Below, in pieces: positions 1-64,000 of a stretch of 64,000 nt of DNA (within the stretch, counting starts at the first letter, position 1; each line of letters opens with the position of its first letter). A program made the translations under genes and the position numbers. The notes beneath the pieces were generated by a model. That model was given only the letters and a program-made list of their open reading frames with translations. It was not told where the DNA came from and made no database searches. The DNA comes from Gammaproteobacteria bacterium 45_16_T64 (GTDB lineage Bacteria; Pseudomonadota; Gammaproteobacteria; Pseudomonadales; Ketobacteraceae), in contig MABD01000025.1 in NCBI GenBank assembly GCA_002162955.1, positions 1 to 64,000 of the forward strand, in the 5' to 3' direction.

Positions 1-134
1 TAGTACGTGAATTTCCACTAGTGTCTCCTGAGTTATCATCACCGCCATCCCATAATTGATTTGGCGGTTATTTTGCCCCAGGTGGGTCAATTTTCGGTTG
101 TCGTTAATGGGTCAGTTTTGCATTGCCGTTAACA
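1..134 (+). mobile_element. End of an IS21-type insertion sequence (partial)
   Basis: This stretch carries no gene but ends in two tandem imperfect 25-bp repeats (83-107 and 108-132), each beginning TGGGTCA and ending CGTTAA. Multiple short terminal repeats of this look, with an element end in CA, are known for IS21-family elements. The likely element end is the CA at 133-134. A 7-bp inverted repeat (41-47 with 62-68) lies just inside. The transposase genes would be to the left of the window. The family call is recognition from memory and not a search. Confidence 0.6.
83..132 (+). repeat. Tandem 25-bp terminal repeats of the IS end
   Basis: Two adjacent copies of a 25-bp unit (83-107 and 108-132) differ at about five positions and share the core TGGGTCA, TTTT and CGTTAA. 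In IS21-type elements such repeats are transposase (IstA) binding sites. The second copy abuts the point where the interrupted coding frame starts. Confidence 0.7.
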
Positions 135-773
135 GCTAAAGCAGGGATAACAATAGACCTACTGAATCTCGCAGCGAAAAACCTTAATCTAACCATCATA
201 TATCATCGCTACCCATGGTCTCGTTGCTTGCGGTTATTAGAGGACTCTAAGATAGATGGCGTCTTTCACGCATCTTACAATCCCGATAGAGAAAAAATTG
301 CAGCGTACCCTATTCGTAATGGAAAGCTGAATGATAGTTTGCGCATTCACAGAAAATCCTATTCCTTATATACGCGTAAAGGCTCAAACATACAGTGGGA
401 TGGGCAATCCTTTGACAAAGTATCAGGGGAAATTGGTGCTGTCTTTAAGTACGCGGTTGTCGATGAATTACGGGGTAAGGGGGTAAAGGTATCGGAGAGT
501 TGGGAGCGTGATATCTTGCTTAAGAAATTGATTGGCGGGCATCTTTCCGGCGTTGTTGATTTAGAAAATTTATTTGAACCCTTAGTCAGTAGGCTTAAAG
601 ATGAGGCTGTTGTAAGACATCCGATTCCTATTTCAACTAAGAATTACTATCTGATTTATTCTCGTGAATTTTTTAAGAATAATGGGAATGCTTCCCGCGC
701 ACTCTGGGATCAATTAAAGACCATTCGAGAAAGCGCGGAATATAGTGATATCGTAGAACGATACGTCGACTAA
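135..773 (+). pseudogene. Periplasmic solute-binding protein (SBP_bac_3-like), 5' end cut off by the IS
   Basis: The frame reads as a family-3-type solute-binding protein. The early GITIDLLNLAA segment is what normally follows about 40-50 residues of signal peptide and first beta strand, but here it starts directly at the IS end. The remainder (about 213 residues) is intact to a normal stop and includes the YPWSRCLRLL and DGVF-type segments usual in such proteins. An upstream TTG at 123 inside the IS terminal repeat opens the frame but has no good ribosome binding site. I infer disruption by insertion: the product would lack a secretion signal and is probably non-functional. A relative of the same broad family lies at 17878-18612. 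Confidence 0.65.
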
Positions 774-796
774 TTTCAACGTACTTACGAGTACTT

Positions 797-1750
797 TTAA
801 GACTTGCGTTGGCTGTTAGCCGTGAACTCGCGAATAATATCAGCGGTTTGTATTGGTACTTCAATCATTGGCGCATGGCCGGTATCTTCAAATATATGAA
901 TGTCAGAGTTTGGTATTAGGGATTTGAAGATCGGGGCATTGGAAGCGCTAAGTACCCGGTCTTGTCTGCCCCAAGCGACCAATGTGGGGGCTTTAATTTT
1001 AGTGAGTGCGTCCTTAAAGTCGTAATTATGCTCCGACTCAATCATATCTTTCCAGATCTTCTTATTGGCATCTGCTCGTCCTACCATTTTCTCGGCGGAT
1101 ACGGCGGCAATAGGGAATGGTGTGTAGGGTTTTTTCTCCATCACAAAATCCACAAGAGAAGGAAAGTCTTCTACTCTCTCTAAAATAAGGGGGTTTTTCC
1201 CTTCGCTTAAGTGGTGGTCGTATTCGCTTTTTACGTCGTTAATAAAACCGGGGTCCAATAACACGGTACTTAATATGTCGTCAGGGTAGGTTGCGGCATA
1301 CAGTGCGGTAATTGCGCCGCCCATGGAGTTGCCTGACATATGAAATGGCTTACCGTTAACTTGCGCCATAAATTGGTGAATAGTTTCGACCTGTCGATCA
1401 ATGTCGTGATTGTTATTGAGGTCAATGGTGCTTTCGCCGTGCCCCGGCAAATCCACGCTAATAATATGGAAGTCATTCTTAAGCAAGCCCGCCAACATGA
1501 GCCAGTTTTCCTTATAGGCCCCAAAACCATGAATCAGCAGTAGTGTTGGCTTTTTCCCCTGTTGATCATTTTCTAAATAGGAAATTTCAAACTGACCAAC
1601 GGTGGTTTGTTTCTTGGTGGTATTGGCCTCTTTCGCTAGGTGGTTCATTGCCGCTTGATAAATATCATATCGGTAATACATGCCACCCATATACACGCTG
1701 GCTCCACCGATGGATAAGATAAGTGCGATTGCAATGATGAACTTTTTCAT
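797..1750 (-). CDS. Membrane-anchored or secreted alpha/beta hydrolase (lipase-like)
   Basis: The protein is a 317-residue alpha/beta hydrolase. It begins with a hydrophobic segment (residues about 4-24) that is either a signal peptide or a membrane anchor. The oxyanion-hole motif HGFG is at residues 74-77, the nucleophile elbow GNSMGG places Ser142, and Asp264 (GRQD) and His292 (TGHAP) complete the triad. It probably hydrolyses an ester or lipid in the envelope, but the substrate is not evident. The start at 1750 was chosen over a longer frame to 1831 because the signal-like segment begins there and AGGT lies upstream. A short ORF precedes it by 19 bp. Confidence 0.85.
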   Translation of the reverse strand: MKKFIIAIALILSIGGASVYMGGMYYRYDIYQAAMNHLAKEANTTKKQTTVGQFEISYLENDQQGKKPTLLLIHGFGAYKENWLMLAGLLKNDFHIISVDLPGHGESTIDLNNNHDIDRQVETIHQFMAQVNGKPFHMSGNSMGGAITALYAATYPDDILSTVLLDPGFINDVKSEYDHHLSEGKNPLILERVEDFPSLVDFVMEKKPYTPFPIAAVSAEKMVGRADANKKIWKDMIESEHNYDFKDALTKIKAPTLVAWGRQDRVLSASNAPIFKSLIPNSDIHIFEDTGHAPMIEVPIQTADIIREFTANSQRKS

Positions 1751-1769
1751 AACAAAGACCTGAAGGCGA

Positions 1770-1979
1770 TTAGGCGCTGACGGGTGAAAGAGGGATGGAA
1801 TTTTGTGCAACGGTATTGGAAATGTAGCCATTGCGAGTCAGGAGCGATAGCGCTTGCTGAAAGTGGCAGGGCGTTGCCTGGTGCTCTTTTGCGGAGGGCA
1901 GTTTACCGGTGGCGAGGTAAAATCGTAATAACTTACTGGCAAGTTGTTTGATTTTTAGCGAGTTGCCTTGGCTGACCAT
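1770..1979 (-). CDS. Small hypothetical protein (69 aa)
   Basis: This is a 69-residue basic protein with no family I recognise. It starts with ATG behind a good GGAG ribosome binding site (about 8 bp upstream) and ends 19 bp before the hydrolase start, so the two could form one transcript. The middle (about residues 35-53) could form a short helix-turn-helix-like pair, but this is speculation. The coding claim rests only on the ribosome binding site and its position. Confidence 0.4.
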   Translation of the reverse strand: MVSQGNSLKIKQLASKLLRFYLATGKLPSAKEHQATPCHFQQALSLLTRNGYISNTVAQNSIPLSPVSA

Positions 1980-2156
1980 GTGCTATCTCCGGCTGACAAA
2001 CAGTGTTCGTATGATCTTTATACGGTTTTTGAGTTCCCCACGCATACTCTAAATGGAGTATGGGATGCTTTGTGTTGTGCTATACGTCCCATAATCGGGC
2101 TGTTATGATCAAAATCAGTCGGTTTTATCCCGTTACAATGAGTTAGAGAGGTTGAT

Positions 2157-3308
2157 GTGTTCGCAAAGCGTGTGAAGGAAATTGAGCCCTTTAGAGTGGT
2201 TGAGGTATTAGATCGAGCAAAAGCGCTGGAGGCAGAAGGGAGAGACATCATACACCTTGAGGCCGGTGAGCCGGATTTTACTACGGCACAGCCTATTATA
2301 GAGGCGGGACAAGCTGCATTAGGGCGGGGCGAAACGTATTACTCTCAGGCGGCGGGTATCCCCGAGCTGAGGCAAGCGATCTCTAATCACTACAAGCTAG
2401 ATTACGGCTTATCGATTGCACCTGAACGTATTATGGTGACCCCTGGCGCTTCTGGAGCGTTGCTGTTGATTGCTGGTCTATTGACCAATCCCGGCGATGG
2501 TATGCTAATGGCGGACCCCGGTTATCCCTGTAATCGGCACTTCCTACGATTAGTGGAAGGAGAGGGCCAATTGGTGCCCGTGGGACCAGAGGATCGCTAC
2601 CAACTAAAAGCGAGTATGGCGGCGGATCATTGGAAGCCGAATACGATAGGTGTAATGGTAGCGTCTCCGGCGAATCCTACCGGTGAAATCCTGACCCGAG
2701 AAGAACTGTCTGATCTGTATGATTTATGTGCGTCGAAAAATGGCCATTTGGTGGTGGATGAGATTTATCATGGCTTAACCTATGGAGAGGGTGCGCCTTC
2801 TATTCTAGAGATTACTGATCAAGCGTTTGTGATAAATAGCTTCTCAAAATACTTTGGTATGACTGGGTGGCGTTTGGGTTGGTTGGTGGCACCAGAGCAC
2901 GCAGTGGCTGAAATGGAGAAACTAGCGCAGAACTTGTTTATCTCCATGTCAACGATGGGGCAGCATGCAGCGCTTGCAGCCTTCGAGCCAGAGACACGTA
3001 AAATACTGGACGCTCGTCGAGAAGAGTTTGCGGCGCGTCGAGATTATTTGTTACCGGAATTGCGCCGCTTAGGTTTTGATATTCCCAATGAACCGGCGGG
3101 TGCTTTGTATATCTACGCGGGAATTTCTAAATTCTCTAATGACGGTCAACAGTTTTGTATGGACATGTTAGAAAATCATGGTGTCGCCATAACCCCAGGG
3201 GTAGACTTTGGGCATCACAGAAGCCAAGAGTATGTTCGTTTTGCATACACCACCAGTATCGATCGTTTAAAAGAAGCGGTGCGGCGAATGGAAGCTGTGT
3301 TGTGCTAA
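2157..3308 (+). CDS. Pyridoxal-phosphate aminotransferase, class I/II (AspC/AlaA-like)
   Basis: The 383-residue protein has the full fold-type I aminotransferase pattern. This includes the substrate-loop GEPDF near residue 37, the NPTG motif near 173, DEIYHGL at 201-207 and the Schiff-base lysine Lys231 in SFSKYFGMTGWRLGW. A late Arg in YVRFAY would bind the substrate carboxylate. Such enzymes transfer amino groups between an amino acid and 2-oxoglutarate or pyruvate in the cytoplasm; the exact substrate cannot be read off. The start is GTG, with AGAGAGG about 6 bp upstream. Two small genes follow in the same direction (33 and 21 bp spacing), so it may head a short operon. Confidence 0.9.
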   Translation: MFAKRVKEIEPFRVVEVLDRAKALEAEGRDIIHLEAGEPDFTTAQPIIEAGQAALGRGETYYSQAAGIPELRQAISNHYKLDYGLSIAPERIMVTPGASGALLLIAGLLTNPGDGMLMADPGYPCNRHFLRLVEGEGQLVPVGPEDRYQLKASMAADHWKPNTIGVMVASPANPTGEILTREELSDLYDLCASKNGHLVVDEIYHGLTYGEGAPSILEITDQAFVINSFSKYFGMTGWRLGWLVAPEHAVAEMEKLAQNLFISMSTMGQHAALAAFEPETRKILDARREEFAARRDYLLPELRRLGFDIPNEPAGALYIYAGISKFSNDGQQFCMDMLENHGVAITPGVDFGHHRSQEYVRFAYTTSIDRLKEAVRRMEAVLC

Positions 3309-3340
3309 CCAATAGAACTGACAAAAGGGAAACGCTAGAT

Positions 3341-3790
3341 ATGCAGTGCAAAGGTCAATTGATGAGGGGAATGGTTGGATGCATTTTAATGGGAATGTTA
3401 AGCGTATCCAACCCGGTGAATGCAGCAACGATTACACCGTTATTAAAAACAGAAACCTCTTGGGATGGGGGGAAAATTGTTTACCCATCGGGTGATGCAG
3501 AAGTAACGTCAGTGAGGCTTCAGGTTAACGAAACGGATGACGCGAAGTTTCATTGCCATCCCATGCCGGGCTTAGGACATATTGTTAAAGGCACCATAGA
3601 AGTTGAAACCATTGATGGCAAAAAAATTCAGCTTCATGAAGGTCAGTCCATTGTTGAAGTGATGAATACAGTCCATAAAAGCCGGTCCATTGACGGGCCT
3701 GCCGAAGCGATTCTATTTTTCGCTGGGGCCAAAGGCTTACCGGTGACAGTGCTACCGGAAAATGACCCCAATAAAGTGTATTGTAAATAG
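3341..3790 (+). CDS. Secreted cupin-domain protein
   Basis: This 149-residue protein has an N-terminal signal peptide (about residues 1-29, ending near NAA) and one cupin beta-barrel. The first cupin motif is seen as FHCHPMPGLGHIVKGTIEV, and a second metal-binding histidine lies in NTVHKS. Small periplasmic cupins bind a metal or small ligand; no reaction can be assigned. The start at 3341 has AAAAGGGA upstream. An alternative ATG at 3362 would shorten the leader. It sits between the aminotransferase and an SRPBCC protein. Confidence 0.75.
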   Translation: MQCKGQLMRGMVGCILMGMLSVSNPVNAATITPLLKTETSWDGGKIVYPSGDAEVTSVRLQVNETDDAKFHCHPMPGLGHIVKGTIEVETIDGKKIQLHEGQSIVEVMNTVHKSRSIDGPAEAILFFAGAKGLPVTVLPENDPNKVYCK

Positions 3791-3811
3791 TCTAATTTAA
3801 GGAGGCAGTTC

Positions 3812-4252
3812 ATGATCACCGCAAATCATACGCTCACCATTAATGCACCAAAGGATGTTGTTTGGGATGTTATTGTTGATGGCGATAAATACAGTGAGTG
3901 GAATCCGTTTGTATTGGCGTGTCGCTCTACGTTTGAAGTGAAATCGCCCATCCGAATGAAGGTCAAAGTACTGCCTTACTTAACGGTGCCACAAAAAGAG
4001 ACTATTTTTGAGCATATCCCTGGTACTAAATTGAGTTACGGTATTACGATTCCCTTTGGTGCATTAAAGAGCTATCGGTCTCATGTATTAAAATCCATCA
4101 GTGACGATGAAACGGTGTATGAGTCTTCCTTTGAATTGTCTGGCTGGTTGTCTCCGTTGGTTGATGCAATGATGGGCAGCTCTCTAAAGAAGGGCTTTGA
4201 TGGTATGTCGAATGGGATTTTACGACGTTCTTTGTCGTTGTTAGGAAAGTAG
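3812..4252 (+). CDS. SRPBCC-family (START-like) ligand-binding protein
   Basis: The 146-residue protein shows the N-terminal strand and WDVIVDGDKYSEWNPF block typical of SRPBCC/polyketide-cyclase-like proteins, which enclose a hydrophobic ligand in a deep cavity. It has no signal peptide and is therefore cytoplasmic. A strong ribosome binding site (AAGGAGG) precedes ATG by 6 bp. The distance of 21 bp from the cupin gene suggests co-transcription. The ligand is unknown. Confidence 0.8.
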   Translation: MITANHTLTINAPKDVVWDVIVDGDKYSEWNPFVLACRSTFEVKSPIRMKVKVLPYLTVPQKETIFEHIPGTKLSYGITIPFGALKSYRSHVLKSISDDETVYESSFELSGWLSPLVDAMMGSSLKKGFDGMSNGILRRSLSLLGK

Positions 4253-4417
4253 TGGGTTGATCATGCTTACTTTTATTCTGCGCTAGCCTTATAGTGTCTA
4301 AGGTAGATGGTTTTAATGGAAGTAAGGCGCAGGCTGGTTGAGATTAATATCTGGTCAGTGTTGCTGTAGCGCTTCGTTGTTGAGCAAATACTACACAGTA
4401 CTCACAAGGAGAAGGAA

Positions 4418-4735
4418 ATGACTCAATACGTTATTGTTTATCTAGGAGGTAATCCACCATCAACGCCAGAGGAAGGTAAGCAGCATATGGCGAAGTATAT
4501 GGAGTGGTTGTCTTCATTAGGAGACTCAGCTGTTAGTCCAGCGAACCCACTTAAGAATACGAGCACCGTGAGTTCAGAAGGAACGGTTTCCAGTGGTAGT
4601 ACAACATCAATGTCTGGCTATACCATCATCGAAGCTGATTCTATGGATGCAGCCCTGGTAATTGCTAAGGCATGCCCATTCCTCGAGGTTGGTGGGTCGC
4701 TTGAAGTGTCCGAATTGGTCAAAATGCCGGGCTAA
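4418..4735 (+). CDS. YCII-related domain protein
   Basis: This 105-residue cytoplasmic protein starts with MTQYVIVYLGG, matching the first strand of the YCII/DGPF ferredoxin-like fold. It contains the usual central Ser/Gly-rich hairpin and the ACPFLEVGGSLEVSEL end. Members are often paired with ECF sigma factors or act as small enzymes; neither partner is visible nearby. The ribosome binding site AAGGAGAAGG lies directly before ATG. The 165 bp upstream hold no gene and probably its promoter. Confidence 0.75.
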   Translation: MTQYVIVYLGGNPPSTPEEGKQHMAKYMEWLSSLGDSAVSPANPLKNTSTVSSEGTVSSGSTTSMSGYTIIEADSMDAALVIAKACPFLEVGGSLEVSELVKMPG

Positions 4736-4854
4736 TAATTTATTATGTTGATTGCTTTAACCTCACGTAATAAAAATAATCCCAACCCAAATCTATCGTA
4801 AGACCCGTCATCGCCTACACTCTTCTTGAACCTCATCAAAAAAGGGAATAGGCG

Positions 4855-5619
4855 ATGATTCAACGTATACTCATTAGTATTTTTTTATCGGTGATTTTGA
4901 CAGCCTGCAAATCGACGTTAACGGTCGAGGTCGAAGGGGCAGGGAGTGTTGTGAGTGACAGCGGCACTATCTCATGCCCTGGCACTTGTTCAAGAGAAAT
5001 ACTTGATATTGAAACCATTACTTTAACCGTCGATGAAACCAATGAAAACTATCTGTTTCACCATTGGGAAGGTGCGTGCGAAGGGACAGATCCTATTTGC
5101 GTGCTTGCGGCAAGCCCTATTGCAAACTTCGATGTAAAGGCGCAGTTTCGATACACAGGGAAGACGCTAGGCGATATTTATTTTCCAGATGAAAATCTGC
5201 GTGCCTGTATCTTTGAGCAATATCCTGAATATCACGAAACATACCTGATGAGTTTGCTTTGTGATAACCGAAATATTGCATCAATTGAAGGGTTAGAGGA
5301 ATTGAAACGAGTGGTATTTACATTGCGACTCAATGATAATCAGATTTCCGATCTTTCTCCTTTGGCGAATCTAGGGGTGTTTAAGACAATTACTGTATTC
5401 AATAATGATATTGTTGATCCATTGCCATTATTGGGCTTAGATCTTCTTCTTGTTCGTAGTGTTGACTTAACTGGAAATGAAAACGTAGATTGTGATTTGG
5501 CAACACAGCTACGAGATATTTTCATTGTAGCTCCAGTCCGAAAATTGGTGATTGCTCCTCAGTGTGATCTTCCTCTGGAAGGGGATGATCTTCTTTTGAT
5601 AGATTTTGTCGAACGATAG
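4855..5619 (+). CDS. Lipoprotein with InlB-type repeat and leucine-rich repeats
   Basis: The 254-residue product has a lipoprotein signal peptide with lipobox LTAC at about residues 15-18. Next comes a beta-rich module (about 19-100) with the GSV, CPGTC and FHHWEGAC pattern of divergent InlB/Listeria-type repeats, with paired cysteines. A leucine-rich-repeat region (about 105-230) follows, with LRLNDNQISDLSPLANL recognisable as a full repeat. It is probably anchored in the outer membrane and used for binding. The start is ATG 4855, although the ribosome binding site (GGGAATAGGCG) is only moderate. Confidence 0.75.
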   Translation: MIQRILISIFLSVILTACKSTLTVEVEGAGSVVSDSGTISCPGTCSREILDIETITLTVDETNENYLFHHWEGACEGTDPICVLAASPIANFDVKAQFRYTGKTLGDIYFPDENLRACIFEQYPEYHETYLMSLLCDNRNIASIEGLEELKRVVFTLRLNDNQISDLSPLANLGVFKTITVFNNDIVDPLPLLGLDLLLVRSVDLTGNENVDCDLATQLRDIFIVAPVRKLVIAPQCDLPLEGDDLLLIDFVER

Positions 5620-5626
5620 AATACTT

Positions 5627-5668
5627 CCACGACTATGCAAATGTCATAGTACATTTGCATAGTCGTGG
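5627..5668 (+). terminator. Perfect 17-bp hairpin after the LRR lipoprotein
   Basis: The arms 5627-5643 and 5652-5668 are perfect complements with an 8-nt loop, and the structure begins 8 bp after the stop codon. No T tract follows, so it is not a classical intrinsic terminator, but it could protect or end the mRNA. A second, weaker hairpin (5724-5750, 7-bp arms) followed by GGGCTTTT may be the actual terminator. Confidence 0.55.
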
Positions 5669-5862
5669 GGTGCAGAAAACACCGTTTCTATGATAATTGT
5701 CATATAGATCTTCTTAAATTGGTAGGGATACAATATTGCTCGCTATCCCTGTTGGGCTTTTACCTATACTTAACGAGTGAATCCGGGCAAAGGCTGGCCG
5801 TTTATCATTGCGCCTAACAAATTGTCTTATGTTATGGTGCGTTGCTCGTCGGAGGGCTATCC

Positions 5863-6633
5863 ATGAAATTAACAAAAAAAACTATTCTTATTACGGGTGC
5901 ATCGTCAGGTATTGGTCGGAAAATCGCGGAACTGTTGAGTTTGCGAGAGAACAATATCGTGGTGGTAGCCAGGCGAAAGGAATTGCTCGATGAGGTGAAA
6001 GGTATTGTCGAGAATAATGGTAGTAGCTGCTTGGTGATCGCAAGCGATGCATTAGATGAAGAGGCGGCCAGTGATGCCATATCAAAAGCTGTTCGTCATT
6101 TTGGTTGTATTGATGTTGCGTTGTTTAATATAGGTGATGGTCCGTCGTTTAATATGGCGACGGCGAGTGCAGGTTCGATCAAGCAGAATATGCAGGTTAA
6201 CTACGATTCGATGGTGAACTATCTAGTACCGATTATTCAGCATATGAAGATTCAAGAGTCGGGCATTATTGCTCATACCAATTCTCTCGCAGGATTCTTA
6301 GGGCTTCCCATGCAAGGGCCGTATTCTGCTGCAAAAGCGGCGGGGCGAATTCTATTGGACAGCTGTCGAATTGAATTGGCGCCGTATGGTATTCGTGTGG
6401 TATCGCTTTACCCAGGTTTTGTAGCCACGGATCGGGTCGCGTCTGACGGTATCCCTGCTCCTTTTGAAATATCAGAAACGAAAGCGGCGCAGCATATGAT
6501 TAAAGGTATTGAGCGAGAAAAATCTGATTACCTATTTCCACGAACGTTAAAAGGGTTAATTACGTTAGCGAGAATATTGCCGAAACCATTACTCGGCAGG
6601 ATACTCACGTTGGCTACCCCTAGGGATTACTAG
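5863..6633 (+). CDS. Short-chain dehydrogenase/reductase
   Basis: The protein (256 aa) is a classical SDR. The Rossmann nucleotide-binding motif TGASSGIG is near residues 11-18, the catalytic Ser is in the HTNSLAG strand, and YSAAKAA provides the Tyr-x-x-x-Lys pair. It oxidises or reduces an alcohol/carbonyl with NAD(P); the substrate is unknown. The start at 5863 is preferred over an upstream ATG at 5842 because GGAGGG lies 6 bp before it. The C-terminus overlaps the convergent RND gene by 45 bp. Confidence 0.88.
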   Translation: MKLTKKTILITGASSGIGRKIAELLSLRENNIVVVARRKELLDEVKGIVENNGSSCLVIASDALDEEAASDAISKAVRHFGCIDVALFNIGDGPSFNMATASAGSIKQNMQVNYDSMVNYLVPIIQHMKIQESGIIAHTNSLAGFLGLPMQGPYSAAKAAGRILLDSCRIELAPYGIRVVSLYPGFVATDRVASDGIPAPFEISETKAAQHMIKGIEREKSDYLFPRTLKGLITLARILPKPLLGRILTLATPRDY

Positions 6634-8910
6634 TTTGGCAGAAGAGTCCTTACGTTGCCCTAGTAACATTACAAGTGGCAAGAATAAGAATATATCGACA
6701 ATCAATGCAATCGCCAATGTAACAGCACATAGAAAACCTAGGTCTGCATTCGGTTTAAAGTGAGAAAATGCCAGTGTTCCAAAGCATGCAACAAGAACGA
6801 CTGTTGTAGTAAGCAGCGCTTTTCCCGTTGTATTTAGTGCATAGAGTGCAGATTCCCTCGCAGTGTAACCGAGGTTTCGCCTGGCGCGTTGGTATTTTGA
6901 TAATAGATGGATGGTATCGTCGACTACGATACCCAGAGTGATGACCGTGACAATCGATACCGCCAATCCGACTTGTCCGTCTTTAAACCCCCAAATTCCG
7001 AATGCTACGATAGCCGGGACCATATTGGCAAAAATACTAAGAATACCTAATGGAATAGACCGCAGTGCGAAACAGAGTATTAGCGCTATCAGTATAAAGC
7101 CAAGAAATGTTCCGCTGATTAAGCTTCGGCTGTTTTCGATGTTTAACGCAGAGAAAGCCGTCTCTAATGATACCGCATGGGTTTGCATGTCCGCTGGCCA
7201 GTTATCCTGAATCCATACTTCCGAATCTTTTTCAAAAGCAAGCATCTCTCGAGAGCTGGAGGAATAGAGTATGACCTTTATGCGGGTAGCGGTCTTGTCG
7301 AAATTAACGATATGATCCAGGTTGCTACCAAAGGGCAATGAGAGCTCATAGAGTAAAAAATACTGTGAAATCAAATCTTGTTGGTTCGGTATGTGATAAT
7401 AATTTTCATCGTTATCGTGCATTTGTTGGCTGATTGTTTTGATGACTTGATCGAAGCTGGATACATGGGCAACATTCGGTTGCTTCATTGCCCATTGACG
7501 AAAGTCTGACAGTGCATTTAAGTATGTGGGTGAGGTGATTGGTATCTTGTCAGAACCGTTGGCCCGATATTCCAATCGGTGTACACCGGTGAGTCGTTCA
7601 TTCATCAGTGTATTTGTGCGCTTTACTTCCCAAGTATCATCAAAATAGGTATCAATTCTGTCATCTAGAAAGTTATTGGGTAGTTGAGTTGCGATAACTA
7701 AGATAAATCCAGTGATCGTTAACATCGATAGATAAGGTTTGTTAAGGGCTATCAAAAAGAATGCGGGAGGTTTTGCATGGGGTGTGCTAGATAGTTTAAA
7801 AAGAGTGATCCAATGTGGAAGCCAAAATACCGTCAAGGCGAAGGCGATGATTGACCCGGAGGCGGCTAAATTTCCTAAGTATTGGTAGGGTGGTGAGTCG
7901 GATAAATTAAGGCAGAGAAAACCAATTGCGGTAGTAATACTGGTAATGAGCATGGGTTGGAAATTCTCGGCCAAGCTTTGTTTTATGGCGTCATTCCGGC
8001 TGAGATTGTTTGACGTATGATATAGATAAGCCGTAATAAGGTGGACGGCATCCGCCAATACAATGGCAAATAGTGATAGAGGTACAAATGCAATAATAGG
8101 GGTGATAGGAACTCCCATCCACCCTGCAATTCCCAATGTGACTATATTAGTCATTACGATGACGTAAAGAGTCGCCAGTACCATGCCGATGTTGCGTAAG
8201 ATTATTGTCAAAACAATTATCATCAAGCAAAGAACAATGGGTATTTTTGTGGAGAATTCGTTTTTTGTCGCCTGATTTATCGTGTTGGAATAGACAACGG
8301 TACCCGCTAGGTGCACTGACAGTTCGGGGTGTTTGGTGGTGATCTCCGCTGTTAGTTGGTTTGCCCATTGCATGACTTCTGCAACTTGAACTCGGTCAGA
8401 TCGATTAATGTCTAACGTTGCGACGATGGCAGTGACACCTAGATCTTCTCCAAGAATGCTATGAATGAGTCGTGACTCGGAAGCTGCATAGCGTTTAATT
8501 TCTGATAGATCTATAGGGTTTTCTGGGTTAAAGAGTGCGTCGGTATCTAATGTATCATCAATAATTTGTGTGCGATTAAAATGGGTAAGTGAATCTACTT
8601 TTCTAACATGACTCTTGGTCCACAGAGTTTCAGTCAGTTGATGGATTGTTGTTAAGGTTGATTGGACGAATACATCCCCCTGGTCTTGTTTGATGACAAA
8701 CATGATCGCGTTGTTAGCGGTAAACTCTTCCTCTAGGGCGACGACTTCTTGGTATTCAGTGCTTTTTTCATCGAAAAAAATGCGCGTATCAGCATTGGGT
8801 TTTAATGCCAGTACACCGGGGAAAAATGCCAGTAGCATCAGTAAACTTGGCACTACGAACCAGAGGATGCGCCGTGTCGTGTTATTGCGGGTGCTAGAGG
8901 GTTGCGTCAC
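6589..8910 (-). CDS. RND/MMPL-family exporter (two SSD-like halves)
   Basis: The 773-residue membrane protein has the layout of MMPL/hydrophobe RND exporters. There is an N-terminal membrane segment, a large periplasmic loop (about 35-220), a block of about five membrane helices, a second periplasmic loop (about 410-590) and a second helix block. The conserved VVDDTIHLLSKYQRA segment follows in the second half, and DAVHLITAYLY is its counterpart in the first. These proteins use the proton gradient to move lipids or hydrophobic molecules out of the inner membrane. The start is GTG at 8910, which overlaps the stop of the upstream GNAT gene (GTGA). It is the last gene of the operon with the GH3 enzyme, so it probably exports that product. 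A paralogue lies at 60872-63202. Confidence 0.88.
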   Translation of the reverse strand: MTQPSSTRNNTTRRILWFVVPSLLMLLAFFPGVLALKPNADTRIFFDEKSTEYQEVVALEEEFTANNAIMFVIKQDQGDVFVQSTLTTIHQLTETLWTKSHVRKVDSLTHFNRTQIIDDTLDTDALFNPENPIDLSEIKRYAASESRLIHSILGEDLGVTAIVATLDINRSDRVQVAEVMQWANQLTAEITTKHPELSVHLAGTVVYSNTINQATKNEFSTKIPIVLCLMIIVLTIILRNIGMVLATLYVIVMTNIVTLGIAGWMGVPITPIIAFVPLSLFAIVLADAVHLITAYLYHTSNNLSRNDAIKQSLAENFQPMLITSITTAIGFLCLNLSDSPPYQYLGNLAASGSIIAFALTVFWLPHWITLFKLSSTPHAKPPAFFLIALNKPYLSMLTITGFILVIATQLPNNFLDDRIDTYFDDTWEVKRTNTLMNERLTGVHRLEYRANGSDKIPITSPTYLNALSDFRQWAMKQPNVAHVSSFDQVIKTISQQMHDNDENYYHIPNQQDLISQYFLLYELSLPFGSNLDHIVNFDKTATRIKVILYSSSSREMLAFEKDSEVWIQDNWPADMQTHAVSLETAFSALNIENSRSLISGTFLGFILIALILCFALRSIPLGILSIFANMVPAIVAFGIWGFKDGQVGLAVSIVTVITLGIVVDDTIHLLSKYQRARRNLGYTARESALYALNTTGKALLTTTVVLVACFGTLAFSHFKPNADLGFLCAVTLAIALIVDIFLFLPLVMLLGQRKDSSAKLVIPRGSQREYPAE

Positions 8911-9995
8911 AGCCGTGAGACCTCGATATAGAGAGGTCGTGTGTGATCGAGGCTTTTTCTGGCATCTTCGCCAAATCCTGCTAAATAGTGATTACTTTTC
9001 ATGGTTCGATAAATAAAGCCTTTAGTGGCTGCCTTAATAGGGTCGTTGTCCGCGATACCCAGTATCATAGTTTTATCACCAGAGGAAGACAATGATCGTC
9101 TAACATAACTCAATAAGCCGGAGAGTATATCTGGGCGATTATCTTGAGTGATGATTGAATGTAATGAGACATAATCAGCCACTGATTTCTTTAGCGGAAG
9201 GGGAAAGCCGCCAAAAAAAGTGCACCATATATTGTAAAATGGCCGAAGAAATATCATCCAAGGGGGATACTCTACGACCCGTGTTTGTTTGAAATCCTTT
9301 TGTCGCCACGTTCCAATAAACCCCACCAGCATATTGTTTTCAAAAGCAAGAAAGTAGTCGCTAATTGATAGACCGCGGTAATAACTATCTTTGCCGATAC
9401 GTTGAAAATCGTAAACGGGATAAAATTGCTTGTTGGCCGCTTCTCTATTGAACAAGGTTTGTATTGCAGGGATATCAGCATTATCGGCACGGCGAATAGT
9501 CAATGATGACTTGGGTGCAAAGTCGTAGGTCGTTGACATAATGTAGGTAACCAGTTTCCCATAGGGGTGAAATGTCGCTAAGCCGGATCGGCCACTGGCA
9601 ACAGCCGTTAATGATGCGGCATTCTCCTCTAGGATAACAATTTGGGAGTACTCATCGGGCTCCATGACTTTTTGACTTTCTTCGATAACATCTTGTATCA
9701 GATGTTTTCCTCGGTGGTTTTTCGCAATTCGTAGATCATGGGCATACCGAATAGCACGTCTCTTACCGTTAACAAAGACATCTCTTTTACCATTGCTATA
9801 GACCGCGACGGCATTTCCCGTTGACTCATCTTCCGCCAACGTAATAAACGGTTGTTGGGATGCTATTTCTGCGCCATGAAAGAAATTGGGTTGGCGCTCA
9901 AAGTTCAGTGTGACGATACCTTGTTGTGGAGTACTTTCCAATAATGCCAGTAACTTATTACTGTCGGATGCTTGTGCGGGTTTCAGTTGAATCAT
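8907..9995 (-). CDS. GNAT-family acyltransferase, two-domain
   Basis: The protein (362 aa) reads as two GNAT-like halves. The N-terminal half has an AHDLRIAKNHRGKHL block resembling acetyl-CoA-binding motif A (RxxGxG variant). The second half begins near SLTIRRADNADIPAIQTLF. It probably transfers an acyl group from CoA to an amine, with unknown substrate. The start at 9995 forms an ATGA overlap with the stop of the GH3 gene, so a longer frame reaching 10040 is unlikely. Its own stop overlaps the RND start. Such overlaps imply translational coupling and equal expression with GH3 and the exporter. Confidence 0.75.
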   Translation of the reverse strand: MIQLKPAQASDSNKLLALLESTPQQGIVTLNFERQPNFFHGAEIASQQPFITLAEDESTGNAVAVYSNGKRDVFVNGKRRAIRYAHDLRIAKNHRGKHLIQDVIEESQKVMEPDEYSQIVILEENAASLTAVASGRSGLATFHPYGKLVTYIMSTTYDFAPKSSLTIRRADNADIPAIQTLFNREAANKQFYPVYDFQRIGKDSYYRGLSISDYFLAFENNMLVGFIGTWRQKDFKQTRVVEYPPWMIFLRPFYNIWCTFFGGFPLPLKKSVADYVSLHSIITQDNRPDILSGLLSYVRRSLSSSGDKTMILGIADNDPIKAATKGFIYRTMKSNHYLAGFGEDARKSLDHTRPLYIEVSRL

Positions 9996-11683
9996 AGTGT
10001 CACCACATCTTCGGGGGAGAGCAGAGGAACGCTCTGGCATTGTTGTCGTAGAGCGTAGACAAACGCATCAGGCAAACCGGTATTCCAGAGCACTAAGGGT
10101 TCTATTTTAATATTGCCTTTCGCCATGCCGCGTTGTAGGCAGCGGTACATATAGAAGTCGCTAGCGTTGTTGCTGATAACGATTTTTGCGGGGGCTATTT
10201 GCTTGAGTTCTCGGGCGAGTTGGTAATGGAAGTTCTTTTGTAACTCTTGTTCTAGTGCCGTACTCAGTACCCTTTCATTAGGCATCTGATTATGGCTGGG
10301 TTCGCATAGTAATACGTAACACCCGCGAGAATCATTTGGAACAACTTGCTGCCAATGATTTCCGGGTATCGCGACTAAAGAGACTGGGGTGACTGAAAAT
10401 TCTTTGGTGAACTGGGTAATGATGGATTGCGATGTCTCCGCAGATATTTTTTCTCCAGCAAGGTCTGTCCCATCTAAACGCCCTCTAAATTCAAAGCAAG
10501 GGCACTGATTGAGAAATCCATCCACTACCAATTTGTCATTGAGTTTGTAACGTAAAAAACCGCTACCGGTGGTGAGTAATGGGGATACCTCCATGCCTTT
10601 CTCTAGTTTCCAAGCGGGGACAACATCATTGCTAGATAAATCTAAGAATTCATAATAGTGACTGTTCACGGATAGCGGATAGCGATCGCCAAACGGAATG
10701 GTTACTACACCCTCTGTAGCCCAGAGCCCCTTGCCTTGAAAGGCGGCATTGGGAAAAAGATGCTGCAATTTATCGGCCCAAATTTTACTGCTGGCAGTAT
10801 CCCAACTGCTAATAAGCGCGAGATCAGGCCAAAGGCGATTGAGGAACTCAGTGTCGACGGTGTTTCCTAGGCTTTTTAGCAGTGCTGCAGTGCTGGCTGA
10901 TGAGGGGCAACGTGTTTTTTCTAGTGACGCGGAACGATCGAGCCAGTGTCCTCGATGAAGAACGTCTATCAGTTCATCTCGATGCTCAATAATTTGTTCA
11001 AATAACGACAATGCAAACGTAGGGCTCCATACCGATAACATCGTTAGATCTCTACGACTCAATAACCACGCGAGTGAGGCGAATAACGTATCTTCTGAGG
11101 ACTTCGCTTGGGCGACGGTATCGGGTACTGCCATATATTGCCCGGCTATCCAGCGTTTCCACCAAGGAAGTACTTTCAGGTCGTCGTTAACATTTTCATC
11201 AACATCGCCTCTCAGTGACGTCGGAATCCAGGATACAGACCAATAATGATAGCCTCGGTTGATACCTGGAGTGGACTGATAGATATCACCAATCCATGCC
11301 ATCAGTGCGCAGTTAATTTCAGCCAAAAAATCCTGGGAGTAGGGGATCCATTTAACGGCGGAGGTAGATCCGCTGGTGGGTTGGAATCGCTCGGTAGGGC
11401 TGGATGTAAGTGCTTGTAGACCATTATCTCGATCGGATGCGATCCAGGGTTTCCAGCTATCATAATTGGAAATAGGTATGTCGTTGGCAAAATCTTTCCA
11501 GTTCATTGTGGGTGACAATGATGAGCCCGTATGTGCGATGGCGTCGCCGGACTTGGAGAGTATTCGCTGCAACGCGTTCTTTTGAACAGTTTGTACGTCC
11601 TGTGTTGCTTTTACAAATCGCTGTTGATGACTGTTACACCAGAATTGTGTTGCGCGATGCAGGGCTCGATTTATGTTCGTCAT
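9992..11683 (-). CDS. GH3-family acyl-adenylating enzyme (auxin-responsive GH3 homologue)
   Basis: This 563-residue protein has the ordered motifs of the GH3/JAR1 branch of the acyl-adenylate-forming superfamily. These are the phosphate loop TSGSTS (near residue 105), the acyl-binding WATEGVVTIPF segment, YEFLDL, the hinge region GFLRYKLNDKLVV, and the pair CPCFEFRGRLDGTD then GEKIS. Known GH3 enzymes activate a carboxylic acid with ATP and conjugate it to an amino acid; bacterial members are poorly characterised. ATG 11683 has GAGTGG about 7 bp upstream. An in-frame GTG at 11692 is possible but lacks a site. It is flanked by two GNAT-like genes and an exporter in one operon, which suggests synthesis of an acyl conjugate. 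Confidence 0.85.
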   Translation of the reverse strand: MTNINRALHRATQFWCNSHQQRFVKATQDVQTVQKNALQRILSKSGDAIAHTGSSLSPTMNWKDFANDIPISNYDSWKPWIASDRDNGLQALTSSPTERFQPTSGSTSAVKWIPYSQDFLAEINCALMAWIGDIYQSTPGINRGYHYWSVSWIPTSLRGDVDENVNDDLKVLPWWKRWIAGQYMAVPDTVAQAKSSEDTLFASLAWLLSRRDLTMLSVWSPTFALSLFEQIIEHRDELIDVLHRGHWLDRSASLEKTRCPSSASTAALLKSLGNTVDTEFLNRLWPDLALISSWDTASSKIWADKLQHLFPNAAFQGKGLWATEGVVTIPFGDRYPLSVNSHYYEFLDLSSNDVVPAWKLEKGMEVSPLLTTGSGFLRYKLNDKLVVDGFLNQCPCFEFRGRLDGTDLAGEKISAETSQSIITQFTKEFSVTPVSLVAIPGNHWQQVVPNDSRGCYVLLCEPSHNQMPNERVLSTALEQELQKNFHYQLARELKQIAPAKIVISNNASDFYMYRCLQRGMAKGNIKIEPLVLWNTGLPDAFVYALRQQCQSVPLLSPEDVVTL

Positions 11684-11697
11684 TGTCGCCACTCAAT

Positions 11698-12468
11698 TTA
11701 TTGTGATTGCATGTCTTCGGAAAACGCGGGCTGTTTAGACTTAGCTGTCTTTTCGCGAATCACTTTTTTAATGAAATTGATGAGTGCGGGGATTTCCATT
11801 AATCCAACGCAAGGCAATTCTGTTCCCCGACGCCATTCTGGATTTTTTTCTTCGAAGAAGTGAATCTTAGGTTGGGTCGTTTTTAGGTCGTCGATAATCT
11901 CGGCGACACCATCTTTTAGGTTCTGATATTGATTCCCAAAATCCAGGATCTTATCTTCTTGATTGTAATACTCTGGATAGAGTTTATTACAATAAGCATC
12001 AACTAAGTTGGCTAGATCAGAATCCTCGTGATCTATTCGTGGGTAATAATTAACGAAATTGTTGGCAAGTAGTAGGTAGGTTTTATATCCCTTACTGATA
12101 AGCAACCAAAAGAAAGGCGTGAGTGGATTCTTTAACTTAATCCGTAAAAAGAACATTGCCCAGGTAAATTGCCAGCGCCGTGACCCCCAATATTTCTTCT
12201 CAAGAATAGTATCGCCGCTAAATATTCCATAGGCTTTTTTACCTTTATATTCTAAGTCGAATACGGCGAGAGTGCTGAATCCAACGATGCGGTTGGTTTC
12301 CCTATCGGTAATAAGTAATACGTGTTGTTTTTTGTATATGTCGCTAACGAATGTTTCAAAATCTGCATTGTTATAGTACTTAACGAAAACCTCGTGCATT
12401 TCATATACTTCAGTAACAGACAGTGCTTCGATACTCTTTACGACAGAATTAGGCTCAAGAGAACTCAT
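11698..12468 (-). CDS. GNAT-like protein, first gene of the GH3 operon
   Basis: The protein has 256 residues and no signal peptide. Its first 100 residues have the strand-helix order of an acyltransferase (LLITDRETNRIVGFSTLAVF, then a GIFSGDTILEKKYWGSR block that could bind CoA). The remainder is unlike GNATs I know and may hold the acceptor site. It starts at ATG 12468 behind a good AGGAGT. Its stop lies 14 bp before the GH3 start, so it heads the four-gene operon. The family assignment is only moderately sure. Confidence 0.6.
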   Translation of the reverse strand: MSSLEPNSVVKSIEALSVTEVYEMHEVFVKYYNNADFETFVSDIYKKQHVLLITDRETNRIVGFSTLAVFDLEYKGKKAYGIFSGDTILEKKYWGSRRWQFTWAMFFLRIKLKNPLTPFFWLLISKGYKTYLLLANNFVNYYPRIDHEDSDLANLVDAYCNKLYPEYYNQEDKILDFGNQYQNLKDGVAEIIDDLKTTQPKIHFFEEKNPEWRRGTELPCVGLMEIPALINFIKKVIREKTAKSKQPAFSEDMQSQ

Positions 12469-12848
12469 GGGTTACTCCTTTTATTTTTTGTTTTTATTGA
12501 ATAAAAGAAATATTGGGTTAACCTAAAAATATATTTCTTTTGGTCATTGCTTGGATGAGGTGATAGCGAGCAGAGGATAGAGTTTGCGAAGGCCAAAAAG
12601 AACCCTCCTATGGGAGGGGGAATAGCATTAGGGTAGTGGAAATTGATGATAACAATGGAATAATTGAACTTGTTCACATAACAAAAAAATTACGATTATT
12701 GTGATTATTCTATTTGTAACTCGGTGTTAAATAATACTGATACTATTTTTGAAAACTCCTCGATACGTAACGCATAAAAAAAGGCTAGTCGACAAAGTCA
12801 ACTAGCCTTTTCATTACACTAATGAGAGGTGTGAATTACCCCTTTAGT
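12469..12848. other. Intergenic region upstream of the GH3 operon
   Basis: This 380-bp AT-rich stretch holds no gene I can support. It should contain the minus-strand promoter of the GH3 operon. A small GC-rich hairpin (12603-12618, CCCTCC against GGGAGG) lies in the probable leader of that operon. The terminator of the next minus-strand gene lies at 12776-12811. Confidence 0.5.
12776..12811 (-). terminator. Rho-independent terminator of the beta-propeller lipoprotein gene
   Basis: Read on the minus strand, a GC-rich stem (GGCTAGT paired with ACTAGCC, extended by GTC/GAC around a short loop) is followed by a T-rich run. It lies 37 bp after the stop of the gene at 12849-14081. Confidence 0.85.
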
Positions 12849-14081
12849 TTACTGATTGTTAAACTTCGCCAAGTAGGCGGTAAACGAGCCATTATGCTGC
12901 GCGCTAGTGGCAACAAAAATTCCATCGCCGGATACGATCGCATCACCCGTAGTTGTGGTTGTGCCACTTGATATTGACAATGTACCAATGGACGAACCAT
13001 TGTTATCAAATTTTTCGCCAGTGCCGTCACCGAAGATATAGATGTCATTAGATGAATCGATTGCTAGCGTTCTGACTACACCACCACTGGTAGACTTGCT
13101 CCAGGTTACACTTCCACTTTCCGAGTACTTTACGAGTTTTCGGCCGTAGTCATTGGACGCGACGATGACAACATTTCCATCACTATCAAGCGAGATAAGT
13201 GGTTTAGCGTCAAAGGTACCCGCGCTAGAAGACGGTTCACTAATAAATCGCTCCCATTCCAGGTTTCCATCTGCGCTGATTTTGACAAGTCGGTAGCGGT
13301 CATCGTCATAGCTGTGGTGTGCAACATAGACTTCGTCAAAGCGGTTGATCACCATGTCGGTCCAGTGTCCAACATTATCAGGATTGGCTACTTTCCATAG
13401 CAAGCTTCCTGCGCTGTCATGTTTTGCAACAAAAGCATGGCCGCTGGTATATATGTTGCCTAGCGCGTCAGGTTCAACGTCCCATACCGCTTCATTTTCT
13501 AGATTGATCTCAAGCTGAAGGGTTCCTTCTGTATCGAAGACACGGGTCATGTCGCCGCCAACGTAGACCAGACCATTTGAAAATTCCACATCCCAGGTCT
13601 TGTTCTCTTCGCTAAAGGTTTGTACCCACTGTTGTTCACCGTATTGGTTAATCTTGAGCAAGAACTCGGTGTAAGGGTAAGGCGCTCCCTCACGCTGATA
13701 GAGGTTGCCCGCAACGTAGATATTGCCGTCATTATCAACCACAGAGTCCTTAATGCTATCGTCGGTATCGAATGTACCGTCGTTGATGTCGTATTGGTTT
13801 TTCCATAGTAGGTTGCCAGCGCTGTCGTGTTTTGCGACATAGGCGTTCGCTTCTCGATTGGCTCCAGGGACGATGGTTTGTCCAGAGCTGATTAAGTCGC
13901 CATAGGAATCTTGGCTTAGGCTGTTGATCCAGTCGATTCGATCTTCTGTTTCGTCAGCGGAAAAAAACGTTTCCCATACCGGGCTGGCTGCATTATCACC
14001 ACCACATCCGCTGAGAGAGAGTGAGGCGAGAGACACCAAGGCAAGAGAGGCTAGCGATTTTTTGTTCATTTCCATTTTCAT
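12849..14081 (-). CDS. Lipoprotein with beta-propeller (SBBP-like) repeats
   Basis: The 410-residue product begins with a lipoprotein signal peptide (lipobox LSGC near residue 26, followed by Gly-Gly-Asp). The rest is a series of about 40-60-residue repeats with patterns such as AYVAKHDSAGNLLWKNQY, DNDGNIYVAGN and FDEVYVAHH, as in seven-bladed SBBP/PQQ-like propellers. It is probably an outer-membrane-anchored binding or scaffold protein without an obvious catalytic residue. AAAGG lies 5 bp before ATG 14081. A slightly longer frame to 14099 is not needed. Confidence 0.8.
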   Translation of the reverse strand: MKMEMNKKSLASLALVSLASLSLSGCGGDNAASPVWETFFSADETEDRIDWINSLSQDSYGDLISSGQTIVPGANREANAYVAKHDSAGNLLWKNQYDINDGTFDTDDSIKDSVVDNDGNIYVAGNLYQREGAPYPYTEFLLKINQYGEQQWVQTFSEENKTWDVEFSNGLVYVGGDMTRVFDTEGTLQLEINLENEAVWDVEPDALGNIYTSGHAFVAKHDSAGSLLWKVANPDNVGHWTDMVINRFDEVYVAHHSYDDDRYRLVKISADGNLEWERFISEPSSSAGTFDAKPLISLDSDGNVVIVASNDYGRKLVKYSESGSVTWSKSTSGGVVRTLAIDSSNDIYIFGDGTGEKFDNNGSSIGTLSISSGTTTTTGDAIVSGDGIFVATSAQHNGSFTAYLAKFNNQ

Positions 14082-14393
14082 GATTCCTTTGATTAACAAT
14101 GTTGGCGGGATTCTATAACGGGTGGGTTATCCAATGTGTGTGTCTAAGGAAAAATACTGTTAGGTCAGGTAAACCGGGGCAGGGTTATGTAACGCAATGT
14201 ATATGACTGGCGATTCACATTGCTGATGATTCGATAAATGCTTTATTTATGATCAATAGGTAATTTGATGGGAAAAAAATGGCCTTCGTGAATTATCGGT
14301 ATATATTGTAGATAGCCAATGGCTGTAGTCGATAAATGCGCGAGTAAAGGTGTCAGGCGCAGAGGATAAGAACATAATTCCAAGGATAAGACT
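14082..14393. other. Divergent promoter region
   Basis: This 312-bp stretch separates the minus-strand lipoprotein gene and the plus-strand GGDEF/EAL gene and should hold both promoters. I see no further gene. The 9-mer CGATAAATG occurs twice (near 14230 and 14330), but its meaning is unclear. Confidence 0.45.
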
Positions 14394-17006
14394 ATGTCTC
14401 TGAGTATGGCCCTTTTTTTGACCATCGCATTAAGCACAATATTGGTTTTTATTGCATGGTATAAACGTAATGTGCCGATAACGCTTGCCATGATCGCTAT
14501 CCTAGCGCTCATTATTGAATTTGAAATTGAGCGAGGTCTTAGGGAAGAAATCAAACAAAAGGACCAGTTTACTTTGGTTCAGAAAATGAGCTCAATCGGA
14601 GCTAAGCTCAAAGGAAACTTACAAACCAATCTATCCCTGTTGACTGGCTTCTCTGCTTATATTTCTGCAGAGCCAGATCTGAGCTATATCGATTTTTCCA
14701 ATTACGCACGAGAAGTCTTCAAGAAAGACACGATGCTGATCAATTTTACAGCAGCAAAAGACCTTGTTGTGAACTATGTTTACCCCCTTGCGGGGAACGA
14801 AAAAGTCGTCGGGCTGAATTATCGAGAAAACCCCGAGCAGCGCGAGATGGTAATGCAAACGGTAAATACTGCACAGCTTCAAGTCGTAGGCCCCATCAAT
14901 TTGATACAAGGTGGTGTTGCTTTTATCGGGCGGGTACCGATCTATACAGGCGAAGGTGCAACGCGCTCGTTGTGGGGCATTATCTCTGCGCCGTTAAGTG
15001 CTGAATTATTGTATCGGCAATCAGGTATCCTTCAGGTTGATCAGGGGGTCAGGTTAGCGTTACGTAGTGTTGATTCTCTCGGCAACAAGGGGCCAGCATT
15101 TTTGGGTGATCAAGCGATATACGATGATGTTAACGCTTACCAATATGACATTGAGGTTGGGGGGGGAGTGTGGCAATTGGCGGGGGTTACCGTAAGGTCC
15201 TCGACAGCGATTCCGACCAATATATTCTTATTGAGGGTGGTGAGCGTCGTCGCAACTCTCTTATTTTTTGCCTTTGTATTATTTCGATTTCGACAAGTTT
15301 ACGAAAGAGCAAGCTTAGAAGCAACGATTCTTAATAATCAACAGTTACTCGAGAATGTTGGTAGTGTGGCGAAAATTGGTGGTTGGAAAGTGGATGAAAA
15401 TTTACACTTTATTCGCTGGTCAGAACAGGCATCATTATTATTAAGTTATGCGAGTGTTTATGTACCGGATCGGTTGTCAGATTTAGCGGATCGTTTTTCT
15501 TCGGATGACTATAGTCTATTACAGCGGAGCATCAAGCGCGCGTTCAGTGAAGGCAAGCCGTTCGAAATAGAGCTCAAACTCAAACCGTTGAGCGGTGAAA
15601 ATATATGGTTAAGGATGATCGCAAGCCCATCGATGAAGGATTTTGATGATTTCTCCGTAACGGGTACCATGCAGGATATTAGTGATCAGGTAAAAAGTGC
15701 ACGTTTGATCGAGCATCAAGCTACCTATGACTCGTTAACGGACCTTCCGAATAGAAATCTATTTAATGAACGACTCAATTTATCCATTCTCGATGCGTAT
15801 GAGAAATCCTACAAAATAGCTGTATTGTTTATTGATCTTGATCGTTTTAAATCCGTTAATGATAATCATGGGCACCTAGTAGGTGACCGTCTGTTAATGG
15901 ACGCAGCTCGTAGAATCCAAGGCGGGGTGCGAGAAGGTGATGTTGTTGCACGTATTAGTGGCGATGAGTTTGGTGTGATTTTATCAAATATTGAGCGCTA
16001 TGAAGATGTACTCAAAGTCACTGAGAACATATTGGTTGAAATGGATTCTGCCTTTATTATTGGTTCAATATCCGTTTATTGTAGTGCGAGTGTTGGTATC
16101 GCATTGTATCCAGATGATGGTTACGATGCAGAATCGTTGATTCGTAAATCGGATCAAGCGATGTATGAAGTGAAAGATAGCGGAAGAAATGGTTGGCAAT
16201 TTTATACCAAAGAGATGCAAGTTAAATCAGAGCATCGACATGCGTTATTGAATGATCTTATTGTGGCGATTAATCGTAAAGAATTAACAGCCTACTATCA
16301 ACCTATCGTCAATCTTTCCAATGGCCAACCTCAGAAGTGTGAGACGTTAGCGCGTTGGCCTAGGGGGGGGGGCATATTTGTACCTCCTGACGAATTTATC
16401 GCGTTGGCAGAAGAAACGGGTTTGATCAATAAAATAGACTTACAAATGTTAGAGCGATCCGCAGCGGTTCTCTTGTCAGTGAATGGTGATGATGAAGGCA
16501 TCGGATTAACCATTAATGTTTCTCCTCGGTTGTTTCATACAAAAGATCGTGCGTTAGAAAAATGGTTGGCAAGTATTGAAAAGCTATCTTCTCAATTACA
16601 GATTACAGTAGAAATCACGGAGCGATTATTGACCGATGATTCTGATAAGGCTTTAGATGTATTGCAAAAATTAAAAAGCTATGGCGTGAAAATTGCCATT
16701 GATGACTTTGGTACTGGGTATTCTTCGCTAAGTTATTTGATTAAATTTCCGGTGGATATCATTAAAATTGATCGTACATTTATTTCTGAAATAGGCGTCT
16801 ATAAATCAGCAGAAACCCTAATTGAAACGGTACTGTTAATGGCGAAGCGATTGGGGCTAGAGGTGGTTGCTGAGGGAATAGAAACACAGAAGCAATTAGA
16901 TTTTTTAATCGATAATCAATGTGACTATGGTCAAGGGTATTTTCTGGCGAAACCGATGAATGCTGTAGACTTTGCTGCATTTAGTAATACCTGTGAGTAT
17001 TCCTAA
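14394..17006 (+). CDS. Membrane-bound CHASE-PAS-GGDEF-EAL cyclic-di-GMP protein
   Basis: The 870-residue protein begins with membrane helices (about 3-45). A periplasmic CHASE-type sensor (about 50-270) and a further helix (about 273-300) follow, then a PAS-like domain (about 310-430), a GGDEF domain (about 435-605) and an EAL domain (about 615-865). The cyclase signature is SGDEF at 522-526, a variant compatible with activity. The phosphodiesterase signature is ETLARW at 650-655, with DDFGTGYSSL near 770 and AEGIET later, so both activities may be present. It would convert an external signal into c-di-GMP changes. A G10 run directly after ETLARW (16363-16372) and a G8 run at 15159-15166 could make expression slip-prone. 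The start has AAGGAT 6 bp upstream. Confidence 0.9.
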   Translation: MSLSMALFLTIALSTILVFIAWYKRNVPITLAMIAILALIIEFEIERGLREEIKQKDQFTLVQKMSSIGAKLKGNLQTNLSLLTGFSAYISAEPDLSYIDFSNYAREVFKKDTMLINFTAAKDLVVNYVYPLAGNEKVVGLNYRENPEQREMVMQTVNTAQLQVVGPINLIQGGVAFIGRVPIYTGEGATRSLWGIISAPLSAELLYRQSGILQVDQGVRLALRSVDSLGNKGPAFLGDQAIYDDVNAYQYDIEVGGGVWQLAGVTVRSSTAIPTNIFLLRVVSVVATLLFFAFVLFRFRQVYERASLEATILNNQQLLENVGSVAKIGGWKVDENLHFIRWSEQASLLLSYASVYVPDRLSDLADRFSSDDYSLLQRSIKRAFSEGKPFEIELKLKPLSGENIWLRMIASPSMKDFDDFSVTGTMQDISDQVKSARLIEHQATYDSLTDLPNRNLFNERLNLSILDAYEKSYKIAVLFIDLDRFKSVNDNHGHLVGDRLLMDAARRIQGGVREGDVVARISGDEFGVILSNIERYEDVLKVTENILVEMDSAFIIGSISVYCSASVGIALYPDDGYDAESLIRKSDQAMYEVKDSGRNGWQFYTKEMQVKSEHRHALLNDLIVAINRKELTAYYQPIVNLSNGQPQKCETLARWPRGGGIFVPPDEFIALAEETGLINKIDLQMLERSAAVLLSVNGDDEGIGLTINVSPRLFHTKDRALEKWLASIEKLSSQLQITVEITERLLTDDSDKALDVLQKLKSYGVKIAIDDFGTGYSSLSYLIKFPVDIIKIDRTFISEIGVYKSAETLIETVLLMAKRLGLEVVAEGIETQKQLDFLIDNQCDYGQGYFLAKPMNAVDFAAFSNTCEYS
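16363..16372 (+). repeat. G10 homopolymer inside the EAL domain
   Basis: Ten consecutive G bases encode Arg-Gly-Gly-Gly directly after the ETLARW catalytic motif. A gain or loss of one base would shift the frame and remove most of the EAL domain while leaving sensor and GGDEF intact. The same gene also holds a G8 run at 15159-15166. Confidence 0.95.
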
Positions 17007-17167
17007 ATATTTCTTTACTTGACTCAATTTTTCGCTGAGTAACGGATTGATTGCGAAAACTGTGCAGCGGGTGTCGTTTTTTTTTCAAAAAATCAGGTAA
17101 AACAAGGAGTGTACTTGCAGAATGTAAGATTATGTAACTGTCATAATAAAAATATAAGGAGAAAGTC

Positions 17168-17881
17168 ATGAGATTTAAGGCAATAACTTCAATTGGGGTG
17201 TTAGTTGGGGCCATGGTTATGGCAGGTTGTAGCGATCAAAGCAGTGAAGATATTGCGAATCTAGGAAAGGCCTATGATACCATTGAGGCCTTAGCTGATA
17301 TGGCTGATGCGATGGAGGAGGCTGAAGAGAGTCGGTCGGACGTGGATGGATTAACACCGGAAGATCGTATGCAAGCATTGGGAGATGAATGGGACGTATT
17401 GGTTGAGCAGTATGACAATCTAATGTTTCATCCGTTACAACAGAAAATTGTCGAGTTTGATAATGCGGGTAACGAAGTGTTAGCGACGCATAAGTTTGTG
17501 ATGGATGTGGAAACGCATGAAAAATTGTTGTCTAAAATGAAAGAAGTTCATGCGTACAATGTTACAGAAATTGATCGAATAAAACCCTTGCTCGATGAAA
17601 CAGATTTTGTAGAGAACCCGGCATTGAAAGAATCCTTGGATAGAAAATCCCTCGATATGGGAGAGGCGTTTATTGCACATTTTGCTAGTCTCGATGCTAA
17701 GCAGCAGGAAAATCAAAAAGACTTGCTCATGATGGTGCGGGGCTTGTATCCATCCAAGACGATGATCAGCCCGAATCATAAAAGTGCCGATATTTTTGTG
17801 ACGGTATACAGTTATATGCAACTAAAATCGATGATGAACAGCCCTGAATTCAAAGCGCTTGAATCATTGAGTAAAGGTTAG
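17168..17881 (+). CDS. Hypothetical lipoprotein
   Basis: The 237-residue protein has a lipoprotein signal peptide (lipobox MAGC, Cys near residue 21). A largely alpha-helical, acidic body follows, with a Glu/Asp-rich helix at about 30-60. I recognise no family. It has no catalytic pattern and is best described as an envelope lipoprotein of unknown role. A good ATAAGGAGA site precedes ATG by 6 bp. It ends overlapping by 4 bp the convergent solute-binding protein gene. Confidence 0.7.
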   Translation: MRFKAITSIGVLVGAMVMAGCSDQSSEDIANLGKAYDTIEALADMADAMEEAEESRSDVDGLTPEDRMQALGDEWDVLVEQYDNLMFHPLQQKIVEFDNAGNEVLATHKFVMDVETHEKLLSKMKEVHAYNVTEIDRIKPLLDETDFVENPALKESLDRKSLDMGEAFIAHFASLDAKQQENQKDLLMMVRGLYPSKTMISPNHKSADIFVTVYSYMQLKSMMNSPEFKALESLSKG

Positions 17882-18612
17882 TACGCGGGATCTTCTGCTG
17901 CTTTATACATAGCTTGTAACTTTCCAGATTTGTTGAGCTGTTCCATGCCGTCATCCCATATCTTGGCGAGAGCTTTTCCTTTTGGGGTGTCGGCAAAAAT
18001 CATGTAGTATTTTGGCCCTTTGAGTACGTTAGAAAAAATATCGACTTTATCCCCAAGTTCTTCTTCTTTGATGATTTTTAAAATGGCTTTATCATAGTCG
18101 ATCAAAAAATCTGTTCTGCCACTGGCAAGTTTTTTAATGCCTGATTTAATTTGATTGAGTTCTTGGCGTTTTACACTTTTGGGTACAATGCCATAGGTAT
18201 CAAAGTCATAACCACGTAACCATGATACTCGTTTGTTTTCGAGTAGTGATGAATCTGTCCATTTATCGACGGAATTTTTGGTATAAGCGACACTTAATAG
18301 ATCTACACCAATATGCCATTTTGGCGTGATGGTACCTGTAGAGCTGTAGCCTGCGGTTAATACATCATAATCAGCAGACTTTTTCTCATTCACAGCATTA
18401 GCACAGCGTTTAAACGGAGCGTACTTGATATCGAGTGTGATCCCAGCGGATTGGAATATTAGCCTCCATAAATCATGATATAAACCCGTGCCATCTTTTT
18501 GGGTGTAATATTCCCATACGGGTGTGCAGATCTTAATATTCTTAACGTCAGCCTGGACTATCTGAATACAGGAAAAGAAAAGCAGAATTATTGATAACGG
18601 AAAGAATTTCAT
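17878..18612 (-). CDS. Periplasmic solute-binding protein, amino-acid type (SBP_bac_3)
   Basis: The 244-residue protein has a signal peptide (residues 1-22, ending near VQA). It shows the two-lobe arrangement of family-3 binding proteins, with a CTPVWEYY beginning, a GIT-type first-lobe end (AGITLDIKYAPFKRC) and a TDFLIDYDKAILK segment. No ABC permease or ATPase genes are adjacent, so it may be an orphan binding protein or a signalling receptor. The start at 18612 was chosen because the signal peptide begins there; the longer frame to 18687 adds a non-signal tail. Confidence 0.75.
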   Translation of the reverse strand: MKFFPLSIILLFFSCIQIVQADVKNIKICTPVWEYYTQKDGTGLYHDLWRLIFQSAGITLDIKYAPFKRCANAVNEKKSADYDVLTAGYSSTGTITPKWHIGVDLLSVAYTKNSVDKWTDSSLLENKRVSWLRGYDFDTYGIVPKSVKRQELNQIKSGIKKLASGRTDFLIDYDKAILKIIKEEELGDKVDIFSNVLKGPKYYMIFADTPKGKALAKIWDDGMEQLNKSGKLQAMYKAAEDPAY

Positions 18613-18700
18613 AGGATACTCATTACAGGTTAATCGGTGGTTACTATCGATAGCTGTAATGAGTATAGAAGAAATGTGAGAAAGCATATTGCCGAATGGT

Positions 18701-18721
18701 GCAGCAGGAAAGGCCTGCTGC
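18701..18721 (-). terminator. Hairpin after the amidase gene
   Basis: GCAGCAGG (18701-18708) and CCTGCTGC (18714-18721) form a perfect 8-bp GC-rich stem with a 5-nt loop, about 40 bp beyond the amidase stop. No T run follows, so termination is only suggested. Confidence 0.4.
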
Positions 18722-18760
18722 TACCGTAAAGCTAATGAGACCCCAAGACTTTTTTGTTTG

Positions 18761-20191
18761 CTAGTGTGCTAGCTTTAACTGGTGGATTTTACGCCAGGGC
18801 TGAGCTTCTTCTAATTCATAAGCAAGTTCCAATAGTGTTCGCTCTTCGCCATGGTTTGCTGATAGTTGGATTGAGATTGGGACATTGTTATCTGTTTCAC
18901 CCATCGGTAAAGAGATGGCAGGCGCACCAGAGGTATTGGCCAATGGTGTAAAGCTGACATAACGCATTAAACGTTCGAATAGCGTGTCAAAAGGCACTGT
19001 TGGGCTAATATGTCCAAGTTTTGCCGGAGTGTGAGCTAAAACCGGTGTTAATACTGCATCATAGGTCGCAAAAACGTTGGCATATTGTTGGTAGGTTTTT
19101 CGTAAGCGGTAGAGAAACAATGGGGTCTTATAGAACTTCTTCTTGTACATATCGATTAAACCTAAGCTTAGCCCGTCCATCTGTGAGGCATCAAAGCTAG
19201 GGTCCATACTGAATCGTCCGGTTTTCTGGGTGAGAAAAGCTAACATCGACCAGTATAAACTGAAGTCTTCAATAAACGACGGGTTAACTGGCAAAGTCAT
19301 TTCCTCAACGTGATGGCCCATTGAGGTGAGTAGGTCAGCGGTTTTCGACATGGTATGACGCGTCTCATTATCCGTGGGGTAACCCGTAATGGAGTCGATG
19401 ACTAAGCCAATTCTCAGCCGTTTTTTTCCTGACCCTTCGACTAACCCTATGGGTTGTAATTTCTTGTTTTTATAATATTTCTCTGCCTCAGCATGGAAGC
19501 GTGCGGTATCCCTAACGGTGCGGCTGACGATGCCCTCACTGACAATGTTAATAGGGAGGGAGCGTGCCTGATCACCATTCACGTGACGGTTACGGGTTGG
19601 TTTCAGGCCGACAAGGCCGCAGCATGCGGCAGGGATACGAATCGAGCCACCACCGTCGTTTGCATGGGCAATGGGAACGACACCGGCAGCGACTAACGCC
19701 GCGGCTCCACCCGAGGATGCTCCGGTGGAGTAATCGGTATTCCAAGGGTTCTTGGTGGCAGGTCTATGATTTGGCTCGGTGGTTGCGTTAAAACCAAATT
19801 CGGGTAAGACACTTTTACCCAAAAGGGCAAATCCTTGGGCTAAATATTGATTGGCATAAGGGCCATTTTCGGTATTGGGTTGTGAGTTGATGGTAGCGGA
19901 GCCGTGGTTGGTGGGCATACCAATCACCGGAGTGTTATCTTTTATAAAAGAGGGTACACCTGCAAAAAAGCCTGGCCCTAGCGGTTTGTCTGAGCGCTTT
20001 ATGGCTTCCAAATAGCAATTATGCTCGACCGCATTAATGGTGGGGTCTACGCTTTGCGCACGCTTAATGGATGCCTCAACCACCTCGTGAGGAGAAATCT
20101 CTTTAGATTTGAGCAGCTTGGCAAGTTCTACGCCATCGAAGTCTTGTAAAATATCGGTTGAAAAGGCGTGACAGGTTTTATTCTTATTCAT
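18761..20191 (-). CDS. Amidase-signature-family hydrolase
   Basis: The protein (476 aa) has the Lys/cis-Ser/Ser triad of the amidase signature family. Lys84 is in SFIKDN, the GASSGG motif at 157-162 carries the cis-Ser, and the nucleophile Ser183 is in [10 protein letters not shown]. Its length is typical of stand-alone amidases acting on aliphatic or aromatic amides, or of 6-aminohexanoate-cyclic-dimer-hydrolase-like enzymes; the substrate cannot be assigned. It lacks GatCAB neighbours, so it is probably not a tRNA amidotransferase. The ribosome binding site is weak. It is divergent from the DUF4124 protease gene. Confidence 0.88.
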
Positions 20192-20320
20192 GGTAGAGCA
20201 TTCCGTCCAGTTGTCAGTGGCGTCGCAAATAACATTATCAGCCTAGACTACCCTCGAATGGATAAAAATGGAACTGTCGTGCACAAATATATAAATATCA
20301 TGTATACATAAGAGGGTAGG

Positions 20321-21286
20321 ATGTTTTCAATAAGGGAGTGTAAGTTAACGAGGCTTATCAATACTGTGTTGGTCTGCGTGTTGTTGATGGGGGCCATGAT
20401 GAGCGTTGTGAATGCGGACATATACCGTTGGGTGGATGATAAAGGCCGGGTGCATTTTGGTGATAAAGCCGAGACGCAAAAACAACCCAATAAACCTGTT
20501 GAAAAGGTTGAGGTGAAGATTGCTGATTCCCAATGGCAACGTTTTGATATCAGTGTTACCAGCATTGACGTGAGTATTACTGCAGAGGAAACCCAGCGTA
20601 TTATTCGAGACGTCAACAACGTATATGCGTTTTATGACGAAGTGATGTACTTTGATTTTTATAAAACAGTACCTGTTAGCATCACTATTCTTAAAGATAA
20701 GGCGGGGTACAACCGCTATCTGCAAAAAGTGATTGGTAAAACGTATGGCTCATCCCGCGGCGTCTATTTGTTGAAAACCAATGAAATAGTGGTGTATATG
20801 CGCAGTAACCGTAATGGCACCTTTGAGACAATAAAGCATGAAACGAGTCATGCCATTGTGGATTCCATCGCGGAATACACACCGGGTTGGTTAAATGAAG
20901 GACTCGCGGAACAGATGGAAAAAATTGAGAGGAATGAGGGCAGGCTTGTAATTCATCGACATCAAGAGAATCAGCAAATAATTAAGAATAAGTCGACGAT
21001 GTTAGCGCTACGAAAGATGTTGGATTTGCATAACGCGCAATGGCGTAAAAATAACATATCCAGTAACTCTTATTTGCAGGCTCAGGCTGGAGAGTTGCTA
21101 TTCTATTTGTTGTCGTCATCACCCCGAAAAAGTTTTGTGGTGAGAATTCTGCAAGAATATAAGCGCGGTAGTCGTACGCGCAGTCTGTACCTGGTTAGGG
21201 ATAACTATATTGGCGATATTGGTGGTATGGAGACGGGTTGGGAAATATGGCTGCGGCAGAAAAATAGTGAGCCTATAGCGTTCTAA
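20321..21286 (+). CDS. Secreted DUF4124 + gluzincin-type metalloprotease
   Basis: The 321-residue protein has an N-terminal hydrophobic signal (about 11-32). A DUF4124 module follows (DIYRWVDDKGRVHFGD, about 33-48), then a peptidase-MA-like domain. The zinc-binding motif HETSH is at residues 173-177, and GWLNEGLAEQ (near 189-198) supplies the third ligand glutamate, so the active-site residues are all present. It probably acts in the periplasm or outside the cell. ATG 20321 has GAGGGTAGG just upstream. Confidence 0.82.
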   Translation: MFSIRECKLTRLINTVLVCVLLMGAMMSVVNADIYRWVDDKGRVHFGDKAETQKQPNKPVEKVEVKIADSQWQRFDISVTSIDVSITAEETQRIIRDVNNVYAFYDEVMYFDFYKTVPVSITILKDKAGYNRYLQKVIGKTYGSSRGVYLLKTNEIVVYMRSNRNGTFETIKHETSHAIVDSIAEYTPGWLNEGLAEQMEKIERNEGRLVIHRHQENQQIIKNKSTMLALRKMLDLHNAQWRKNNISSNSYLQAQAGELLFYLLSSSPRKSFVVRILQEYKRGSRTRSLYLVRDNYIGDIGGMETGWEIWLRQKNSEPIAF

Positions 21287-21353
21287 CTAAGAGGGGGATT
21301 TATAGAGAATACGCTCTGCGCTATTGGATATAACATACTCGCGGCTTATTTCT

Positions 21354-21403
21354 AAATATCATATCAATCTTCCCTTACGGGTTCTGATGTGGTCAATACT
21401 TAA
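21354..21403 (+). promoter_or_regulatory. 50-bp upstream block, copy 1 (before the NHL gene)
   Basis: This block matches 23161-23210 without gaps at about 36 of 50 positions. The first 11 bp and the last 18 bp (GATGTGGTCAATACTTAA) are identical. The conserved ends with a drifting middle suggest a protein-binding or promoter element kept after duplication. Confidence 0.6.
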
Positions 21404-21460
21404 CAATGCCTGCGCTTAAGGGAGTGAGGCAGTTATTTGACTCACATTGGGACTATATAC

Positions 21461-22402
21461 ATGAAGAAAGTAGTTACGATTATTGTTGTGCTCGGATTTG
21501 TAATAATGGGTGTTTATAGCGCTATTTCATTGCAAAAAGACGATGCTCTAGTCGTACTTAAGGTGTGGGGGGAGAAGGGGGCATCTCCTGGACAATTTAA
21601 ATATATCGAAGATTTTGCATTTGATAGTCGCGGTAATCTATTGGTAACCGACGCACTTAATTCCAATGTCACGGTTTTCTCTACAGAGGGGAGCGTGATT
21701 ACGACATTTGCTGGCAAGGGAAAAGACGATGGGCATATGGAGAAGCCAGAAGGGATTGCGGTCGCCAAGGATGGAACCATATTTGTGGCAGACTACCTAT
21801 CTGGATTTATAAAGAAATACGATAAGGCCTATCAGCATGTACAGACATTCTCAGGGTTTGGTGAAAAACCGGGGTTAACATCCGAATCAGAATTTATGGA
21901 TTTTTGCCCTAATGGATTGCTATATATGGCAGAGGCGGGGAATCATCGCGTCAGCGTGTTCAAACAAGACGGATCATTTGTCCGGTGGTTTGGTGGGTAC
22001 GGGACGGGAGAAGGGCAGCTTAACCGTCCAGAAGCTGCAAAGTGTGATAGTGATGGTACTGTGTATGTGACCGACTTAGCGAATCATCGCATTCAGGTCT
22101 ATTCACCTGAGGGAGAGTTTGTCCGCTCTTGGGGAAAGGAAGGTACTGCGGCGGGGGAATTTAGAAAGCCTGCTGGCATAGCCATAGACGGTAGCGACAA
22201 TATTTATGTTACTGAGATAGGAAATAATAGAATTCAAAAATTCGATAAATATGGTGGCTTTATATACTCTTTTGGAAAAGAGGGACGTTTACCAGGAGAG
22301 TTTGGCAATTTACACGGTATTATTGTCAGTCAAAAAGGTGATATCTATGTGGCTGATACGGCGAATAATCGGGTGCAAAAACTTCGTGAAACCAAGCGCT
22401 AG
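21461..22402 (+). CDS. NHL-repeat beta-propeller protein
   Basis: The protein (313 aa) has an N-terminal membrane or signal segment (residues about 3-22) followed by six or so NHL repeats. These have the repeated pattern GxFxxPxGIAxDxxxxIYVxDxxNxRIQxF, clearest at LNRPEAAKCDSDGTVYVTD and FRKPAGIAIDG. NHL propellers bind proteins or ligands outside the membrane. ATG 21461 is chosen over a TTG at 21437 because the signal-like segment begins there. Its stop lies 8 bp before a decayed kinase gene, so protein and kinase were probably once co-transcribed. Confidence 0.8.
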   Translation: MKKVVTIIVVLGFVIMGVYSAISLQKDDALVVLKVWGEKGASPGQFKYIEDFAFDSRGNLLVTDALNSNVTVFSTEGSVITTFAGKGKDDGHMEKPEGIAVAKDGTIFVADYLSGFIKKYDKAYQHVQTFSGFGEKPGLTSESEFMDFCPNGLLYMAEAGNHRVSVFKQDGSFVRWFGGYGTGEGQLNRPEAAKCDSDGTVYVTDLANHRIQVYSPEGEFVRSWGKEGTAAGEFRKPAGIAIDGSDNIYVTEIGNNRIQKFDKYGGFIYSFGKEGRLPGEFGNLHGIIVSQKGDIYVADTANNRVQKLRETKR

Positions 22403-22410
22403 TTAGATCG

Positions 22411-23069
22411 ATGGAGAATGATAGAGCACGTAGCTCGGTTATAGGGAGTTTACACAACAGTGTACTCATTAACGTGTTCTTGGTGTTGTTACTCGCGGTA
22501 TTTTTTATCGTTTCATCACTCAATGTAAAGGTCCACAGTAAAACCTTAGATAGCTATATCGACGATAAGTATACACTCGATAGGTTAAATACGCTGATAA
22601 CAGAAACCGCTGAGAGTTTACTTCGTCTATTGGTTGTGGAGACTGATCGTAAATATACTCATAAAAATTTTCTTACTATTCTTAGTCAAAGTGAAGATTT
22701 TCAAGCAGCGTTTGATCAATTCTACGATGCCACTATTAAACGTAAAGGAATTAGTGAACAGTCATTGGCGCGGGAAATTGAACCTGTCATTACGGAATTA
22801 CGAAGAGATATTGTTAAGTGCGTGTCCCTGTATAGGGCTGGGAATATTGTTGCTGCGAGAAATTACTATAATAAGCGTTTATATGGCCGTACAAAACAGG
22901 TACGACGTTTTACATAAGATGCGGTGTGTTCGGATTTCTCATTAACAGGCGCATAAGTCGATCTATCATTGATCCGTTACTGACACTGGATAATACAATG
23001 AAGGCCCTGACGATGGGAGATTACAAACATAGAGCAGAGGTGATACGGAATGATGAATCTGTCTGTTGA
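22411..23069 (+). pseudogene. Decayed paralogue of the downstream hybrid histidine kinase
   Basis: The first 168 residues (22411-22917) align with residues 1-171 of the kinase at 23274, sharing for example the RSSVI start, the [10 protein letters not shown] block and the GRT-QV end. A stop then follows. About 40 codons (the end of the sensor and most of TM2) are missing. Similarity resumes in another frame at 22929-23069, reading FGFLINRR, then IIDPLLTLDNTMKALTMGDY, which is the HAMP region. It stops there, without histidine kinase or receiver domains. The truncated sensor part could still be translated as a membrane protein. Confidence 0.8.
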
Positions 23070-23160
23070 TCATTAATAGGGTACTGTAAATAAACGTTTT
23101 TTCGATTATTTGTATGACAATCGGGCAGTTTGAAGTCATAAAAGAATAAGGGTTATTACA

Positions 23161-23210
23161 AAATATCATATAGATGATCGTTTTCTCACGTAGATGTGGT
23201 CAATACTTAA
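23161..23210 (+). promoter_or_regulatory. 50-bp upstream block, copy 2 (before the intact kinase)
   Basis: This is the second copy of the block at 21354-21403; its last base is 63 bp before the kinase start codon. Both ends are identical in sequence and spacing, so the two genes could share one regulator or promoter type. Confidence 0.6.
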
Positions 23211-23273
23211 ATGTACTGCCCGTACGTATACTTACGTGTGACATTGAGGCCCTAGAAAATAATTAGGTGTAAA

Positions 23274-25814
23274 ATGGAGAACAAGAATCGTAGTTCAGTT
23301 ATTGATGGATTGCATAGAAGTGTACTGGCCAACGGCTTATTGATGACAATGTTGGTCATACTATTTTCAGCGTCTTTGGTAAATATTCAATATCACAGTG
23401 ATAGATTAGACCGTTATATCGAAGAAGAACAAACATTACGTGATCTTGAAGTGCTGATTAATGAAACGGGAGAGAGAATCCTAAAATTACTGATAGCGGA
23501 GGGTAAGAAGATCACTTTTGGGGGGGAAGAGAAGGATAATATTCTTAATATATTAGCTAGTAGCGAGAATTTTCAATCAGCGTTTGATAAATACTATGAC
23601 GCGACGCTAAAGCGTAAGGGAATCAGCGAACAATCCCTTACCATCGAGATGGAACCCGTTATTACTGCATTACGAAGTGATATCGTAAAAACCGTATCAC
23701 TTTACAACGATGGTGATGTGGGTTTGGCAAAGAACTACTATTTTGAACGATTATCCGGGAGGACGAATCAAGTAAAATTATTTACACGGGATGGATTGCA
23801 TACCATAGAACGAATTATTAATCGCAGTAAGTCGGAGTTAGAGAATATTGCCATCTATACGCTGGCAGTAGTTGTCGTATTTTCTTTTGTTATCGTGATA
23901 ATTGGATTTTTGTTTAATCGAAAATACAGTGATCAAATCATTGAACCGTTGTTTACTCTGAAGTCGACCATGAAGGCTATTGCAGAGGGTGACTATTCCT
24001 ATAAAGCAAAGGTATTAAGAGAAGATGAATTTGGTGATCTTTCTGTCACGTTGAATAATTTGTCTGAGGAAATATGCAGGCAGAGAAAGTCGGTAGAATG
24101 TGCCAAGGATACGCTAGAGAAGAAAGTAGAAATACGTACCTTTGAATTGAATAAAGCGAAGGAGTATGCGGAGTCATCAAATATAGCGAATATCGCTAAG
24201 AGCAATTTTTTGGCAAATATGAGCCATGAAATACGAACGCCAATGAATGCGGTGTTGGGAATGTTAGGGCTTCTTGAACGTTCAGACATGTCGAAGAGTC
24301 AAATGAAGAAAGTAGTGTTGGCGAAAAATGGAGCAGAATCGTTACTCACAATACTCAATGACATTATCGATTTTTCGGCGATTGAGTCAGGGACAATGTC
24401 GTTGGAATGTACGCAGTTTAATCTGATAAAATTCCTTGAGGATTTTATTGAATCTATTGCAATAGAAGCAGAGACCAAAGGGTTGGAAATTGTTCTAGAC
24501 GTAGTGGGGATAGATCAGTATTTAGTTAAAGGAGATCAAGTTCGGCTACGCCAAGTTATGGTGAATTTGGTAGGTAACGCCATAAAGTTCACGGAAAAAG
24601 GGGAGGTGGTTGTTAGAGCAGAGATGCTTCCAGGTAATGGCAATACGAGTATTTTTTGTTGTGTAATAAAGGACACAGGAATAGGGGTTTCGAAGGAGCA
24701 TCAGCAAATATTATTTAGTGTGTTTAGTCAGGTGGATGGGTCGAGCTCTAGAAAATATGGAGGAACAGGCTTAGGGTTAGCTATTGTGAATAACCTATGT
24801 GATCTAATGGGAGGGGGCGTTGTTGTTGATAGTATTGAAGGTATTGGTAGTCGATTTGAATTTAGGGTTGAGCTAGAGCAATGCGCTGATAAGCCATCTA
24901 TGACATCGGAGATTGATCTGGAAGGTTCATGTTTTATGATCGTTGATCAAAATGCAAGTGTGCGTAAAGTCTTGTGTCAACAAATCGAATATTGGGGGGG
25001 AGAGGTGGAACATGCTGATGATATAACGTCGGCACAGTCGATAATCGAGGAAAGGGCTCGTCATGGAAAGTCAGATATTGACTTAATGTTCGTTGAACTC
25101 GAACTACCCATGATTCAGGGAATTCATTTGGCGAAAATAATCCGTGATAGCCCTGCAACGGATAGTATAGCCCTTGTTGCATTGACAACCCTTAAAGAGA
25201 ACAGAGATTCGGCCTATTTTCGTGAAAATGGGTTTAATTCCTATTTATCTAAGCCGATAATAAATTCCGAAATATTACGAGTGATTTCCCTACTCAAAAT
25301 TTGTGCTGTGCCGAGATCGCTGAGTTGTGAATATACGGAGTTTAGTCCAATCGTATCGCCCAATGGATTGCAGACTTCAAGTGCACGCATTCTACTGGTA
25401 GATGATAGCGAAGAACACAAAGTGCTCATTTGCGAACTATTGGAGGAATCTCCATATTCTATTTCGATTGCAAATAATGGAAAAGCAGCAATCAAAACAC
25501 TGCTACTGGCGGGCGATGAGCATCCTTTTGAGCTCATTATTATGGATTGTCAGATGCCTATCATGGATGGTTATGTCGCAACGCAAAAAATACGTGAGGG
25601 GGTTGCAACAGAGCGTTACAAGGATATTCCTATTGTTGCGCTAACGGCCAATGCCATCCTCGGTGATAAGGAAAAATGTTTGGAGGCCGGGATGAGTGAT
25701 TATTTAACCAAACCAGTTCAGCCCGATGATCTAGTCTTGATGTTAGAAAAATGGATGCTAGTAAAAGAGAATCCTGTCGATCAGTCGTTATCCGAGACGA
25801 ATAATCTGCATTAA
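23274..25814 (+). CDS. Membrane hybrid histidine kinase (sensor-HAMP-HisKA-HATPase-REC-REC)
   Basis: The 846-residue kinase has two membrane helices (about 18-38 and 191-213) around a small helical periplasmic sensor, then HAMP (about 215-270). The phospho-acceptor His318 is in [10 protein letters not shown]. The ATPase domain has its N box around Asn435 and GTGLGLAIV near 497. The first receiver (about 552-670) is degenerate: the expected Asp is Glu608, in VELELPM, and the acidic pocket reads VDQN. The second receiver (about 704-825) is intact, with Asp758 in MDCQMP. There is no output domain, so a separate HPt or response regulator is expected; none is adjacent. It follows its own truncated paralogue and an NHL protein. 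Confidence 0.92.
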
Positions 25815-25822
25815 AAAAGGTG

Positions 25823-25852
25823 AGTGGGTAAGGTTCTAGAACCTTACCCACT
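25823..25852 (-). terminator. Perfect 30-bp palindrome, probable terminator of the acyl-CoA dehydrogenase gene
   Basis: The 30 bp are fully self-complementary, with CTAG in the centre. On the minus strand the hairpin is followed after four bases by a run of six T, as expected for an intrinsic terminator of the gene ending at 26009. On the plus strand it lies 8 bp after the kinase stop and may also end that transcript. Confidence 0.75.
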
Positions 25853-26008
25853 ACACCGTAAACCGTGTTGATAATCGCTATGTTGACGTTGAAATGTTAC
25901 CGTTTGGTTACAGCGGTGTGAAAATGATGAGAAATCTCATGGGAAATTCATATAGATTTCGTCTCGCAGATTACATTTCATTGTTGCAGCAGAGTAACCG
26001 TTAGGTTG

Positions 26009-27814
26009 TTATAACGTTAGTTGTGCTTCGGTAGAGCTCATCATGCTATTTTTCCCTGTCAACATCATTGCTTTGTGACTTAGTGCGCGGGGCAGGATAC
26101 GATCAAAATAGAACTGGGCATGATTCACTTTAGCCTGCAAAAAATCTTGGTTGATTGTAGCGTCTATCGCTTCGCGTTTTCCATCCAATATATCTTGTGC
26201 AGTGACCGCCATCTTGGCCCAAAAATACCCCAATGTGACGTAACCAGAATACATCAAGAAGTCAAAGCTCGCGGCACCGACTTCATCGGCGTCACGCATG
26301 CCTTTGCTAGCAATCTTCATGGTTAGATCTGGCCATTCTTTTGAATAACGTGATAGCACCGAGAGGTAGGGGGCCATGACCAGATTGTCATTATGGGTTT
26401 TGCATAACGTATGAATAATCTTAGTAAAGCTCAATAAGCTTTTACCTTGAGTACCTAGTACTTTACGACCCAAAAGGTCGAGTGCTTGTATACCGGTAGT
26501 ACCTTCATAAATTGTGGAAATACGACCGTCACGATAAAGTTGTTCAACGCCGGACTCTTTGACAAAACCATGACCGCCGTGAATTTGTATGGCATGACTG
26601 GCGGACTCAAGACCGGTTTCTGTGCAGAACCCTTTGGCAATAGGAGTCAGTAGATCCAGTAGCTGAATAGTGTCCTTATCAGGATTGTCTTGATGTGTTT
26701 CGTCCAATAGATTTGCACAAAATTGGCCGAGGGCGCGTCCACCTTCTGCGAACACTTTTTGGGTCAATAACATACGGCGTACATCCGGGTGAACAAGTAG
26801 GGGGTCGGCTTCTTTTTCTGGTGCCTTGATACCACTCAAGCTACGCATCTGGGTGCGTTCAATCGCATAGGCAATACTTTTTTGGTAACTGCGTTCACTT
26901 AATCCAACTCCCTGCATGGAAGCGCCGAGTCGCATCTCATTCATCATGGTGAACATGGCATTGATACCGCGATTTTCCTTGCCGATTAAGTAACCTTCGG
27001 ACTGTTCAAAACTCATGGTGCACGTTGGGTTTGCGTGCATTCCCATTTTTTCCTCGATACCAATGCAATGGACGTTATTAGGGGCAGACCACTCGCCATT
27101 AGCGTTTTCTAATTTGGCAGGAACTAAGAATAGGGATAGGCCTTTAATGCCCTGTGGAGCACCTTTAAGACGGGCGAGGACAAGGTGAATAATATTGTCG
27201 CTGGCATCATGTTGGCCGGAAGAGATAAAGATTTTATTGCCTTTGATCTGATAGAGCCCTTCAGACGTTGGTGCTGCGGAACTGCGCACAAGGCCAAGGT
27301 CTGACCCGCAGTGGCTTTCCGTTAAACACATAGTGCCAGTCCACTGTCCACTAATCATTCTTTCTAAATAGGTTGATTTGAGTGCATCACTGCCGTGGCT
27401 GATCAGTGCGCGACATGCCGACATCGTTAGCGCGGGTGTCATGCTAAAGGCATGATTTGCCGAGGTCAGTATTTCACCAATACAAACCGACAGGCGTTCG
27501 GGGAGAGCTTGGCCACCCCATTGTTCAGGCATAGAAAGGCCCATCCAACCAGCGTCAGCATAACGTCGAAATGCCGCTTTTAGTGATGGGGGGATCGTTA
27601 CTTGGCCATTATCGAACTGGCAGCCTTCACTGTCACCTTGGGCATTAATAGGCACGAGCTCATCTTCTGCAAATCGGGCTCCTTGTTCCAATATAAAGAA
27701 TAAATCTTCATTGGTAACGGGGCTCGAAGCACTATCAGGCACCTCTGACATTTCGTTAAGTAGGAATTTCATGTCAGCGAGAGGAGCCTGGTATTCTGAG
27801 AGTAGATCAGCCAT
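26009..27814 (-). CDS. Acyl-CoA dehydrogenase, large DmdC-like type
   Basis: At 601 residues the protein is longer than standard acyl-CoA dehydrogenases. It has the N-terminal YQAPLADMKFLLNEM segment and the C-terminal extension typical of the DmdC/FadE-related group. The FAD- and substrate-contacting segments CLTESHCGSDLG and KIFISSGQHD are clear. The catalytic glutamate is expected in YEGTTGIQALDLLGRK. It oxidises an acyl-CoA at the alpha-beta bond. DmdC acts on 3-methylmercaptopropionyl-CoA in DMSP breakdown, but other members act on fatty acyl-CoAs, so the name is not assigned. ATG 27814 is preferred because the longer frame to 27892 lacks conserved sequence. Confidence 0.9.
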   Translation of the reverse strand: MADLLSEYQAPLADMKFLLNEMSEVPDSASSPVTNEDLFFILEQGARFAEDELVPINAQGDSEGCQFDNGQVTIPPSLKAAFRRYADAGWMGLSMPEQWGGQALPERLSVCIGEILTSANHAFSMTPALTMSACRALISHGSDALKSTYLERMISGQWTGTMCLTESHCGSDLGLVRSSAAPTSEGLYQIKGNKIFISSGQHDASDNIIHLVLARLKGAPQGIKGLSLFLVPAKLENANGEWSAPNNVHCIGIEEKMGMHANPTCTMSFEQSEGYLIGKENRGINAMFTMMNEMRLGASMQGVGLSERSYQKSIAYAIERTQMRSLSGIKAPEKEADPLLVHPDVRRMLLTQKVFAEGGRALGQFCANLLDETHQDNPDKDTIQLLDLLTPIAKGFCTETGLESASHAIQIHGGHGFVKESGVEQLYRDGRISTIYEGTTGIQALDLLGRKVLGTQGKSLLSFTKIIHTLCKTHNDNLVMAPYLSVLSRYSKEWPDLTMKIASKGMRDADEVGAASFDFLMYSGYVTLGYFWAKMAVTAQDILDGKREAIDATINQDFLQAKVNHAQFYFDRILPRALSHKAMMLTGKNSMMSSTEAQLTL

Positions 27815-28011
27815 AAGGGGGCCTTTTAAGTGAATGCTGGGGTGGAATGCCGTAGGGAGTTGTCCCTCGTATAGAAACCATTGTAGAAACAATAGCCAGA
27901 AAAGCGCTTAACAAATGATAATCTGTCTGAAAGTTTTCTATCTATTTGAAAAGGTTATTTTATCCTTTGAGTCAGTGGCATTATTGAATGCTCAAGCTTG
28001 CGTGGCAATCC

Positions 28012-28884
28012 CTACGCATAGCGCGAGTTCAATCCTTCAATCAGGTCCTTCTGTTGTTCGATTAGATCAACTAAGAACTCTCGACATGCTCGTACCCTGG
28101 CGGTTGCCCGTAAATCCACATGGCTTAATACCCAAACCCCCCAGGTGGAAGGTGTGAGAGGAATATCAATGCGCCGTAGATTAGGAGTGGTATCAGCGAT
28201 ATAACAAGGCAAACGCGCGATACCCATATGATTGGCGGTGCAGGTGAGCATGGTAGTGACGTCACTGGCACGAATCGCAACGGAGGTGTCTGGAAAATGT
28301 GTTTTCACCCATTCGGGCGTTTCAGTCGCGCCATTCCACATGACGAGGTGTTTGGGTGTAGGATTTTTTTCCAGATACTTGGTGCTTGCGTAGATACCGT
28401 GGCGCAGGGGTAGTACCTTTTTTCCAATCAAGTAGTCCGGAGGTGATTCTGTTAATCGCAGCGCAATATCGGCTTGTCGTGCGGCAAGGTCAACCAGTGC
28501 GGCAGAGCTAGAGAGTTCGAGCTCAATGCAGGGGTAAGCTCGATTAAATAATCCCAGGTGTGGAATGACCAGTAGTGATAGCACGTCGTGTGCGGCAGTC
28601 AGTGTGAGCTTTCCCTGGAGCTGGGCATCCAACCCAAAGACTTGACGATCCACAGCTTGTGCTTGTTCTTCCATGATTAACGCGTGCTCATACAGGTTCT
28701 CACCTGCCTGGGTCATGGCGTAACCGTTGGGCAAGCGGTCAAACAGCCGGGTTCCCAAGCCTTCTTCAAAGGCCTGGATACGACGGGCGACGGTGGTGTG
28801 TTTTACCCCTAGCACCCGCCCTGCAGCACTAACAGTGCGGGCTCTGGATAATGCCAAGAAAAAACGTAGATCGTCCCAGTTCAC
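28012..28884 (-). CDS. LysR-family transcriptional regulator
   Basis: The 290-residue protein has the N-terminal winged helix (MNWDDLRFFLALSRARTVSAA, helix at about 15-40, and HTTVARRIQAFEEGLG recognition region) and a periplasmic-binding-protein-like effector domain. It is divergent from the GST gene at 29033 and the SDR gene behind it. LysR proteins usually control the divergent genes. The intergenic region carries two candidate palindromes (28912 and 28960). Confidence 0.9.
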   Translation of the reverse strand: MNWDDLRFFLALSRARTVSAAGRVLGVKHTTVARRIQAFEEGLGTRLFDRLPNGYAMTQAGENLYEHALIMEEQAQAVDRQVFGLDAQLQGKLTLTAAHDVLSLLVIPHLGLFNRAYPCIELELSSSAALVDLAARQADIALRLTESPPDYLIGKKVLPLRHGIYASTKYLEKNPTPKHLVMWNGATETPEWVKTHFPDTSVAIRASDVTTMLTCTANHMGIARLPCYIADTTPNLRRIDIPLTPSTWGVWVLSHVDLRATARVRACREFLVDLIEQQKDLIEGLNSRYA

Positions 28885-28911
28885 GGGGCTTACCTCTAAT
28901 GTGGAAACTTC

Positions 28912-28927
28912 TGTGCATTATTGCACA
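28912..28927. promoter_or_regulatory. Candidate LysR operator (TGTGCA-N4-TGCACA)
   Basis: This is a 16-bp inverted repeat in the 148-bp region between the divergent LysR and GST genes. A second related palindrome (TTGTGCACAA, 28960-28969) follows 48 bp further. The shared TGTGCA/TGCACA arms suggest the same protein binds both. Confidence 0.5.
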
Positions 28928-28959
28928 TCGGTAGTGCTAAAACGAATGTGTCATATCCT

Positions 28960-28969
28960 TTGTGCACAA
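28960..28969. promoter_or_regulatory. Second candidate operator (TTGTGCACAA)
   Basis: This perfect 10-bp palindrome has the same TGTGCA core as the site at 28912 and lies about 60 bp upstream of the GST start, near where a promoter is expected. Confidence 0.4.
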
Positions 28970-29032
28970 CATAAGATAGCTCCATCGAATCAGCACAGTG
29001 GCTCTACAGACACACGACAACCGAGGTGACCC

Positions 29033-29734
29033 ATGTCAAAACAACAACAGCAGTTCACATTAATCAGTCATACCTTATGCCCCTACGTTCAGAGGGCAGT
29101 GATTGCATTGGAGGAATTGGGACTGGAATATAAGAGAATTGACATTGATTTAGGCAATAAGCCTGAGTGGTTCAAGGAGTTGTCTCCCTTGGGTAAAGTG
29201 CCTGTACTCGTGGTGGACGATGATACTGTCTTGTTTGAATCCGCGGTGATCGCGGAATATATCAATGAGATTACTGAGGCTGAAATGTTAAGTGCAGAGC
29301 CGGTGGGTAGAGCACGCGAGCGAGCTTGGATAGAGTTTGCATCGGCGACAATCAATAACATCGGCCAGCTCTATAGCGCGAAAGATGAAACGCAATACCG
29401 CGAAGTCGGGCGCCAGCTAAATGCAAAGTGGTCTATGTTAGATGCTAACTTATCGGATGCCGCTTTTTTTGGAGGCGACAAATTTTCCCTAGTGGATGCA
29501 GCGTTTGCCCCTGCATTTAGATACCTCGATGTGTTTGAGAATTTTGCTGAGTTTAGCTGTTTGGCGCGATTACCAAAGGTGAGCCAATGGCGACAAGCGT
29601 TAAAACTAAAGCCTTCGGTAATAGGCGCTGTCAGCGAAGATTATCCCGCGCTCTTAACGCAATTTGTCGCAAAGCGTGATTCACACTTGGGCAGGCTTGC
29701 CGCAGCGTATCAACAAGACGCAGCGATGGTGTAG
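29033..29734 (+). CDS. Glutathione S-transferase family protein
   Basis: The protein (233 aa) begins with a thioredoxin-like domain (about 8-85). It has CPYVQR near residues 20-25, matching the catalytic Cys of omega/beta-type transferases, and FESAVIAEYI as the glutathione-gamma-glutamyl-binding region. The C-terminal helical domain follows. It may conjugate or reduce an electrophile with glutathione. It is divergent from LysR and 69 bp upstream of an SDR, so the three probably form one regulon. Confidence 0.9.
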   Translation: MSKQQQQFTLISHTLCPYVQRAVIALEELGLEYKRIDIDLGNKPEWFKELSPLGKVPVLVVDDDTVLFESAVIAEYINEITEAEMLSAEPVGRARERAWIEFASATINNIGQLYSAKDETQYREVGRQLNAKWSMLDANLSDAAFFGGDKFSLVDAAFAPAFRYLDVFENFAEFSCLARLPKVSQWRQALKLKPSVIGAVSEDYPALLTQFVAKRDSHLGRLAAAYQQDAAMV

Positions 29735-29803
29735 TTTGTTGACTCATCCATTTTAGGCACACACTTTTATCTAGATAATTTCAAATATAGTAAAGGAAAA
29801 ATC

Positions 29804-30628
29804 ATGAGCAATTTTAAAGAGAAGTACGGTCCCTGGGCAGTCGTCACTGGGGCGACAACAGGCATAGGAAAATCAATCAGTAAGCAGTTGGCAGCGGACG
29901 GCGTTAATATTATCGCGGTTGCAAGAAACGAAACGAATCTCAGCACTTTGAAGGCAGAGTTGGAAGTGGGTCACGGTGTTACGGTCGATACTATCTCAGC
30001 GGACTTGTCTTTGTCTGATGCTAGCAATGTGATTGCAGAAAAGACGGCGCATCGGGATGTGGGCTTGTTGGTGGCAAATGCAGGGATTGAAAACGATGGT
30101 TTCTTTATCGAGAATGATATTAATGCTGAAAGTAAATTACTTGCGTTAAATATTCAAAGCCCAATGCAATTGAGTCACATCTTTGCACAACGCCTGTCAG
30201 CACGTGGAAAGGGCGGGATACTATTTGTTTCTAGTCTATTTGGGTATCAGGGGGTTCCGCTTGTGGCAAATTATTCTGCCAGTAAAGCCTACATATTGTC
30301 GTTGGGTGAAGCACTGAATGTGGAGTTAAGGCCCCTTGGCGTCGACGTTACTGTTTTGTCTCCTGGGCTGACGAAGACGCCGATGGTTGATAATATGGCA
30401 ATAGATTTTTCTAAAATGCCCATTACCACCCATGATCCCGCGATGGTTGCAAGAGTTGGGCTTAATGCGTTGGGGAAAAAAGCAACGGTGGTTCCAGGGT
30501 TGATTAACAAAATCTATGCTTGGGAAAACCGTTTAATCCCACGTTCATGGCCGGTGAAGCTGTTTGGTTTCCTCCTTTCTCGGGCGCGAACGAATAGTGA
30601 CGCTGAGATCGAATTTCGACCGGAATAA
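29804..30628 (+). CDS. Short-chain dehydrogenase/reductase
   Basis: This SDR (274 aa) shows TGATTGIG near residues 17-24, the NAGIE segment, and YSASKAYILSLGEAL containing the catalytic Tyr and Lys. Its C-terminal region (VPGLINKIYAWENRLIPRS) is typical of DltE/oxidoreductase-type SDRs with a membrane-facing tail. The substrate is unknown. It follows the GST gene in the same direction, and a GTAAAGGAAA site precedes ATG. A hairpin at 30663-30700 lies 34 bp downstream. Confidence 0.88.
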   Translation: MSNFKEKYGPWAVVTGATTGIGKSISKQLAADGVNIIAVARNETNLSTLKAELEVGHGVTVDTISADLSLSDASNVIAEKTAHRDVGLLVANAGIENDGFFIENDINAESKLLALNIQSPMQLSHIFAQRLSARGKGGILFVSSLFGYQGVPLVANYSASKAYILSLGEALNVELRPLGVDVTVLSPGLTKTPMVDNMAIDFSKMPITTHDPAMVARVGLNALGKKATVVPGLINKIYAWENRLIPRSWPVKLFGFLLSRARTNSDAEIEFRPE

Positions 30629-30662
30629 AGCAATGAATCAGTGAGATGTCGTTAAGTATCGT

Positions 30663-30700
30663 CAGGAAATGTTGAGATTTTAATCAGCTCACATTTCCTG
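30663..30700 (+). terminator. Hairpin after the SDR gene
   Basis: CAGGAAATGT (30663-30672) pairs with ACATTTCCTG (30691-30700), and a GAG/CTC step extends the stem. Only a weak T-containing stretch follows, so terminator strength is uncertain. Confidence 0.6.
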
Positions 30701-30811
30701 TTGTCCTATAGATGATCAATTGAAATTCAATGTAGATCATAATGTAATCGCAATATTCAGAATTTTTGCTTTTTCCGTTTGTATTTCGTTCAAATGTTGA
30801 GAATTTTTATA

Positions 30812-30829
30812 CTGTAATATAACTGTCAT
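30812..30829 (+). promoter_or_regulatory. Pho-box-like PhoB site before the metallopeptidase gene
   Basis: The 18 bp consist of two 7-bp half-sites (CTGTAAT and CTGTCAT) separated by ATAA, i.e. an 11-bp direct-repeat spacing. This fits the PhoB consensus CTGTCATAWAWCTGTMAY with one mismatch. An AT-rich stretch that could be a -10 region follows. Phosphate-starvation control of the secreted peptidase is inferred from this site alone. Confidence 0.55.
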
Positions 30830-30897
30830 ATAAATTAAGGCAAACTGTCGCCACTCGTCATAAGTATAAAGCTGTCCTTAATGTTGGAGTTGCCGTA

Positions 30898-33800
30898 GTG
30901 GTTTGTAGAATTCTTAAGCGTTATTCGTGTCTTTTTTGTGTGCCTGTTTTAATCGTAAGCCTCATTTTATCATCACCCTCTTTTGCTCAAAATCAGAGCG
31001 ATAGTCAGTTATCGTTGCCCATGTTGTTTACGCCCGTTGAGAAAGTTATCGCGCAACGAGCAGTAATTAAAAATATTCACCCCTCGGGAGAAAAAGAAAA
31101 GCGCTCGCGGCGTATGGGTGTGAATGTCGATATCTTGGGTGGATTAGAACGCCTATCAATTAATCTATTTTCAAATACTCTAATTGAAGTAAAAGTGAGT
31201 AGTGCCAAGAAAAACAGGTTCGGAAGGACGGTATGGCGAGGTGAGGTAGAAAACCAAGTCGTTGATGGAGTTAGGGAAGTTGTCACTGGTAAGGTAACGC
31301 TTATCATCAGTGACAATACTGTTATGGGCACTGTTCGCATGAACGGGCAACTATACAAAATAGAACCTGAGAATAATCAGGTGCATTCGATTAAAGAAAT
31401 CGATACTACATCGTATCCGAGCGATCACCCCAATGCTCAGAGCGATGTTGATGTGCTGTCAACAATACCGAAAGCAATGTCTGGGGACACTGTTGCTAGC
31501 AGCGCTGACGCGGTAGTTAATGTGAGCGTACTGGTGTTGTACGCAGCATCGGTGTCTGGCAATGTCTCTGATGTCAATGCATTGGTTGATCTAGTGATTG
31601 ATGAGACTAATCAAACTTATATAGATAGTGGGTTGAATCAGTCTTTGCAATTGAGTTTAGTAGGTACGGTCGCGGTCGATTTTGCTGAAATGACCTATCC
31701 TGAAATGTTATCGAGTTTGGCGTCGCGATCTGATGGTGTATTGGATGATGTACATCAATTGAGGTTGGATCATGAAGCCGATGTTGTCGTGTTGTTGTCC
31801 TCAGAATCGGATTACTGTGGTTATGGATATGTTGGTGCGGACTATGATACGGCTTTTGCCGTTGTAAACTATGCCTGTGCCAGTGGTAACTTCAGTTTCG
31901 CCCATGAAATTGGACATTTAGTGGGAGCGAGACACGATATTCAAAATGATAGTTCAAGCTACCCTTATGCCTACGGTCACGGCTTTCAATCTCCCAGTTT
32001 GGCATTTCGCACGATCATGTCCTACAACTGCGGCAACGGTGATTGCCCCCGAGTTGGTTTTTGGTCGAGTCCCGATAATCTCTTTGGTGATGAGGTCATG
32101 GGGCAAGCTGATACCAGTAATAATGTTCGCGTGTGGGAGGAAAATGCAAGCCACCTCGCGGGTTTGCATGAAGCCTATATTCCCCCTGATATTGATCGTG
32201 AATTATGGTTTTTTGATATCGGTGATTACGTATATTCAAGTCCAGTTGTTGATGACGAAGGTACGGCATATTTCGCAGGACGTGATGCTAACATCTATGC
32301 CTTATATTCCGATATGAGTATTAAATGGCAAACCTCGGTGAGCCAAGCTATTTCCTCTGCATTGGTATTGGAAAATGGCGTAATCTATTATCGAACTGCA
32401 GGGCCAGGGGCACGAGAGTATGGTGCGTTAAGTATCAATACCGGTGAGCTTCTGTGGAGTCAGTCGCTTAGTGGATCGGGAGATTCACCGGCTGTAACGA
32501 ATGATGGTACTTCTTATGTGGTTGATGGTGGGTTACTAAAGCAGTTTTCATCGCAGGGTGAATTGTTGCTTTCGGTATCAGTATCCCCCACCGTTTACGC
32601 AGCACCTATTGTCGGTGAGAGTGGTGATGTCTATGCGATGTCAATCGACGGTTTATTACGACGGTTTAGCAGTAGCTTGGATGCGGTATGGTCTTTACAA
32701 ATACCTGAATCCTATGCTCGTACCTGCTTAGCCATGGGAATTGATGGAACGGTTTATGTGCCAACAATTAACGGAATTCTTTACGCGGTAAGTCGTGATG
32801 GAGAATTGTTATGGGAATATACCTTTGATTCTGTTAACTATGATCGATGTCCTGTTGTTGATATGCAAGGAAATATTATTATAGGCGGCGGTACAAAAAT
32901 TCATGCGATCTCTTCTGCAGGGAATAAACTATGGGAAAGTGAAGACTTAACGGAGGCAGTAACCTCTACGGCCGCTATAGTTGATGATGGTTCCATTCTT
33001 GTGGGAACTCGGACCCGGATGAATGCACTGTCCTCATCGGGTGTTCTATTATGGACATCGTTACTCTCCCTAAATAATCAATCTTCTGTTGCGATCGCCG
33101 ATAATGGAATTGCATATATCGGTGGGGCTTTATATGGTGCGGGCGGCTTACATGCTTATAGTATAGATGGCCGAAAGCTTGCTAATACCGTGTGGCCTCG
33201 TCACCATGGCCGGGATGGAGGTAGCAGTTGTTTTGAATTGCCAGTGAATAATGAACCTTTCGTTTCGATTGAATCTCCTACTGATGGCATTCGCCTACTT
33301 GCTACTGATGGGCCTGTTGTGTTGCAAGCAACGGCCGAGGATAGTGAAGACGGCGATTTATCACGAACAGTACAATGGCAATCGGATGTTGATGGTCCTA
33401 TCGAATCGCCGACCATGTTGAGTGTAGGTCAGCATAGATTGACGGTAACGGTCATAGACAGTGGAGAGCTAAGCGGTACCGACACTGTGGGTATTGAAAT
33501 TATTGGGGAAGCTGACCTTTTGGTAACGCTAGTGGGGGCCCCAGGTAAAAATGAAGGTGGAGTGGTAACCTTTACTGCTACTATCAACAACATTGCTCTT
33601 GCTCCTTCCTTAGATAGCTCGATTGCGCTAGTGCTTCCTGAAGGTGTTAGCTTTGTAGCGGCAGATAATGTTGTTGCTTGTACTGAACTAGAAAAAATAG
33701 TGACCTGTGAGTTGCAGGATATTGACGTTGGTGAGGAATCGGCTATTACCTTCACCGTATCGACCGGCGAATATACTTATACTAAGCACAGTTACCAGGT

Positions 33801-33930
33801 TGGTGTGTCTGCGCTAAATGATGTGACGCTAGAGAATAATGTTGCGGTATCGATGTTTGGCGGCAGTATTAGCCCGTTTCAGTTACTACTTTTAGTCGGT
33901 ATGATGTGGTTAAAGAGGCGGTGGTATTGA
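30898..33930 (+). CDS. Secreted reprolysin-like metallopeptidase with beta-propeller, DUF11-like and C-terminal sorting tail
   Basis: The 1010-residue protein starts with GTG (TTGGAG about 8 bp upstream) and a signal peptide cut near residue 31 (SFA-QN). A metzincin catalytic domain follows, with the zinc motif HEIGHLVGARHD at 336-347. Next come a PQQ-like beta-propeller (about 440-770), a beta-sandwich region and a DUF11-like module (about 860-970). The C-terminus has Gly-Gly, a hydrophobic stretch and Arg/Lys residues, resembling a GlyGly-CTERM sorting signal handled by rhombosortase and type II secretion. It probably degrades external proteins at or outside the surface. It stands alone, with a Pho-box-like site upstream and a terminator downstream. 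Confidence 0.85.
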   Translation: MVCRILKRYSCLFCVPVLIVSLILSSPSFAQNQSDSQLSLPMLFTPVEKVIAQRAVIKNIHPSGEKEKRSRRMGVNVDILGGLERLSINLFSNTLIEVKVSSAKKNRFGRTVWRGEVENQVVDGVREVVTGKVTLIISDNTVMGTVRMNGQLYKIEPENNQVHSIKEIDTTSYPSDHPNAQSDVDVLSTIPKAMSGDTVASSADAVVNVSVLVLYAASVSGNVSDVNALVDLVIDETNQTYIDSGLNQSLQLSLVGTVAVDFAEMTYPEMLSSLASRSDGVLDDVHQLRLDHEADVVVLLSSESDYCGYGYVGADYDTAFAVVNYACASGNFSFAHEIGHLVGARHDIQNDSSSYPYAYGHGFQSPSLAFRTIMSYNCGNGDCPRVGFWSSPDNLFGDEVMGQADTSNNVRVWEENASHLAGLHEAYIPPDIDRELWFFDIGDYVYSSPVVDDEGTAYFAGRDANIYALYSDMSIKWQTSVSQAISSALVLENGVIYYRTAGPGAREYGALSINTGELLWSQSLSGSGDSPAVTNDGTSYVVDGGLLKQFSSQGELLLSVSVSPTVYAAPIVGESGDVYAMSIDGLLRRFSSSLDAVWSLQIPESYARTCLAMGIDGTVYVPTINGILYAVSRDGELLWEYTFDSVNYDRCPVVDMQGNIIIGGGTKIHAISSAGNKLWESEDLTEAVTSTAAIVDDGSILVGTRTRMNALSSSGVLLWTSLLSLNNQSSVAIADNGIAYIGGALYGAGGLHAYSIDGRKLANTVWPRHHGRDGGSSCFELPVNNEPFVSIESPTDGIRLLATDGPVVLQATAEDSEDGDLSRTVQWQSDVDGPIESPTMLSVGQHRLTVTVIDSGELSGTDTVGIEIIGEADLLVTLVGAPGKNEGGVVTFTATINNIALAPSLDSSIALVLPEGVSFVAADNVVACTELEKIVTCELQDIDVGEESAITFTVSTGEYTYTKHSYQVGVSALNDVTLENNVAVSMFGGSISPFQLLLLVGMMWLKRRWY

Positions 33931-33999
33931 TTAAGCCTGGCTTGCCATCTATCACCTGGCGGTTTCTTCTTATACAGAAGAATTAAACAGAACCACAAC

Positions 34000-34039
34000 A
34001 AAAAAAGCCCTAAGGTAGGATACCTGAGGGCTTTTTTTT
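34000..34039. terminator. Bidirectional intrinsic terminator
   Basis: The arms AAAAAGCCCT and AGGGCTTTTTT, with an inner AGGTA/TACCT stem, lie between the convergent metallopeptidase and SGNH hydrolase genes. The run of T on each strand makes it a good terminator for both. Confidence 0.92.
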
Positions 34040-34091
34040 GCAGACAACTAGATTTTTAATGAATAACAACTAGCAGCTTAAATAGAGTTCA

Positions 34092-34904
34092 TTACCGATA
34101 GGCACCTATAGATTCCAGAATACTCCATACCTGCCCTCCAATCAGCTCCGCTCCAGCAACATTCACATGTATATCATCATACAAATAGATGCTTGCATCA
34201 TCAGGCCCCCACATAGGTGCCTGGGTTAAATCAACATAGGTACATTTTTCGGTAAGATCATCACTACATAAAGAACTTAGCTCCCCCACGGTCTTATCAA
34301 TTAAGTTTTCACTAACAACTGATACCGGAAAATATTGAGGTCCAGTCCAAACAATATTTTCCACTGAATCTATAGCAGACAGTAGGCTAATAATCTCTTC
34401 GGCTTCTGTCACAGCGACAGTGAATGCATCAGTACAAGCAGTTGAGTAAGTACCTTCATCAACATTTATATTATTTTCCAGATCAACTTTACACGGCTCT
34501 TTTAAGTTGTTTGCTCCACCATTAACAATAATAGTTTTAACTGTAGGATCGGGGTCCAACCCCTGGCCATTATAATTGGGGATTTTGGGAATTTCGATAT
34601 CCCGAATATAGTTAGTATGAGCACCTGAACGAGCAAGCTCTAAATAGGTTTTTTTTGATCGCTCTATAAGGTTTAATGGAATAGCACCATAAGGAGAGCC
34701 CAAATCCCACAATGAATCTCCCATTATAATAACGTCGTTCTCCATAGGGGATGATTCAGTACCCACCGCAGTATATAAATCACAAGACTCCGGTTGTTTA
34801 TTTCCAGCCACACAGTCTATCTCAGATTGTTTGCAGCCAGACATAGAAAAAGCCACACCAAATATTCCCGCGGCTATAACTAACTTATCCGTAAATTCCA
34901 ACAT
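34092..34904 (-). CDS. SGNH/GDSL-type hydrolase, lipoprotein
   Basis: The 270-residue product has a signal peptide with lipobox SMSGC (Cys near residue 24). An SGNH hydrolase domain follows, with GDS in block I (IIMGDSLWD), NGGANN in place of GxND in block III, and DDIHVN supplying the Asp/His of block V. It is expected to hydrolyse esters in the envelope or outside the cell. Its AT-rich sequence differs from most neighbours and it borders a gene-poor AT-rich region, so acquisition by transfer is possible. Confidence 0.82.
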   Translation of the reverse strand: MLEFTDKLVIAAGIFGVAFSMSGCKQSEIDCVAGNKQPESCDLYTAVGTESSPMENDVIIMGDSLWDLGSPYGAIPLNLIERSKKTYLELARSGAHTNYIRDIEIPKIPNYNGQGLDPDPTVKTIIVNGGANNLKEPCKVDLENNINVDEGTYSTACTDAFTVAVTEAEEIISLLSAIDSVENIVWTGPQYFPVSVVSENLIDKTVGELSSLCSDDLTEKCTYVDLTQAPMWGPDDASIYLYDDIHVNVAGAELIGGQVWSILESIGAYR

Positions 34905-35161
34905 AAAAACAAACTCCTTTTTATCAATATAATAAAAACAGCATTCTTGCCGTTATATAAAGCGTGATCACAGTAACTAAAGGCCATAACTATGTCAAAT
35001 TAGAAAGTACGGATTCCATCGCTTTAGCTATAACGATGCGAAGTTAATCGAGGAAAACAAATATTGGTTTTCTGGTTATGTCGAAATTATTCCCTAGGAT
35101 AAATCCTGTGTGTAACTACGCCGCCAAAGCATGAAATTGTTAAACTGGTGTTACATGATTT

Positions 35162-35340
35162 TTAGAATGATTTTGTTGTTTCCGTTTTTTGCATTGCTAC
35201 TAACTCTATTTCAATGTTGCTTGTGATAACCTGAAGTTTTTTAACCGTAACATCGAGTTGGTAATCCGTTTGATGTTACGATAATCTTGCTCGATTATCC
35301 CCTTTATCGACCGCCCGATAAAAGTAGCGTCACTGCCCAT
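35162..35340 (-). pseudogene. Fragment of an IS6-type transposase (C-terminal end)
   Basis: Read on the minus strand, the frame gives IIEQDYRNIKRITNSMLRLK followed by NFRLSQATLK and a stop. A frame shift of one base continues with IELVAM. This is the conserved end of IS6/IS26/IS240-type DDE transposases (pattern EQDHRxIKRxxxPMLGFKxF, then TLxGIELxxMxRKGQ). The N-terminal DDE part is not visible, and a frameshift plus stop break the rest, so it is a dead remnant. Confidence 0.7.
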
Positions 35341-36063
35341 TGTTTTTATGGAAGGCTCTTCCAGCTTCGGCGTTTGCGACAAAGAAAAATATTGTCGTGA
35401 AATAGAATGTAATATTTTCTATAGTTAATGTAATAGATTATCTGAGGTATAAGCGATCCAGAAATACCATTTAGTGTAATCCCAGGCATCGTTAAAAATA
35501 TTTAGCAATACGCCGAACTGTTCTCATTTTTGAAAGACTTAAATGATGGAATTCTAATGCAAAGTATATTTTCAAAAATGGAATCTGGATAAGTTAGGGT
35601 AATAAATAGAAATTGACTATGTTTCATTAAGTAAGAAACAGGGCAATGAGTCTTGATCGGTACCGTTCTAGAACGCTTATGTTAAAGTTATATAATGTCA
35701 AATTTATGACACAGCTTAATATTGTCTTGTGTATCGACGTACCTGATCTTCATGGTGTTTTCTGGTGATAGGACATCAGGCTGAATCTCCGATGTGCTGC
35801 TTTGTAACAGATCAAAGATGTAGTGGGATTCGTGTTCATTCGAGCCAATAACCTGGGCGTTTAGAGCCGCATGATTAGCTATCAGCGTTATAGATGACAC
35901 ACCCTTATTAAAATGGGCATCAACATCTAGTGAATGTTAGTTATGCGCTGTAGACAATAGGGCCCTTCCTTTTCCCATTAAAGCCGGTGTATCTGTAGCA
36001 CTTGTGTAAATAGCCATGTTATTTGGTAACAAACCACGTTTTTACCCCAGAAACACCCCCTAA

Positions 36064-36079
36064 GTTATCAAATGATAAC
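36064..36079. promoter_or_regulatory. Palindrome upstream of fadH (GTTATCA-AA-TGATAAC)
   Basis: This perfect 7-bp inverted repeat with a 2-bp spacer lies 117 bp before the fadH start and is a plausible operator. No binding protein can be named. Confidence 0.4.
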
Positions 36080-36155
36080 GACGAAATTGGCCTCTAGCAG
36101 GGATACTAATCCCAACACGCATTTGAAGAGAGATGAGACGAGATTCAAGTGCATA

Positions 36156-36170
36156 CCTATATCATATAGG
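36156..36170. promoter_or_regulatory. Palindrome close to the fadH start (CCTATAT-C-ATATAGG)
   Basis: This 15-bp inverted repeat ends 26 bp before the fadH start codon. Its position fits an operator overlapping the promoter or transcription start. Confidence 0.4.
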
Positions 36171-36177
36171 CGCGTGA

Positions 36178-38226
<2,049 letters not shown>

Positions 38227-38261
38227 GCGACATATAGATACCAATACGTACTAAAAGTACT

Positions 38262-38304
38262 ACAAGAAAGTCCCTAACAGCCCTGCTGTTAGGGGCTTTC
38301 TTGT
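38262..38304 (+). terminator. Intrinsic terminator of fadH
   Basis: ACAAGAAAG and CCCTAACAG pair with CTGTTAGGG and CTTTCTTGT around a short loop, with one mismatch. It lies 35 bp after the fadH stop. Confidence 0.85.
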
Positions 38305-38462
38305 ATGTATTACTCTTCCTATTTTCTAGACCCCTCAAATGGGGGTAGAGAGCTAAACCCTCCTCTTTATACACTGCAATAGAAGCTGAATCAGAAATAT
38401 CAATTAAACCGGTTTTCTCGTGTTCTCGTTGATTCAGTTTGAGAGCATTAAGGGGAGTGTTG

Positions 38463-39887
38463 ATGAAGTATACGTTGCTATGTTTGGCAGGGATTATGTG
38501 TCTGGGGTTGACGGCGTGTGGTGGGGGAGGCTCATCGGGCGATGGATCAGGGGATAGTTCTGGAGGTGCGGGATTAGACACGGTCTCAATCACGGGAGGG
38601 GTTATTGATGGCCCGATTGCTTATGCCAATATTGCAGTACATCACTTTACTGCAGGTGCTATCGGTGAGCAAGTCGGTACAGCGGGCACTGACGCCAACG
38701 GCGCGATTACGGGTCTTAATGTGGTGGCGGATGACGCGCCGTTTATTTTGATCGCAACGACCGATGGTGATTCCATTGATGTCACAACCGGTATTGCTCC
38801 TGTCATTAGTGAATTAAAAACGATACTGATGTCTGTGAACGATACGCCAATCTATGCGACTCCCTTAACGTCTATCGCGAGCGATATTGCACTGGCTAAT
38901 AGTGATGCATCAACTGATGCCGCAGAGCTTGCGGCGTTACTTGAACAAGCTGCCGATCAAACCGTGGCGGCGCTAGGTTTTGGTCTAGATAGTAGCGTCG
39001 ACATTTTCACAACCCCCCCTGTTATTACTGCAAATACCCGTGTTGATGATCTTTCTGATATTGCCGCGTATCGAGCTGCAATTGAAGCGTTGGTTGATGC
39101 GGTTGAAAGCGCCAGTGACAATACCGCGGGTCAATCAAATGTTGTGAACGAGAACGCGGTGTTAACGGCGCTTGCGAAAGATTTGGTGGATGGTCAAATC
39201 GACGGCCAGGAAAGTGCCACTGCGATTGAGAACTTAGCCAATACAAATATTGCTGTTGAAGTTGAAGAGACGCCAACGGTTGACGAGGCTGCGATTATTG
39301 AGCTGCTGGAGCAGGATGCAGAAGTCACCGGTGTAGTGAATACCGTGGTGATTGATGAGATCGATGGCATTGATGGCGTTGATATTACTATTGTCATTGT
39401 TGGCGGTACTACAACGCCCGATTCTGACGGAGATAGCGTAAGCGATATTAATGACAACTGTGTGCATCACAGCAATACCAATCAGCTTAATTTTGATCAG
39501 GCCGATGGTGACAACGCGGGTGATGTGTGTGATAGCGATGACGATAATGATGGTGTCGCCGATAGCGCTGATAGTTGTGCGACGGAAGATTTTGATTTGT
39601 CATCGGACATCGATAGTGATGGTTGTGATGATGCTAATGAGGACGCTGATGATGATAACGATGGGGTGTTAGACACGGCCCCGGATAACTGCCCCACGGT
39701 GGAAAATGCGGATCAAGATAATCTTGATGGCGATTCGTTAGGTGATGCGTGTGACGATGATAGGGATGGTGACGGTTCTCCAAACAGCATTGATAGCTGT
39801 CCAGATGATGCTACGGATACTTGTGCTGTACCTGCTGAAGGAGTGTATGGCACATCGTCCTGGGATGACGGCTCAACTTGGCAGTAA
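38463..39887 (+). CDS. Lipoprotein with thrombospondin-type-3 calcium-binding repeats
   Basis: The 474-residue protein has lipobox LTAC (Cys near residue 19) followed by a Gly/Ser-rich linker. A globular region follows that looks like a carboxypeptidase-regulatory-like fold (TGGVIDGPIAYANIAV). The last 150 residues are thrombospondin-type-3 repeats of DxDxDG(V/I)xDxxDxC pattern rich in Asp, which bind calcium. It is probably anchored on the cell surface. ATG 38463 with GGGGAG upstream is chosen over an in-frame ATG at 38439. It is 69 bp upstream of another secreted protein, so the two may be co-expressed. Confidence 0.8.
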   Translation: MKYTLLCLAGIMCLGLTACGGGGSSGDGSGDSSGGAGLDTVSITGGVIDGPIAYANIAVHHFTAGAIGEQVGTAGTDANGAITGLNVVADDAPFILIATTDGDSIDVTTGIAPVISELKTILMSVNDTPIYATPLTSIASDIALANSDASTDAAELAALLEQAADQTVAALGFGLDSSVDIFTTPPVITANTRVDDLSDIAAYRAAIEALVDAVESASDNTAGQSNVVNENAVLTALAKDLVDGQIDGQESATAIENLANTNIAVEVEETPTVDEAAIIELLEQDAEVTGVVNTVVIDEIDGIDGVDITIVIVGGTTTPDSDGDSVSDINDNCVHHSNTNQLNFDQADGDNAGDVCDSDDDNDGVADSADSCATEDFDLSSDIDSDGCDDANEDADDDNDGVLDTAPDNCPTVENADQDNLDGDSLGDACDDDRDGDGSPNSIDSCPDDATDTCAVPAEGVYGTSSWDDGSTWQ

Positions 39888-39956
39888 ACAGAACATCAAT
39901 ATATACGCTAACAGAATATAGACATACAGATAGTAGAAATAGACAAAGGAAAAATT

Positions 39957-40655
39957 ATGTTTAAGAAGACAATATTAGCAAGCAGTATTCTTTTGGGCTG
40001 TTCAATGAATATCATGGCGGCTGACGTGACCCACTCGTTTAGTGCCGGTGGTTCTATCGTTGCGTCGGAAATGAATCAAAATTTCTCTGACGTCGTGGCA
40101 GCGATTAATGCATTGGAAAGTCAGGTTGCCACGTTGGAGGCCGCTGCGGTAGGTGACGCATCATCATTAGAAGAGAAGATTGCGGGCGCGAGCTATCAAT
40201 TTTCGTGGCTTCAAAATGGTTACTTTGGTGAAAATGCGTCAGGTGGCTTGAGTGATTATGTTCGCTTTGGTTTGGGGCGGGGTACAAGCACACTGGTATT
40301 TAATGAAAATGGTACCACCACGGATAGTGGGAGTGAGGCGTGGGTGGAAGGAAGTACTGTGCCAATCTGTCAAACGTTTGATAACGACGATAACTGTACC
40401 AGTGATCATAACCAGTTAGAAACAGATAACGATACTTGGGCTGATGATGCAGGTACCTGGTCAGTGAATAGCACGACTAATGTACTGACATTAACCTTTG
40501 AGAATGAAAGCCCTCAGTATTATCAGGTTTCTGAAGATGGTTCTACGATGATTTTAACGGGCTTGCAAAATAATGTTGAGGCATCCGATAGTGGTGGTGC
40601 AGACCAGCGTATTATCGAACTCACCATCGGTGTTGGTGTACGATTACCTGAGTAA
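39957..40655 (+). CDS. Secreted protein of unknown function with short coiled coil
   Basis: The 232-residue protein has a signal peptide cleaved near residue 21 (MAA-DV). An SFSAGGSIVASEMNQNF segment and a heptad-rich helix (about 40-70) follow, which is a trimer-forming head-stalk start often seen in secreted proteins of marine bacteria. The remainder is a beta-rich domain (about 75-232) with two cysteines. I do not recognise a named family. It directly follows the thrombospondin-repeat lipoprotein. Confidence 0.7.
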   Translation: MFKKTILASSILLGCSMNIMAADVTHSFSAGGSIVASEMNQNFSDVVAAINALESQVATLEAAAVGDASSLEEKIAGASYQFSWLQNGYFGENASGGLSDYVRFGLGRGTSTLVFNENGTTTDSGSEAWVEGSTVPICQTFDNDDNCTSDHNQLETDNDTWADDAGTWSVNSTTNVLTLTFENESPQYYQVSEDGSTMILTGLQNNVEASDSGGADQRIIELTIGVGVRLPE

Positions 40656-40698
40656 GCTAACGGTAATTCGGTAATTTGATGACGCGGTAGACAGGCCT

Positions 40699-40764
40699 AT
40701 TCAATGTATGGTTTGATTGTGCATATCTTGTATTAATAATGCACAATCAAACCATACATTGAAT
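40699..40764. repeat. Perfect 26-bp inverted repeat before the HTH-hydrolase gene
   Basis: The arms 40699-40724 and 40739-40764 are exact reverse complements separated by a 14-nt AT-rich spacer. The right arm ends one base before the GGGGAC ribosome binding site of the gene at 40774. It can form a very stable mRNA hairpin or serve as a large operator. It also lies 43 bp after the preceding stop codon, so a terminator role is possible, but no T run follows. Confidence 0.9.
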
Positions 40765-40773
40765 GGGGACAGA

Positions 40774-42459
40774 ATGTCAGCCGACAATACGCAGAAATTT
40801 ATCGGCACACAGGAAGCGATCGGTCAGATTTATCAAGCAACTCTAGAACCAGAGCTTTGGTTAGGTGTGTTGGAACAACTTGATTGTCAGCTGACAATGG
40901 CGCACGAACGAGACAGTGATAATGAAAATATCGCATTGTTATCTGAACATTGTCGTCGTGCAAAAGAGATTACACGAGAATTACACAGCCACCAGGAGCA
41001 AACCACCACGTGGAAACACATTGTTGATCATTTGCCTATGGCGGTGTTTTTTGTTGATCACAATTTACAAGCTATTACGAATAATGCTCGTGGTGATGTG
41101 TTATTACAGCAAGGGCAATACGTTAGCGTTAATCAGCAACAACAATTACGCTTATCGACTCCCGCTCTGTCTAAACAATTGGTCGACATGTTGTCGTCTG
41201 ACAGTGTTGATCCGACACAGGGTATGCAGCTAGACGCCGATGCCAATGTATTATTGATGGCTGTTCCTGTTCAAAAAGTTGAAATTGATGCACCATTAAT
41301 GGGTGCGAGTATGGCGCTTTTAATTTTCACCGCCGATGAAAAAATCACACCTGAATTAGATGTTATTCGTTCGTTGCATCAGCTTACGCATGCCGAAGCA
41401 AAGCTCACCCATGGGTTGTGTTTGACCCACTCGCTTGCGGAGGCGGCTAAACTCAGTGGTGTTAGTCAAAATACGGCCCGTTCTTATTTAAAGTCCATTT
41501 ATAGTAAGACATCGTCTAATTCACAATTAGAATTAGTGCGTAAAGTGGTTGGCGCGTCCTTTGCCAGTATGGGGTTTGCCTGCGGGGTTAAGGATAATAG
41601 TGACCCGTATAAGTCACTGCAATTACCCGATCGTCGACGGTTAACGTGGTACGAATATGGTGATGTTACTGGGAAACCAGTCGTCGTATTTGAGAACGTG
41701 GGTGGCTCTCTACCACAACACCAGCAGCATATTGACTATTACAGCGAAAATAATCTGCGGGTTCTTGTTGTCATTCGCCCTGGATATGGCAGCTCAACCT
41801 TTAAGCAAAATATTGATTGTGGCAGCTTTGCGGATGACGTGGTGTTTTTACTGGATCATCTTCGTATTGCGCAATGCCACGTGATCGGGTATTCCGTGGG
41901 GGGGGCATATGCCACTGTCTTAGCGGGTCGATATCCAAATCGTGTTACCCGCCTTGGATTGTTATGTAGTGCATTGCCTTGGCGTTTCGTGCAACCCAAA
42001 AACTTGGCAATGCATCAACGATTACTGGTGAATTTACTTAACGTCGCTCCTGACGCATTTCGATTTATCATGTCATTGATGATGCGCTCAACCTTTCGAG
42101 ATCCCACCAGTTTTTATCGCAAACTCGCAACCCAGGTATATAAACGGGATGCAGAGTTACTGAGCGATGTGAAATGGCAACAACAGCTAGGAGGTCAGCT
42201 TAAGCATCGACTTATGGGTGGTGTGAAGGTCTACGTGCAAGAATATCTATTGTTGAGTAAAGACTGGAGTCAGGACCTTGGAGAGATCACGCCTCCCACA
42301 TTAATCTGGCATGGTGATGAAGATCGGTTGGTCGATTATACTGGTATCGAGGAATTCTCCAGCCAGTTCAGTGATCACTCATTGCAGATTCATTCAGGCC
42401 ATGGACACTTTATGGTCTGTGATAAATGGGTAGAGTTTGTATCGGAGTGTGTTAAGTAA
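40774..42459 (+). CDS. HTH (LuxR-type)-alpha/beta-hydrolase fusion protein
   Basis: The 561-residue protein has an N-terminal region of about 200 residues (with a PAS-like HIVDHLPMAVFFVDHNLQ block). A helix-turn-helix of the LuxR/GerE type follows (about 204-260; LTHAEAKLTHGLCL, then VSQNTARSYLKSIYSK). The alpha/beta hydrolase domain (about 280-560) has its nucleophile at Ser374 in GYSVGGAY, an acid Asp in HGDEDRLV and a final His in SGHGHF. No signal peptide is present, so it acts in the cytoplasm. It may sense or hydrolyse a small molecule and regulate transcription. ATG 40774 has GGGGAC upstream; a TTG extension to 40717 would run into the hairpin arm. Confidence 0.82.
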   Translation: MSADNTQKFIGTQEAIGQIYQATLEPELWLGVLEQLDCQLTMAHERDSDNENIALLSEHCRRAKEITRELHSHQEQTTTWKHIVDHLPMAVFFVDHNLQAITNNARGDVLLQQGQYVSVNQQQQLRLSTPALSKQLVDMLSSDSVDPTQGMQLDADANVLLMAVPVQKVEIDAPLMGASMALLIFTADEKITPELDVIRSLHQLTHAEAKLTHGLCLTHSLAEAAKLSGVSQNTARSYLKSIYSKTSSNSQLELVRKVVGASFASMGFACGVKDNSDPYKSLQLPDRRRLTWYEYGDVTGKPVVVFENVGGSLPQHQQHIDYYSENNLRVLVVIRPGYGSSTFKQNIDCGSFADDVVFLLDHLRIAQCHVIGYSVGGAYATVLAGRYPNRVTRLGLLCSALPWRFVQPKNLAMHQRLLVNLLNVAPDAFRFIMSLMMRSTFRDPTSFYRKLATQVYKRDAELLSDVKWQQQLGGQLKHRLMGGVKVYVQEYLLLSKDWSQDLGEITPPTLIWHGDEDRLVDYTGIEEFSSQFSDHSLQIHSGHGHFMVCDKWVEFVSECVK

Positions 42460-42505
42460 ACGACTAACGGATGTAAGCAAATATTGGCCATGGAGAATAC
42501 AAGTT

Positions 42506-42898
42506 TTGTTTGAATATAATTGGAGTTGTGCGGCCTGTAATAACGGAAATGATAAATCGTTATCTAAATGCTTTAACTGTGGTTGCCCCGGAGAATGTAA
42601 TTTTCATACAGTTGAACTATATAAGGTATTGGTTCGCGAAAAATCAGGGAGTTGTGGGGTTAAGTGTAGTACATGCGGCGGCTCCTCTTTTGGCATTGTG
42701 TATAACGAAGATGTTAATGAATATTATTATTCTGGGGTTTCTAGGAAGTCTTGGATTTTTAGAATACTGGAAATTCATATAACATGTCGAGGTTGTAAAG
42801 AATTAGAAATTATTGAGCACGAAGTACCGACGCTTAGAAAGCTCTTCAGGGCTTTGCTAAGAAGGGATATTCAATCAAATACTCTTAAGCGAATTTAG
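42506..42898 (+). CDS. Zinc-ribbon protein of unknown function
   Basis: The frame contains four CxxC-type pairs: CAAC near residue 9, CFNC near 21, a CGVKCSTC block near 53 and CRGC near 93. They suggest two zinc-binding ribbons, ending in a basic tail. No known family is recognised. The start is uncertain: TTG 42506 has GGAGAA 8 bp upstream, giving 130 residues, while the frame is open further upstream to 42437, inside the previous gene. It follows the HTH-hydrolase gene closely. Confidence 0.55.
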   Translation: MFEYNWSCAACNNGNDKSLSKCFNCGCPGECNFHTVELYKVLVREKSGSCGVKCSTCGGSSFGIVYNEDVNEYYYSGVSRKSWIFRILEIHITCRGCKELEIIEHEVPTLRKLFRALLRRDIQSNTLKRI

Positions 42899-42915
42899 GA
42901 TAGCAGGAATGTTAA

Positions 42916-43410
42916 ATGGAAATTAAAGTAGTAACAGCGGACTACACGAATCGGCGTCACGGAGAAGACATCGGGTTCCTCATTGATAGCTATGCAAGAG
43001 ACCCAATGGGCGGTGCTACCCCACTTGCCGACAGTGTTCGAAATAATCTCTCTTTAGCGTTGGCTAAATTGCCTCATGCTTTTAGTATCCTCTGTTATGT
43101 TGATAATAAACCGGCAGGACTCATTAATTGTTTTGACGCGTTTTCCACATTTAAATGCAAACCCCTCGTCAATATCCATGACATCATTGTACTGGGTGAC
43201 TTTCGTGGTCTTGGTTTAAGTCAATTAATGCTGCAAAAGGTTGAAGGAATCGCTAAAGATAAAGGGTGTTGCAAGCTCACGCTGGAAGTATTAGAAGGCA
43301 ATAAGGTGGCACAAGGTTCTTATCGTAAATACGGTTTTTCTGGGTACGAACTGGATCCTAATGTGGGAAGGGCGTTATTTTGGGAAAAACACATCGGACC
43401 TTCAAATTAG
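42916..43410 (+). CDS. GNAT-family N-acetyltransferase
   Basis: The 164-residue protein has the GNAT core. IHDIIVLGDFRGLGLSQLML matches acetyl-CoA motif A (R-x-x-G-L/x-G-x), and LEVLEGNKVAQGSYRKYGF is motif B. The substrate is unknown. ATG 42916 has a weak upstream site (TAGCAGGAATGTTAA). It is the first of two acetyltransferases in a row and is not related to those of the GH3 operon. Confidence 0.85.
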   Translation: MEIKVVTADYTNRRHGEDIGFLIDSYARDPMGGATPLADSVRNNLSLALAKLPHAFSILCYVDNKPAGLINCFDAFSTFKCKPLVNIHDIIVLGDFRGLGLSQLMLQKVEGIAKDKGCCKLTLEVLEGNKVAQGSYRKYGFSGYELDPNVGRALFWEKHIGPSN

Positions 43411-43477
43411 AACGGTTAAAGTAGCGCCATTACATTAGCACGCTCATATCATTACCATACGGAATTTGGATTTCAAT

Positions 43478-44038
43478 ATGACAACACCCATAGAACTTTG
43501 CACGGATAGATTGCTACTACGACAATGGAAAGATGACGACTTTGCTGTTTTCGCAAAAATGAATGCCGATCCCCAAGTAATGGAATACTATCCTGAAACT
43601 TTAGGTACAGAAGCTAGCAATGCGATGGCCCAAAAGATTCAGGGCTTATTGTCGGAAAGGTCATGGGGATTTTGGGCGGTTGAAACGTTAAAGGATCATC
43701 AATTTATTGGGTTTGTGGGGTTACATAAACCGTCTTATGATTTACCGGTAACACCTTGCGTAGAAATCGGTTGGCGACTAGGTAAAGAATTCTGGGGGAA
43801 TGGGTATGCGACGGAAGCGGGTAGCGAATGTTTGCGATTTGCCTTTGATGAACTTGATCTTAACGAAGTATTCTCTTTTACATCGATAACGAATACCAAA
43901 TCTTCTGCGGTAATGGAGCGATTAGGTATGATAAATACTCAAGAGAACTTTGAGCATCCAATTATTCCAGAGAATCACCCACTTCGAGAGCATGTATTGT
44001 TTAAAATTACCCAAGCGCAATGGTCGAATAAAACGTAA
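43478..44038 (+). CDS. GNAT-family N-acetyltransferase, RimJ/RimL type
   Basis: The protein (186 aa) begins with ELCTDRLLLRQWKDDD, the typical beginning of RimJ/RimL-type transferases. GWRLGKEFWGNGYATEAGSE forms the CoA-binding motif, and NTKSSAVMERLGM the later one. It probably acetylates a small amine or a ribosomal or other protein N-terminus. ATG 43478 was chosen over a TTG at 43466. Confidence 0.87.
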   Translation: MTTPIELCTDRLLLRQWKDDDFAVFAKMNADPQVMEYYPETLGTEASNAMAQKIQGLLSERSWGFWAVETLKDHQFIGFVGLHKPSYDLPVTPCVEIGWRLGKEFWGNGYATEAGSECLRFAFDELDLNEVFSFTSITNTKSSAVMERLGMINTQENFEHPIIPENHPLREHVLFKITQAQWSNKT

Positions 44039-44065
44039 CGAGATACAGCATAAGGATACAGCTTG

Positions 44066-44512
44066 ATGAAGATTGTCGCGGTTAAGGAAAAAGTTATCAG
44101 TGGGATGAGTGTACGCACCACAAACGAACGAGAAATGAACGTAAAGACGGCGAAAATTGGTGCCATAGTACAGCGGTTTGATAACGCGGTGTCTGTTGAC
44201 TATAAACGTGGCGCGCGAGTACATAACGTGTATTTCAACTACGAATCTGATGCCTCGGGTGAATACACCATGATGGCCGGAGCGGATAGCGTCGAATCGA
44301 CAAAAGAGAGATTAGAAACAGTGACTATTCAAGCCGGAAACTACATGGTTTTTTCGGCTGAAGGTGAGGTGCCGGAGATTGTTTATACTACTTGGTCAAA
44401 AATTTGGGACTATTTCTCTAATGAAGACGTGTCTCATCAGCGAGCGTATACAACGGATTTTGAATGTTATAAAAGTGAAACCGAGATAGAAATTCATATT
44501 GCGGTTGAATAA
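44066..44512 (+). CDS. GyrI-like/AraC-effector-binding domain protein
   Basis: This 148-residue protein has the effector-binding (Rob/GyrI-like) pattern. A beginning with VKEKVISGMSVRT is followed by a YFNYESDASGEYTMMAGA block, then a VTIQAGNYMVFSAEGEVPEIV strand. A final DFECYKSETEIEIHIAV segment carries the usual binding glutamates. It has no DNA-binding domain, so it may buffer or sequester a small molecule. AAGGAT lies upstream of ATG 44066. Confidence 0.8.
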   Translation: MKIVAVKEKVISGMSVRTTNEREMNVKTAKIGAIVQRFDNAVSVDYKRGARVHNVYFNYESDASGEYTMMAGADSVESTKERLETVTIQAGNYMVFSAEGEVPEIVYTTWSKIWDYFSNEDVSHQRAYTTDFECYKSETEIEIHIAVE

Positions 44513-44575
44513 CCTGACAGGATATAGGGTTTGCTGCAATGAGGGTATTTATCGATCTCATCGCAGTAAACCGTT

Positions 44576-44605
44576 ATAGCAGAGAACCCAATCCATCTCT
44601 GCTAT
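44576..44605. terminator. 10-bp hairpin at the FMN reductase stop
   Basis: ATAGCAGAGA (44576-44585) and TCTCTGCTAT (44596-44605) are perfect complements. The right arm covers the stop codon of the minus-strand gene. A second imperfect 16-bp stem (44528-44572) lies next to it. Together they separate the convergent genes. Confidence 0.5.
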
Positions 44606-45129
44606 TGAGTAAGGAGGGATACGGCAGTCATAAGCTTGTCATTAAGAGCGCTGTCGGTAAGCTTCTGAGCTTCAGCATCAAACACATCATAGAAGCTTGG
44701 AACAGAAAGGTCGGCTCTTACATCCCCAGCGAAATAAGGGGCAGAGTTCTTAGCTGCAGCTAATACACTGCTGGCTCCACCAGGACCGGGGGAGGTCGAT
44801 AACAATAACATAGGCTTATTCTGAAAGACTTTTTGATCAATACGTGAGGTCCAATCGAACAAGTTTTTGTAGGCGGCTGTGTATGATCCATTGTGCTCAG
44901 CAAAAGAGATAATTACCCCATCACTATTACCAATCTTATCGAAAAACGCACGTGCCTCAGCCGGGTGCCCTAACTCTTCTTCTCGCTCCATGCTGAAAAG
45001 CGGCATCTCGTAATCATTGATATCAAGGACTTCTACTTCAACATCACCAGCAAGACTGCCTGCATAGGTAGCGAGCTGCTTGTTAATAGAGTTTTTGCTG
45101 TTGCTGGCGGCGAATGCGATTAATTTCAT
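44602..45129 (-). CDS. NAD(P)H-dependent FMN reductase-like flavoprotein
   Basis: The 175-residue protein has the flavodoxin-like fold of NADPH-dependent FMN/quinone reductases. The phosphate-binding loop AASNSKNSINKQLA is at about residues 7-20. GVIISFAEHNGSYTAAYKNLFDW is the conserved E-x-N-x-S/G-x-x-x-x-L-K-N flavin region, and LLSTSPGPGGA follows. It probably reduces a flavin or quinone. It is divergent from a LysR regulator, and AAGGA precedes its start. Confidence 0.88.
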   Translation of the reverse strand: MKLIAFAASNSKNSINKQLATYAGSLAGDVEVEVLDINDYEMPLFSMEREEELGHPAEARAFFDKIGNSDGVIISFAEHNGSYTAAYKNLFDWTSRIDQKVFQNKPMLLLSTSPGPGGASSVLAAAKNSAPYFAGDVRADLSVPSFYDVFDAEAQKLTDSALNDKLMTAVSLLTQ

Positions 45130-45208
45130 TGGGTTGTCCTTGGGTGATTGCTAATGTTCAATAAAGCCAGTATATATTTGTTCCAAATAAAGATTAATAG
45201 GGTCATTG

Positions 45209-45225
45209 TGGAATGATTGTTTCCA
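45209..45225. promoter_or_regulatory. Candidate LysR operator between FMN reductase and lysR
   Basis: TGGAA and TTCCA form an inverted repeat separated by 7 bp, in the 141-bp divergent intergenic region. Size and position are typical of a LysR binding site. Confidence 0.45.
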
Positions 45226-45270
45226 TATGGCTCTTAATCTGCTCTCTAGCCCAGTAAACACGGGATTGTT

Positions 45271-46173
45271 ATGGCATTTGACTCAAAACTACTCGATGGC
45301 ATTGTGGTATTTGTCGAGGTTGTACAAAGTGGCAGCCTAACCTTGGCAGCTCAAAATACAGGTCATTCTACGTCTTATATCAGTAAGGAAATCAAACAGT
45401 TGGAGGATCGAGTGGGGGTGAGGCTATTGCATCGAACCACTCGATCACAAAGCCTAACTCCAGAAGGGGAGTTGTACTTTGACCAGTGTTTACAGATTGT
45501 CAGTGACGCAGAACAAGCGGAAACGATGGTAGGTGGTAGGCAATTGGAACCCAAAGGGACCCTAAAAGTGAGCTGCCCGGTGAGTTTCGGCTTGTCACAT
45601 ATTCGGCCTATATTGGCGAAATTTACTGAGATGTACCCACAGATTGTATTGGACCTCGAACTCAATGATCGTAAGGTTGATATGATTGCAGAAGGTGTTG
45701 ATGTGGTGATTCGAGCATCGGCACAAGCCGAGGATTCGTCGTTAATCAGTCGTCGGTTTATGCAATCTTACGGAATTACGCTTGCGTCGCCAGCTTATCT
45801 TGCGAGATATGGCACACCTACGCATCCTCTGGAATTGGCAAATCGCAGTACGATTGTGTATAGCTATTTGAAAAAATTTGATACCTGGGTGTATAAGAAG
45901 GCGGGTGAAGAAGATATTCCCGTTAAGCTAAATAGCCGAGTGATTACCAATAGCCCAGAAATGATATTGGCATTATGTATTGCGGGGCAGGGAATTATCC
46001 GAACACCGATATTTAACATAGGAGATGCGCTGGAAACAGGGGAACTTGTTGAATTGCTTTCGGATTACGACCGGTTCCCCGTGGATGTTTGTTTGGTGTA
46101 TCCAAGCAGAAAGCATATGTCGGCAAAAGTAAGGGGCTTTATTGATTTTATTGTGGAAGAATTAGGGGACTAA
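45271..46173 (+). CDS. LysR-family transcriptional regulator
   Basis: The protein (300 aa) has the classical LysR winged helix (LLDGIVVFVEVVQSGSLTLAA with helix at about 20-45, and HSTSYISKEIKQLEDRVGVRLL), followed by an effector-binding domain. It is divergent from the FMN reductase and upstream of a glyoxalase-fold gene. It may respond to a quinone or oxidant, given the neighbouring reductase, but this is inference. Confidence 0.9.
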   Translation: MAFDSKLLDGIVVFVEVVQSGSLTLAAQNTGHSTSYISKEIKQLEDRVGVRLLHRTTRSQSLTPEGELYFDQCLQIVSDAEQAETMVGGRQLEPKGTLKVSCPVSFGLSHIRPILAKFTEMYPQIVLDLELNDRKVDMIAEGVDVVIRASAQAEDSSLISRRFMQSYGITLASPAYLARYGTPTHPLELANRSTIVYSYLKKFDTWVYKKAGEEDIPVKLNSRVITNSPEMILALCIAGQGIIRTPIFNIGDALETGELVELLSDYDRFPVDVCLVYPSRKHMSAKVRGFIDFIVEELGD

Positions 46174-46205
46174 CAGGCATCGACGTGAGTTAAGGGAGAG
46201 AAATT

Positions 46206-46640
46206 ATGTTGAATATTGAGAGTGTAAACCATATTGGTATTCGTATTGGAGAGAAGGATCGTTCAGTAGCGTTTTATACATTATTGGGCTTTGAGTTAAT
46301 GAGGGATGCAGGATATGAAAACGGGCATCCGTTGATATTGAAGCACCCTAGTGGTGTCGTGTTGAATTTGTTAGGCCCCGCAACGGTTGAGGATCACGAT
46401 AATATCTTAATGGATATTGCGGATAAACATACCGGTGTTACCCATTTTGCGTTAACGGTGAGTTCGCTCGAGGATGCAAAGGTATACATGGAGACCCATG
46501 GCGTAACCATTACGGGTTCTTTCAGCATTGATAATATGTCCGCGATTTTTATTCGTGACCCGGATAGAAACGTGATTGAATTAGACGCCTATGGCCCCAT
46601 TGAAAAAGTAGATATGGGCGATTATTCAAACCATGTATAG
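46206..46640 (+). CDS. VOC-family (glyoxalase/bleomycin-resistance fold) protein
   Basis: The 144-residue protein has the metal-binding pattern of vicinal-oxygen-chelate proteins: His in VNHIGIRI, the THFAL block and Glu in DPDRNVIELD. The two beta-alpha-beta-beta-beta units are visible. It may be a lyase or dioxygenase. It lies 32 bp after the LysR stop and 43 bp before a gene of unknown family, so it may be in the same operon as both. GGGAGAG precedes ATG. Confidence 0.85.
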   Translation: MLNIESVNHIGIRIGEKDRSVAFYTLLGFELMRDAGYENGHPLILKHPSGVVLNLLGPATVEDHDNILMDIADKHTGVTHFALTVSSLEDAKVYMETHGVTITGSFSIDNMSAIFIRDPDRNVIELDAYGPIEKVDMGDYSNHV

Positions 46641-46683
46641 ACGTAAATCATAAAATTCAATGACCTAGCATAAGGAAAGCAGC

Positions 46684-47247
46684 ATGAGTGAACAGGCACC
46701 GTTAATAAAGGCACTGATGGAGAAGGCAGGGAAACCCGTACCCACATTCTTTACTGAATTATCTGAAGAGGATCTTCAGGCGTTACATCAGTACACCAAT
46801 GATGTAGTGGAGCGGGCGACGGACGGGTTAGATGAGTTGTATTCTGGTATGAGCCAGACGATGAAATATGTGCCAGCCTTTATATTGGTAAAAATGACCA
46901 CAAGTTTTATCAAACCTGCAATTTCAGCGGGTATCTCTGCCAAGTTACCGTTAAAAGATGCACTCAAGATCAATCCAAAATTCCCAGTCGATTATGCCTG
47001 TGCAGTGGCGAGCCACCTTGATAGTGAGCATGCTGCAGAAATGATGAGAGAGCTTAAGCATGCTAGGGCAGAAGAGCTAATCACCTATATGGTGGAGCAT
47101 TACACGGTGAAGGCTCTTGATATTGGGCAGTTTTTGGATAAGAAACAGCTCAAGATTTTGAAGAAGTTCATCACAAAGGTTGAGGCAATGGATACTATGT
47201 TGCTTGAGCAATATGCCTCGGTGATTGCCAGTATCAAAGCGGCATAG
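46684..47247 (+). CDS. Hypothetical helical cytoplasmic protein
   Basis: The 187-residue protein has no signal peptide, no cysteine cluster and mainly helical segments. A hydrophobic stretch (about 50-85) is too polar for a clear membrane helix. No family is recognised. It follows the VOC gene with a good AAGGAAAG site and probably shares its transcript. A function cannot be given. Confidence 0.65.
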   Translation: MSEQAPLIKALMEKAGKPVPTFFTELSEEDLQALHQYTNDVVERATDGLDELYSGMSQTMKYVPAFILVKMTTSFIKPAISAGISAKLPLKDALKINPKFPVDYACAVASHLDSEHAAEMMRELKHARAEELITYMVEHYTVKALDIGQFLDKKQLKILKKFITKVEAMDTMLLEQYASVIASIKAA

Positions 47248-47331
47248 GGTCAGTAAAGGAAGGTATAAGTGTTAGCGGGTAGTCGTGATTATTCTGAAAT
47301 AGGTGTGTTACTTCACAATAATAGGACTAAT

Positions 47332-47362
47332 TATGGCGTCTGATTAGTATTCAGGCGTCATA
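47332..47362 (+). terminator. Imperfect hairpin between the unknown gene and the lipoprotein gene
   Basis: Twelve-base arms (TATGGCGTCTGA and TCAGGCGTCATA) pair with two G-U wobbles around 7 nt. It lies 85 bp after the previous stop and 76 bp before the next start. No T run follows. Confidence 0.35.
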
Positions 47363-47437
47363 ACCCTTAGCATGATTGTTGGCGCTCGAATGTATTCGGC
47401 GCACGTTAATAACACATGCACTAAAGGATTAGTAACA

Positions 47438-48811
47438 ATGATAATAATAAAACCTAATCCCCGATTTCTTGGATTACTCACTCTTACCCTCTTGATTTCA
47501 GCCTGTGGCGCGTCGTATAAACTGCTTTGGGAAGAGCAGATAATAGAACGTTCCTTCGCTCTTGTTGTTACTGATGGCAACGTAAAAATGATCGGCCAGT
47601 TGGATGATCAAACCACTGTGACGACTTACGATACGGAAGGTGATGTGGTGAGTTCGCATCAATACCCTGTGGATCTTGGGCAGTGGTATAGCGATGCGAA
47701 TACACTATTCAGGTTTCCTGATGGGGCTTTTTTTGTGGGTACCAGCTTGGAAAACTTGACGTTTGTTGATGACAACGAACAGACATATTGGCAAGGGTTG
47801 AGCTTAGCTGATCTCGGCGTGGGGGATAGTGGTAGCGTTAGTATTAACAGTGCGACGGTATTTGAAGACAGGCTCTATATTCTCGGGCGTTTCTTTATAG
47901 AAGATGATACTGGATCGTTCGGAAATACTGATGCCATATTTTTTGTGGTCGATCGAAATGGCGATGTTCATATGACCCATCGAGAAGATAAGATGAGTGT
48001 ACTTGGTGGTCCAGTGGTTGGTGACTCAGGTGAAGCAGCATTTACTATTCGTTACTTTGGATCGCACATGGGAGACAATGGAGAAAAATCTGCGTTGGTC
48101 GTTTTTGATTCCGATCTTGCCCTAGCCTCTCGAACGGAGAGTACTGAATATGTTTACGTCCATTCAATTCAGGGGGATAACGTAAGCCTGCTAAATACCT
48201 CTGGATTGGAGAGCCTGCGGAATGACACCGGTAAGCGCTTTACGGTGTACGAACCGTATATGCTGTCTGATGGTGCCGGAAACACTTACCTGTGGGGAGC
48301 AAATGCAAACTATGATAATTGTGAGGCCGATCTGTGCTTCTATTACCCTTGGTTAGCCAAAATCAATAGTGCAGGTGACGTGCTTTTTGTGCGTGAAGAT
48401 ATCGCCGCATCCTCGGTGACGAATACGGGGCAGATTTTTCACGTATTGAATAATAAGGTAAAGCTGGCGGATAGCGGCGGGGTGCATTGGGCGTACTCAT
48501 CACAAACCCTTGCAGGTATTGATAGTGTGTTGGAGCCAGGCGGTTTGGCGACGTACATTCGTTTTTCTGAAAACAGTGTTCATCGTCGCTTATCAGAAGA
48601 CGGAATAGTAGAGAGTGAATTTAATGAACCGTCGAACTATGTGACAAGACGTTTAGCAGGGACTGTGGGTGGTGTCGATCCTCTTACAAATGTAGTAAGC
48701 CCAGGGTTTTGTGGTGTGAGGGATTTTGAAACGATTGGAGTAAACCTAGTGACGCTAAATCGTTACTGCGCAGAGCAATCGTCTCGATATCATTTGAGTT
48801 ATTACGAATAA
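47438..48811 (+). CDS. Lipoprotein, probably beta-propeller
   Basis: The 457-residue protein has a lipoprotein signal peptide with lipobox ISAC (Cys near residue 22). A beta-rich body follows, with several repeats of the kind seen in propellers (for example DTEGDVVSSHQYPVDLG and FVVDRNGDVHMTHR). Paired cysteines occur in the later part (NCEADLCFYY). No catalytic site is visible. AAAGGA lies 9 bp before ATG 47438, and the longer frame to 47372 would hide the signal peptide. The role is unknown. Confidence 0.7.
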   Translation: MIIIKPNPRFLGLLTLTLLISACGASYKLLWEEQIIERSFALVVTDGNVKMIGQLDDQTTVTTYDTEGDVVSSHQYPVDLGQWYSDANTLFRFPDGAFFVGTSLENLTFVDDNEQTYWQGLSLADLGVGDSGSVSINSATVFEDRLYILGRFFIEDDTGSFGNTDAIFFVVDRNGDVHMTHREDKMSVLGGPVVGDSGEAAFTIRYFGSHMGDNGEKSALVVFDSDLALASRTESTEYVYVHSIQGDNVSLLNTSGLESLRNDTGKRFTVYEPYMLSDGAGNTYLWGANANYDNCEADLCFYYPWLAKINSAGDVLFVREDIAASSVTNTGQIFHVLNNKVKLADSGGVHWAYSSQTLAGIDSVLEPGGLATYIRFSENSVHRRLSEDGIVESEFNEPSNYVTRRLAGTVGGVDPLTNVVSPGFCGVRDFETIGVNLVTLNRYCAEQSSRYHLSYYE

Positions 48812-48934
48812 GATAGAAAAACATAGTTTATGTTTCATTTGTTTCGTGGAATGTAAGTTGGCTTCGCGGGGAGAGCGAGGAACTTTTGGTTGTCGGTTCC
48901 CCCCCGCCCCGATATCAATCGTCAGCCAAAATCC

Positions 48935-49573
48935 CTAGAGGTGATTTAACACCTCTTTGGGCTCTAGGCGCTTGATATAATCGGCGTCCACAAAGTGGTA
49001 ATCAATAGTTCCATTCTGATTAATCACATAGGTGGCAGGTATCGGTAATTTAAAGGTATCTTCACCATTATGTGCAGGGATATCCAATCCAAAGTTTTTG
49101 TATACTGGGCGTAGGCGTTCATCCAGTTCAAATTCCAGGCCATAAGCTTTGGCGATACTGTTGCCTTCATCAAACAATATATCGTATCCGAGTTCATTCT
49201 TTTCGTGGGTTAGGCTTGCGAAGTCTGGGGTTTCCGGTGATATCGCTACTAAGGTTGCTCCCGTGGCTTCAATCTCCGCTTTTACCTGTTGTAGGCTCGA
49301 CAGCTCTAAATTGCAGTATGGGCACCAGCCGCCACGATAAAAACTCAAAACGACTTTACCCTTGCTGAGTAAGTCTGTCAGTGAGATAACGTCTTCTATA
49401 TGGCTTTTTAGTTGGAAAGTCGGCGCCTTGTCTCCTGTTTTTACACTGTGATTAACCACTCCCGTGGCGGCCAGATCTGCTGTTGCGGTCGACATTATTT
49501 CCAGTGTTTTTGAATCAGCAGCACGTTCAAATTCCACGCGGAGGTCAGCGATGGTCTCGGTAAGGTTTGTCAT
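48935..49573 (-). CDS. Peroxiredoxin-like thiol protein (AhpC/TSA family)
   Basis: The 212-residue protein has a thioredoxin fold (about 60-200) with the active-site WCPYC near residue 83, so the peroxidatic Cys and a second Cys are both present. The N-terminal helical region resembles the AhpC/TSA-like family of peroxiredoxins of about 200 residues. It probably reduces peroxides. It is divergent from a TetR regulator, with two palindromes between. The 3' end forms a short hairpin (48937-48956). Confidence 0.87.
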   Translation of the reverse strand: MTNLTETIADLRVEFERAADSKTLEIMSTATADLAATGVVNHSVKTGDKAPTFQLKSHIEDVISLTDLLSKGKVVLSFYRGGWCPYCNLELSSLQQVKAEIEATGATLVAISPETPDFASLTHEKNELGYDILFDEGNSIAKAYGLEFELDERLRPVYKNFGLDIPAHNGEDTFKLPIPATYVINQNGTIDYHFVDADYIKRLEPKEVLNHL

Positions 49574-49613
49574 TTTATCTCCAAAGTTAAGTGTCAGTCA
49601 TAGTACTTACTAG

Positions 49614-49635
49614 TTATTGAATGATCGTTCAATAA
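49614..49635. promoter_or_regulatory. TetR operator 1
   Basis: This near-perfect 22-bp palindrome (TTATTGAATGATCGTTCAATAA) shares the TTGAATGATC core with the second site. It lies 41 bp upstream of the peroxiredoxin start. Its centre is 33 bp from that of the second site. Confidence 0.75.
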
Positions 49636-49649
49636 TAGAGTAGGTGATT

Positions 49650-49665
49650 TTGAATGATCATTCAA
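49650..49665. promoter_or_regulatory. TetR operator 2
   Basis: This perfect 16-bp palindrome (TTGAATGATCATTCAA) is close in sequence to operator 1. The two sites are three helical turns apart, so the regulator could cover both promoters in one complex. Confidence 0.75.
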
Positions 49666-49730
49666 CTAAAATAATGAGAATGGCCAAAACCAGTACAGCC
49701 AATACATACAGGTCTACATTTGGGGTAAAT

Positions 49731-50306
49731 ATGGCGCGTCCACAGCAATATGATGAAACACAGGTGCTAGAATCTGCCACCGATGCTTTTTGGAAGAGAG
49801 GTTATGCTGCTACGAGCATGGCTGAACTTATTCAGGCTACTGGCCTCAAATCCGGCAGCATCTATGGGGGGTTTGGTTCAAAGCAGGGCTTGTTTGAAGC
49901 GTCCATCGATCATTATGCCGCACAGGGTCTTAAGGATATTGATCTACGGCTGAGCTCTGGTGAGGATTATTTGGAAAGCATACGATCGTGCTTTGCATGG
50001 TTGATCGAGAGCAGTCTTGATTGTAAGCCAGACGGTTGTTTCTTGGTGAATGCCCTGATTGAGTTAGCCCCACACGACACTGTTATTCGGCAGACGCTAA
50101 AAGACCATATTGGTAACGTAGAGCAAGCGTTTACGCGTGCACTGACGGCTGCAAAAAGTGCAGGCCAGTTGCAGGATGATGCAGACATAGCCGCCATGGC
50201 GAAAAAGATTATGGTGAGCCTTTGGGGAATTCGGGTGATACAGAGAACCGGCCTGAGTGTCGAAGAGGTTGAGACGTTTAAACACTATTACTGCAATATT
50301 GTGTAG
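49731..50306 (+). CDS. TetR-family transcriptional repressor
   Basis: The protein (191 aa) starts MARPQQYDETQVLESATDAF and has a TetR helix-turn-helix (ATSMAELIQATGLKSGSIYGGFGSKQGLF, about 28-56), then a C-terminal ligand-binding domain containing several cysteines. It is divergent from the peroxiredoxin gene; two palindromic sites lie between, so it probably represses that gene and itself. The start at 49731 has GGGG upstream; the longer frame to 49644 would cross operator 2. Confidence 0.9.
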   Translation: MARPQQYDETQVLESATDAFWKRGYAATSMAELIQATGLKSGSIYGGFGSKQGLFEASIDHYAAQGLKDIDLRLSSGEDYLESIRSCFAWLIESSLDCKPDGCFLVNALIELAPHDTVIRQTLKDHIGNVEQAFTRALTAAKSAGQLQDDADIAAMAKKIMVSLWGIRVIQRTGLSVEEVETFKHYYCNIV

Positions 50307-50316
50307 CTGTCGAAAT

Positions 50317-50345
50317 GCAGCAAACCCGAGAGCCGAGTTTGCTGC
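50317..50345. terminator. Hairpin between convergent tetR and the unknown gene
   Basis: GCAGCAAAC (50317-50325) pairs with GTTTGCTGC (50337-50345). It lies 11 bp after the tetR stop and 7 bp before the stop of the minus-strand gene, and could end both transcripts. No T run is obvious. Confidence 0.55.
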
Positions 50346-50351
50346 TGAATG

Positions 50352-51167
50352 TTACGCTGTGCGACGTTGGAGTGATCGCCTCTCATAGGCAACCGTGAGG
50401 TGTTCCCCTCTCCTTTCGTGATTGCGTCGGTCATGTGACATTACCATTGATAGTGGTTGCGTATTTCTTAGCTCCAAGCCTTCCCTCAAATAGTGTACTT
50501 CCGAACGCAGCTGTTCTATTTCAGCTTTATTGGCGACACCAAGACTGTTCCAAAACTTATGTTGTAAGCCTGTGAGTTTTAAACCAGCATTACGACGGGC
50601 GCTTTTCCACTTTTGGTGTAGGCTAGACTTCCCTAAATCACCTTGCTTTGATGTGCGTGTGACGTAGCTATGATAGTAGTGTTTATAGTAGCCTCGTATT
50701 GCCTGGTTCGAGACAACAACTAACCCACTCACAAAACGGCGAATCGTGATATATGCGCGAGTGGCTAGAATAATAAGTGAGTTTTTTTCTCCCATTTCAC
50801 TGGTTGTACCGTATTCTTCTCTGATCAATGGCCCTTCTAAAGACATGCCTTTCATGGTTAGTCGTTCAAAAAAATTGGGGCCAGCATAGGTTTTTTTCGT
50901 CTTTACTGTTGGCTCATCATCGATGAGTGTTTCTTCACTATCGGTGATGCCAATAAAAGGGGGAGATTCGCTATCAGCCGCCGCCCTTTTGTGTTTTATG
51001 TTTTTCCAAGCCAGGGCTACTGCACTGACAATAGCAAGCCACATAGTATGAATTTTTTCTTGAGTACGAGACGATAGCGAACGACGTGGGGCATCACCGG
51101 TGTCCATCGTCTGATCCGTTTTTACATCGTGAGAAGCCTGAGATTCTCTCATTTCCGAAATGATCAT
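50352..51167 (-). CDS. Hypothetical protein with hydrophobic segment and phasin-like tail
   Basis: The 271-residue protein has a hydrophobic stretch (about residues 42-56) and a second (about 130-155), separated by acidic and basic regions. Near the C-terminus, LGVANKAEIEQLRSEVHYL resembles the coil end of PhaI/PhaF-type phasins (pattern LGxPTKxEVExL). No family is certain. A phasin role is a guess and no pha gene is nearby. GGAGGC lies before ATG. Confidence 0.55.
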   Translation of the reverse strand: MIISEMRESQASHDVKTDQTMDTGDAPRRSLSSRTQEKIHTMWLAIVSAVALAWKNIKHKRAAADSESPPFIGITDSEETLIDDEPTVKTKKTYAGPNFFERLTMKGMSLEGPLIREEYGTTSEMGEKNSLIILATRAYITIRRFVSGLVVVSNQAIRGYYKHYYHSYVTRTSKQGDLGKSSLHQKWKSARRNAGLKLTGLQHKFWNSLGVANKAEIEQLRSEVHYLREGLELRNTQPLSMVMSHDRRNHERRGEHLTVAYERRSLQRRTA

Positions 51168-51376
51168 AATGCCTCCTGATTAGCTGCTACAAGAGTATTG
51201 ACAGTAATACAACTTAGCTAATAGATGGATCATAACGCCCTGATTTTTGCGAAACAAGTAGTCCGCTTTATGATATTTTTAACGGGCTTAGACGATAAAT
51301 GAAGGTTATAGCGATCAAAAATCGCTATAAAACGCGGGTGATCTTTCCAAAGCCATTGAAAACCCAGGGAATATCG

Positions 51377-51760
51377 TTACTCGCAGGCAGGTCGACTATC
51401 GGCCATTAGTTTGTCCAGGGTTTTTTGGGCTTTTTTCGGGTTCTCAAGGTCCCTAATGTCTAACATCTCACAATCATCGTTAATCATTTGATCGATGGTG
51501 ACAGGGTAGTATTTGCAATCGTCTGGGCGATCAAAGTAGATGTCACAAGTATACTTTTCTTGATTGGGTACTTTTCGCAGCCATGGGCAGAGTGTAAGTT
51601 GATTGCCCGTATCGGGGCTCATCCATATTTTACCATTGCGGACGTATTCGGATATCTCTGGGTTGAACAGTTCCCACATATGTATCTCGCTTTCCGTCGC
51701 GGACAATCCACCATCGCTATATTTTGTGCAGCATTTTCCACACTGGTTGCATTCTTTCAT
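51377..51760 (-). CDS. YkgJ-family cysteine-cluster protein
   Basis: The 127-residue protein begins MKECNQCGKCCTKYSDGG, the CxxCGxCC start of YkgJ/UPF0153 (zinc/iron-chelating) proteins. Further cysteines lie in LCPWL, YTCDIY and DCKYYP, as in that family. It binds a metal cluster; the function is not known. A hairpin (51771-51789, GCCCCT/AGGGGC) lies in its leader. Confidence 0.88.
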   Translation of the reverse strand: MKECNQCGKCCTKYSDGGLSATESEIHMWELFNPEISEYVRNGKIWMSPDTGNQLTLCPWLRKVPNQEKYTCDIYFDRPDDCKYYPVTIDQMINDDCEMLDIRDLENPKKAQKTLDKLMADSRPACE

Positions 51761-51805
51761 ATTGTAAACGGCCCCTAATCTGCAGGGGCTACTATAGCGT
51801 ATATT

Positions 51806-51831
51806 GGATTAAGGGTCCCTAATCCTTTTTT
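51806..51831 (+). terminator. Intrinsic-terminator-like hairpin of unclear direction
   Basis: GGATTA and TAATCC, with an inner GGG/CCC step, form a stem followed by six T on the plus strand. The neighbouring genes read on the minus strand, so it may end a plus-strand or antisense transcript or be an operator. Its minus-strand side lies just upstream of the YkgJ-type gene. Confidence 0.4.
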
Positions 51832-51890
51832 GAAGAGTCTTTTGTTGCTGTTGAACTCTGCTCATCCATAGGCCCCCGTTATCATTGTTT

Positions 51891-52595
51891 TTAATTTATT
51901 CTAGGTATTACAGACAGCAGCCCCTCTGCTAATGGAATAAGAAATATTTGCCCATCGTCAATTCTGGAGGTTGATACGCCAAGAAAATAATCATTGGCCA
52001 GGGTATACTCGTTATTAGAATCATAGCGATAAGAGTGGCGCCAAAAATACTCGCCCTTTCTATTTTGTCCTTGAACATCTAATACCAGTTGCGGTTTAAC
52101 CGTTAGCTGTTGTGCATTAGCCTCTTCAGTTCCAATGTATAATGACGATGATTCGGTATAGTTTATATACGCTTGCATGTCTAAGGCTGGGCCATGTATA
52201 TCTGGATAAGTAAACTCTATATCCGTGAGTTCGTCGGCATCGTTGTATACCATGTTGACATCAACTTGCTCCGGTGTAACCACGGGTAATCCGGTTGAAC
52301 GACGAATGCCTGCGACAAGCGTGCTTTGAAAATCAAGCAGCTGTTTAAACAGACGCTCATTCTTATTGGGGTTAAGAAGGTCATCGATATTTTGTATTAG
52401 TCTTTGTGCTTGATTGATTAAGGCAAATACGTCCTCAGGGTCACCAGCCCTAGCATCCTTCATCGACTGAAAATTAACATATAGTGAGCGCACGTGAATA
52501 CTGCCCTTATAATCGTGTGTTAACGGAATGTTCGACGCGCAGCTTGCTAACATCAAGGAACTGGTGATAAGCGCGTAGCGGAGTAAATTTTTCAT
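51891..52595 (-). CDS. Hypothetical lipoprotein
   Basis: The protein (234 aa) has a signal peptide with lipobox LASC (Cys near residue 19). Its body is largely beta with two helical parts (about 35-85). No family is recognised. It is probably anchored in the outer membrane. The upstream site is fair (GGAAAACCT). Confidence 0.65.
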   Translation of the reverse strand: MKNLLRYALITSSLMLASCASNIPLTHDYKGSIHVRSLYVNFQSMKDARAGDPEDVFALINQAQRLIQNIDDLLNPNKNERLFKQLLDFQSTLVAGIRRSTGLPVVTPEQVDVNMVYNDADELTDIEFTYPDIHGPALDMQAYINYTESSSLYIGTEEANAQQLTVKPQLVLDVQGQNRKGEYFWRHSYRYDSNNEYTLANDYFLGVSTSRIDDGQIFLIPLAEGLLSVIPRIN

Positions 52596-52767
52596 AGGTT
52601 TTCCTGTCTGATACAGCGTTGCATTTTCGACATGTGTTAAGTGTCAGTTATCACCAGCGAATTTACTTAACATTAAAATGGAGTTCCCGACAGTATAGAG
52701 GAGTATTAATCTAACTGTATTGCCGGGGATTGCTAGCTAAAACGCATGTAAAATAACCCTGGGCACG

Positions 52768-53868
52768 TTACAGATCTGAGACATCCACACGCTGGTCTGA
52801 AAATTGAAGATATTCAATATCTATCAAGGTATTGATACCATCTCGGTCATCGATGCTATCTTGGGTGATGATGCCGTAGTGTGTGGCATCAATAATATAT
52901 TCGGTTCGTGGGCCTCTGAATAGAGCGGTATCTATACCATTCATACCATCCAGTGTATTTACGCCACTATTACCCTTTAATATGTTGTTGTTTTCATCGC
53001 CGATAAGATTGGCATGATTATTACCGTGTAAATTGACATTGGTCACACCCGAAGTGTTTCTCAGACGATAGGTTCCATTAAAGTTACTGGCTAATGTACG
53101 GGTCTGTGGGTTGGATGTGAGTAATTGGTATTGTTGCATTTCAGCCACACTCATATAGTGCATGCCATCGGCGGGTGCCGCTTTCATAGTGAACCAATAA
53201 AAATCCACGGGGATCTTCATTAACGTGTAAAAATCTAGATAGGGCTGATGCTTTGGGCTGGTCTCGGGGTATGTAGATCCTGCGATGGAATTTCCCTGAT
53301 CATCAGATTCAGCCCAGGAGTGAACCCCCACTCTTGCCCCGACGTCAATCGATCGTGTGAGACCAGACGTAAACATATCGGTGCCGCCAGAAGCGACATG
53401 ACCATCGTTAGGTACATGGGTGCTTAACCTATATTTACGTACGAGTTTATCCGCTTCCAAGGCCTTTTCGTCATTCTCTGATCCGGGTACATTCTGCAGT
53501 ATCAACGTAGTGACCGCCGGATGATTCCGGTGCAGGGTTTCAATTAGCGCGGGTGTTGTGGTTCCAAGAACGCCATACACAATCGCGCTATTGCCCCTTA
53601 CTAGGATGCAAGCATTATCCTCGGGGATATCTGCGTTGTCAGGCCCCTCAATAGTGGGGGCCTTAATACAGCTGGCATGACTCTTGGCATTTAAGACTGT
53701 CTCACCGGTTGTCGCATCAATCATGCTGGAAACGGGTGTGAAGGTATTTGTTGGGGTGCTAGTACTTGCTGCTGGTGTGCTGCTACTTCCACCGCTGCTT
53801 CCACATGCCATGAGTGATGCGGATAACATGCTGAGTAGCGTTAATCGGGTAATTGTGTGCTGGTTCAT
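52768..53868 (-). CDS. Lipoprotein with ClpP/crotonase-like periplasmic domain and calcium-binding repeats
   Basis: The 366-residue product has lipobox LMAC (Cys near residue 22). A Ser/Thr-rich linker follows, then a domain (about 80-230) of the type found in COG3904-like periplasmic proteins. Its VTTLILQNVPGSENDEKAL segment corresponds to the SPGG strand, and ASGGTDMFTSGLTRSIDVGA to the later Ser-containing turn. The end (about 270-345) carries one or two RTX-like GxDxxxDxL-type nonapeptides. The catalytic Ser is not certain. It is probably surface- or periplasm-located. Confidence 0.7.
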   Translation of the reverse strand: MNQHTITRLTLLSMLSASLMACGSSGGSSSTPAASTSTPTNTFTPVSSMIDATTGETVLNAKSHASCIKAPTIEGPDNADIPEDNACILVRGNSAIVYGVLGTTTPALIETLHRNHPAVTTLILQNVPGSENDEKALEADKLVRKYRLSTHVPNDGHVASGGTDMFTSGLTRSIDVGARVGVHSWAESDDQGNSIAGSTYPETSPKHQPYLDFYTLMKIPVDFYWFTMKAAPADGMHYMSVAEMQQYQLLTSNPQTRTLASNFNGTYRLRNTSGVTNVNLHGNNHANLIGDENNNILKGNSGVNTLDGMNGIDTALFRGPRTEYIIDATHYGIITQDSIDDRDGINTLIDIEYLQFSDQRVDVSDL

Positions 53869-53983
53869 AAAATCTCTTCTCCTATCAATTTACGATGACC
53901 CTATGTTATCGAGAAAACGTAAAAGCCTCTGTCAGAACAATGTCTAGGAGTGTCAGCGTATGTGGATAGAAGGGAAGGTTATG

Positions 53984-55279
53984 CTATCTGGTGGGCGCTA
54001 ACGGCAGGCGTACTTGAAAGCGAGCGCCACCATAGGAGGACTCATGGATCTCAACACTGCCACCGTGATTGCGAACAATGCTACCTACGATGGCTAAGCC
54101 GAGCCCATAGCCGCCAGTTTTACGGTTGCGGCTGCTATCAAGTCGAGCGAAAGGGGCAAACACCCGTTCTCGCTGATGCTCAGGAATACCGGTACCGTCA
54201 TCATCAACGGCGACTAATACGGTATCACTTTCTATCCATAGGGTAACGGCGATAAGGCTGCAGCTGTGTTTTCGAGCGTTATCCAGCAGATTGCTGAATA
54301 CCTGTTGCATTTGAAAGCTGTCTCCGTGAACAATTGCCTTGAGCTCGGTTGATAGGCTTACCTTTAATTTACCGGGTTGAGTCTGAGCGGATGCAACTAG
54401 GCTACTTAGTAATTGACTCAGTTGGATTTTACCGTAGTTATGATGGGAAGCACCAAAATTTATTTTGGCTAATTCTAGTATCTTATTGATTAGCTCATCC
54501 AGTTCTTCAGCACTTTGATCGATGCTTTCAATCAGATCATAGAGCTCGTCCATAGACTCCTTGCCACGGGTCATATCTAAGGCAAAACGCATACGGTTTA
54601 ACGGCGTACGTAATTCATGGGATATCGCGTGACTCATCACTTCCTGCTCGGTGATCGCCCTGCGAATATCATCAGCCATGGAATTGAAGTTAACCGCCAA
54701 CGTTCCAAAGGGTTCGGGCATGTGCGTGTCCGCCCGAGACGCTAGGCTACCACGCCCAAATTCGCGATTAACCTGTATCAAGCGTTGGGCATAACCATTG
54801 AGTTGATAAACAAGAGCAAAAATGATGAGCCCCACCAAGCTAAAAACAAATAAAATGATGGCTTGGTCAAAATAATCCTCCTCCAGCAATAGAGGGGCCT
54901 CGGTGATACGTAATGCATACGATGAGTTATCTATGGGGTAGATAGCCTCAATTAGCCCTTCGTCATTAAGATCGGCATATACATGAAAGTCGTTGAATGC
55001 CTGATCGTAAAAAAATTCGGTGTCGGGTTGGGGAAGGTGAATTAACGCAAGCGCATAGGGGCTATAGATGTTCGCATGTGCAGCCAAATCATCCGTTGGT
55101 TGTAGGTCTAGCAGCCATTCCTGTTCTTGTAACCGCAAAAAGGTGGGGCTGCTCTGGTGCAAAAACGCCTCAATTTCTCGATTGAAATCATACTCATCAA
55201 GTAGCAGGATGGAGAGGGAGAAGCCCCCAACAATAGAGACTATTACCAATAGATAAAAGCGCACAAATAGGGAGTTCAT
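53984..55279 (-). CDS. Sensor histidine kinase (HAMP-HisKA-HATPase)
   Basis: The 431-residue kinase has an N-terminal membrane helix (about 8-28), a periplasmic sensor and a second helix (about 140-162). HAMP (about 170-220) and the phosphorylation motif ISHELRTPLNRMRF follow, then an ATP-binding domain with NLLDNARKH (N box) and GGYGLGLAIV. It is the partner of the OmpR-type regulator encoded 105 bp upstream in the same direction. The stimulus is unknown. Confidence 0.92.
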   Translation of the reverse strand: MNSLFVRFYLLVIVSIVGGFSLSILLLDEYDFNREIEAFLHQSSPTFLRLQEQEWLLDLQPTDDLAAHANIYSPYALALIHLPQPDTEFFYDQAFNDFHVYADLNDEGLIEAIYPIDNSSYALRITEAPLLLEEDYFDQAIILFVFSLVGLIIFALVYQLNGYAQRLIQVNREFGRGSLASRADTHMPEPFGTLAVNFNSMADDIRRAITEQEVMSHAISHELRTPLNRMRFALDMTRGKESMDELYDLIESIDQSAEELDELINKILELAKINFGASHHNYGKIQLSQLLSSLVASAQTQPGKLKVSLSTELKAIVHGDSFQMQQVFSNLLDNARKHSCSLIAVTLWIESDTVLVAVDDDGTGIPEHQRERVFAPFARLDSSRNRKTGGYGLGLAIVGSIVRNHGGSVEIHESSYGGARFQVRLPLAPTR

Positions 55280-55384
55280 GTTGATCCTGTTCTGTTTGGC
55301 CTGTCTTTAACGTTCAATCTTAACGGGTTATTCAATGTGAGGTTGTCTGGCCTTTGTCTTGAATTGTCAGAGATTGTGACGCCG

Positions 55385-56083
55385 TTACTCTGCTACAAAC
55401 AGATAGCCGCGACCACGCATCGTCTTTAAGTAACGATAGGGAGGTTTGTCATCCTTCAATTTTTTGCGCAGCTGAGAGACTGCCGTATCAATGGAGCGAT
55501 CTAGCCCATCGTATTCAATACCCCGTACTGTCTGGTAAAGGCTATCCCTATCGACAATTTCGCCCGCTTGCTGCATCAACGTGGTGAGTAATTTAAACTC
55601 CATATCGGTGAGTTCGAGCCAGTTCTCTTCTAGGTAAGCTTCGTGCTTTGTTAGATCTAACATCAAATCTTGACTGCGCAACTGTTTATCATCGGTTGGC
55701 GCGACATGCTGTGCCGGTCCCCGTCGCAATAAGGCATTGATACGTGCTTTGAGAATATGAGGGCGTACCGGTTTACGTAGGCAATCGTCAAAGCCTTCAT
55801 TCAAAGCAGCCACCTCCAGCATATCTTCATCTTGAGCCGTTAGCATCATAATCGGGTTGTGATAACGCCCCCGTACGGATTGACAGATGTCAATGCCATT
55901 TATATCTGGAAGCATCATGTCAATAATTGCGAGATCTGGGTTTATCTCTGAGATGGCTTGCAGGCCCGCCTCCCCATTTTCTTTATGTACTACTCGAAAC
56001 CCTTCACTTTCTAGAAAGGTTTTCATCAGGCTAGCAAAGCTAACATCATCTTCAATAATCAACAGTAGAGGACTTTCACTCAT
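55385..56083 (-). CDS. OmpR-family response regulator
   Basis: The protein (232 aa) has a receiver domain (about 5-115) with phospho-acceptor Asp in AIIDMMLPDINGID. A winged-helix DNA-binding domain (about 135-228) follows, with RSIDTAVSQLRKKLKDD as recognition region. ATG 56083 is preferred over a TTG at 56101. It is upstream of its cognate kinase, so the operon order is regulator then kinase. Confidence 0.92.
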   Translation of the reverse strand: MSESPLLLIIEDDVSFASLMKTFLESEGFRVVHKENGEAGLQAISEINPDLAIIDMMLPDINGIDICQSVRGRYHNPIMMLTAQDEDMLEVAALNEGFDDCLRKPVRPHILKARINALLRRGPAQHVAPTDDKQLRSQDLMLDLTKHEAYLEENWLELTDMEFKLLTTLMQQAGEIVDRDSLYQTVRGIEYDGLDRSIDTAVSQLRKKLKDDKPPYRYLKTMRGRGYLFVAE

Positions 56084-56249
56084 ATTAAACTCGCTTACCA
56101 ACCAATCTACACGTCAGTTGAGATCTTTAGCATCAATGTCGTTATAAAACCGCACTCTATCATGACTCGACTTTTCTCGATAGGGACCAAAAAATGTTAG
56201 GCCGAGAGGTCTCACTGAACCGATATAGCCGATGGTTTTAAATGTTGTT

Positions 56250-59060
56250 TTATTTTCTTGCTAGATGATCCACGACAGTTTGCAGTGCAATTTTTAACGC
56301 ATCAATGGATACAGGTTTGGCAATGTGTTCATCCATACCCGCGTTTTTACTCTTTTCATAATGCTCCGCCATGGCGTGTGCACTTAACGCAAAAATCATG
56401 CAATGTTGGCCCTTGTCCATTTCGATCTGACGAATTTGGCGTGTGGCATCGTAGCCATCAAGCACCGGCATTTCACAGTCCATTAATACCAGATCAAAAG
56501 CTTGATCGGTGTCTCTAAAGCGTTCAACGGCCTCAAAGCCATTGTTGGCGGTGATGGGGGTGATGCCCATTCGTTTTAACATGCCGACAATAACGAGCAT
56601 ATTAACGCTATTATCATCGGCCACCAATACATGAAGGTCTTGGTATTTATCGCTGTCAGTATCATCATTCTCAAACCAGCGCCGTTGATCAGTGGCATTA
56701 CCCGTAAGGGCTCTTGCCAATGTTTTTCGTAAATGGCTCGAGGGTATGGGTTTTTCCAACGCGATGGTGATGCCGGTGCCTTCCAGCTCCGCACGTTTGG
56801 GTAAGTTACGTGCAGAGGTCACCAATAAGTGGGGGAAGGGCTGATCTTGTGTTAATTTTTCTATCTCTTTAGACAGCTCTAGACCTTTCGTATCCGGTAG
56901 GTTCTGATCGATTAGTGCAACATCAATAGTGGAGCCAGCGTTTTGTAACGCCGTTATTTTGTCTATAGCACTCTTGCCATTATGCACGATATCAACGGTC
57001 ATACCCCAGGAAGTTCCAAGAGTACCAACCACATGACAGAAATGTTCGTGATCATCGACAACAAGCATATGGTGCCCTTGCACCTCTTTAAGGACCTTCT
57101 TTTCTGCATCTGAGACGAGTTGTGTTGAAACATCGAGAGACGCAGTAAACCAAAATGTAGACCCTGTACCTGCCTCACTGATAACGCCAATGTCGCCATC
57201 CATTAATTCCGCTAGCTCTTTACAGATTGCTAAGCCTAATCCAGTGCCGCCATACTTTCGTGTTGTTGATGCGTCGGCTTGGGAGAAGGATTGGAATAGT
57301 TTGCTTTGTTGCTCTACGGTAATACCAACGCCGGAATCAATAATTTCGAAACGAACGATAATCCGTTGTTTATCCTGGCTTACCAATGCTGCGTTAAGTC
57401 TAATTTCGCCTTCTTCGGTAAACTTAAACGCGTTACCAAGAAGATTTATAATGACTTGGCGAAGGCGAGTAGGGTCACCACACAAAAAGCGAGGAACATC
57501 GATATCCATCAATGATAATATCGGTATATTCTGGTCTGTTGAACGCAAGGAGAATACGGATACACATTCATCCATTAATTCTTCAAGGTTAAAATCTACG
57601 GATTCTAGGTCTAGTTTTCCGGCCTCGATTTTTGAGTAATCAAGTATGTCATTGATGATGCCCAGCAGCGCTTGTCCTGAATTATAAATAGTCCTCACGT
57701 AGTGCATTTGATTGGTTTGTAATGGGGTTTCCTTGAGCAGTTCTGACATGCCCAGTACGCCATTCATTGGAGTACGAATCTCATGGCTCATTTTTGCCAA
57801 AAATTCACTTTTGGCATTGGCTTCTGCGACGGCTTGATTGGCCGTGGTTTTGGCTTTTTGTTCTGCGGATTTTAATGTGTTAATGCGATTGGCCAGTGCC
57901 AACGATAAGATAATCATTTCTCCTGCAACGCCTATTTTATGGAGATAGGGTGTCCATTCATGCAGTGAAAGAACATTGACAGCATTTAGTAAGCCAACAA
58001 AAATTGGCGCTAACATGACAAACCATGCCAATAGAAATAACTTGGCGGGAGCGAATCCTGCTCGCAGTCGCAAGTAGGCCGTCGTCATAATTCCAACAAT
58101 AAAGTAGGCGATGGTGGCTAATATAATGATTGAAATTATCTTTCCGGGCCACACGAGAAGTACGAGGAACTCTACTAACGACAGGATAACAACGCTCGAA
58201 ATAAAACGGTTGGACATCGGAGCTTCAACTTTGGTATGAAAATACGCACGACCGAATAGAGCGCCACAAATTAATGACATACAAATACTGGCGTAGATTG
58301 CGATGTTTTGCCAAAACACCCAGTCGGGAAATAACCGATAATTAAATCCGTCAAAACAGGAAGCGGAATACATATTGGTGGCAACAACACCAATGTAGTA
58401 GAAATACATTTTTTCTCGTGTGGCGATAAATAGAAATAGGTTATAGGCCAGTAGGCCAAAACAAATGCCGTAGAAAAAACCGATATAAGTCTGACTATCA
58501 TGTAAGTGTTCGTAAAATGCTGGTTGCGTGTAGAGCATAATAGGCAGGGATATGGTGCTGCTACTTTGTACTTTGACGTAAAATGTTTTTGTTTCATTTG
58601 CTTGTAAAGGAACTCGAAAGACAAAGGTCCTAAGCTGAAACTCCCTTTCTGAATAACGTAGCGAGTCACCTAAGCTGGATATTTGAAAACCACTATCTGA
58701 TGGAGTAAATAATTGGAGGGTATCAATGAGTGGATAGGCAAATTGCACCAAGAAATGATCCGTCATGGGCAGTGTGTTGTGTAAAGTGAAACGAAGCCAA
58801 AAGGTTGATGAGCTATAGCTAAACTGCAATTTTTTCTGTGGTGGTGTAAAGCTCTGGCTATGTCGAGTAGAGGCAATGTTTTCAATGGTGAGCTGATTGG
58901 TCGGATCTTCCAATACATGCACATACGGTGTCAGTGCCTGAGATCGTGTGTGCTGGTCAATCGTAAAGACAGTACTAGCGTGGCTTACTGTAATAGTTAG
59001 GCCGAAAATGATGAATAGTGTTGCTCTGAGAAGTGTATACCCTGACGCAATCCTCCCCAT
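56250..59060 (-). CDS. 7TMR-DISM hybrid histidine kinase with two receivers
   Basis: The 936-residue protein has a signal peptide (about 1-28) and a periplasmic 7TMR-DISMED2 domain (about 30-180). Seven membrane helices (about 190-395) and a coiled coil follow, then HisKA with His426 in [12 protein letters not shown] and an ATPase domain ([13 protein letters not shown]). Two receiver domains, both with intact Asp, complete it ([10 protein letters not shown] and [13 protein letters not shown]). No HPt is visible. DISM kinases sense carbohydrates or other ligands outside the cell. No response regulator is directly adjacent, though the OmpR-type gene lies 149 bp downstream. Confidence 0.92.
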
Positions 59061-59213
59061 AAAAGGGTTCCTTGTCTTGCTTATTAATATGTGGCGTTAA
59101 GAATGAAGTTTAGCGGTTATCTGAGAAAGCACAGGTAGGATACATTTTTGCCGTCAATGTGCCTCTTTACTATGTGACATAGCAAAGTGTAATATTGGTT
59201 CGGTCGTTGATAG

Positions 59214-60149
59214 ATGGCTGATGAATTCACTCGATGGGACTGTCCTATGCAAGAATATTGGATTAACAATGATGATGTTGCGCTTTATGCCAAGTCGTAT
59301 GGCCAGCCTCATCACCCAACCCTTGTGTTCTTACACGGGTTTCCCGATTGCCATCAAAGCTGGATGTGCCAGGTTGAGGCCTTACAACACAGCTATCATG
59401 TTGTTGTATTTGATATGCGGGGTGTGGGGAGTTCCAGTTGTTCAGCTCGAGATGACGCATACAAGATTGAGTATCTATTGTCAGATATTCAAGCAGTCAT
59501 CGATGCAGTTGTGGGCCACCATAAAAAGGTTCATTTGGTGGGGCATGACTGGGGGTCGGTCATTGGTTGGTCATTTGCCTCAGAGTCGCAGTATAGTCAC
59601 CGCGTCTTATCCTATACCAGCATGTCTGGTCCGCATTTGGGCTTGGTGCCACGTTGGTTGGTTAATGGCATTAAGTCTGGTAATGCACGACGCATTCAGG
59701 GGGTACTTAAACAAATATTTTTCTCTTGGTATATCTATCTATTTAATGTACCCAGGCTGCCGGAATGGATACTGCGTATTAGGGGGCAAAAGATTTGGCC
59801 AAAGGTGTTGGCTGAGAACGGTGTGCCCCAGGGGGATCGATACCTGAAGGCAAGTGCCGATCAAGTGAAGCGGCGATGGCTTCATTCCATTAATTTATAC
59901 CGTGATAATCCGTTGTCTTTACCTCCGGCTCCAGAGGATTCCGGCATTACTATGCCGGTACAATTGATTTTTCCTAAGCAGGATCGCTTTGTCTCAGAGG
60001 CATTATTCGTAGGCTATGAGCGTTATGTGATGGATCTGCGGCGTCATGAGATCGATGGCATGCATTGGGCTCATCATAGCCATGCGATGCAATTTAACGG
60101 CTTATTGATTCGTTTTATTGAAGAGATTGAATCCCTCGGAAAGGCGTGA
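59214..60149 (+). CDS. Alpha/beta hydrolase, epoxide-hydrolase type
   Basis: The 311-residue protein has HGFPDCHQSW as the oxyanion region (near residue 41) and GHDWGS with the nucleophile Asp (near residue 111), as in epoxide hydrolases. MRGVGSS is the GxGxS/T-like loop, and the late His is probably in GMHWAHHSH. A cap domain is present between about 140 and 230. It may open epoxides or hydrolyse esters. It is divergent from the DISM kinase gene and convergent with a Crp-type regulator (10-bp gap). Confidence 0.87.
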   Translation: MADEFTRWDCPMQEYWINNDDVALYAKSYGQPHHPTLVFLHGFPDCHQSWMCQVEALQHSYHVVVFDMRGVGSSSCSARDDAYKIEYLLSDIQAVIDAVVGHHKKVHLVGHDWGSVIGWSFASESQYSHRVLSYTSMSGPHLGLVPRWLVNGIKSGNARRIQGVLKQIFFSWYIYLFNVPRLPEWILRIRGQKIWPKVLAENGVPQGDRYLKASADQVKRRWLHSINLYRDNPLSLPPAPEDSGITMPVQLIFPKQDRFVSEALFVGYERYVMDLRRHEIDGMHWAHHSHAMQFNGLLIRFIEEIESLGKA

Positions 60150-60159
60150 TCAGAGTTGA

Positions 60160-60771
60160 TTAGGTAGTAGAAGATGCGTCAAGTTTTTTACGTAATCTCG
60201 ACAGAGACACCGGCGTAATACCTAAAAACGAGGCCACATGATATTGAGGCAAACGCTCCAATAATTCTGGATACTCTTTGCGAAACCAACGAAACCGTTG
60301 TTCTGCATTTCCCATTAATAATTGGGCTTCATGTTTAGCGTTCTTAACAAACACTTCTTGTAGCATCTTAATTTCTAGCTTTAGCCAGCCAGGATTGTTG
60401 GACGCGACTTTGTGGAGTTCATTGTAGTCCGCAAGCATCAGCTTGGCGGGTTCGAGGACCTGTATGTAATATTGGCAGGGTTCGTTGCTGATGATGGCGC
60501 TAATAGGGGCAAACACTTCACCTTCTTGATAGAAGTGTTGATTGACCTCATTGCCGGATTGATCTACGTAATAGACTCTTAGTAACCCTTCTAGAATAAT
60601 GCACATTTCAATACAGAAGTCGCCTGCTTTGATCCAATGTTCTTGTGCGGGTATTTCTCGGTAACAAAAGGTTTGTGCAATCTCTTCCCAACCCTCAATT
60701 GAAGTGAGGTGCGCTTCTTCAAATTGGCTGCGTAGTTGCTGTGGGGATCTGTCTGAAGGGGGGTGGGTCAT
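60160..60771 (-). CDS. Crp/Fnr-family transcriptional regulator
   Basis: The protein (203 aa) has an N-terminal cyclic-nucleotide-binding beta-barrel (about 30-120; GDFCIEMCIILEGLLRVYY, then EGEVFAPISA) and a C-terminal helix region ending in LPQYHVASFLGITPVSLSRLRKKL. That end is a winged helix recognition helix as in Crp/Fnr proteins. The family is distant from Crp itself. The effector is unknown. Confidence 0.85.
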   Translation of the reverse strand: MTHPPSDRSPQQLRSQFEEAHLTSIEGWEEIAQTFCYREIPAQEHWIKAGDFCIEMCIILEGLLRVYYVDQSGNEVNQHFYQEGEVFAPISAIISNEPCQYYIQVLEPAKLMLADYNELHKVASNNPGWLKLEIKMLQEVFVKNAKHEAQLLMGNAEQRFRWFRKEYPELLERLPQYHVASFLGITPVSLSRLRKKLDASSTT

Positions 60772-60871
60772 ATAAAGCTCTCACGGTTGCCAGTATTATA
60801 GGCAAAAAAGGGAGGGGATGTCTTTATATGACCGTCCTGGGTCAGGTTTATTTATGGTCTAGAGTCCATTC

Positions 60872-63202
60872 TTAGGAGGCTGCATCCGCTGTTGTAAGGA
60901 CACTGGGCTCTTCGGTTACTTGTGTATCATCATATAACTTCAATAAAATAATCGGCAGAAGTATCAGGTCAACAAGAACAGCGCAGACGATGGTGATGAT
61001 AGTGATCGCTGCTATATCTTGATTGGGGGTGAAGTTGGAAAATAACATAGAGCCAAATCCAACGCTCATCATGACGGTAGTGAGCATCATTGCTACCCCG
61101 ACGGTATCCATGGCATAACGTACGGCTTGCTCATTACGATAGGCTAACTGTTCTTTGGCATACTTGTATTTGGATAGGAAGTGAATGGTATCATCTACCA
61201 CAATGCCAAGGGTTAACGTGATACCGACAGACATACCAAACCCGACTTTGCCATCGATTAACGCCCATATCCCGAACGCCATTGCTGCAGGGAAAAGATT
61301 GGGAATAACGCTAACCGCACCTAAGGTTAGCGATCTAAACATAAAGATCAGTAGCACGGAGATTGCTAATAAGGCGGCGACAAACCCTTTCGATAGGTTA
61401 TTCACGTTAGAGTATTGCATATGAGCAAAGGCTAGACCGGAGCTGCCGATAGTTGCTGCTTCGTCGGATAATTGTCTTGCATCGAGCCAAGTTTGTAAGT
61501 CTTGCTCAAGGTCTATTAGGTTTTTGTCGGAGAGTTTATTGTATACCGCAACAACACGGCTTTCGGAGCGGTCAAAATTCATTACGTTATTGAGGTCTTG
61601 TCCAAACGGCAGTGACATTTCGTACATCAGCAGATATTGAGAGGCAAGGTTTCGTGTCTCTGGCGCGCGATACCATGCGGGATCATCTTGATGCATATTT
61701 TTATTGAGGGTTTTCATGACTTCGAGTAACGAGGTGGTGAAGCGTAGCTCTTCTCGTTGACCAAGATAAATATCCAGATCTTCCAGTAGTTGTAAGTATG
61801 CAGGGTCCAAAATGCCACCAGGGTTTGCCGCAGGAATACTAATGTTAATTACAACCGAGCCACCGATGGTGTTCGTGAGAAAATCGATATCCTTACGGAC
61901 CTCTAATCCCTCATCAAAGAACTCCACAAAGTTATCGTCCAGAATATTTTTGGGAATCATCGCGGATAGACTGACGATGATAATCGCAAAGAGTACAATG
62001 ATTTTATTCCCATTTCGTTGATAGAAAGGAACCAACTGACCAATTTTAGGAATGTTGGAAACACCTTTGGCCTTCGATGGAAGGTAATAGACGACGGCGG
62101 GTAAAAACGTCAATGACGCTAACATAGCAAATACAATTCCGATGGCAGATGCAGTACCCATGTGAGCAAAAGGAGGAGAGTCGGCAAAATTTAATGCAAG
62201 AAAACTTAATGCGGTAGTTAAGCTGGTAAATATAATGGGAGTGAAATTGATCTCTATACTTTTTTGTAGGGCTGTTTTCTTATCAAGTCCTTCCGCGAGT
62301 CCTTGGGAGTAATTCACCATTAAGTGGATACAATCGGCCATTGCCAGAATAATGATAATGGCAGGGCTGTTTATCAATACGGGAGAGAGCTTTACCCCGG
62401 TCCACAATACGCCGCCCATGCCAGCGATAATAGATAGTACGCTGGTGGCCATGGCGGCAACGTTACCGACTAAGTCGCGTAAGATAAGTGTCAGGAATAG
62501 AAAAACAATAATGGTGGCAATGGGGAATGTAGTTTTTCCATCGGCCTGTACAATTTCGGGAATAGAGACTTCTAATACGACACCACCAAGGACACGAAAA
62601 TCAATATCTGGATAGTTCGGACTGATGCTAGCAATGCCTTGTTTGACCTGGTTAACCACATCAATCGCGGCATTCGCACTATCGTCTGGCGGCAGATTGA
62701 GAGTGATGGAAACCAGCGATATATCGCCCTCATGGGTAAGTAGGTAGTCTTCTAATCCGGCTTTGTTTACGGCATAGTCTTTTCGCTGTATGACCTCAGC
62801 GGTGGATAACGCTGCGTCTTCCTCAAACAAGTACTCAACCACGAGTTCGTCATCGTTGACTTGGGTATAGAGATGGTTAGTGATGGACTCAACCCGTTGT
62901 GAGTAGGGAACTTGCCAGCCGAACTCGGTAATCTCTCGAATAGCCGCTAAGCTACTTGGGCTGAAGATATCCTTGTTTTTTGGTTCGATCATTACCAGTA
63001 TGTTTTTATCACTGGCAAACTCGTCTTCAATTTGTATTAGGTTGGCGAGACTTGTGTCATCAGGGCGAAAAAAATCCCGCTGATTCGCAGAGAATTCGGT
63101 GTCGATAGCACCTAGGCCCAATAGGGCGGATGCGATAACAATAAATAGAATACTACTGATTCGGTGGTTCATGACCCACGCGGCAAAATGCTTAGCAATC
63201 AT
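60872..63202 (-). CDS. RND/MMPL-family exporter (paralogue of 6589-8910)
   Basis: The 776-residue protein shares the two-half architecture of the first exporter: a first periplasmic loop (about 30-215), a helix block, a second loop (about 415-600) and a second helix block with VVDDTIHFLSKYKYAKEQ. The first-half match is DCIHLMVNYSQGL. Identical short stretches (for example SLPFG and NFD) suggest common descent. Its substrate is probably a hydrophobic molecule. It follows an AraC-type regulator (same strand) and precedes a Crp-type one, either of which might control it. Confidence 0.88.
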   Translation of the reverse strand: MIAKHFAAWVMNHRISSILFIVIASALLGLGAIDTEFSANQRDFFRPDDTSLANLIQIEDEFASDKNILVMIEPKNKDIFSPSSLAAIREITEFGWQVPYSQRVESITNHLYTQVNDDELVVEYLFEEDAALSTAEVIQRKDYAVNKAGLEDYLLTHEGDISLVSITLNLPPDDSANAAIDVVNQVKQGIASISPNYPDIDFRVLGGVVLEVSIPEIVQADGKTTFPIATIIVFLFLTLILRDLVGNVAAMATSVLSIIAGMGGVLWTGVKLSPVLINSPAIIIILAMADCIHLMVNYSQGLAEGLDKKTALQKSIEINFTPIIFTSLTTALSFLALNFADSPPFAHMGTASAIGIVFAMLASLTFLPAVVYYLPSKAKGVSNIPKIGQLVPFYQRNGNKIIVLFAIIIVSLSAMIPKNILDDNFVEFFDEGLEVRKDIDFLTNTIGGSVVINISIPAANPGGILDPAYLQLLEDLDIYLGQREELRFTTSLLEVMKTLNKNMHQDDPAWYRAPETRNLASQYLLMYEMSLPFGQDLNNVMNFDRSESRVVAVYNKLSDKNLIDLEQDLQTWLDARQLSDEAATIGSSGLAFAHMQYSNVNNLSKGFVAALLAISVLLIFMFRSLTLGAVSVIPNLFPAAMAFGIWALIDGKVGFGMSVGITLTLGIVVDDTIHFLSKYKYAKEQLAYRNEQAVRYAMDTVGVAMMLTTVMMSVGFGSMLFSNFTPNQDIAAITIITIVCAVLVDLILLPIILLKLYDDTQVTEEPSVLTTADAAS

Positions 63203-63427
63203 AGAAATGTCCTAACGTAAATAAAGTACAACATTCGTTATTGGCTTTATTGTTATTAGGCGTTGCCAGCAAATGGGTAGTCCGTACCATATCAATATAT
63301 CTTGGGTATAAGAGGACAAAGGCTAGGGCAAAGACGACAGGTTGTGCGAAAGGTTAGTGATATCAGGGGACGTGTGACAGAAGGGTAAACGATGACAGCA
63401 ACGTTTGTAGAGTGAAGGGCGGAGAGT

Positions 63428-64000
63428 TTAGGCGTTGGTTGGATGTAGGCGTATATACTCGCGAGGAGTTTGTCCGGTAAAACGCTTAAACGCCTTAGTG
63501 AAACTAGAGGCGTCTTGAAACCCAACTAAATAGGCAACCTGCTTCGGTGTTTGCTGTTTCTTTGTCATGAGGTAAATCGCGCGTTTGATTTTTGCTTCGT
63601 TTAATAACGCGCGAAAGTGGGTGTCTTCTGAGGCAAGTCGTCGTTGTAGTGTGCGGGGAGTGAGGTGAAGTGTATCTGCGACGGATTCCATTGTTGGAAA
63701 GCTCGTGTCGGATGAGGTAAGAATGTGTCGGATTTGAGTGGCGAGAGAGCGTTCGCTGTTAAGTTCCTGGCGAAGTTGATCGAGTTGTTCTTTGGCTTGG
63801 TTTTGAGCGTCGATACTACCAAAGGGAAAGGGGTCCAATACTGTGGGTAAAGGAATTCGAAAACGGTAGTGAGAACGGTTGAATCGGGTTGTGTTTGGTG
63901 TTTTTTCCAGTAACTGCAATATCTCTGGGCTTTGCGCACAGGCGAAATCCAGATGAATGATATCCCATTTATGCTCTGACATGCTTTTGCCAAACTTCCC
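63428..64000 (-). CDS. AraC-family regulator, cut by the window end
   Basis: The visible 190 residues include the last part of the sensor domain and the C-terminal AraC helix-turn-helix pair (about 120-180 of the visible part; LHLTPRTLQRRLASEDTHF, then YLVGFQDASSFTKAF and TPREYI). The frame stays open to base 64000, so the beginning is outside. An internal ATG at 63982 would give a 184-residue protein lacking most of the sensor domain usual in this family. The length missing is probably about 150 residues. Confidence 0.85.
   Translation of the reverse strand, partial: GKFGKSMSEHKWDIIHLDFACAQSPEILQLLEKTPNTTRFNRSHYRFRIPLPTVLDPFPFGSIDAQNQAKEQLDQLRQELNSERSLATQIRHILTSSDTSFPTMESVADTLHLTPRTLQRRLASEDTHFRALLNEAKIKRAIYLMTKKQQTPKQVAYLVGFQDASSFTKAFKRFTGQTPREYIRLHPTNA

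Follow-up and report, generated by a model that had tools for sequence, protein, structure and literature searches.

Layout of the four-gene unit

The window, that is, the whole stretch of 64,000 nucleotides analysed here, carries four genes on the minus strand which, in the direction of transcription, encode a single-domain acyltransferase of 256 aa with a long insert preceding its last strand (GNAT1; 11698..12468), a GH3-type adenylate-forming amide synthetase of 566 aa (9992..11692), or 563 aa if started at ATG 11683, a double GNAT protein of the N-myristoyltransferase (NMT) type with Arg-Leu at its C-terminus (GNAT2; 8907..9995) and an RND exporter of the MMPL/HAE3 kind of 773 aa (6589..8910). 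An earlier note on this DNA had described the four genes as translationally coupled, and both the ORFs and the junctions are present in the sequence. The GNAT1 stop codon TAA (11700-11698) lies 14 bp upstream of ATG 11683 within the GH3 ORF, in which an in-frame GTG at 11692 offers an alternative start; the GH3 stop overlaps ATG 9995 of GNAT2 in the sequence ATGA, and at 8910 the GNAT2 stop and the start of the exporter gene share the sequence GTGA. The ORF tool placed the start of GNAT2 at 10040, but ATG 9995 is more likely, because the structural model has low confidence at residues 1-10 (mean 54) and the coupling fits. Scans for promoter-like (14 vs 16.4 in shuffled sequences) and terminator-like sites (8 vs 6.3) were uninformative, since the counts were close to those in the shuffles.

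The amide synthetase and the two GNAT proteins

The N-terminal, central and C-terminal domains of GH3 enzymes are all present in the window protein, with Pfam matches above the cut-off in each case (PF03321, E 1.5e-37; PF23571, 3e-15; PF23572, 3.8e-9), and a profile search of the PDB matched solved structures of plant GH3 enzymes, 6avh_A being the best (E 1.2e-18). The integrity of the ATP site, on which the earlier assignment depended, is borne out by an alignment of the window protein with 55 of the 57 non-redundant relatives: the residues T106, S107, G108, S109 and K114 of the first ATP motif (T106-S-G-S-T-S to K114; 11351..11377 on the minus strand, a position derived from the residue numbers) are identical in 56/56 rows, as are E327 in the region of the second motif, G378, R381, Y382 and D386. 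The second nucleotide-binding motif departs from the plant YGSSE and agrees with it only partially. In the GH3 tree, the window protein sits on a long branch within a supported clade of 60 rows (100/99) with open forks, a placement in which long-branch joining is possible.

Neither GNAT protein matched a Pfam family at E 0.1 or any NCBIfam family, including the NMT families in the case of GNAT2, and PDB searches with the GNAT1 alignment (57 of 62 non-redundant relatives plus the window protein) and the GNAT2 alignment gave nothing better than E 0.29 and 0.35, respectively. Nevertheless, predicted structures and structure comparison assign the GNAT fold to both, in agreement with the earlier description of two GNAT-like proteins, including that of the first gene, for which a structure prediction had been proposed as a check. 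The fold by itself does not tell the acyl donor. GNAT1 matches neither the FeeM N-acyl amino acid synthases nor the LuxI-type synthases in Pfam or NCBIfam; judging from the comparison of its predicted structure, it may still be akin to them. Viral contigs scanned with the GNAT1 alignment yielded 94 pattern matches and zero relatives, and a viral origin was set aside.

In the case of GNAT2, the earlier description has to be amended: two GNAT domains span the entire chain in the predicted structure, and the top structural matches are NMTs, the enzymes that lipidate proteins in animals and fungi; NMTs make up all 50 entries listed for GNAT2 by the structure comparison VIA. The bacterial double GNATs 3n7z and 7q3a (MAB_4324) come near the NMTs in the Foldseek ranking (ranks 4 and 12, E 2.5e-13 and 6.9e-13) but lie outside the 50 matches listed by VIA. 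GNAT2 shares with the NMTs the double-GNAT fold over its full length, whereas it differs in sequence (10-13% identity, no Pfam family match), in its bacterial host and in its place within a putatively biosynthetic operon. Accordingly, GNAT2 is of the NMT type in its build, and we do not file it as an NMT. The likeness appears to extend to the chain end: in most comparison rows, model residue 377, the last to be aligned, falls opposite residue 492 of the Aspergillus fumigatus NMT and 496 of the human enzyme, and the carboxylate of the C-terminal Arg-Leu (Arg-Leu-stop, 8907..8915, minus strand) is predicted to lie in the active site, in the position of the NMT C-terminal residue. This ending is conserved in 48 of the 51 rows of the GNAT2 alignment (50 of 55 non-redundant relatives plus the window protein) and, when recounted on all stop-bearing GNAT2 of the best 80 loci of relatives, in 70/74. 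In human NMT1, the C-terminal residue has a catalytic role, according to the accessible part of the report (PMC7048800). Double GNATs of the NMT type, earlier reported as limited to eukaryotes, were seen in bacteria and archaea by a structure search in 2025, and the accessible text of that study gives no function for the bacterial proteins (PMC12219266).

The build of GNAT2 also raises the possibility that its substrate is a ribosomal peptide, acylated as in the selidamides and lipidated lanthipeptides; in nostolysamide, as far as the available text goes, lipidation of the peptide is the work of a GNAT whose predicted architecture is tandem (PMC13060382). We consider such a peptide substrate highly improbable here: Pfam searches found no peptide-modifying enzyme among the four genes, and 59 of the 61 small ORFs that recur around the core genes (in three or more of the window and 82 loci) sit within longer genes, many of them where a divergent AraC-type regulator gene occupies the upstream region in Alcanivorax, whereas the remaining two, each confined to three loci, extend into the start of GNAT1.

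Conservation of the unit and its variable partners

Co-occurrence of the families in other genomes had been proposed as a check in the earlier note; the core genes do co-occur and their gene order is conserved in relatives, both within the order and in a wider set. Among 390 genomes of the order, 29 encode a close GH3 relative (at least 497 bits); both GNAT genes are also present in all 29, in one cluster in 28 of them, as counted by hand from the coordinates. In a wider scan, in which the best 80 of 419 relatives' loci were analysed, GNAT1, GH3 and GNAT2 occur together in 75, one of the exceptions (L089) being scored as lacking GNAT1, which is merged there into a longer ORF. With such counts, the arrangement lies far beyond chance. 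Close relatives of the unit occur in many oil-associated and other bacteria. Distances are congruent among the genes (r 0.77-0.90), a value obtained with no unlinked control and which may reflect shared descent. GH3 proteins in general are not bound to the set: in 10 of the 44 GH3-positive genomes, the best GH3 match is a weaker one and GNAT1 has no match. Absences are not firm, because the genome is 96.98% complete and only some of the first-look candidates were scored.

The pump gene beside this common core differs by lineage. The window exporter carries MMPL domains in its two halves (E 7e-29, two stretches, 101.3 bits vs a Pfam cut-off of 20.5), and its best NCBIfam match is TIGR00921 (HAE3; 2.2e-37), but under the cut-off of that family. 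An MMPL exporter was found in the window operon and in locus L039; an AcrB-type RND gene is present in 60 of the best 80 loci, and 59 of 91 loci also have a gene of an adaptor family. Locus L144 encodes an MFS transporter with a HlyD-type adaptor and an outer-membrane factor, and locus L143 an MFS transporter. Within the locus DNA examined, an RND gene was not found in 14 Burkholderiales loci of the best 80, which counts against export as a general feature of the unit. Gene linkage and the replacement of one exporter by another across lineages suggest that the pump would export the product of the operon.

Genes for HxxxDG acyltransferases are present in 55 of the best 80 loci, and the motif is found in 40/40, 9/9 and 8/8 members of the three families concerned; within the locus DNA examined, the other 25 loci and the window operon carry no gene of these families. 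Elsewhere in the same genome, on contig C38, another copy of GNAT2 is paired with an HxxxDG gene; a FeeM-type N-acyl amino acid synthase gene (PF21926, 8.2e-9) adjoins them, and in the vicinity are two hydroxylase-family genes, of families to which the ornithine-lipid hydroxylases OlsE and OlsC belong. Locus L080 combines the same enzymes with neighbouring genes for an acyl-activating enzyme and for a ketoacyl synthase III.

Resistance often involves GNATs and RND pumps, and an aminoglycoside acetyltransferase tops the Foldseek list of GNAT1, so that one might read the unit as a device for self-protection or drug efflux, in which the pump expels a toxic acid or amine once the GNATs and the GH3 enzyme have modified it. 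This seems improbable to us, given that three to four different acyl-transferring or amide-forming enzymes in fixed order exceed the needs of detoxification, and that fatty-acid building or tailoring enzymes are present in related clusters.

Putative pathway and closest known systems

The conserved gene order, the GNAT folds and the preserved ATP site lend good support to the functional link drawn in the earlier note, which had proposed the synthesis and export of an acylated small molecule or lipid; for the order of steps, the product and its export, what follows is what we infer. The operon probably directs the formation of a fatty- or other-acyl amide with an amine or amino acid, made without a peptide synthetase and exported. 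GNAT1, judging from its fold, would transfer an acyl group from acyl-CoA or acyl-ACP to the nitrogen of a small amine or amino acid. The GH3 enzyme would use ATP to adenylate a carboxylate, either of a fatty acid or of the GNAT1 product, and join it to an amine. GNAT2, with its predicted fold and conserved chain end, might add a further acyl group to an amine. In many relatives, the HxxxDG acyltransferase, for which the window operon has no gene, would carry out a subsequent O- or N-acylation, and the RND/MMPL pump would move the product out of the cell. More tentatively, the unit could represent a widespread peptide-synthetase-free route to an exported lipo-amide, in which the NMT-type enzyme would use its C-terminal carboxylate as the base in acylating a small molecule that GH3 has assembled. 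In that event, it would stand for a new metabolite class of oil-associated genera such as Alcanivorax, Thalassolituus, Oleispira and Marinobacter and, as far as the literature consulted goes, for the first assigned role of the bacterial NMT-type double GNATs.

If the main scheme is correct, many marine and oil-associated bacteria would possess a compact conserved route by which a fatty-acyl amide is made and exported, and GNAT2 would offer a bacterial example of the NMT build that lends itself to testing. The scheme would also widen bacterial GH3 chemistry beyond OlsH, the sole characterised case found here. A literature search, the coverage of which leaves out most subscription papers, returned no paper recognisable as dealing with this operon.

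The earlier note knew of no characterised bacterial pathway with such a set; however, one lipid pathway with a bacterial GH3-like enzyme is already on record, that of the ornithine lipids of Singulisphaera acidiphila, in which the GH3-like enzyme OlsH makes N-acyl ornithine, according to the accessible text (PMC12493201). OlsH, judging from its published description, appears to be the nearest known enzyme. Both systems have a bacterial GH3-like ATP-dependent enzyme sharing an operon with another acyl-transferring enzyme, and the nucleotide-binding motifs are recognisable, though divergent, in both proteins; the partners of OlsH are the alpha/beta-hydrolase OlsI and the methyltransferase OlsG (PMC12493201), whereas those of the window GH3 are two GNATs and an exporter, often joined in relatives by an HxxxDG acyltransferase.

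With OlsH as a precedent, the product could alternatively be a membrane aminolipid that stays in the envelope, GH3 acting as OlsH, GNAT2 or another acyltransferase performing the second acylation and the RND protein placing the lipid in the outer membrane. MMPL-type proteins move lipids, and the presence on contig C38 of hydroxylase-family genes near the other GNAT2 fits such a product, but we regard it as rather unlikely, since Pfam searches found no alpha/beta-hydrolase of the OlsI type among the four genes and many relatives have pumps of the adaptor plus AcrB-type or MFS plus adaptor kinds, which generally serve export and not the placing of lipids. The case for ornithine lipid is weakened by a separate OlsB-like gene elsewhere in the genome (contig C26), whose neighbour is roughly the size of PlsC.

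Other known systems share parts of the set. Among plants, the acyl acid amido synthetases GH3.15, GH3.12 and JAR1 have the same three Pfam domains, structures matched by the profile and ATP-site residues that the window protein keeps, but they have low identity to the window protein and belong to another group of organisms. Mycobacterial lipids are handled by couples of a PapA acyltransferase and an MmpL exporter. As in many relatives of the window unit, one locus there unites an RND exporter with an HxxxDG acyltransferase and an enzyme that adenylates, whereas the four genes of the window include no polyketide synthase, GH3 takes the place of the FadD-type ligase and the HxxxDG gene is absent.

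Layout and conservation of the operon

The four open reading frames (ORFs) that the earlier note joined into one minus-strand unit are all in place: a first gene for a GNAT-like protein (GNAT1, 11698–12468), a GH3-type gene (9992–11692), a gene for a double GNAT (GNAT2, 8907–9995) and an RND/MMPL-type exporter gene (6589–8910). The sequence also bears out their proposed coupling: an ATG follows the first stop after 14 bp, and the next two junctions overlap as ATGA and GTGA. GNAT2 probably starts at 9995 rather than at 10040, the first ATG of its ORF. In Pfam, all three GH3 domains are matched by the second gene and MMPL by the fourth, and neither database, Pfam being searched up to E 0.1 and NCBIfam alongside it, has a family that matches the first or third gene. 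On the plus strand, a short-chain dehydrogenase gene (5842–6633), matched in L080 alone among 80 wider loci, overlaps the exporter gene end by 45 bp, tail to tail. Elsewhere in the window lie a second MMPL-type exporter gene (60872–63202; 30% identity to that of the operon) and, at 22411–25814, a 168-aa ORF that by eye resembles the start of the following 846-aa sensor-kinase-like ORF, as if it were a truncated tandem copy.

In 96 genomes, comprising the window's own and its relatives, GH3 was matched in 12 and the first gene in 10, and an alignment-based search of 390 genomes of the order recovered GNAT1 in 35, GNAT2 in 32 and GH3 in 44. The gene order, as checked in these relatives, is conserved: close GH3 relatives (497 bits or more) occur in 29 genomes, all of which also have GNAT1 and GNAT2, and in 28 of the 29 the three core genes form one cluster, as counted by hand from match coordinates. 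An outer-membrane factor gene lies within the cluster of G329, and GNAT1 is elsewhere on the chromosome, apart from GH3 and GNAT2, in G299. The remaining GNAT1-positive genomes are G001, G002, G003, G004, G025 and G111; in G003 and G025 a Rieske gene separates GH3 from a divergent GNAT2 match, the G025 locus being cut by a contig end. In ten of the 390 genomes the GH3 match is weaker and GNAT1 has no counterpart among the matches. Second GNAT1 copies stand alone in other genomes of the order (L137, L138 and L139), GH3 and GNAT2 being absent from the 19–20 kb examined. In a same-family genome (L039, 7590–13069), only GNAT2 is whole and each of the other three genes is broken into several ORFs, an interrupted appearance that may reflect either decay or an assembly error.

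The GNAT1 alignment was scanned against a collection of 84,980 genomes, each representing one species; it yielded 419 relatives, and the analysis continued with the best 80 loci. Among these 80, GNAT1 scored in 79, GH3 in 78 and GNAT2 in 76, and all three were found in 75, in 74 of them on one strand; record titles among the loci include Alcanivorax, Oleispira, Thalassolituus, Marinobacter, Moritella, Moraxellaceae and Aquabacterium. Inter-locus distances, taken from 74 rows for GNAT1, GH3 and GNAT2 and from 59 for the RND gene, are congruent among these genes, with r of 0.77–0.90, a level reached by none of 500 permutations; in this comparison, which had no unlinked control gene, common descent may be the cause. 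A locus from a metagenome-assembled genome titled Desulforapulum (L114, 9962–20673) carries GNAT1 and GH3 together with a membrane protein of the LPG synthase family, an AcrB-type pump and two proteins that match AMP-binding domains weakly, and GNAT2 was not found within the locus DNA examined.

The chain end of GNAT2

The predicted fold of GNAT2 is of the N-myristoyltransferase (NMT) type, with the C-terminal carboxylate predicted at the active site; a conserved chain end was therefore expected, and was then examined. Arg-Leu ends 48 of 51 aligned GNAT2 sequences, 50 of which share the same end column; for comparison, the corresponding two counts are 5 and 11 of 58 in the GNAT1 alignment, and 4 and 8 of 56 in that of GH3. 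The 80 loci hold 74 GNAT2 genes that include their stop codon, and 70 of these encode a terminal Arg-Leu (the exceptions being L066, L080, L089 and L122), as do 13 of 16 in a set taking in more distant copies, the others ending in RW (the copy on contig C38, L135), RI (L144) and IH (L040). Overlap with the next gene is rejected as the cause, because the codons and stop codons of the ending vary between loci and the ending is retained where the next gene lies on the opposite strand (for instance, L097 and L118).

GNAT2 is, in its modelled build, of the NMT type, and is not classed as an NMT since it lacks a sequence family match in Pfam and NCBIfam. NMT-type double GNATs were found in bacteria and archaea by a 2025 structure search (PMC12219266), the accessible part of which gives no function for them.

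Accessory enzymes and pumps

Three acyltransferase families carry the HxxxDG motif, in 40/40, 9/9 and 8/8 of their members, and 55 of the best 80 of the 419 loci have a gene from one of them. The window operon has no such gene; the single match in its genome (31% identity) is on contig C38, in a locus (L135, 5954–12762) where its neighbours are a second GNAT2 and a gene assigned above the family cut-off (8.2e-9) to the FeeM N-acyl amino acid synthases. Nearby, on the opposite strand, are MMPL, fatty-acid-hydroxylase-family and Asp/Arg-hydroxylase-family genes. This arrangement on C38 links GNAT2 with the chemistry of N-acyl amino acids; in a similar one in G002 (L136), the small GNAT matches general acetyltransferase families, not FeeM. 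The window's genome has a second GNAT1–GH3 pair, on contig C47 (L035, 8135–19999), where the surrounding larger cluster encodes three Rieske proteins, an SDR, a ferredoxin, a member of the fatty-acid hydroxylase family and a GMC oxidoreductase, with weak AurF-like and hexapeptide matches; a like cluster is present in the same-genus genomes G002 and G004. L080 (4340–13343) combines GNAT1 and GH3 with an acyl-activating enzyme, ketoacyl synthase III, an HxxxDG protein, an epimerase-like protein and SDR-type proteins. The GNAT2 of this locus is divergent (23% identity) and lies on the opposite strand from GNAT1 and GH3.

The commonest pump is an AcrB-type RND gene, in 60 of the best 80 of the 419 loci, some matches having only 21–26% identity, and an adaptor-family gene accompanies 59 of 91 loci. 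In the window, as in its relative L039, the exporter is an MMPL-type protein; in L144 an MFS pump is accompanied by a HlyD-type adaptor and an outer-membrane factor, and L143 has an MFS protein beside the core. Within the DNA examined, no AcrB-type RND gene was seen in 20 of the 80 loci: 14 come from records with Burkholderiales or Aquabacterium in the title (two also without GH3, one a short contig), five are on short or cut contigs, and L080 has a distant MMPL gene only. No pump was seen in the examined DNA of the Burkholderiales loci.

Proposed product and known systems

Because different pumps adjoin one enzyme core, we suggest that the product of the core is the cargo they move. GNAT1 and GH3 would form an amide core, to which GNAT2 would then add an acyl group, with a further one from the HxxxDG enzyme in loci that have one, and the pump would export the product. 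The main rival to such an exported product is a membrane aminolipid made by the same enzymes; detoxification and peptide lipidation rank below both of these readings in likelihood.

In the literature searched, no paper was recognized, judging from search listings, as dealing with this operon. The closest characterized bacterial case found is OlsH, a GH3-like enzyme reported to make N-acyl ornithine (PMC12493201); unlike the OlsH system, the operon described here joins its GH3 enzyme to different partners and to an NMT-type enzyme.
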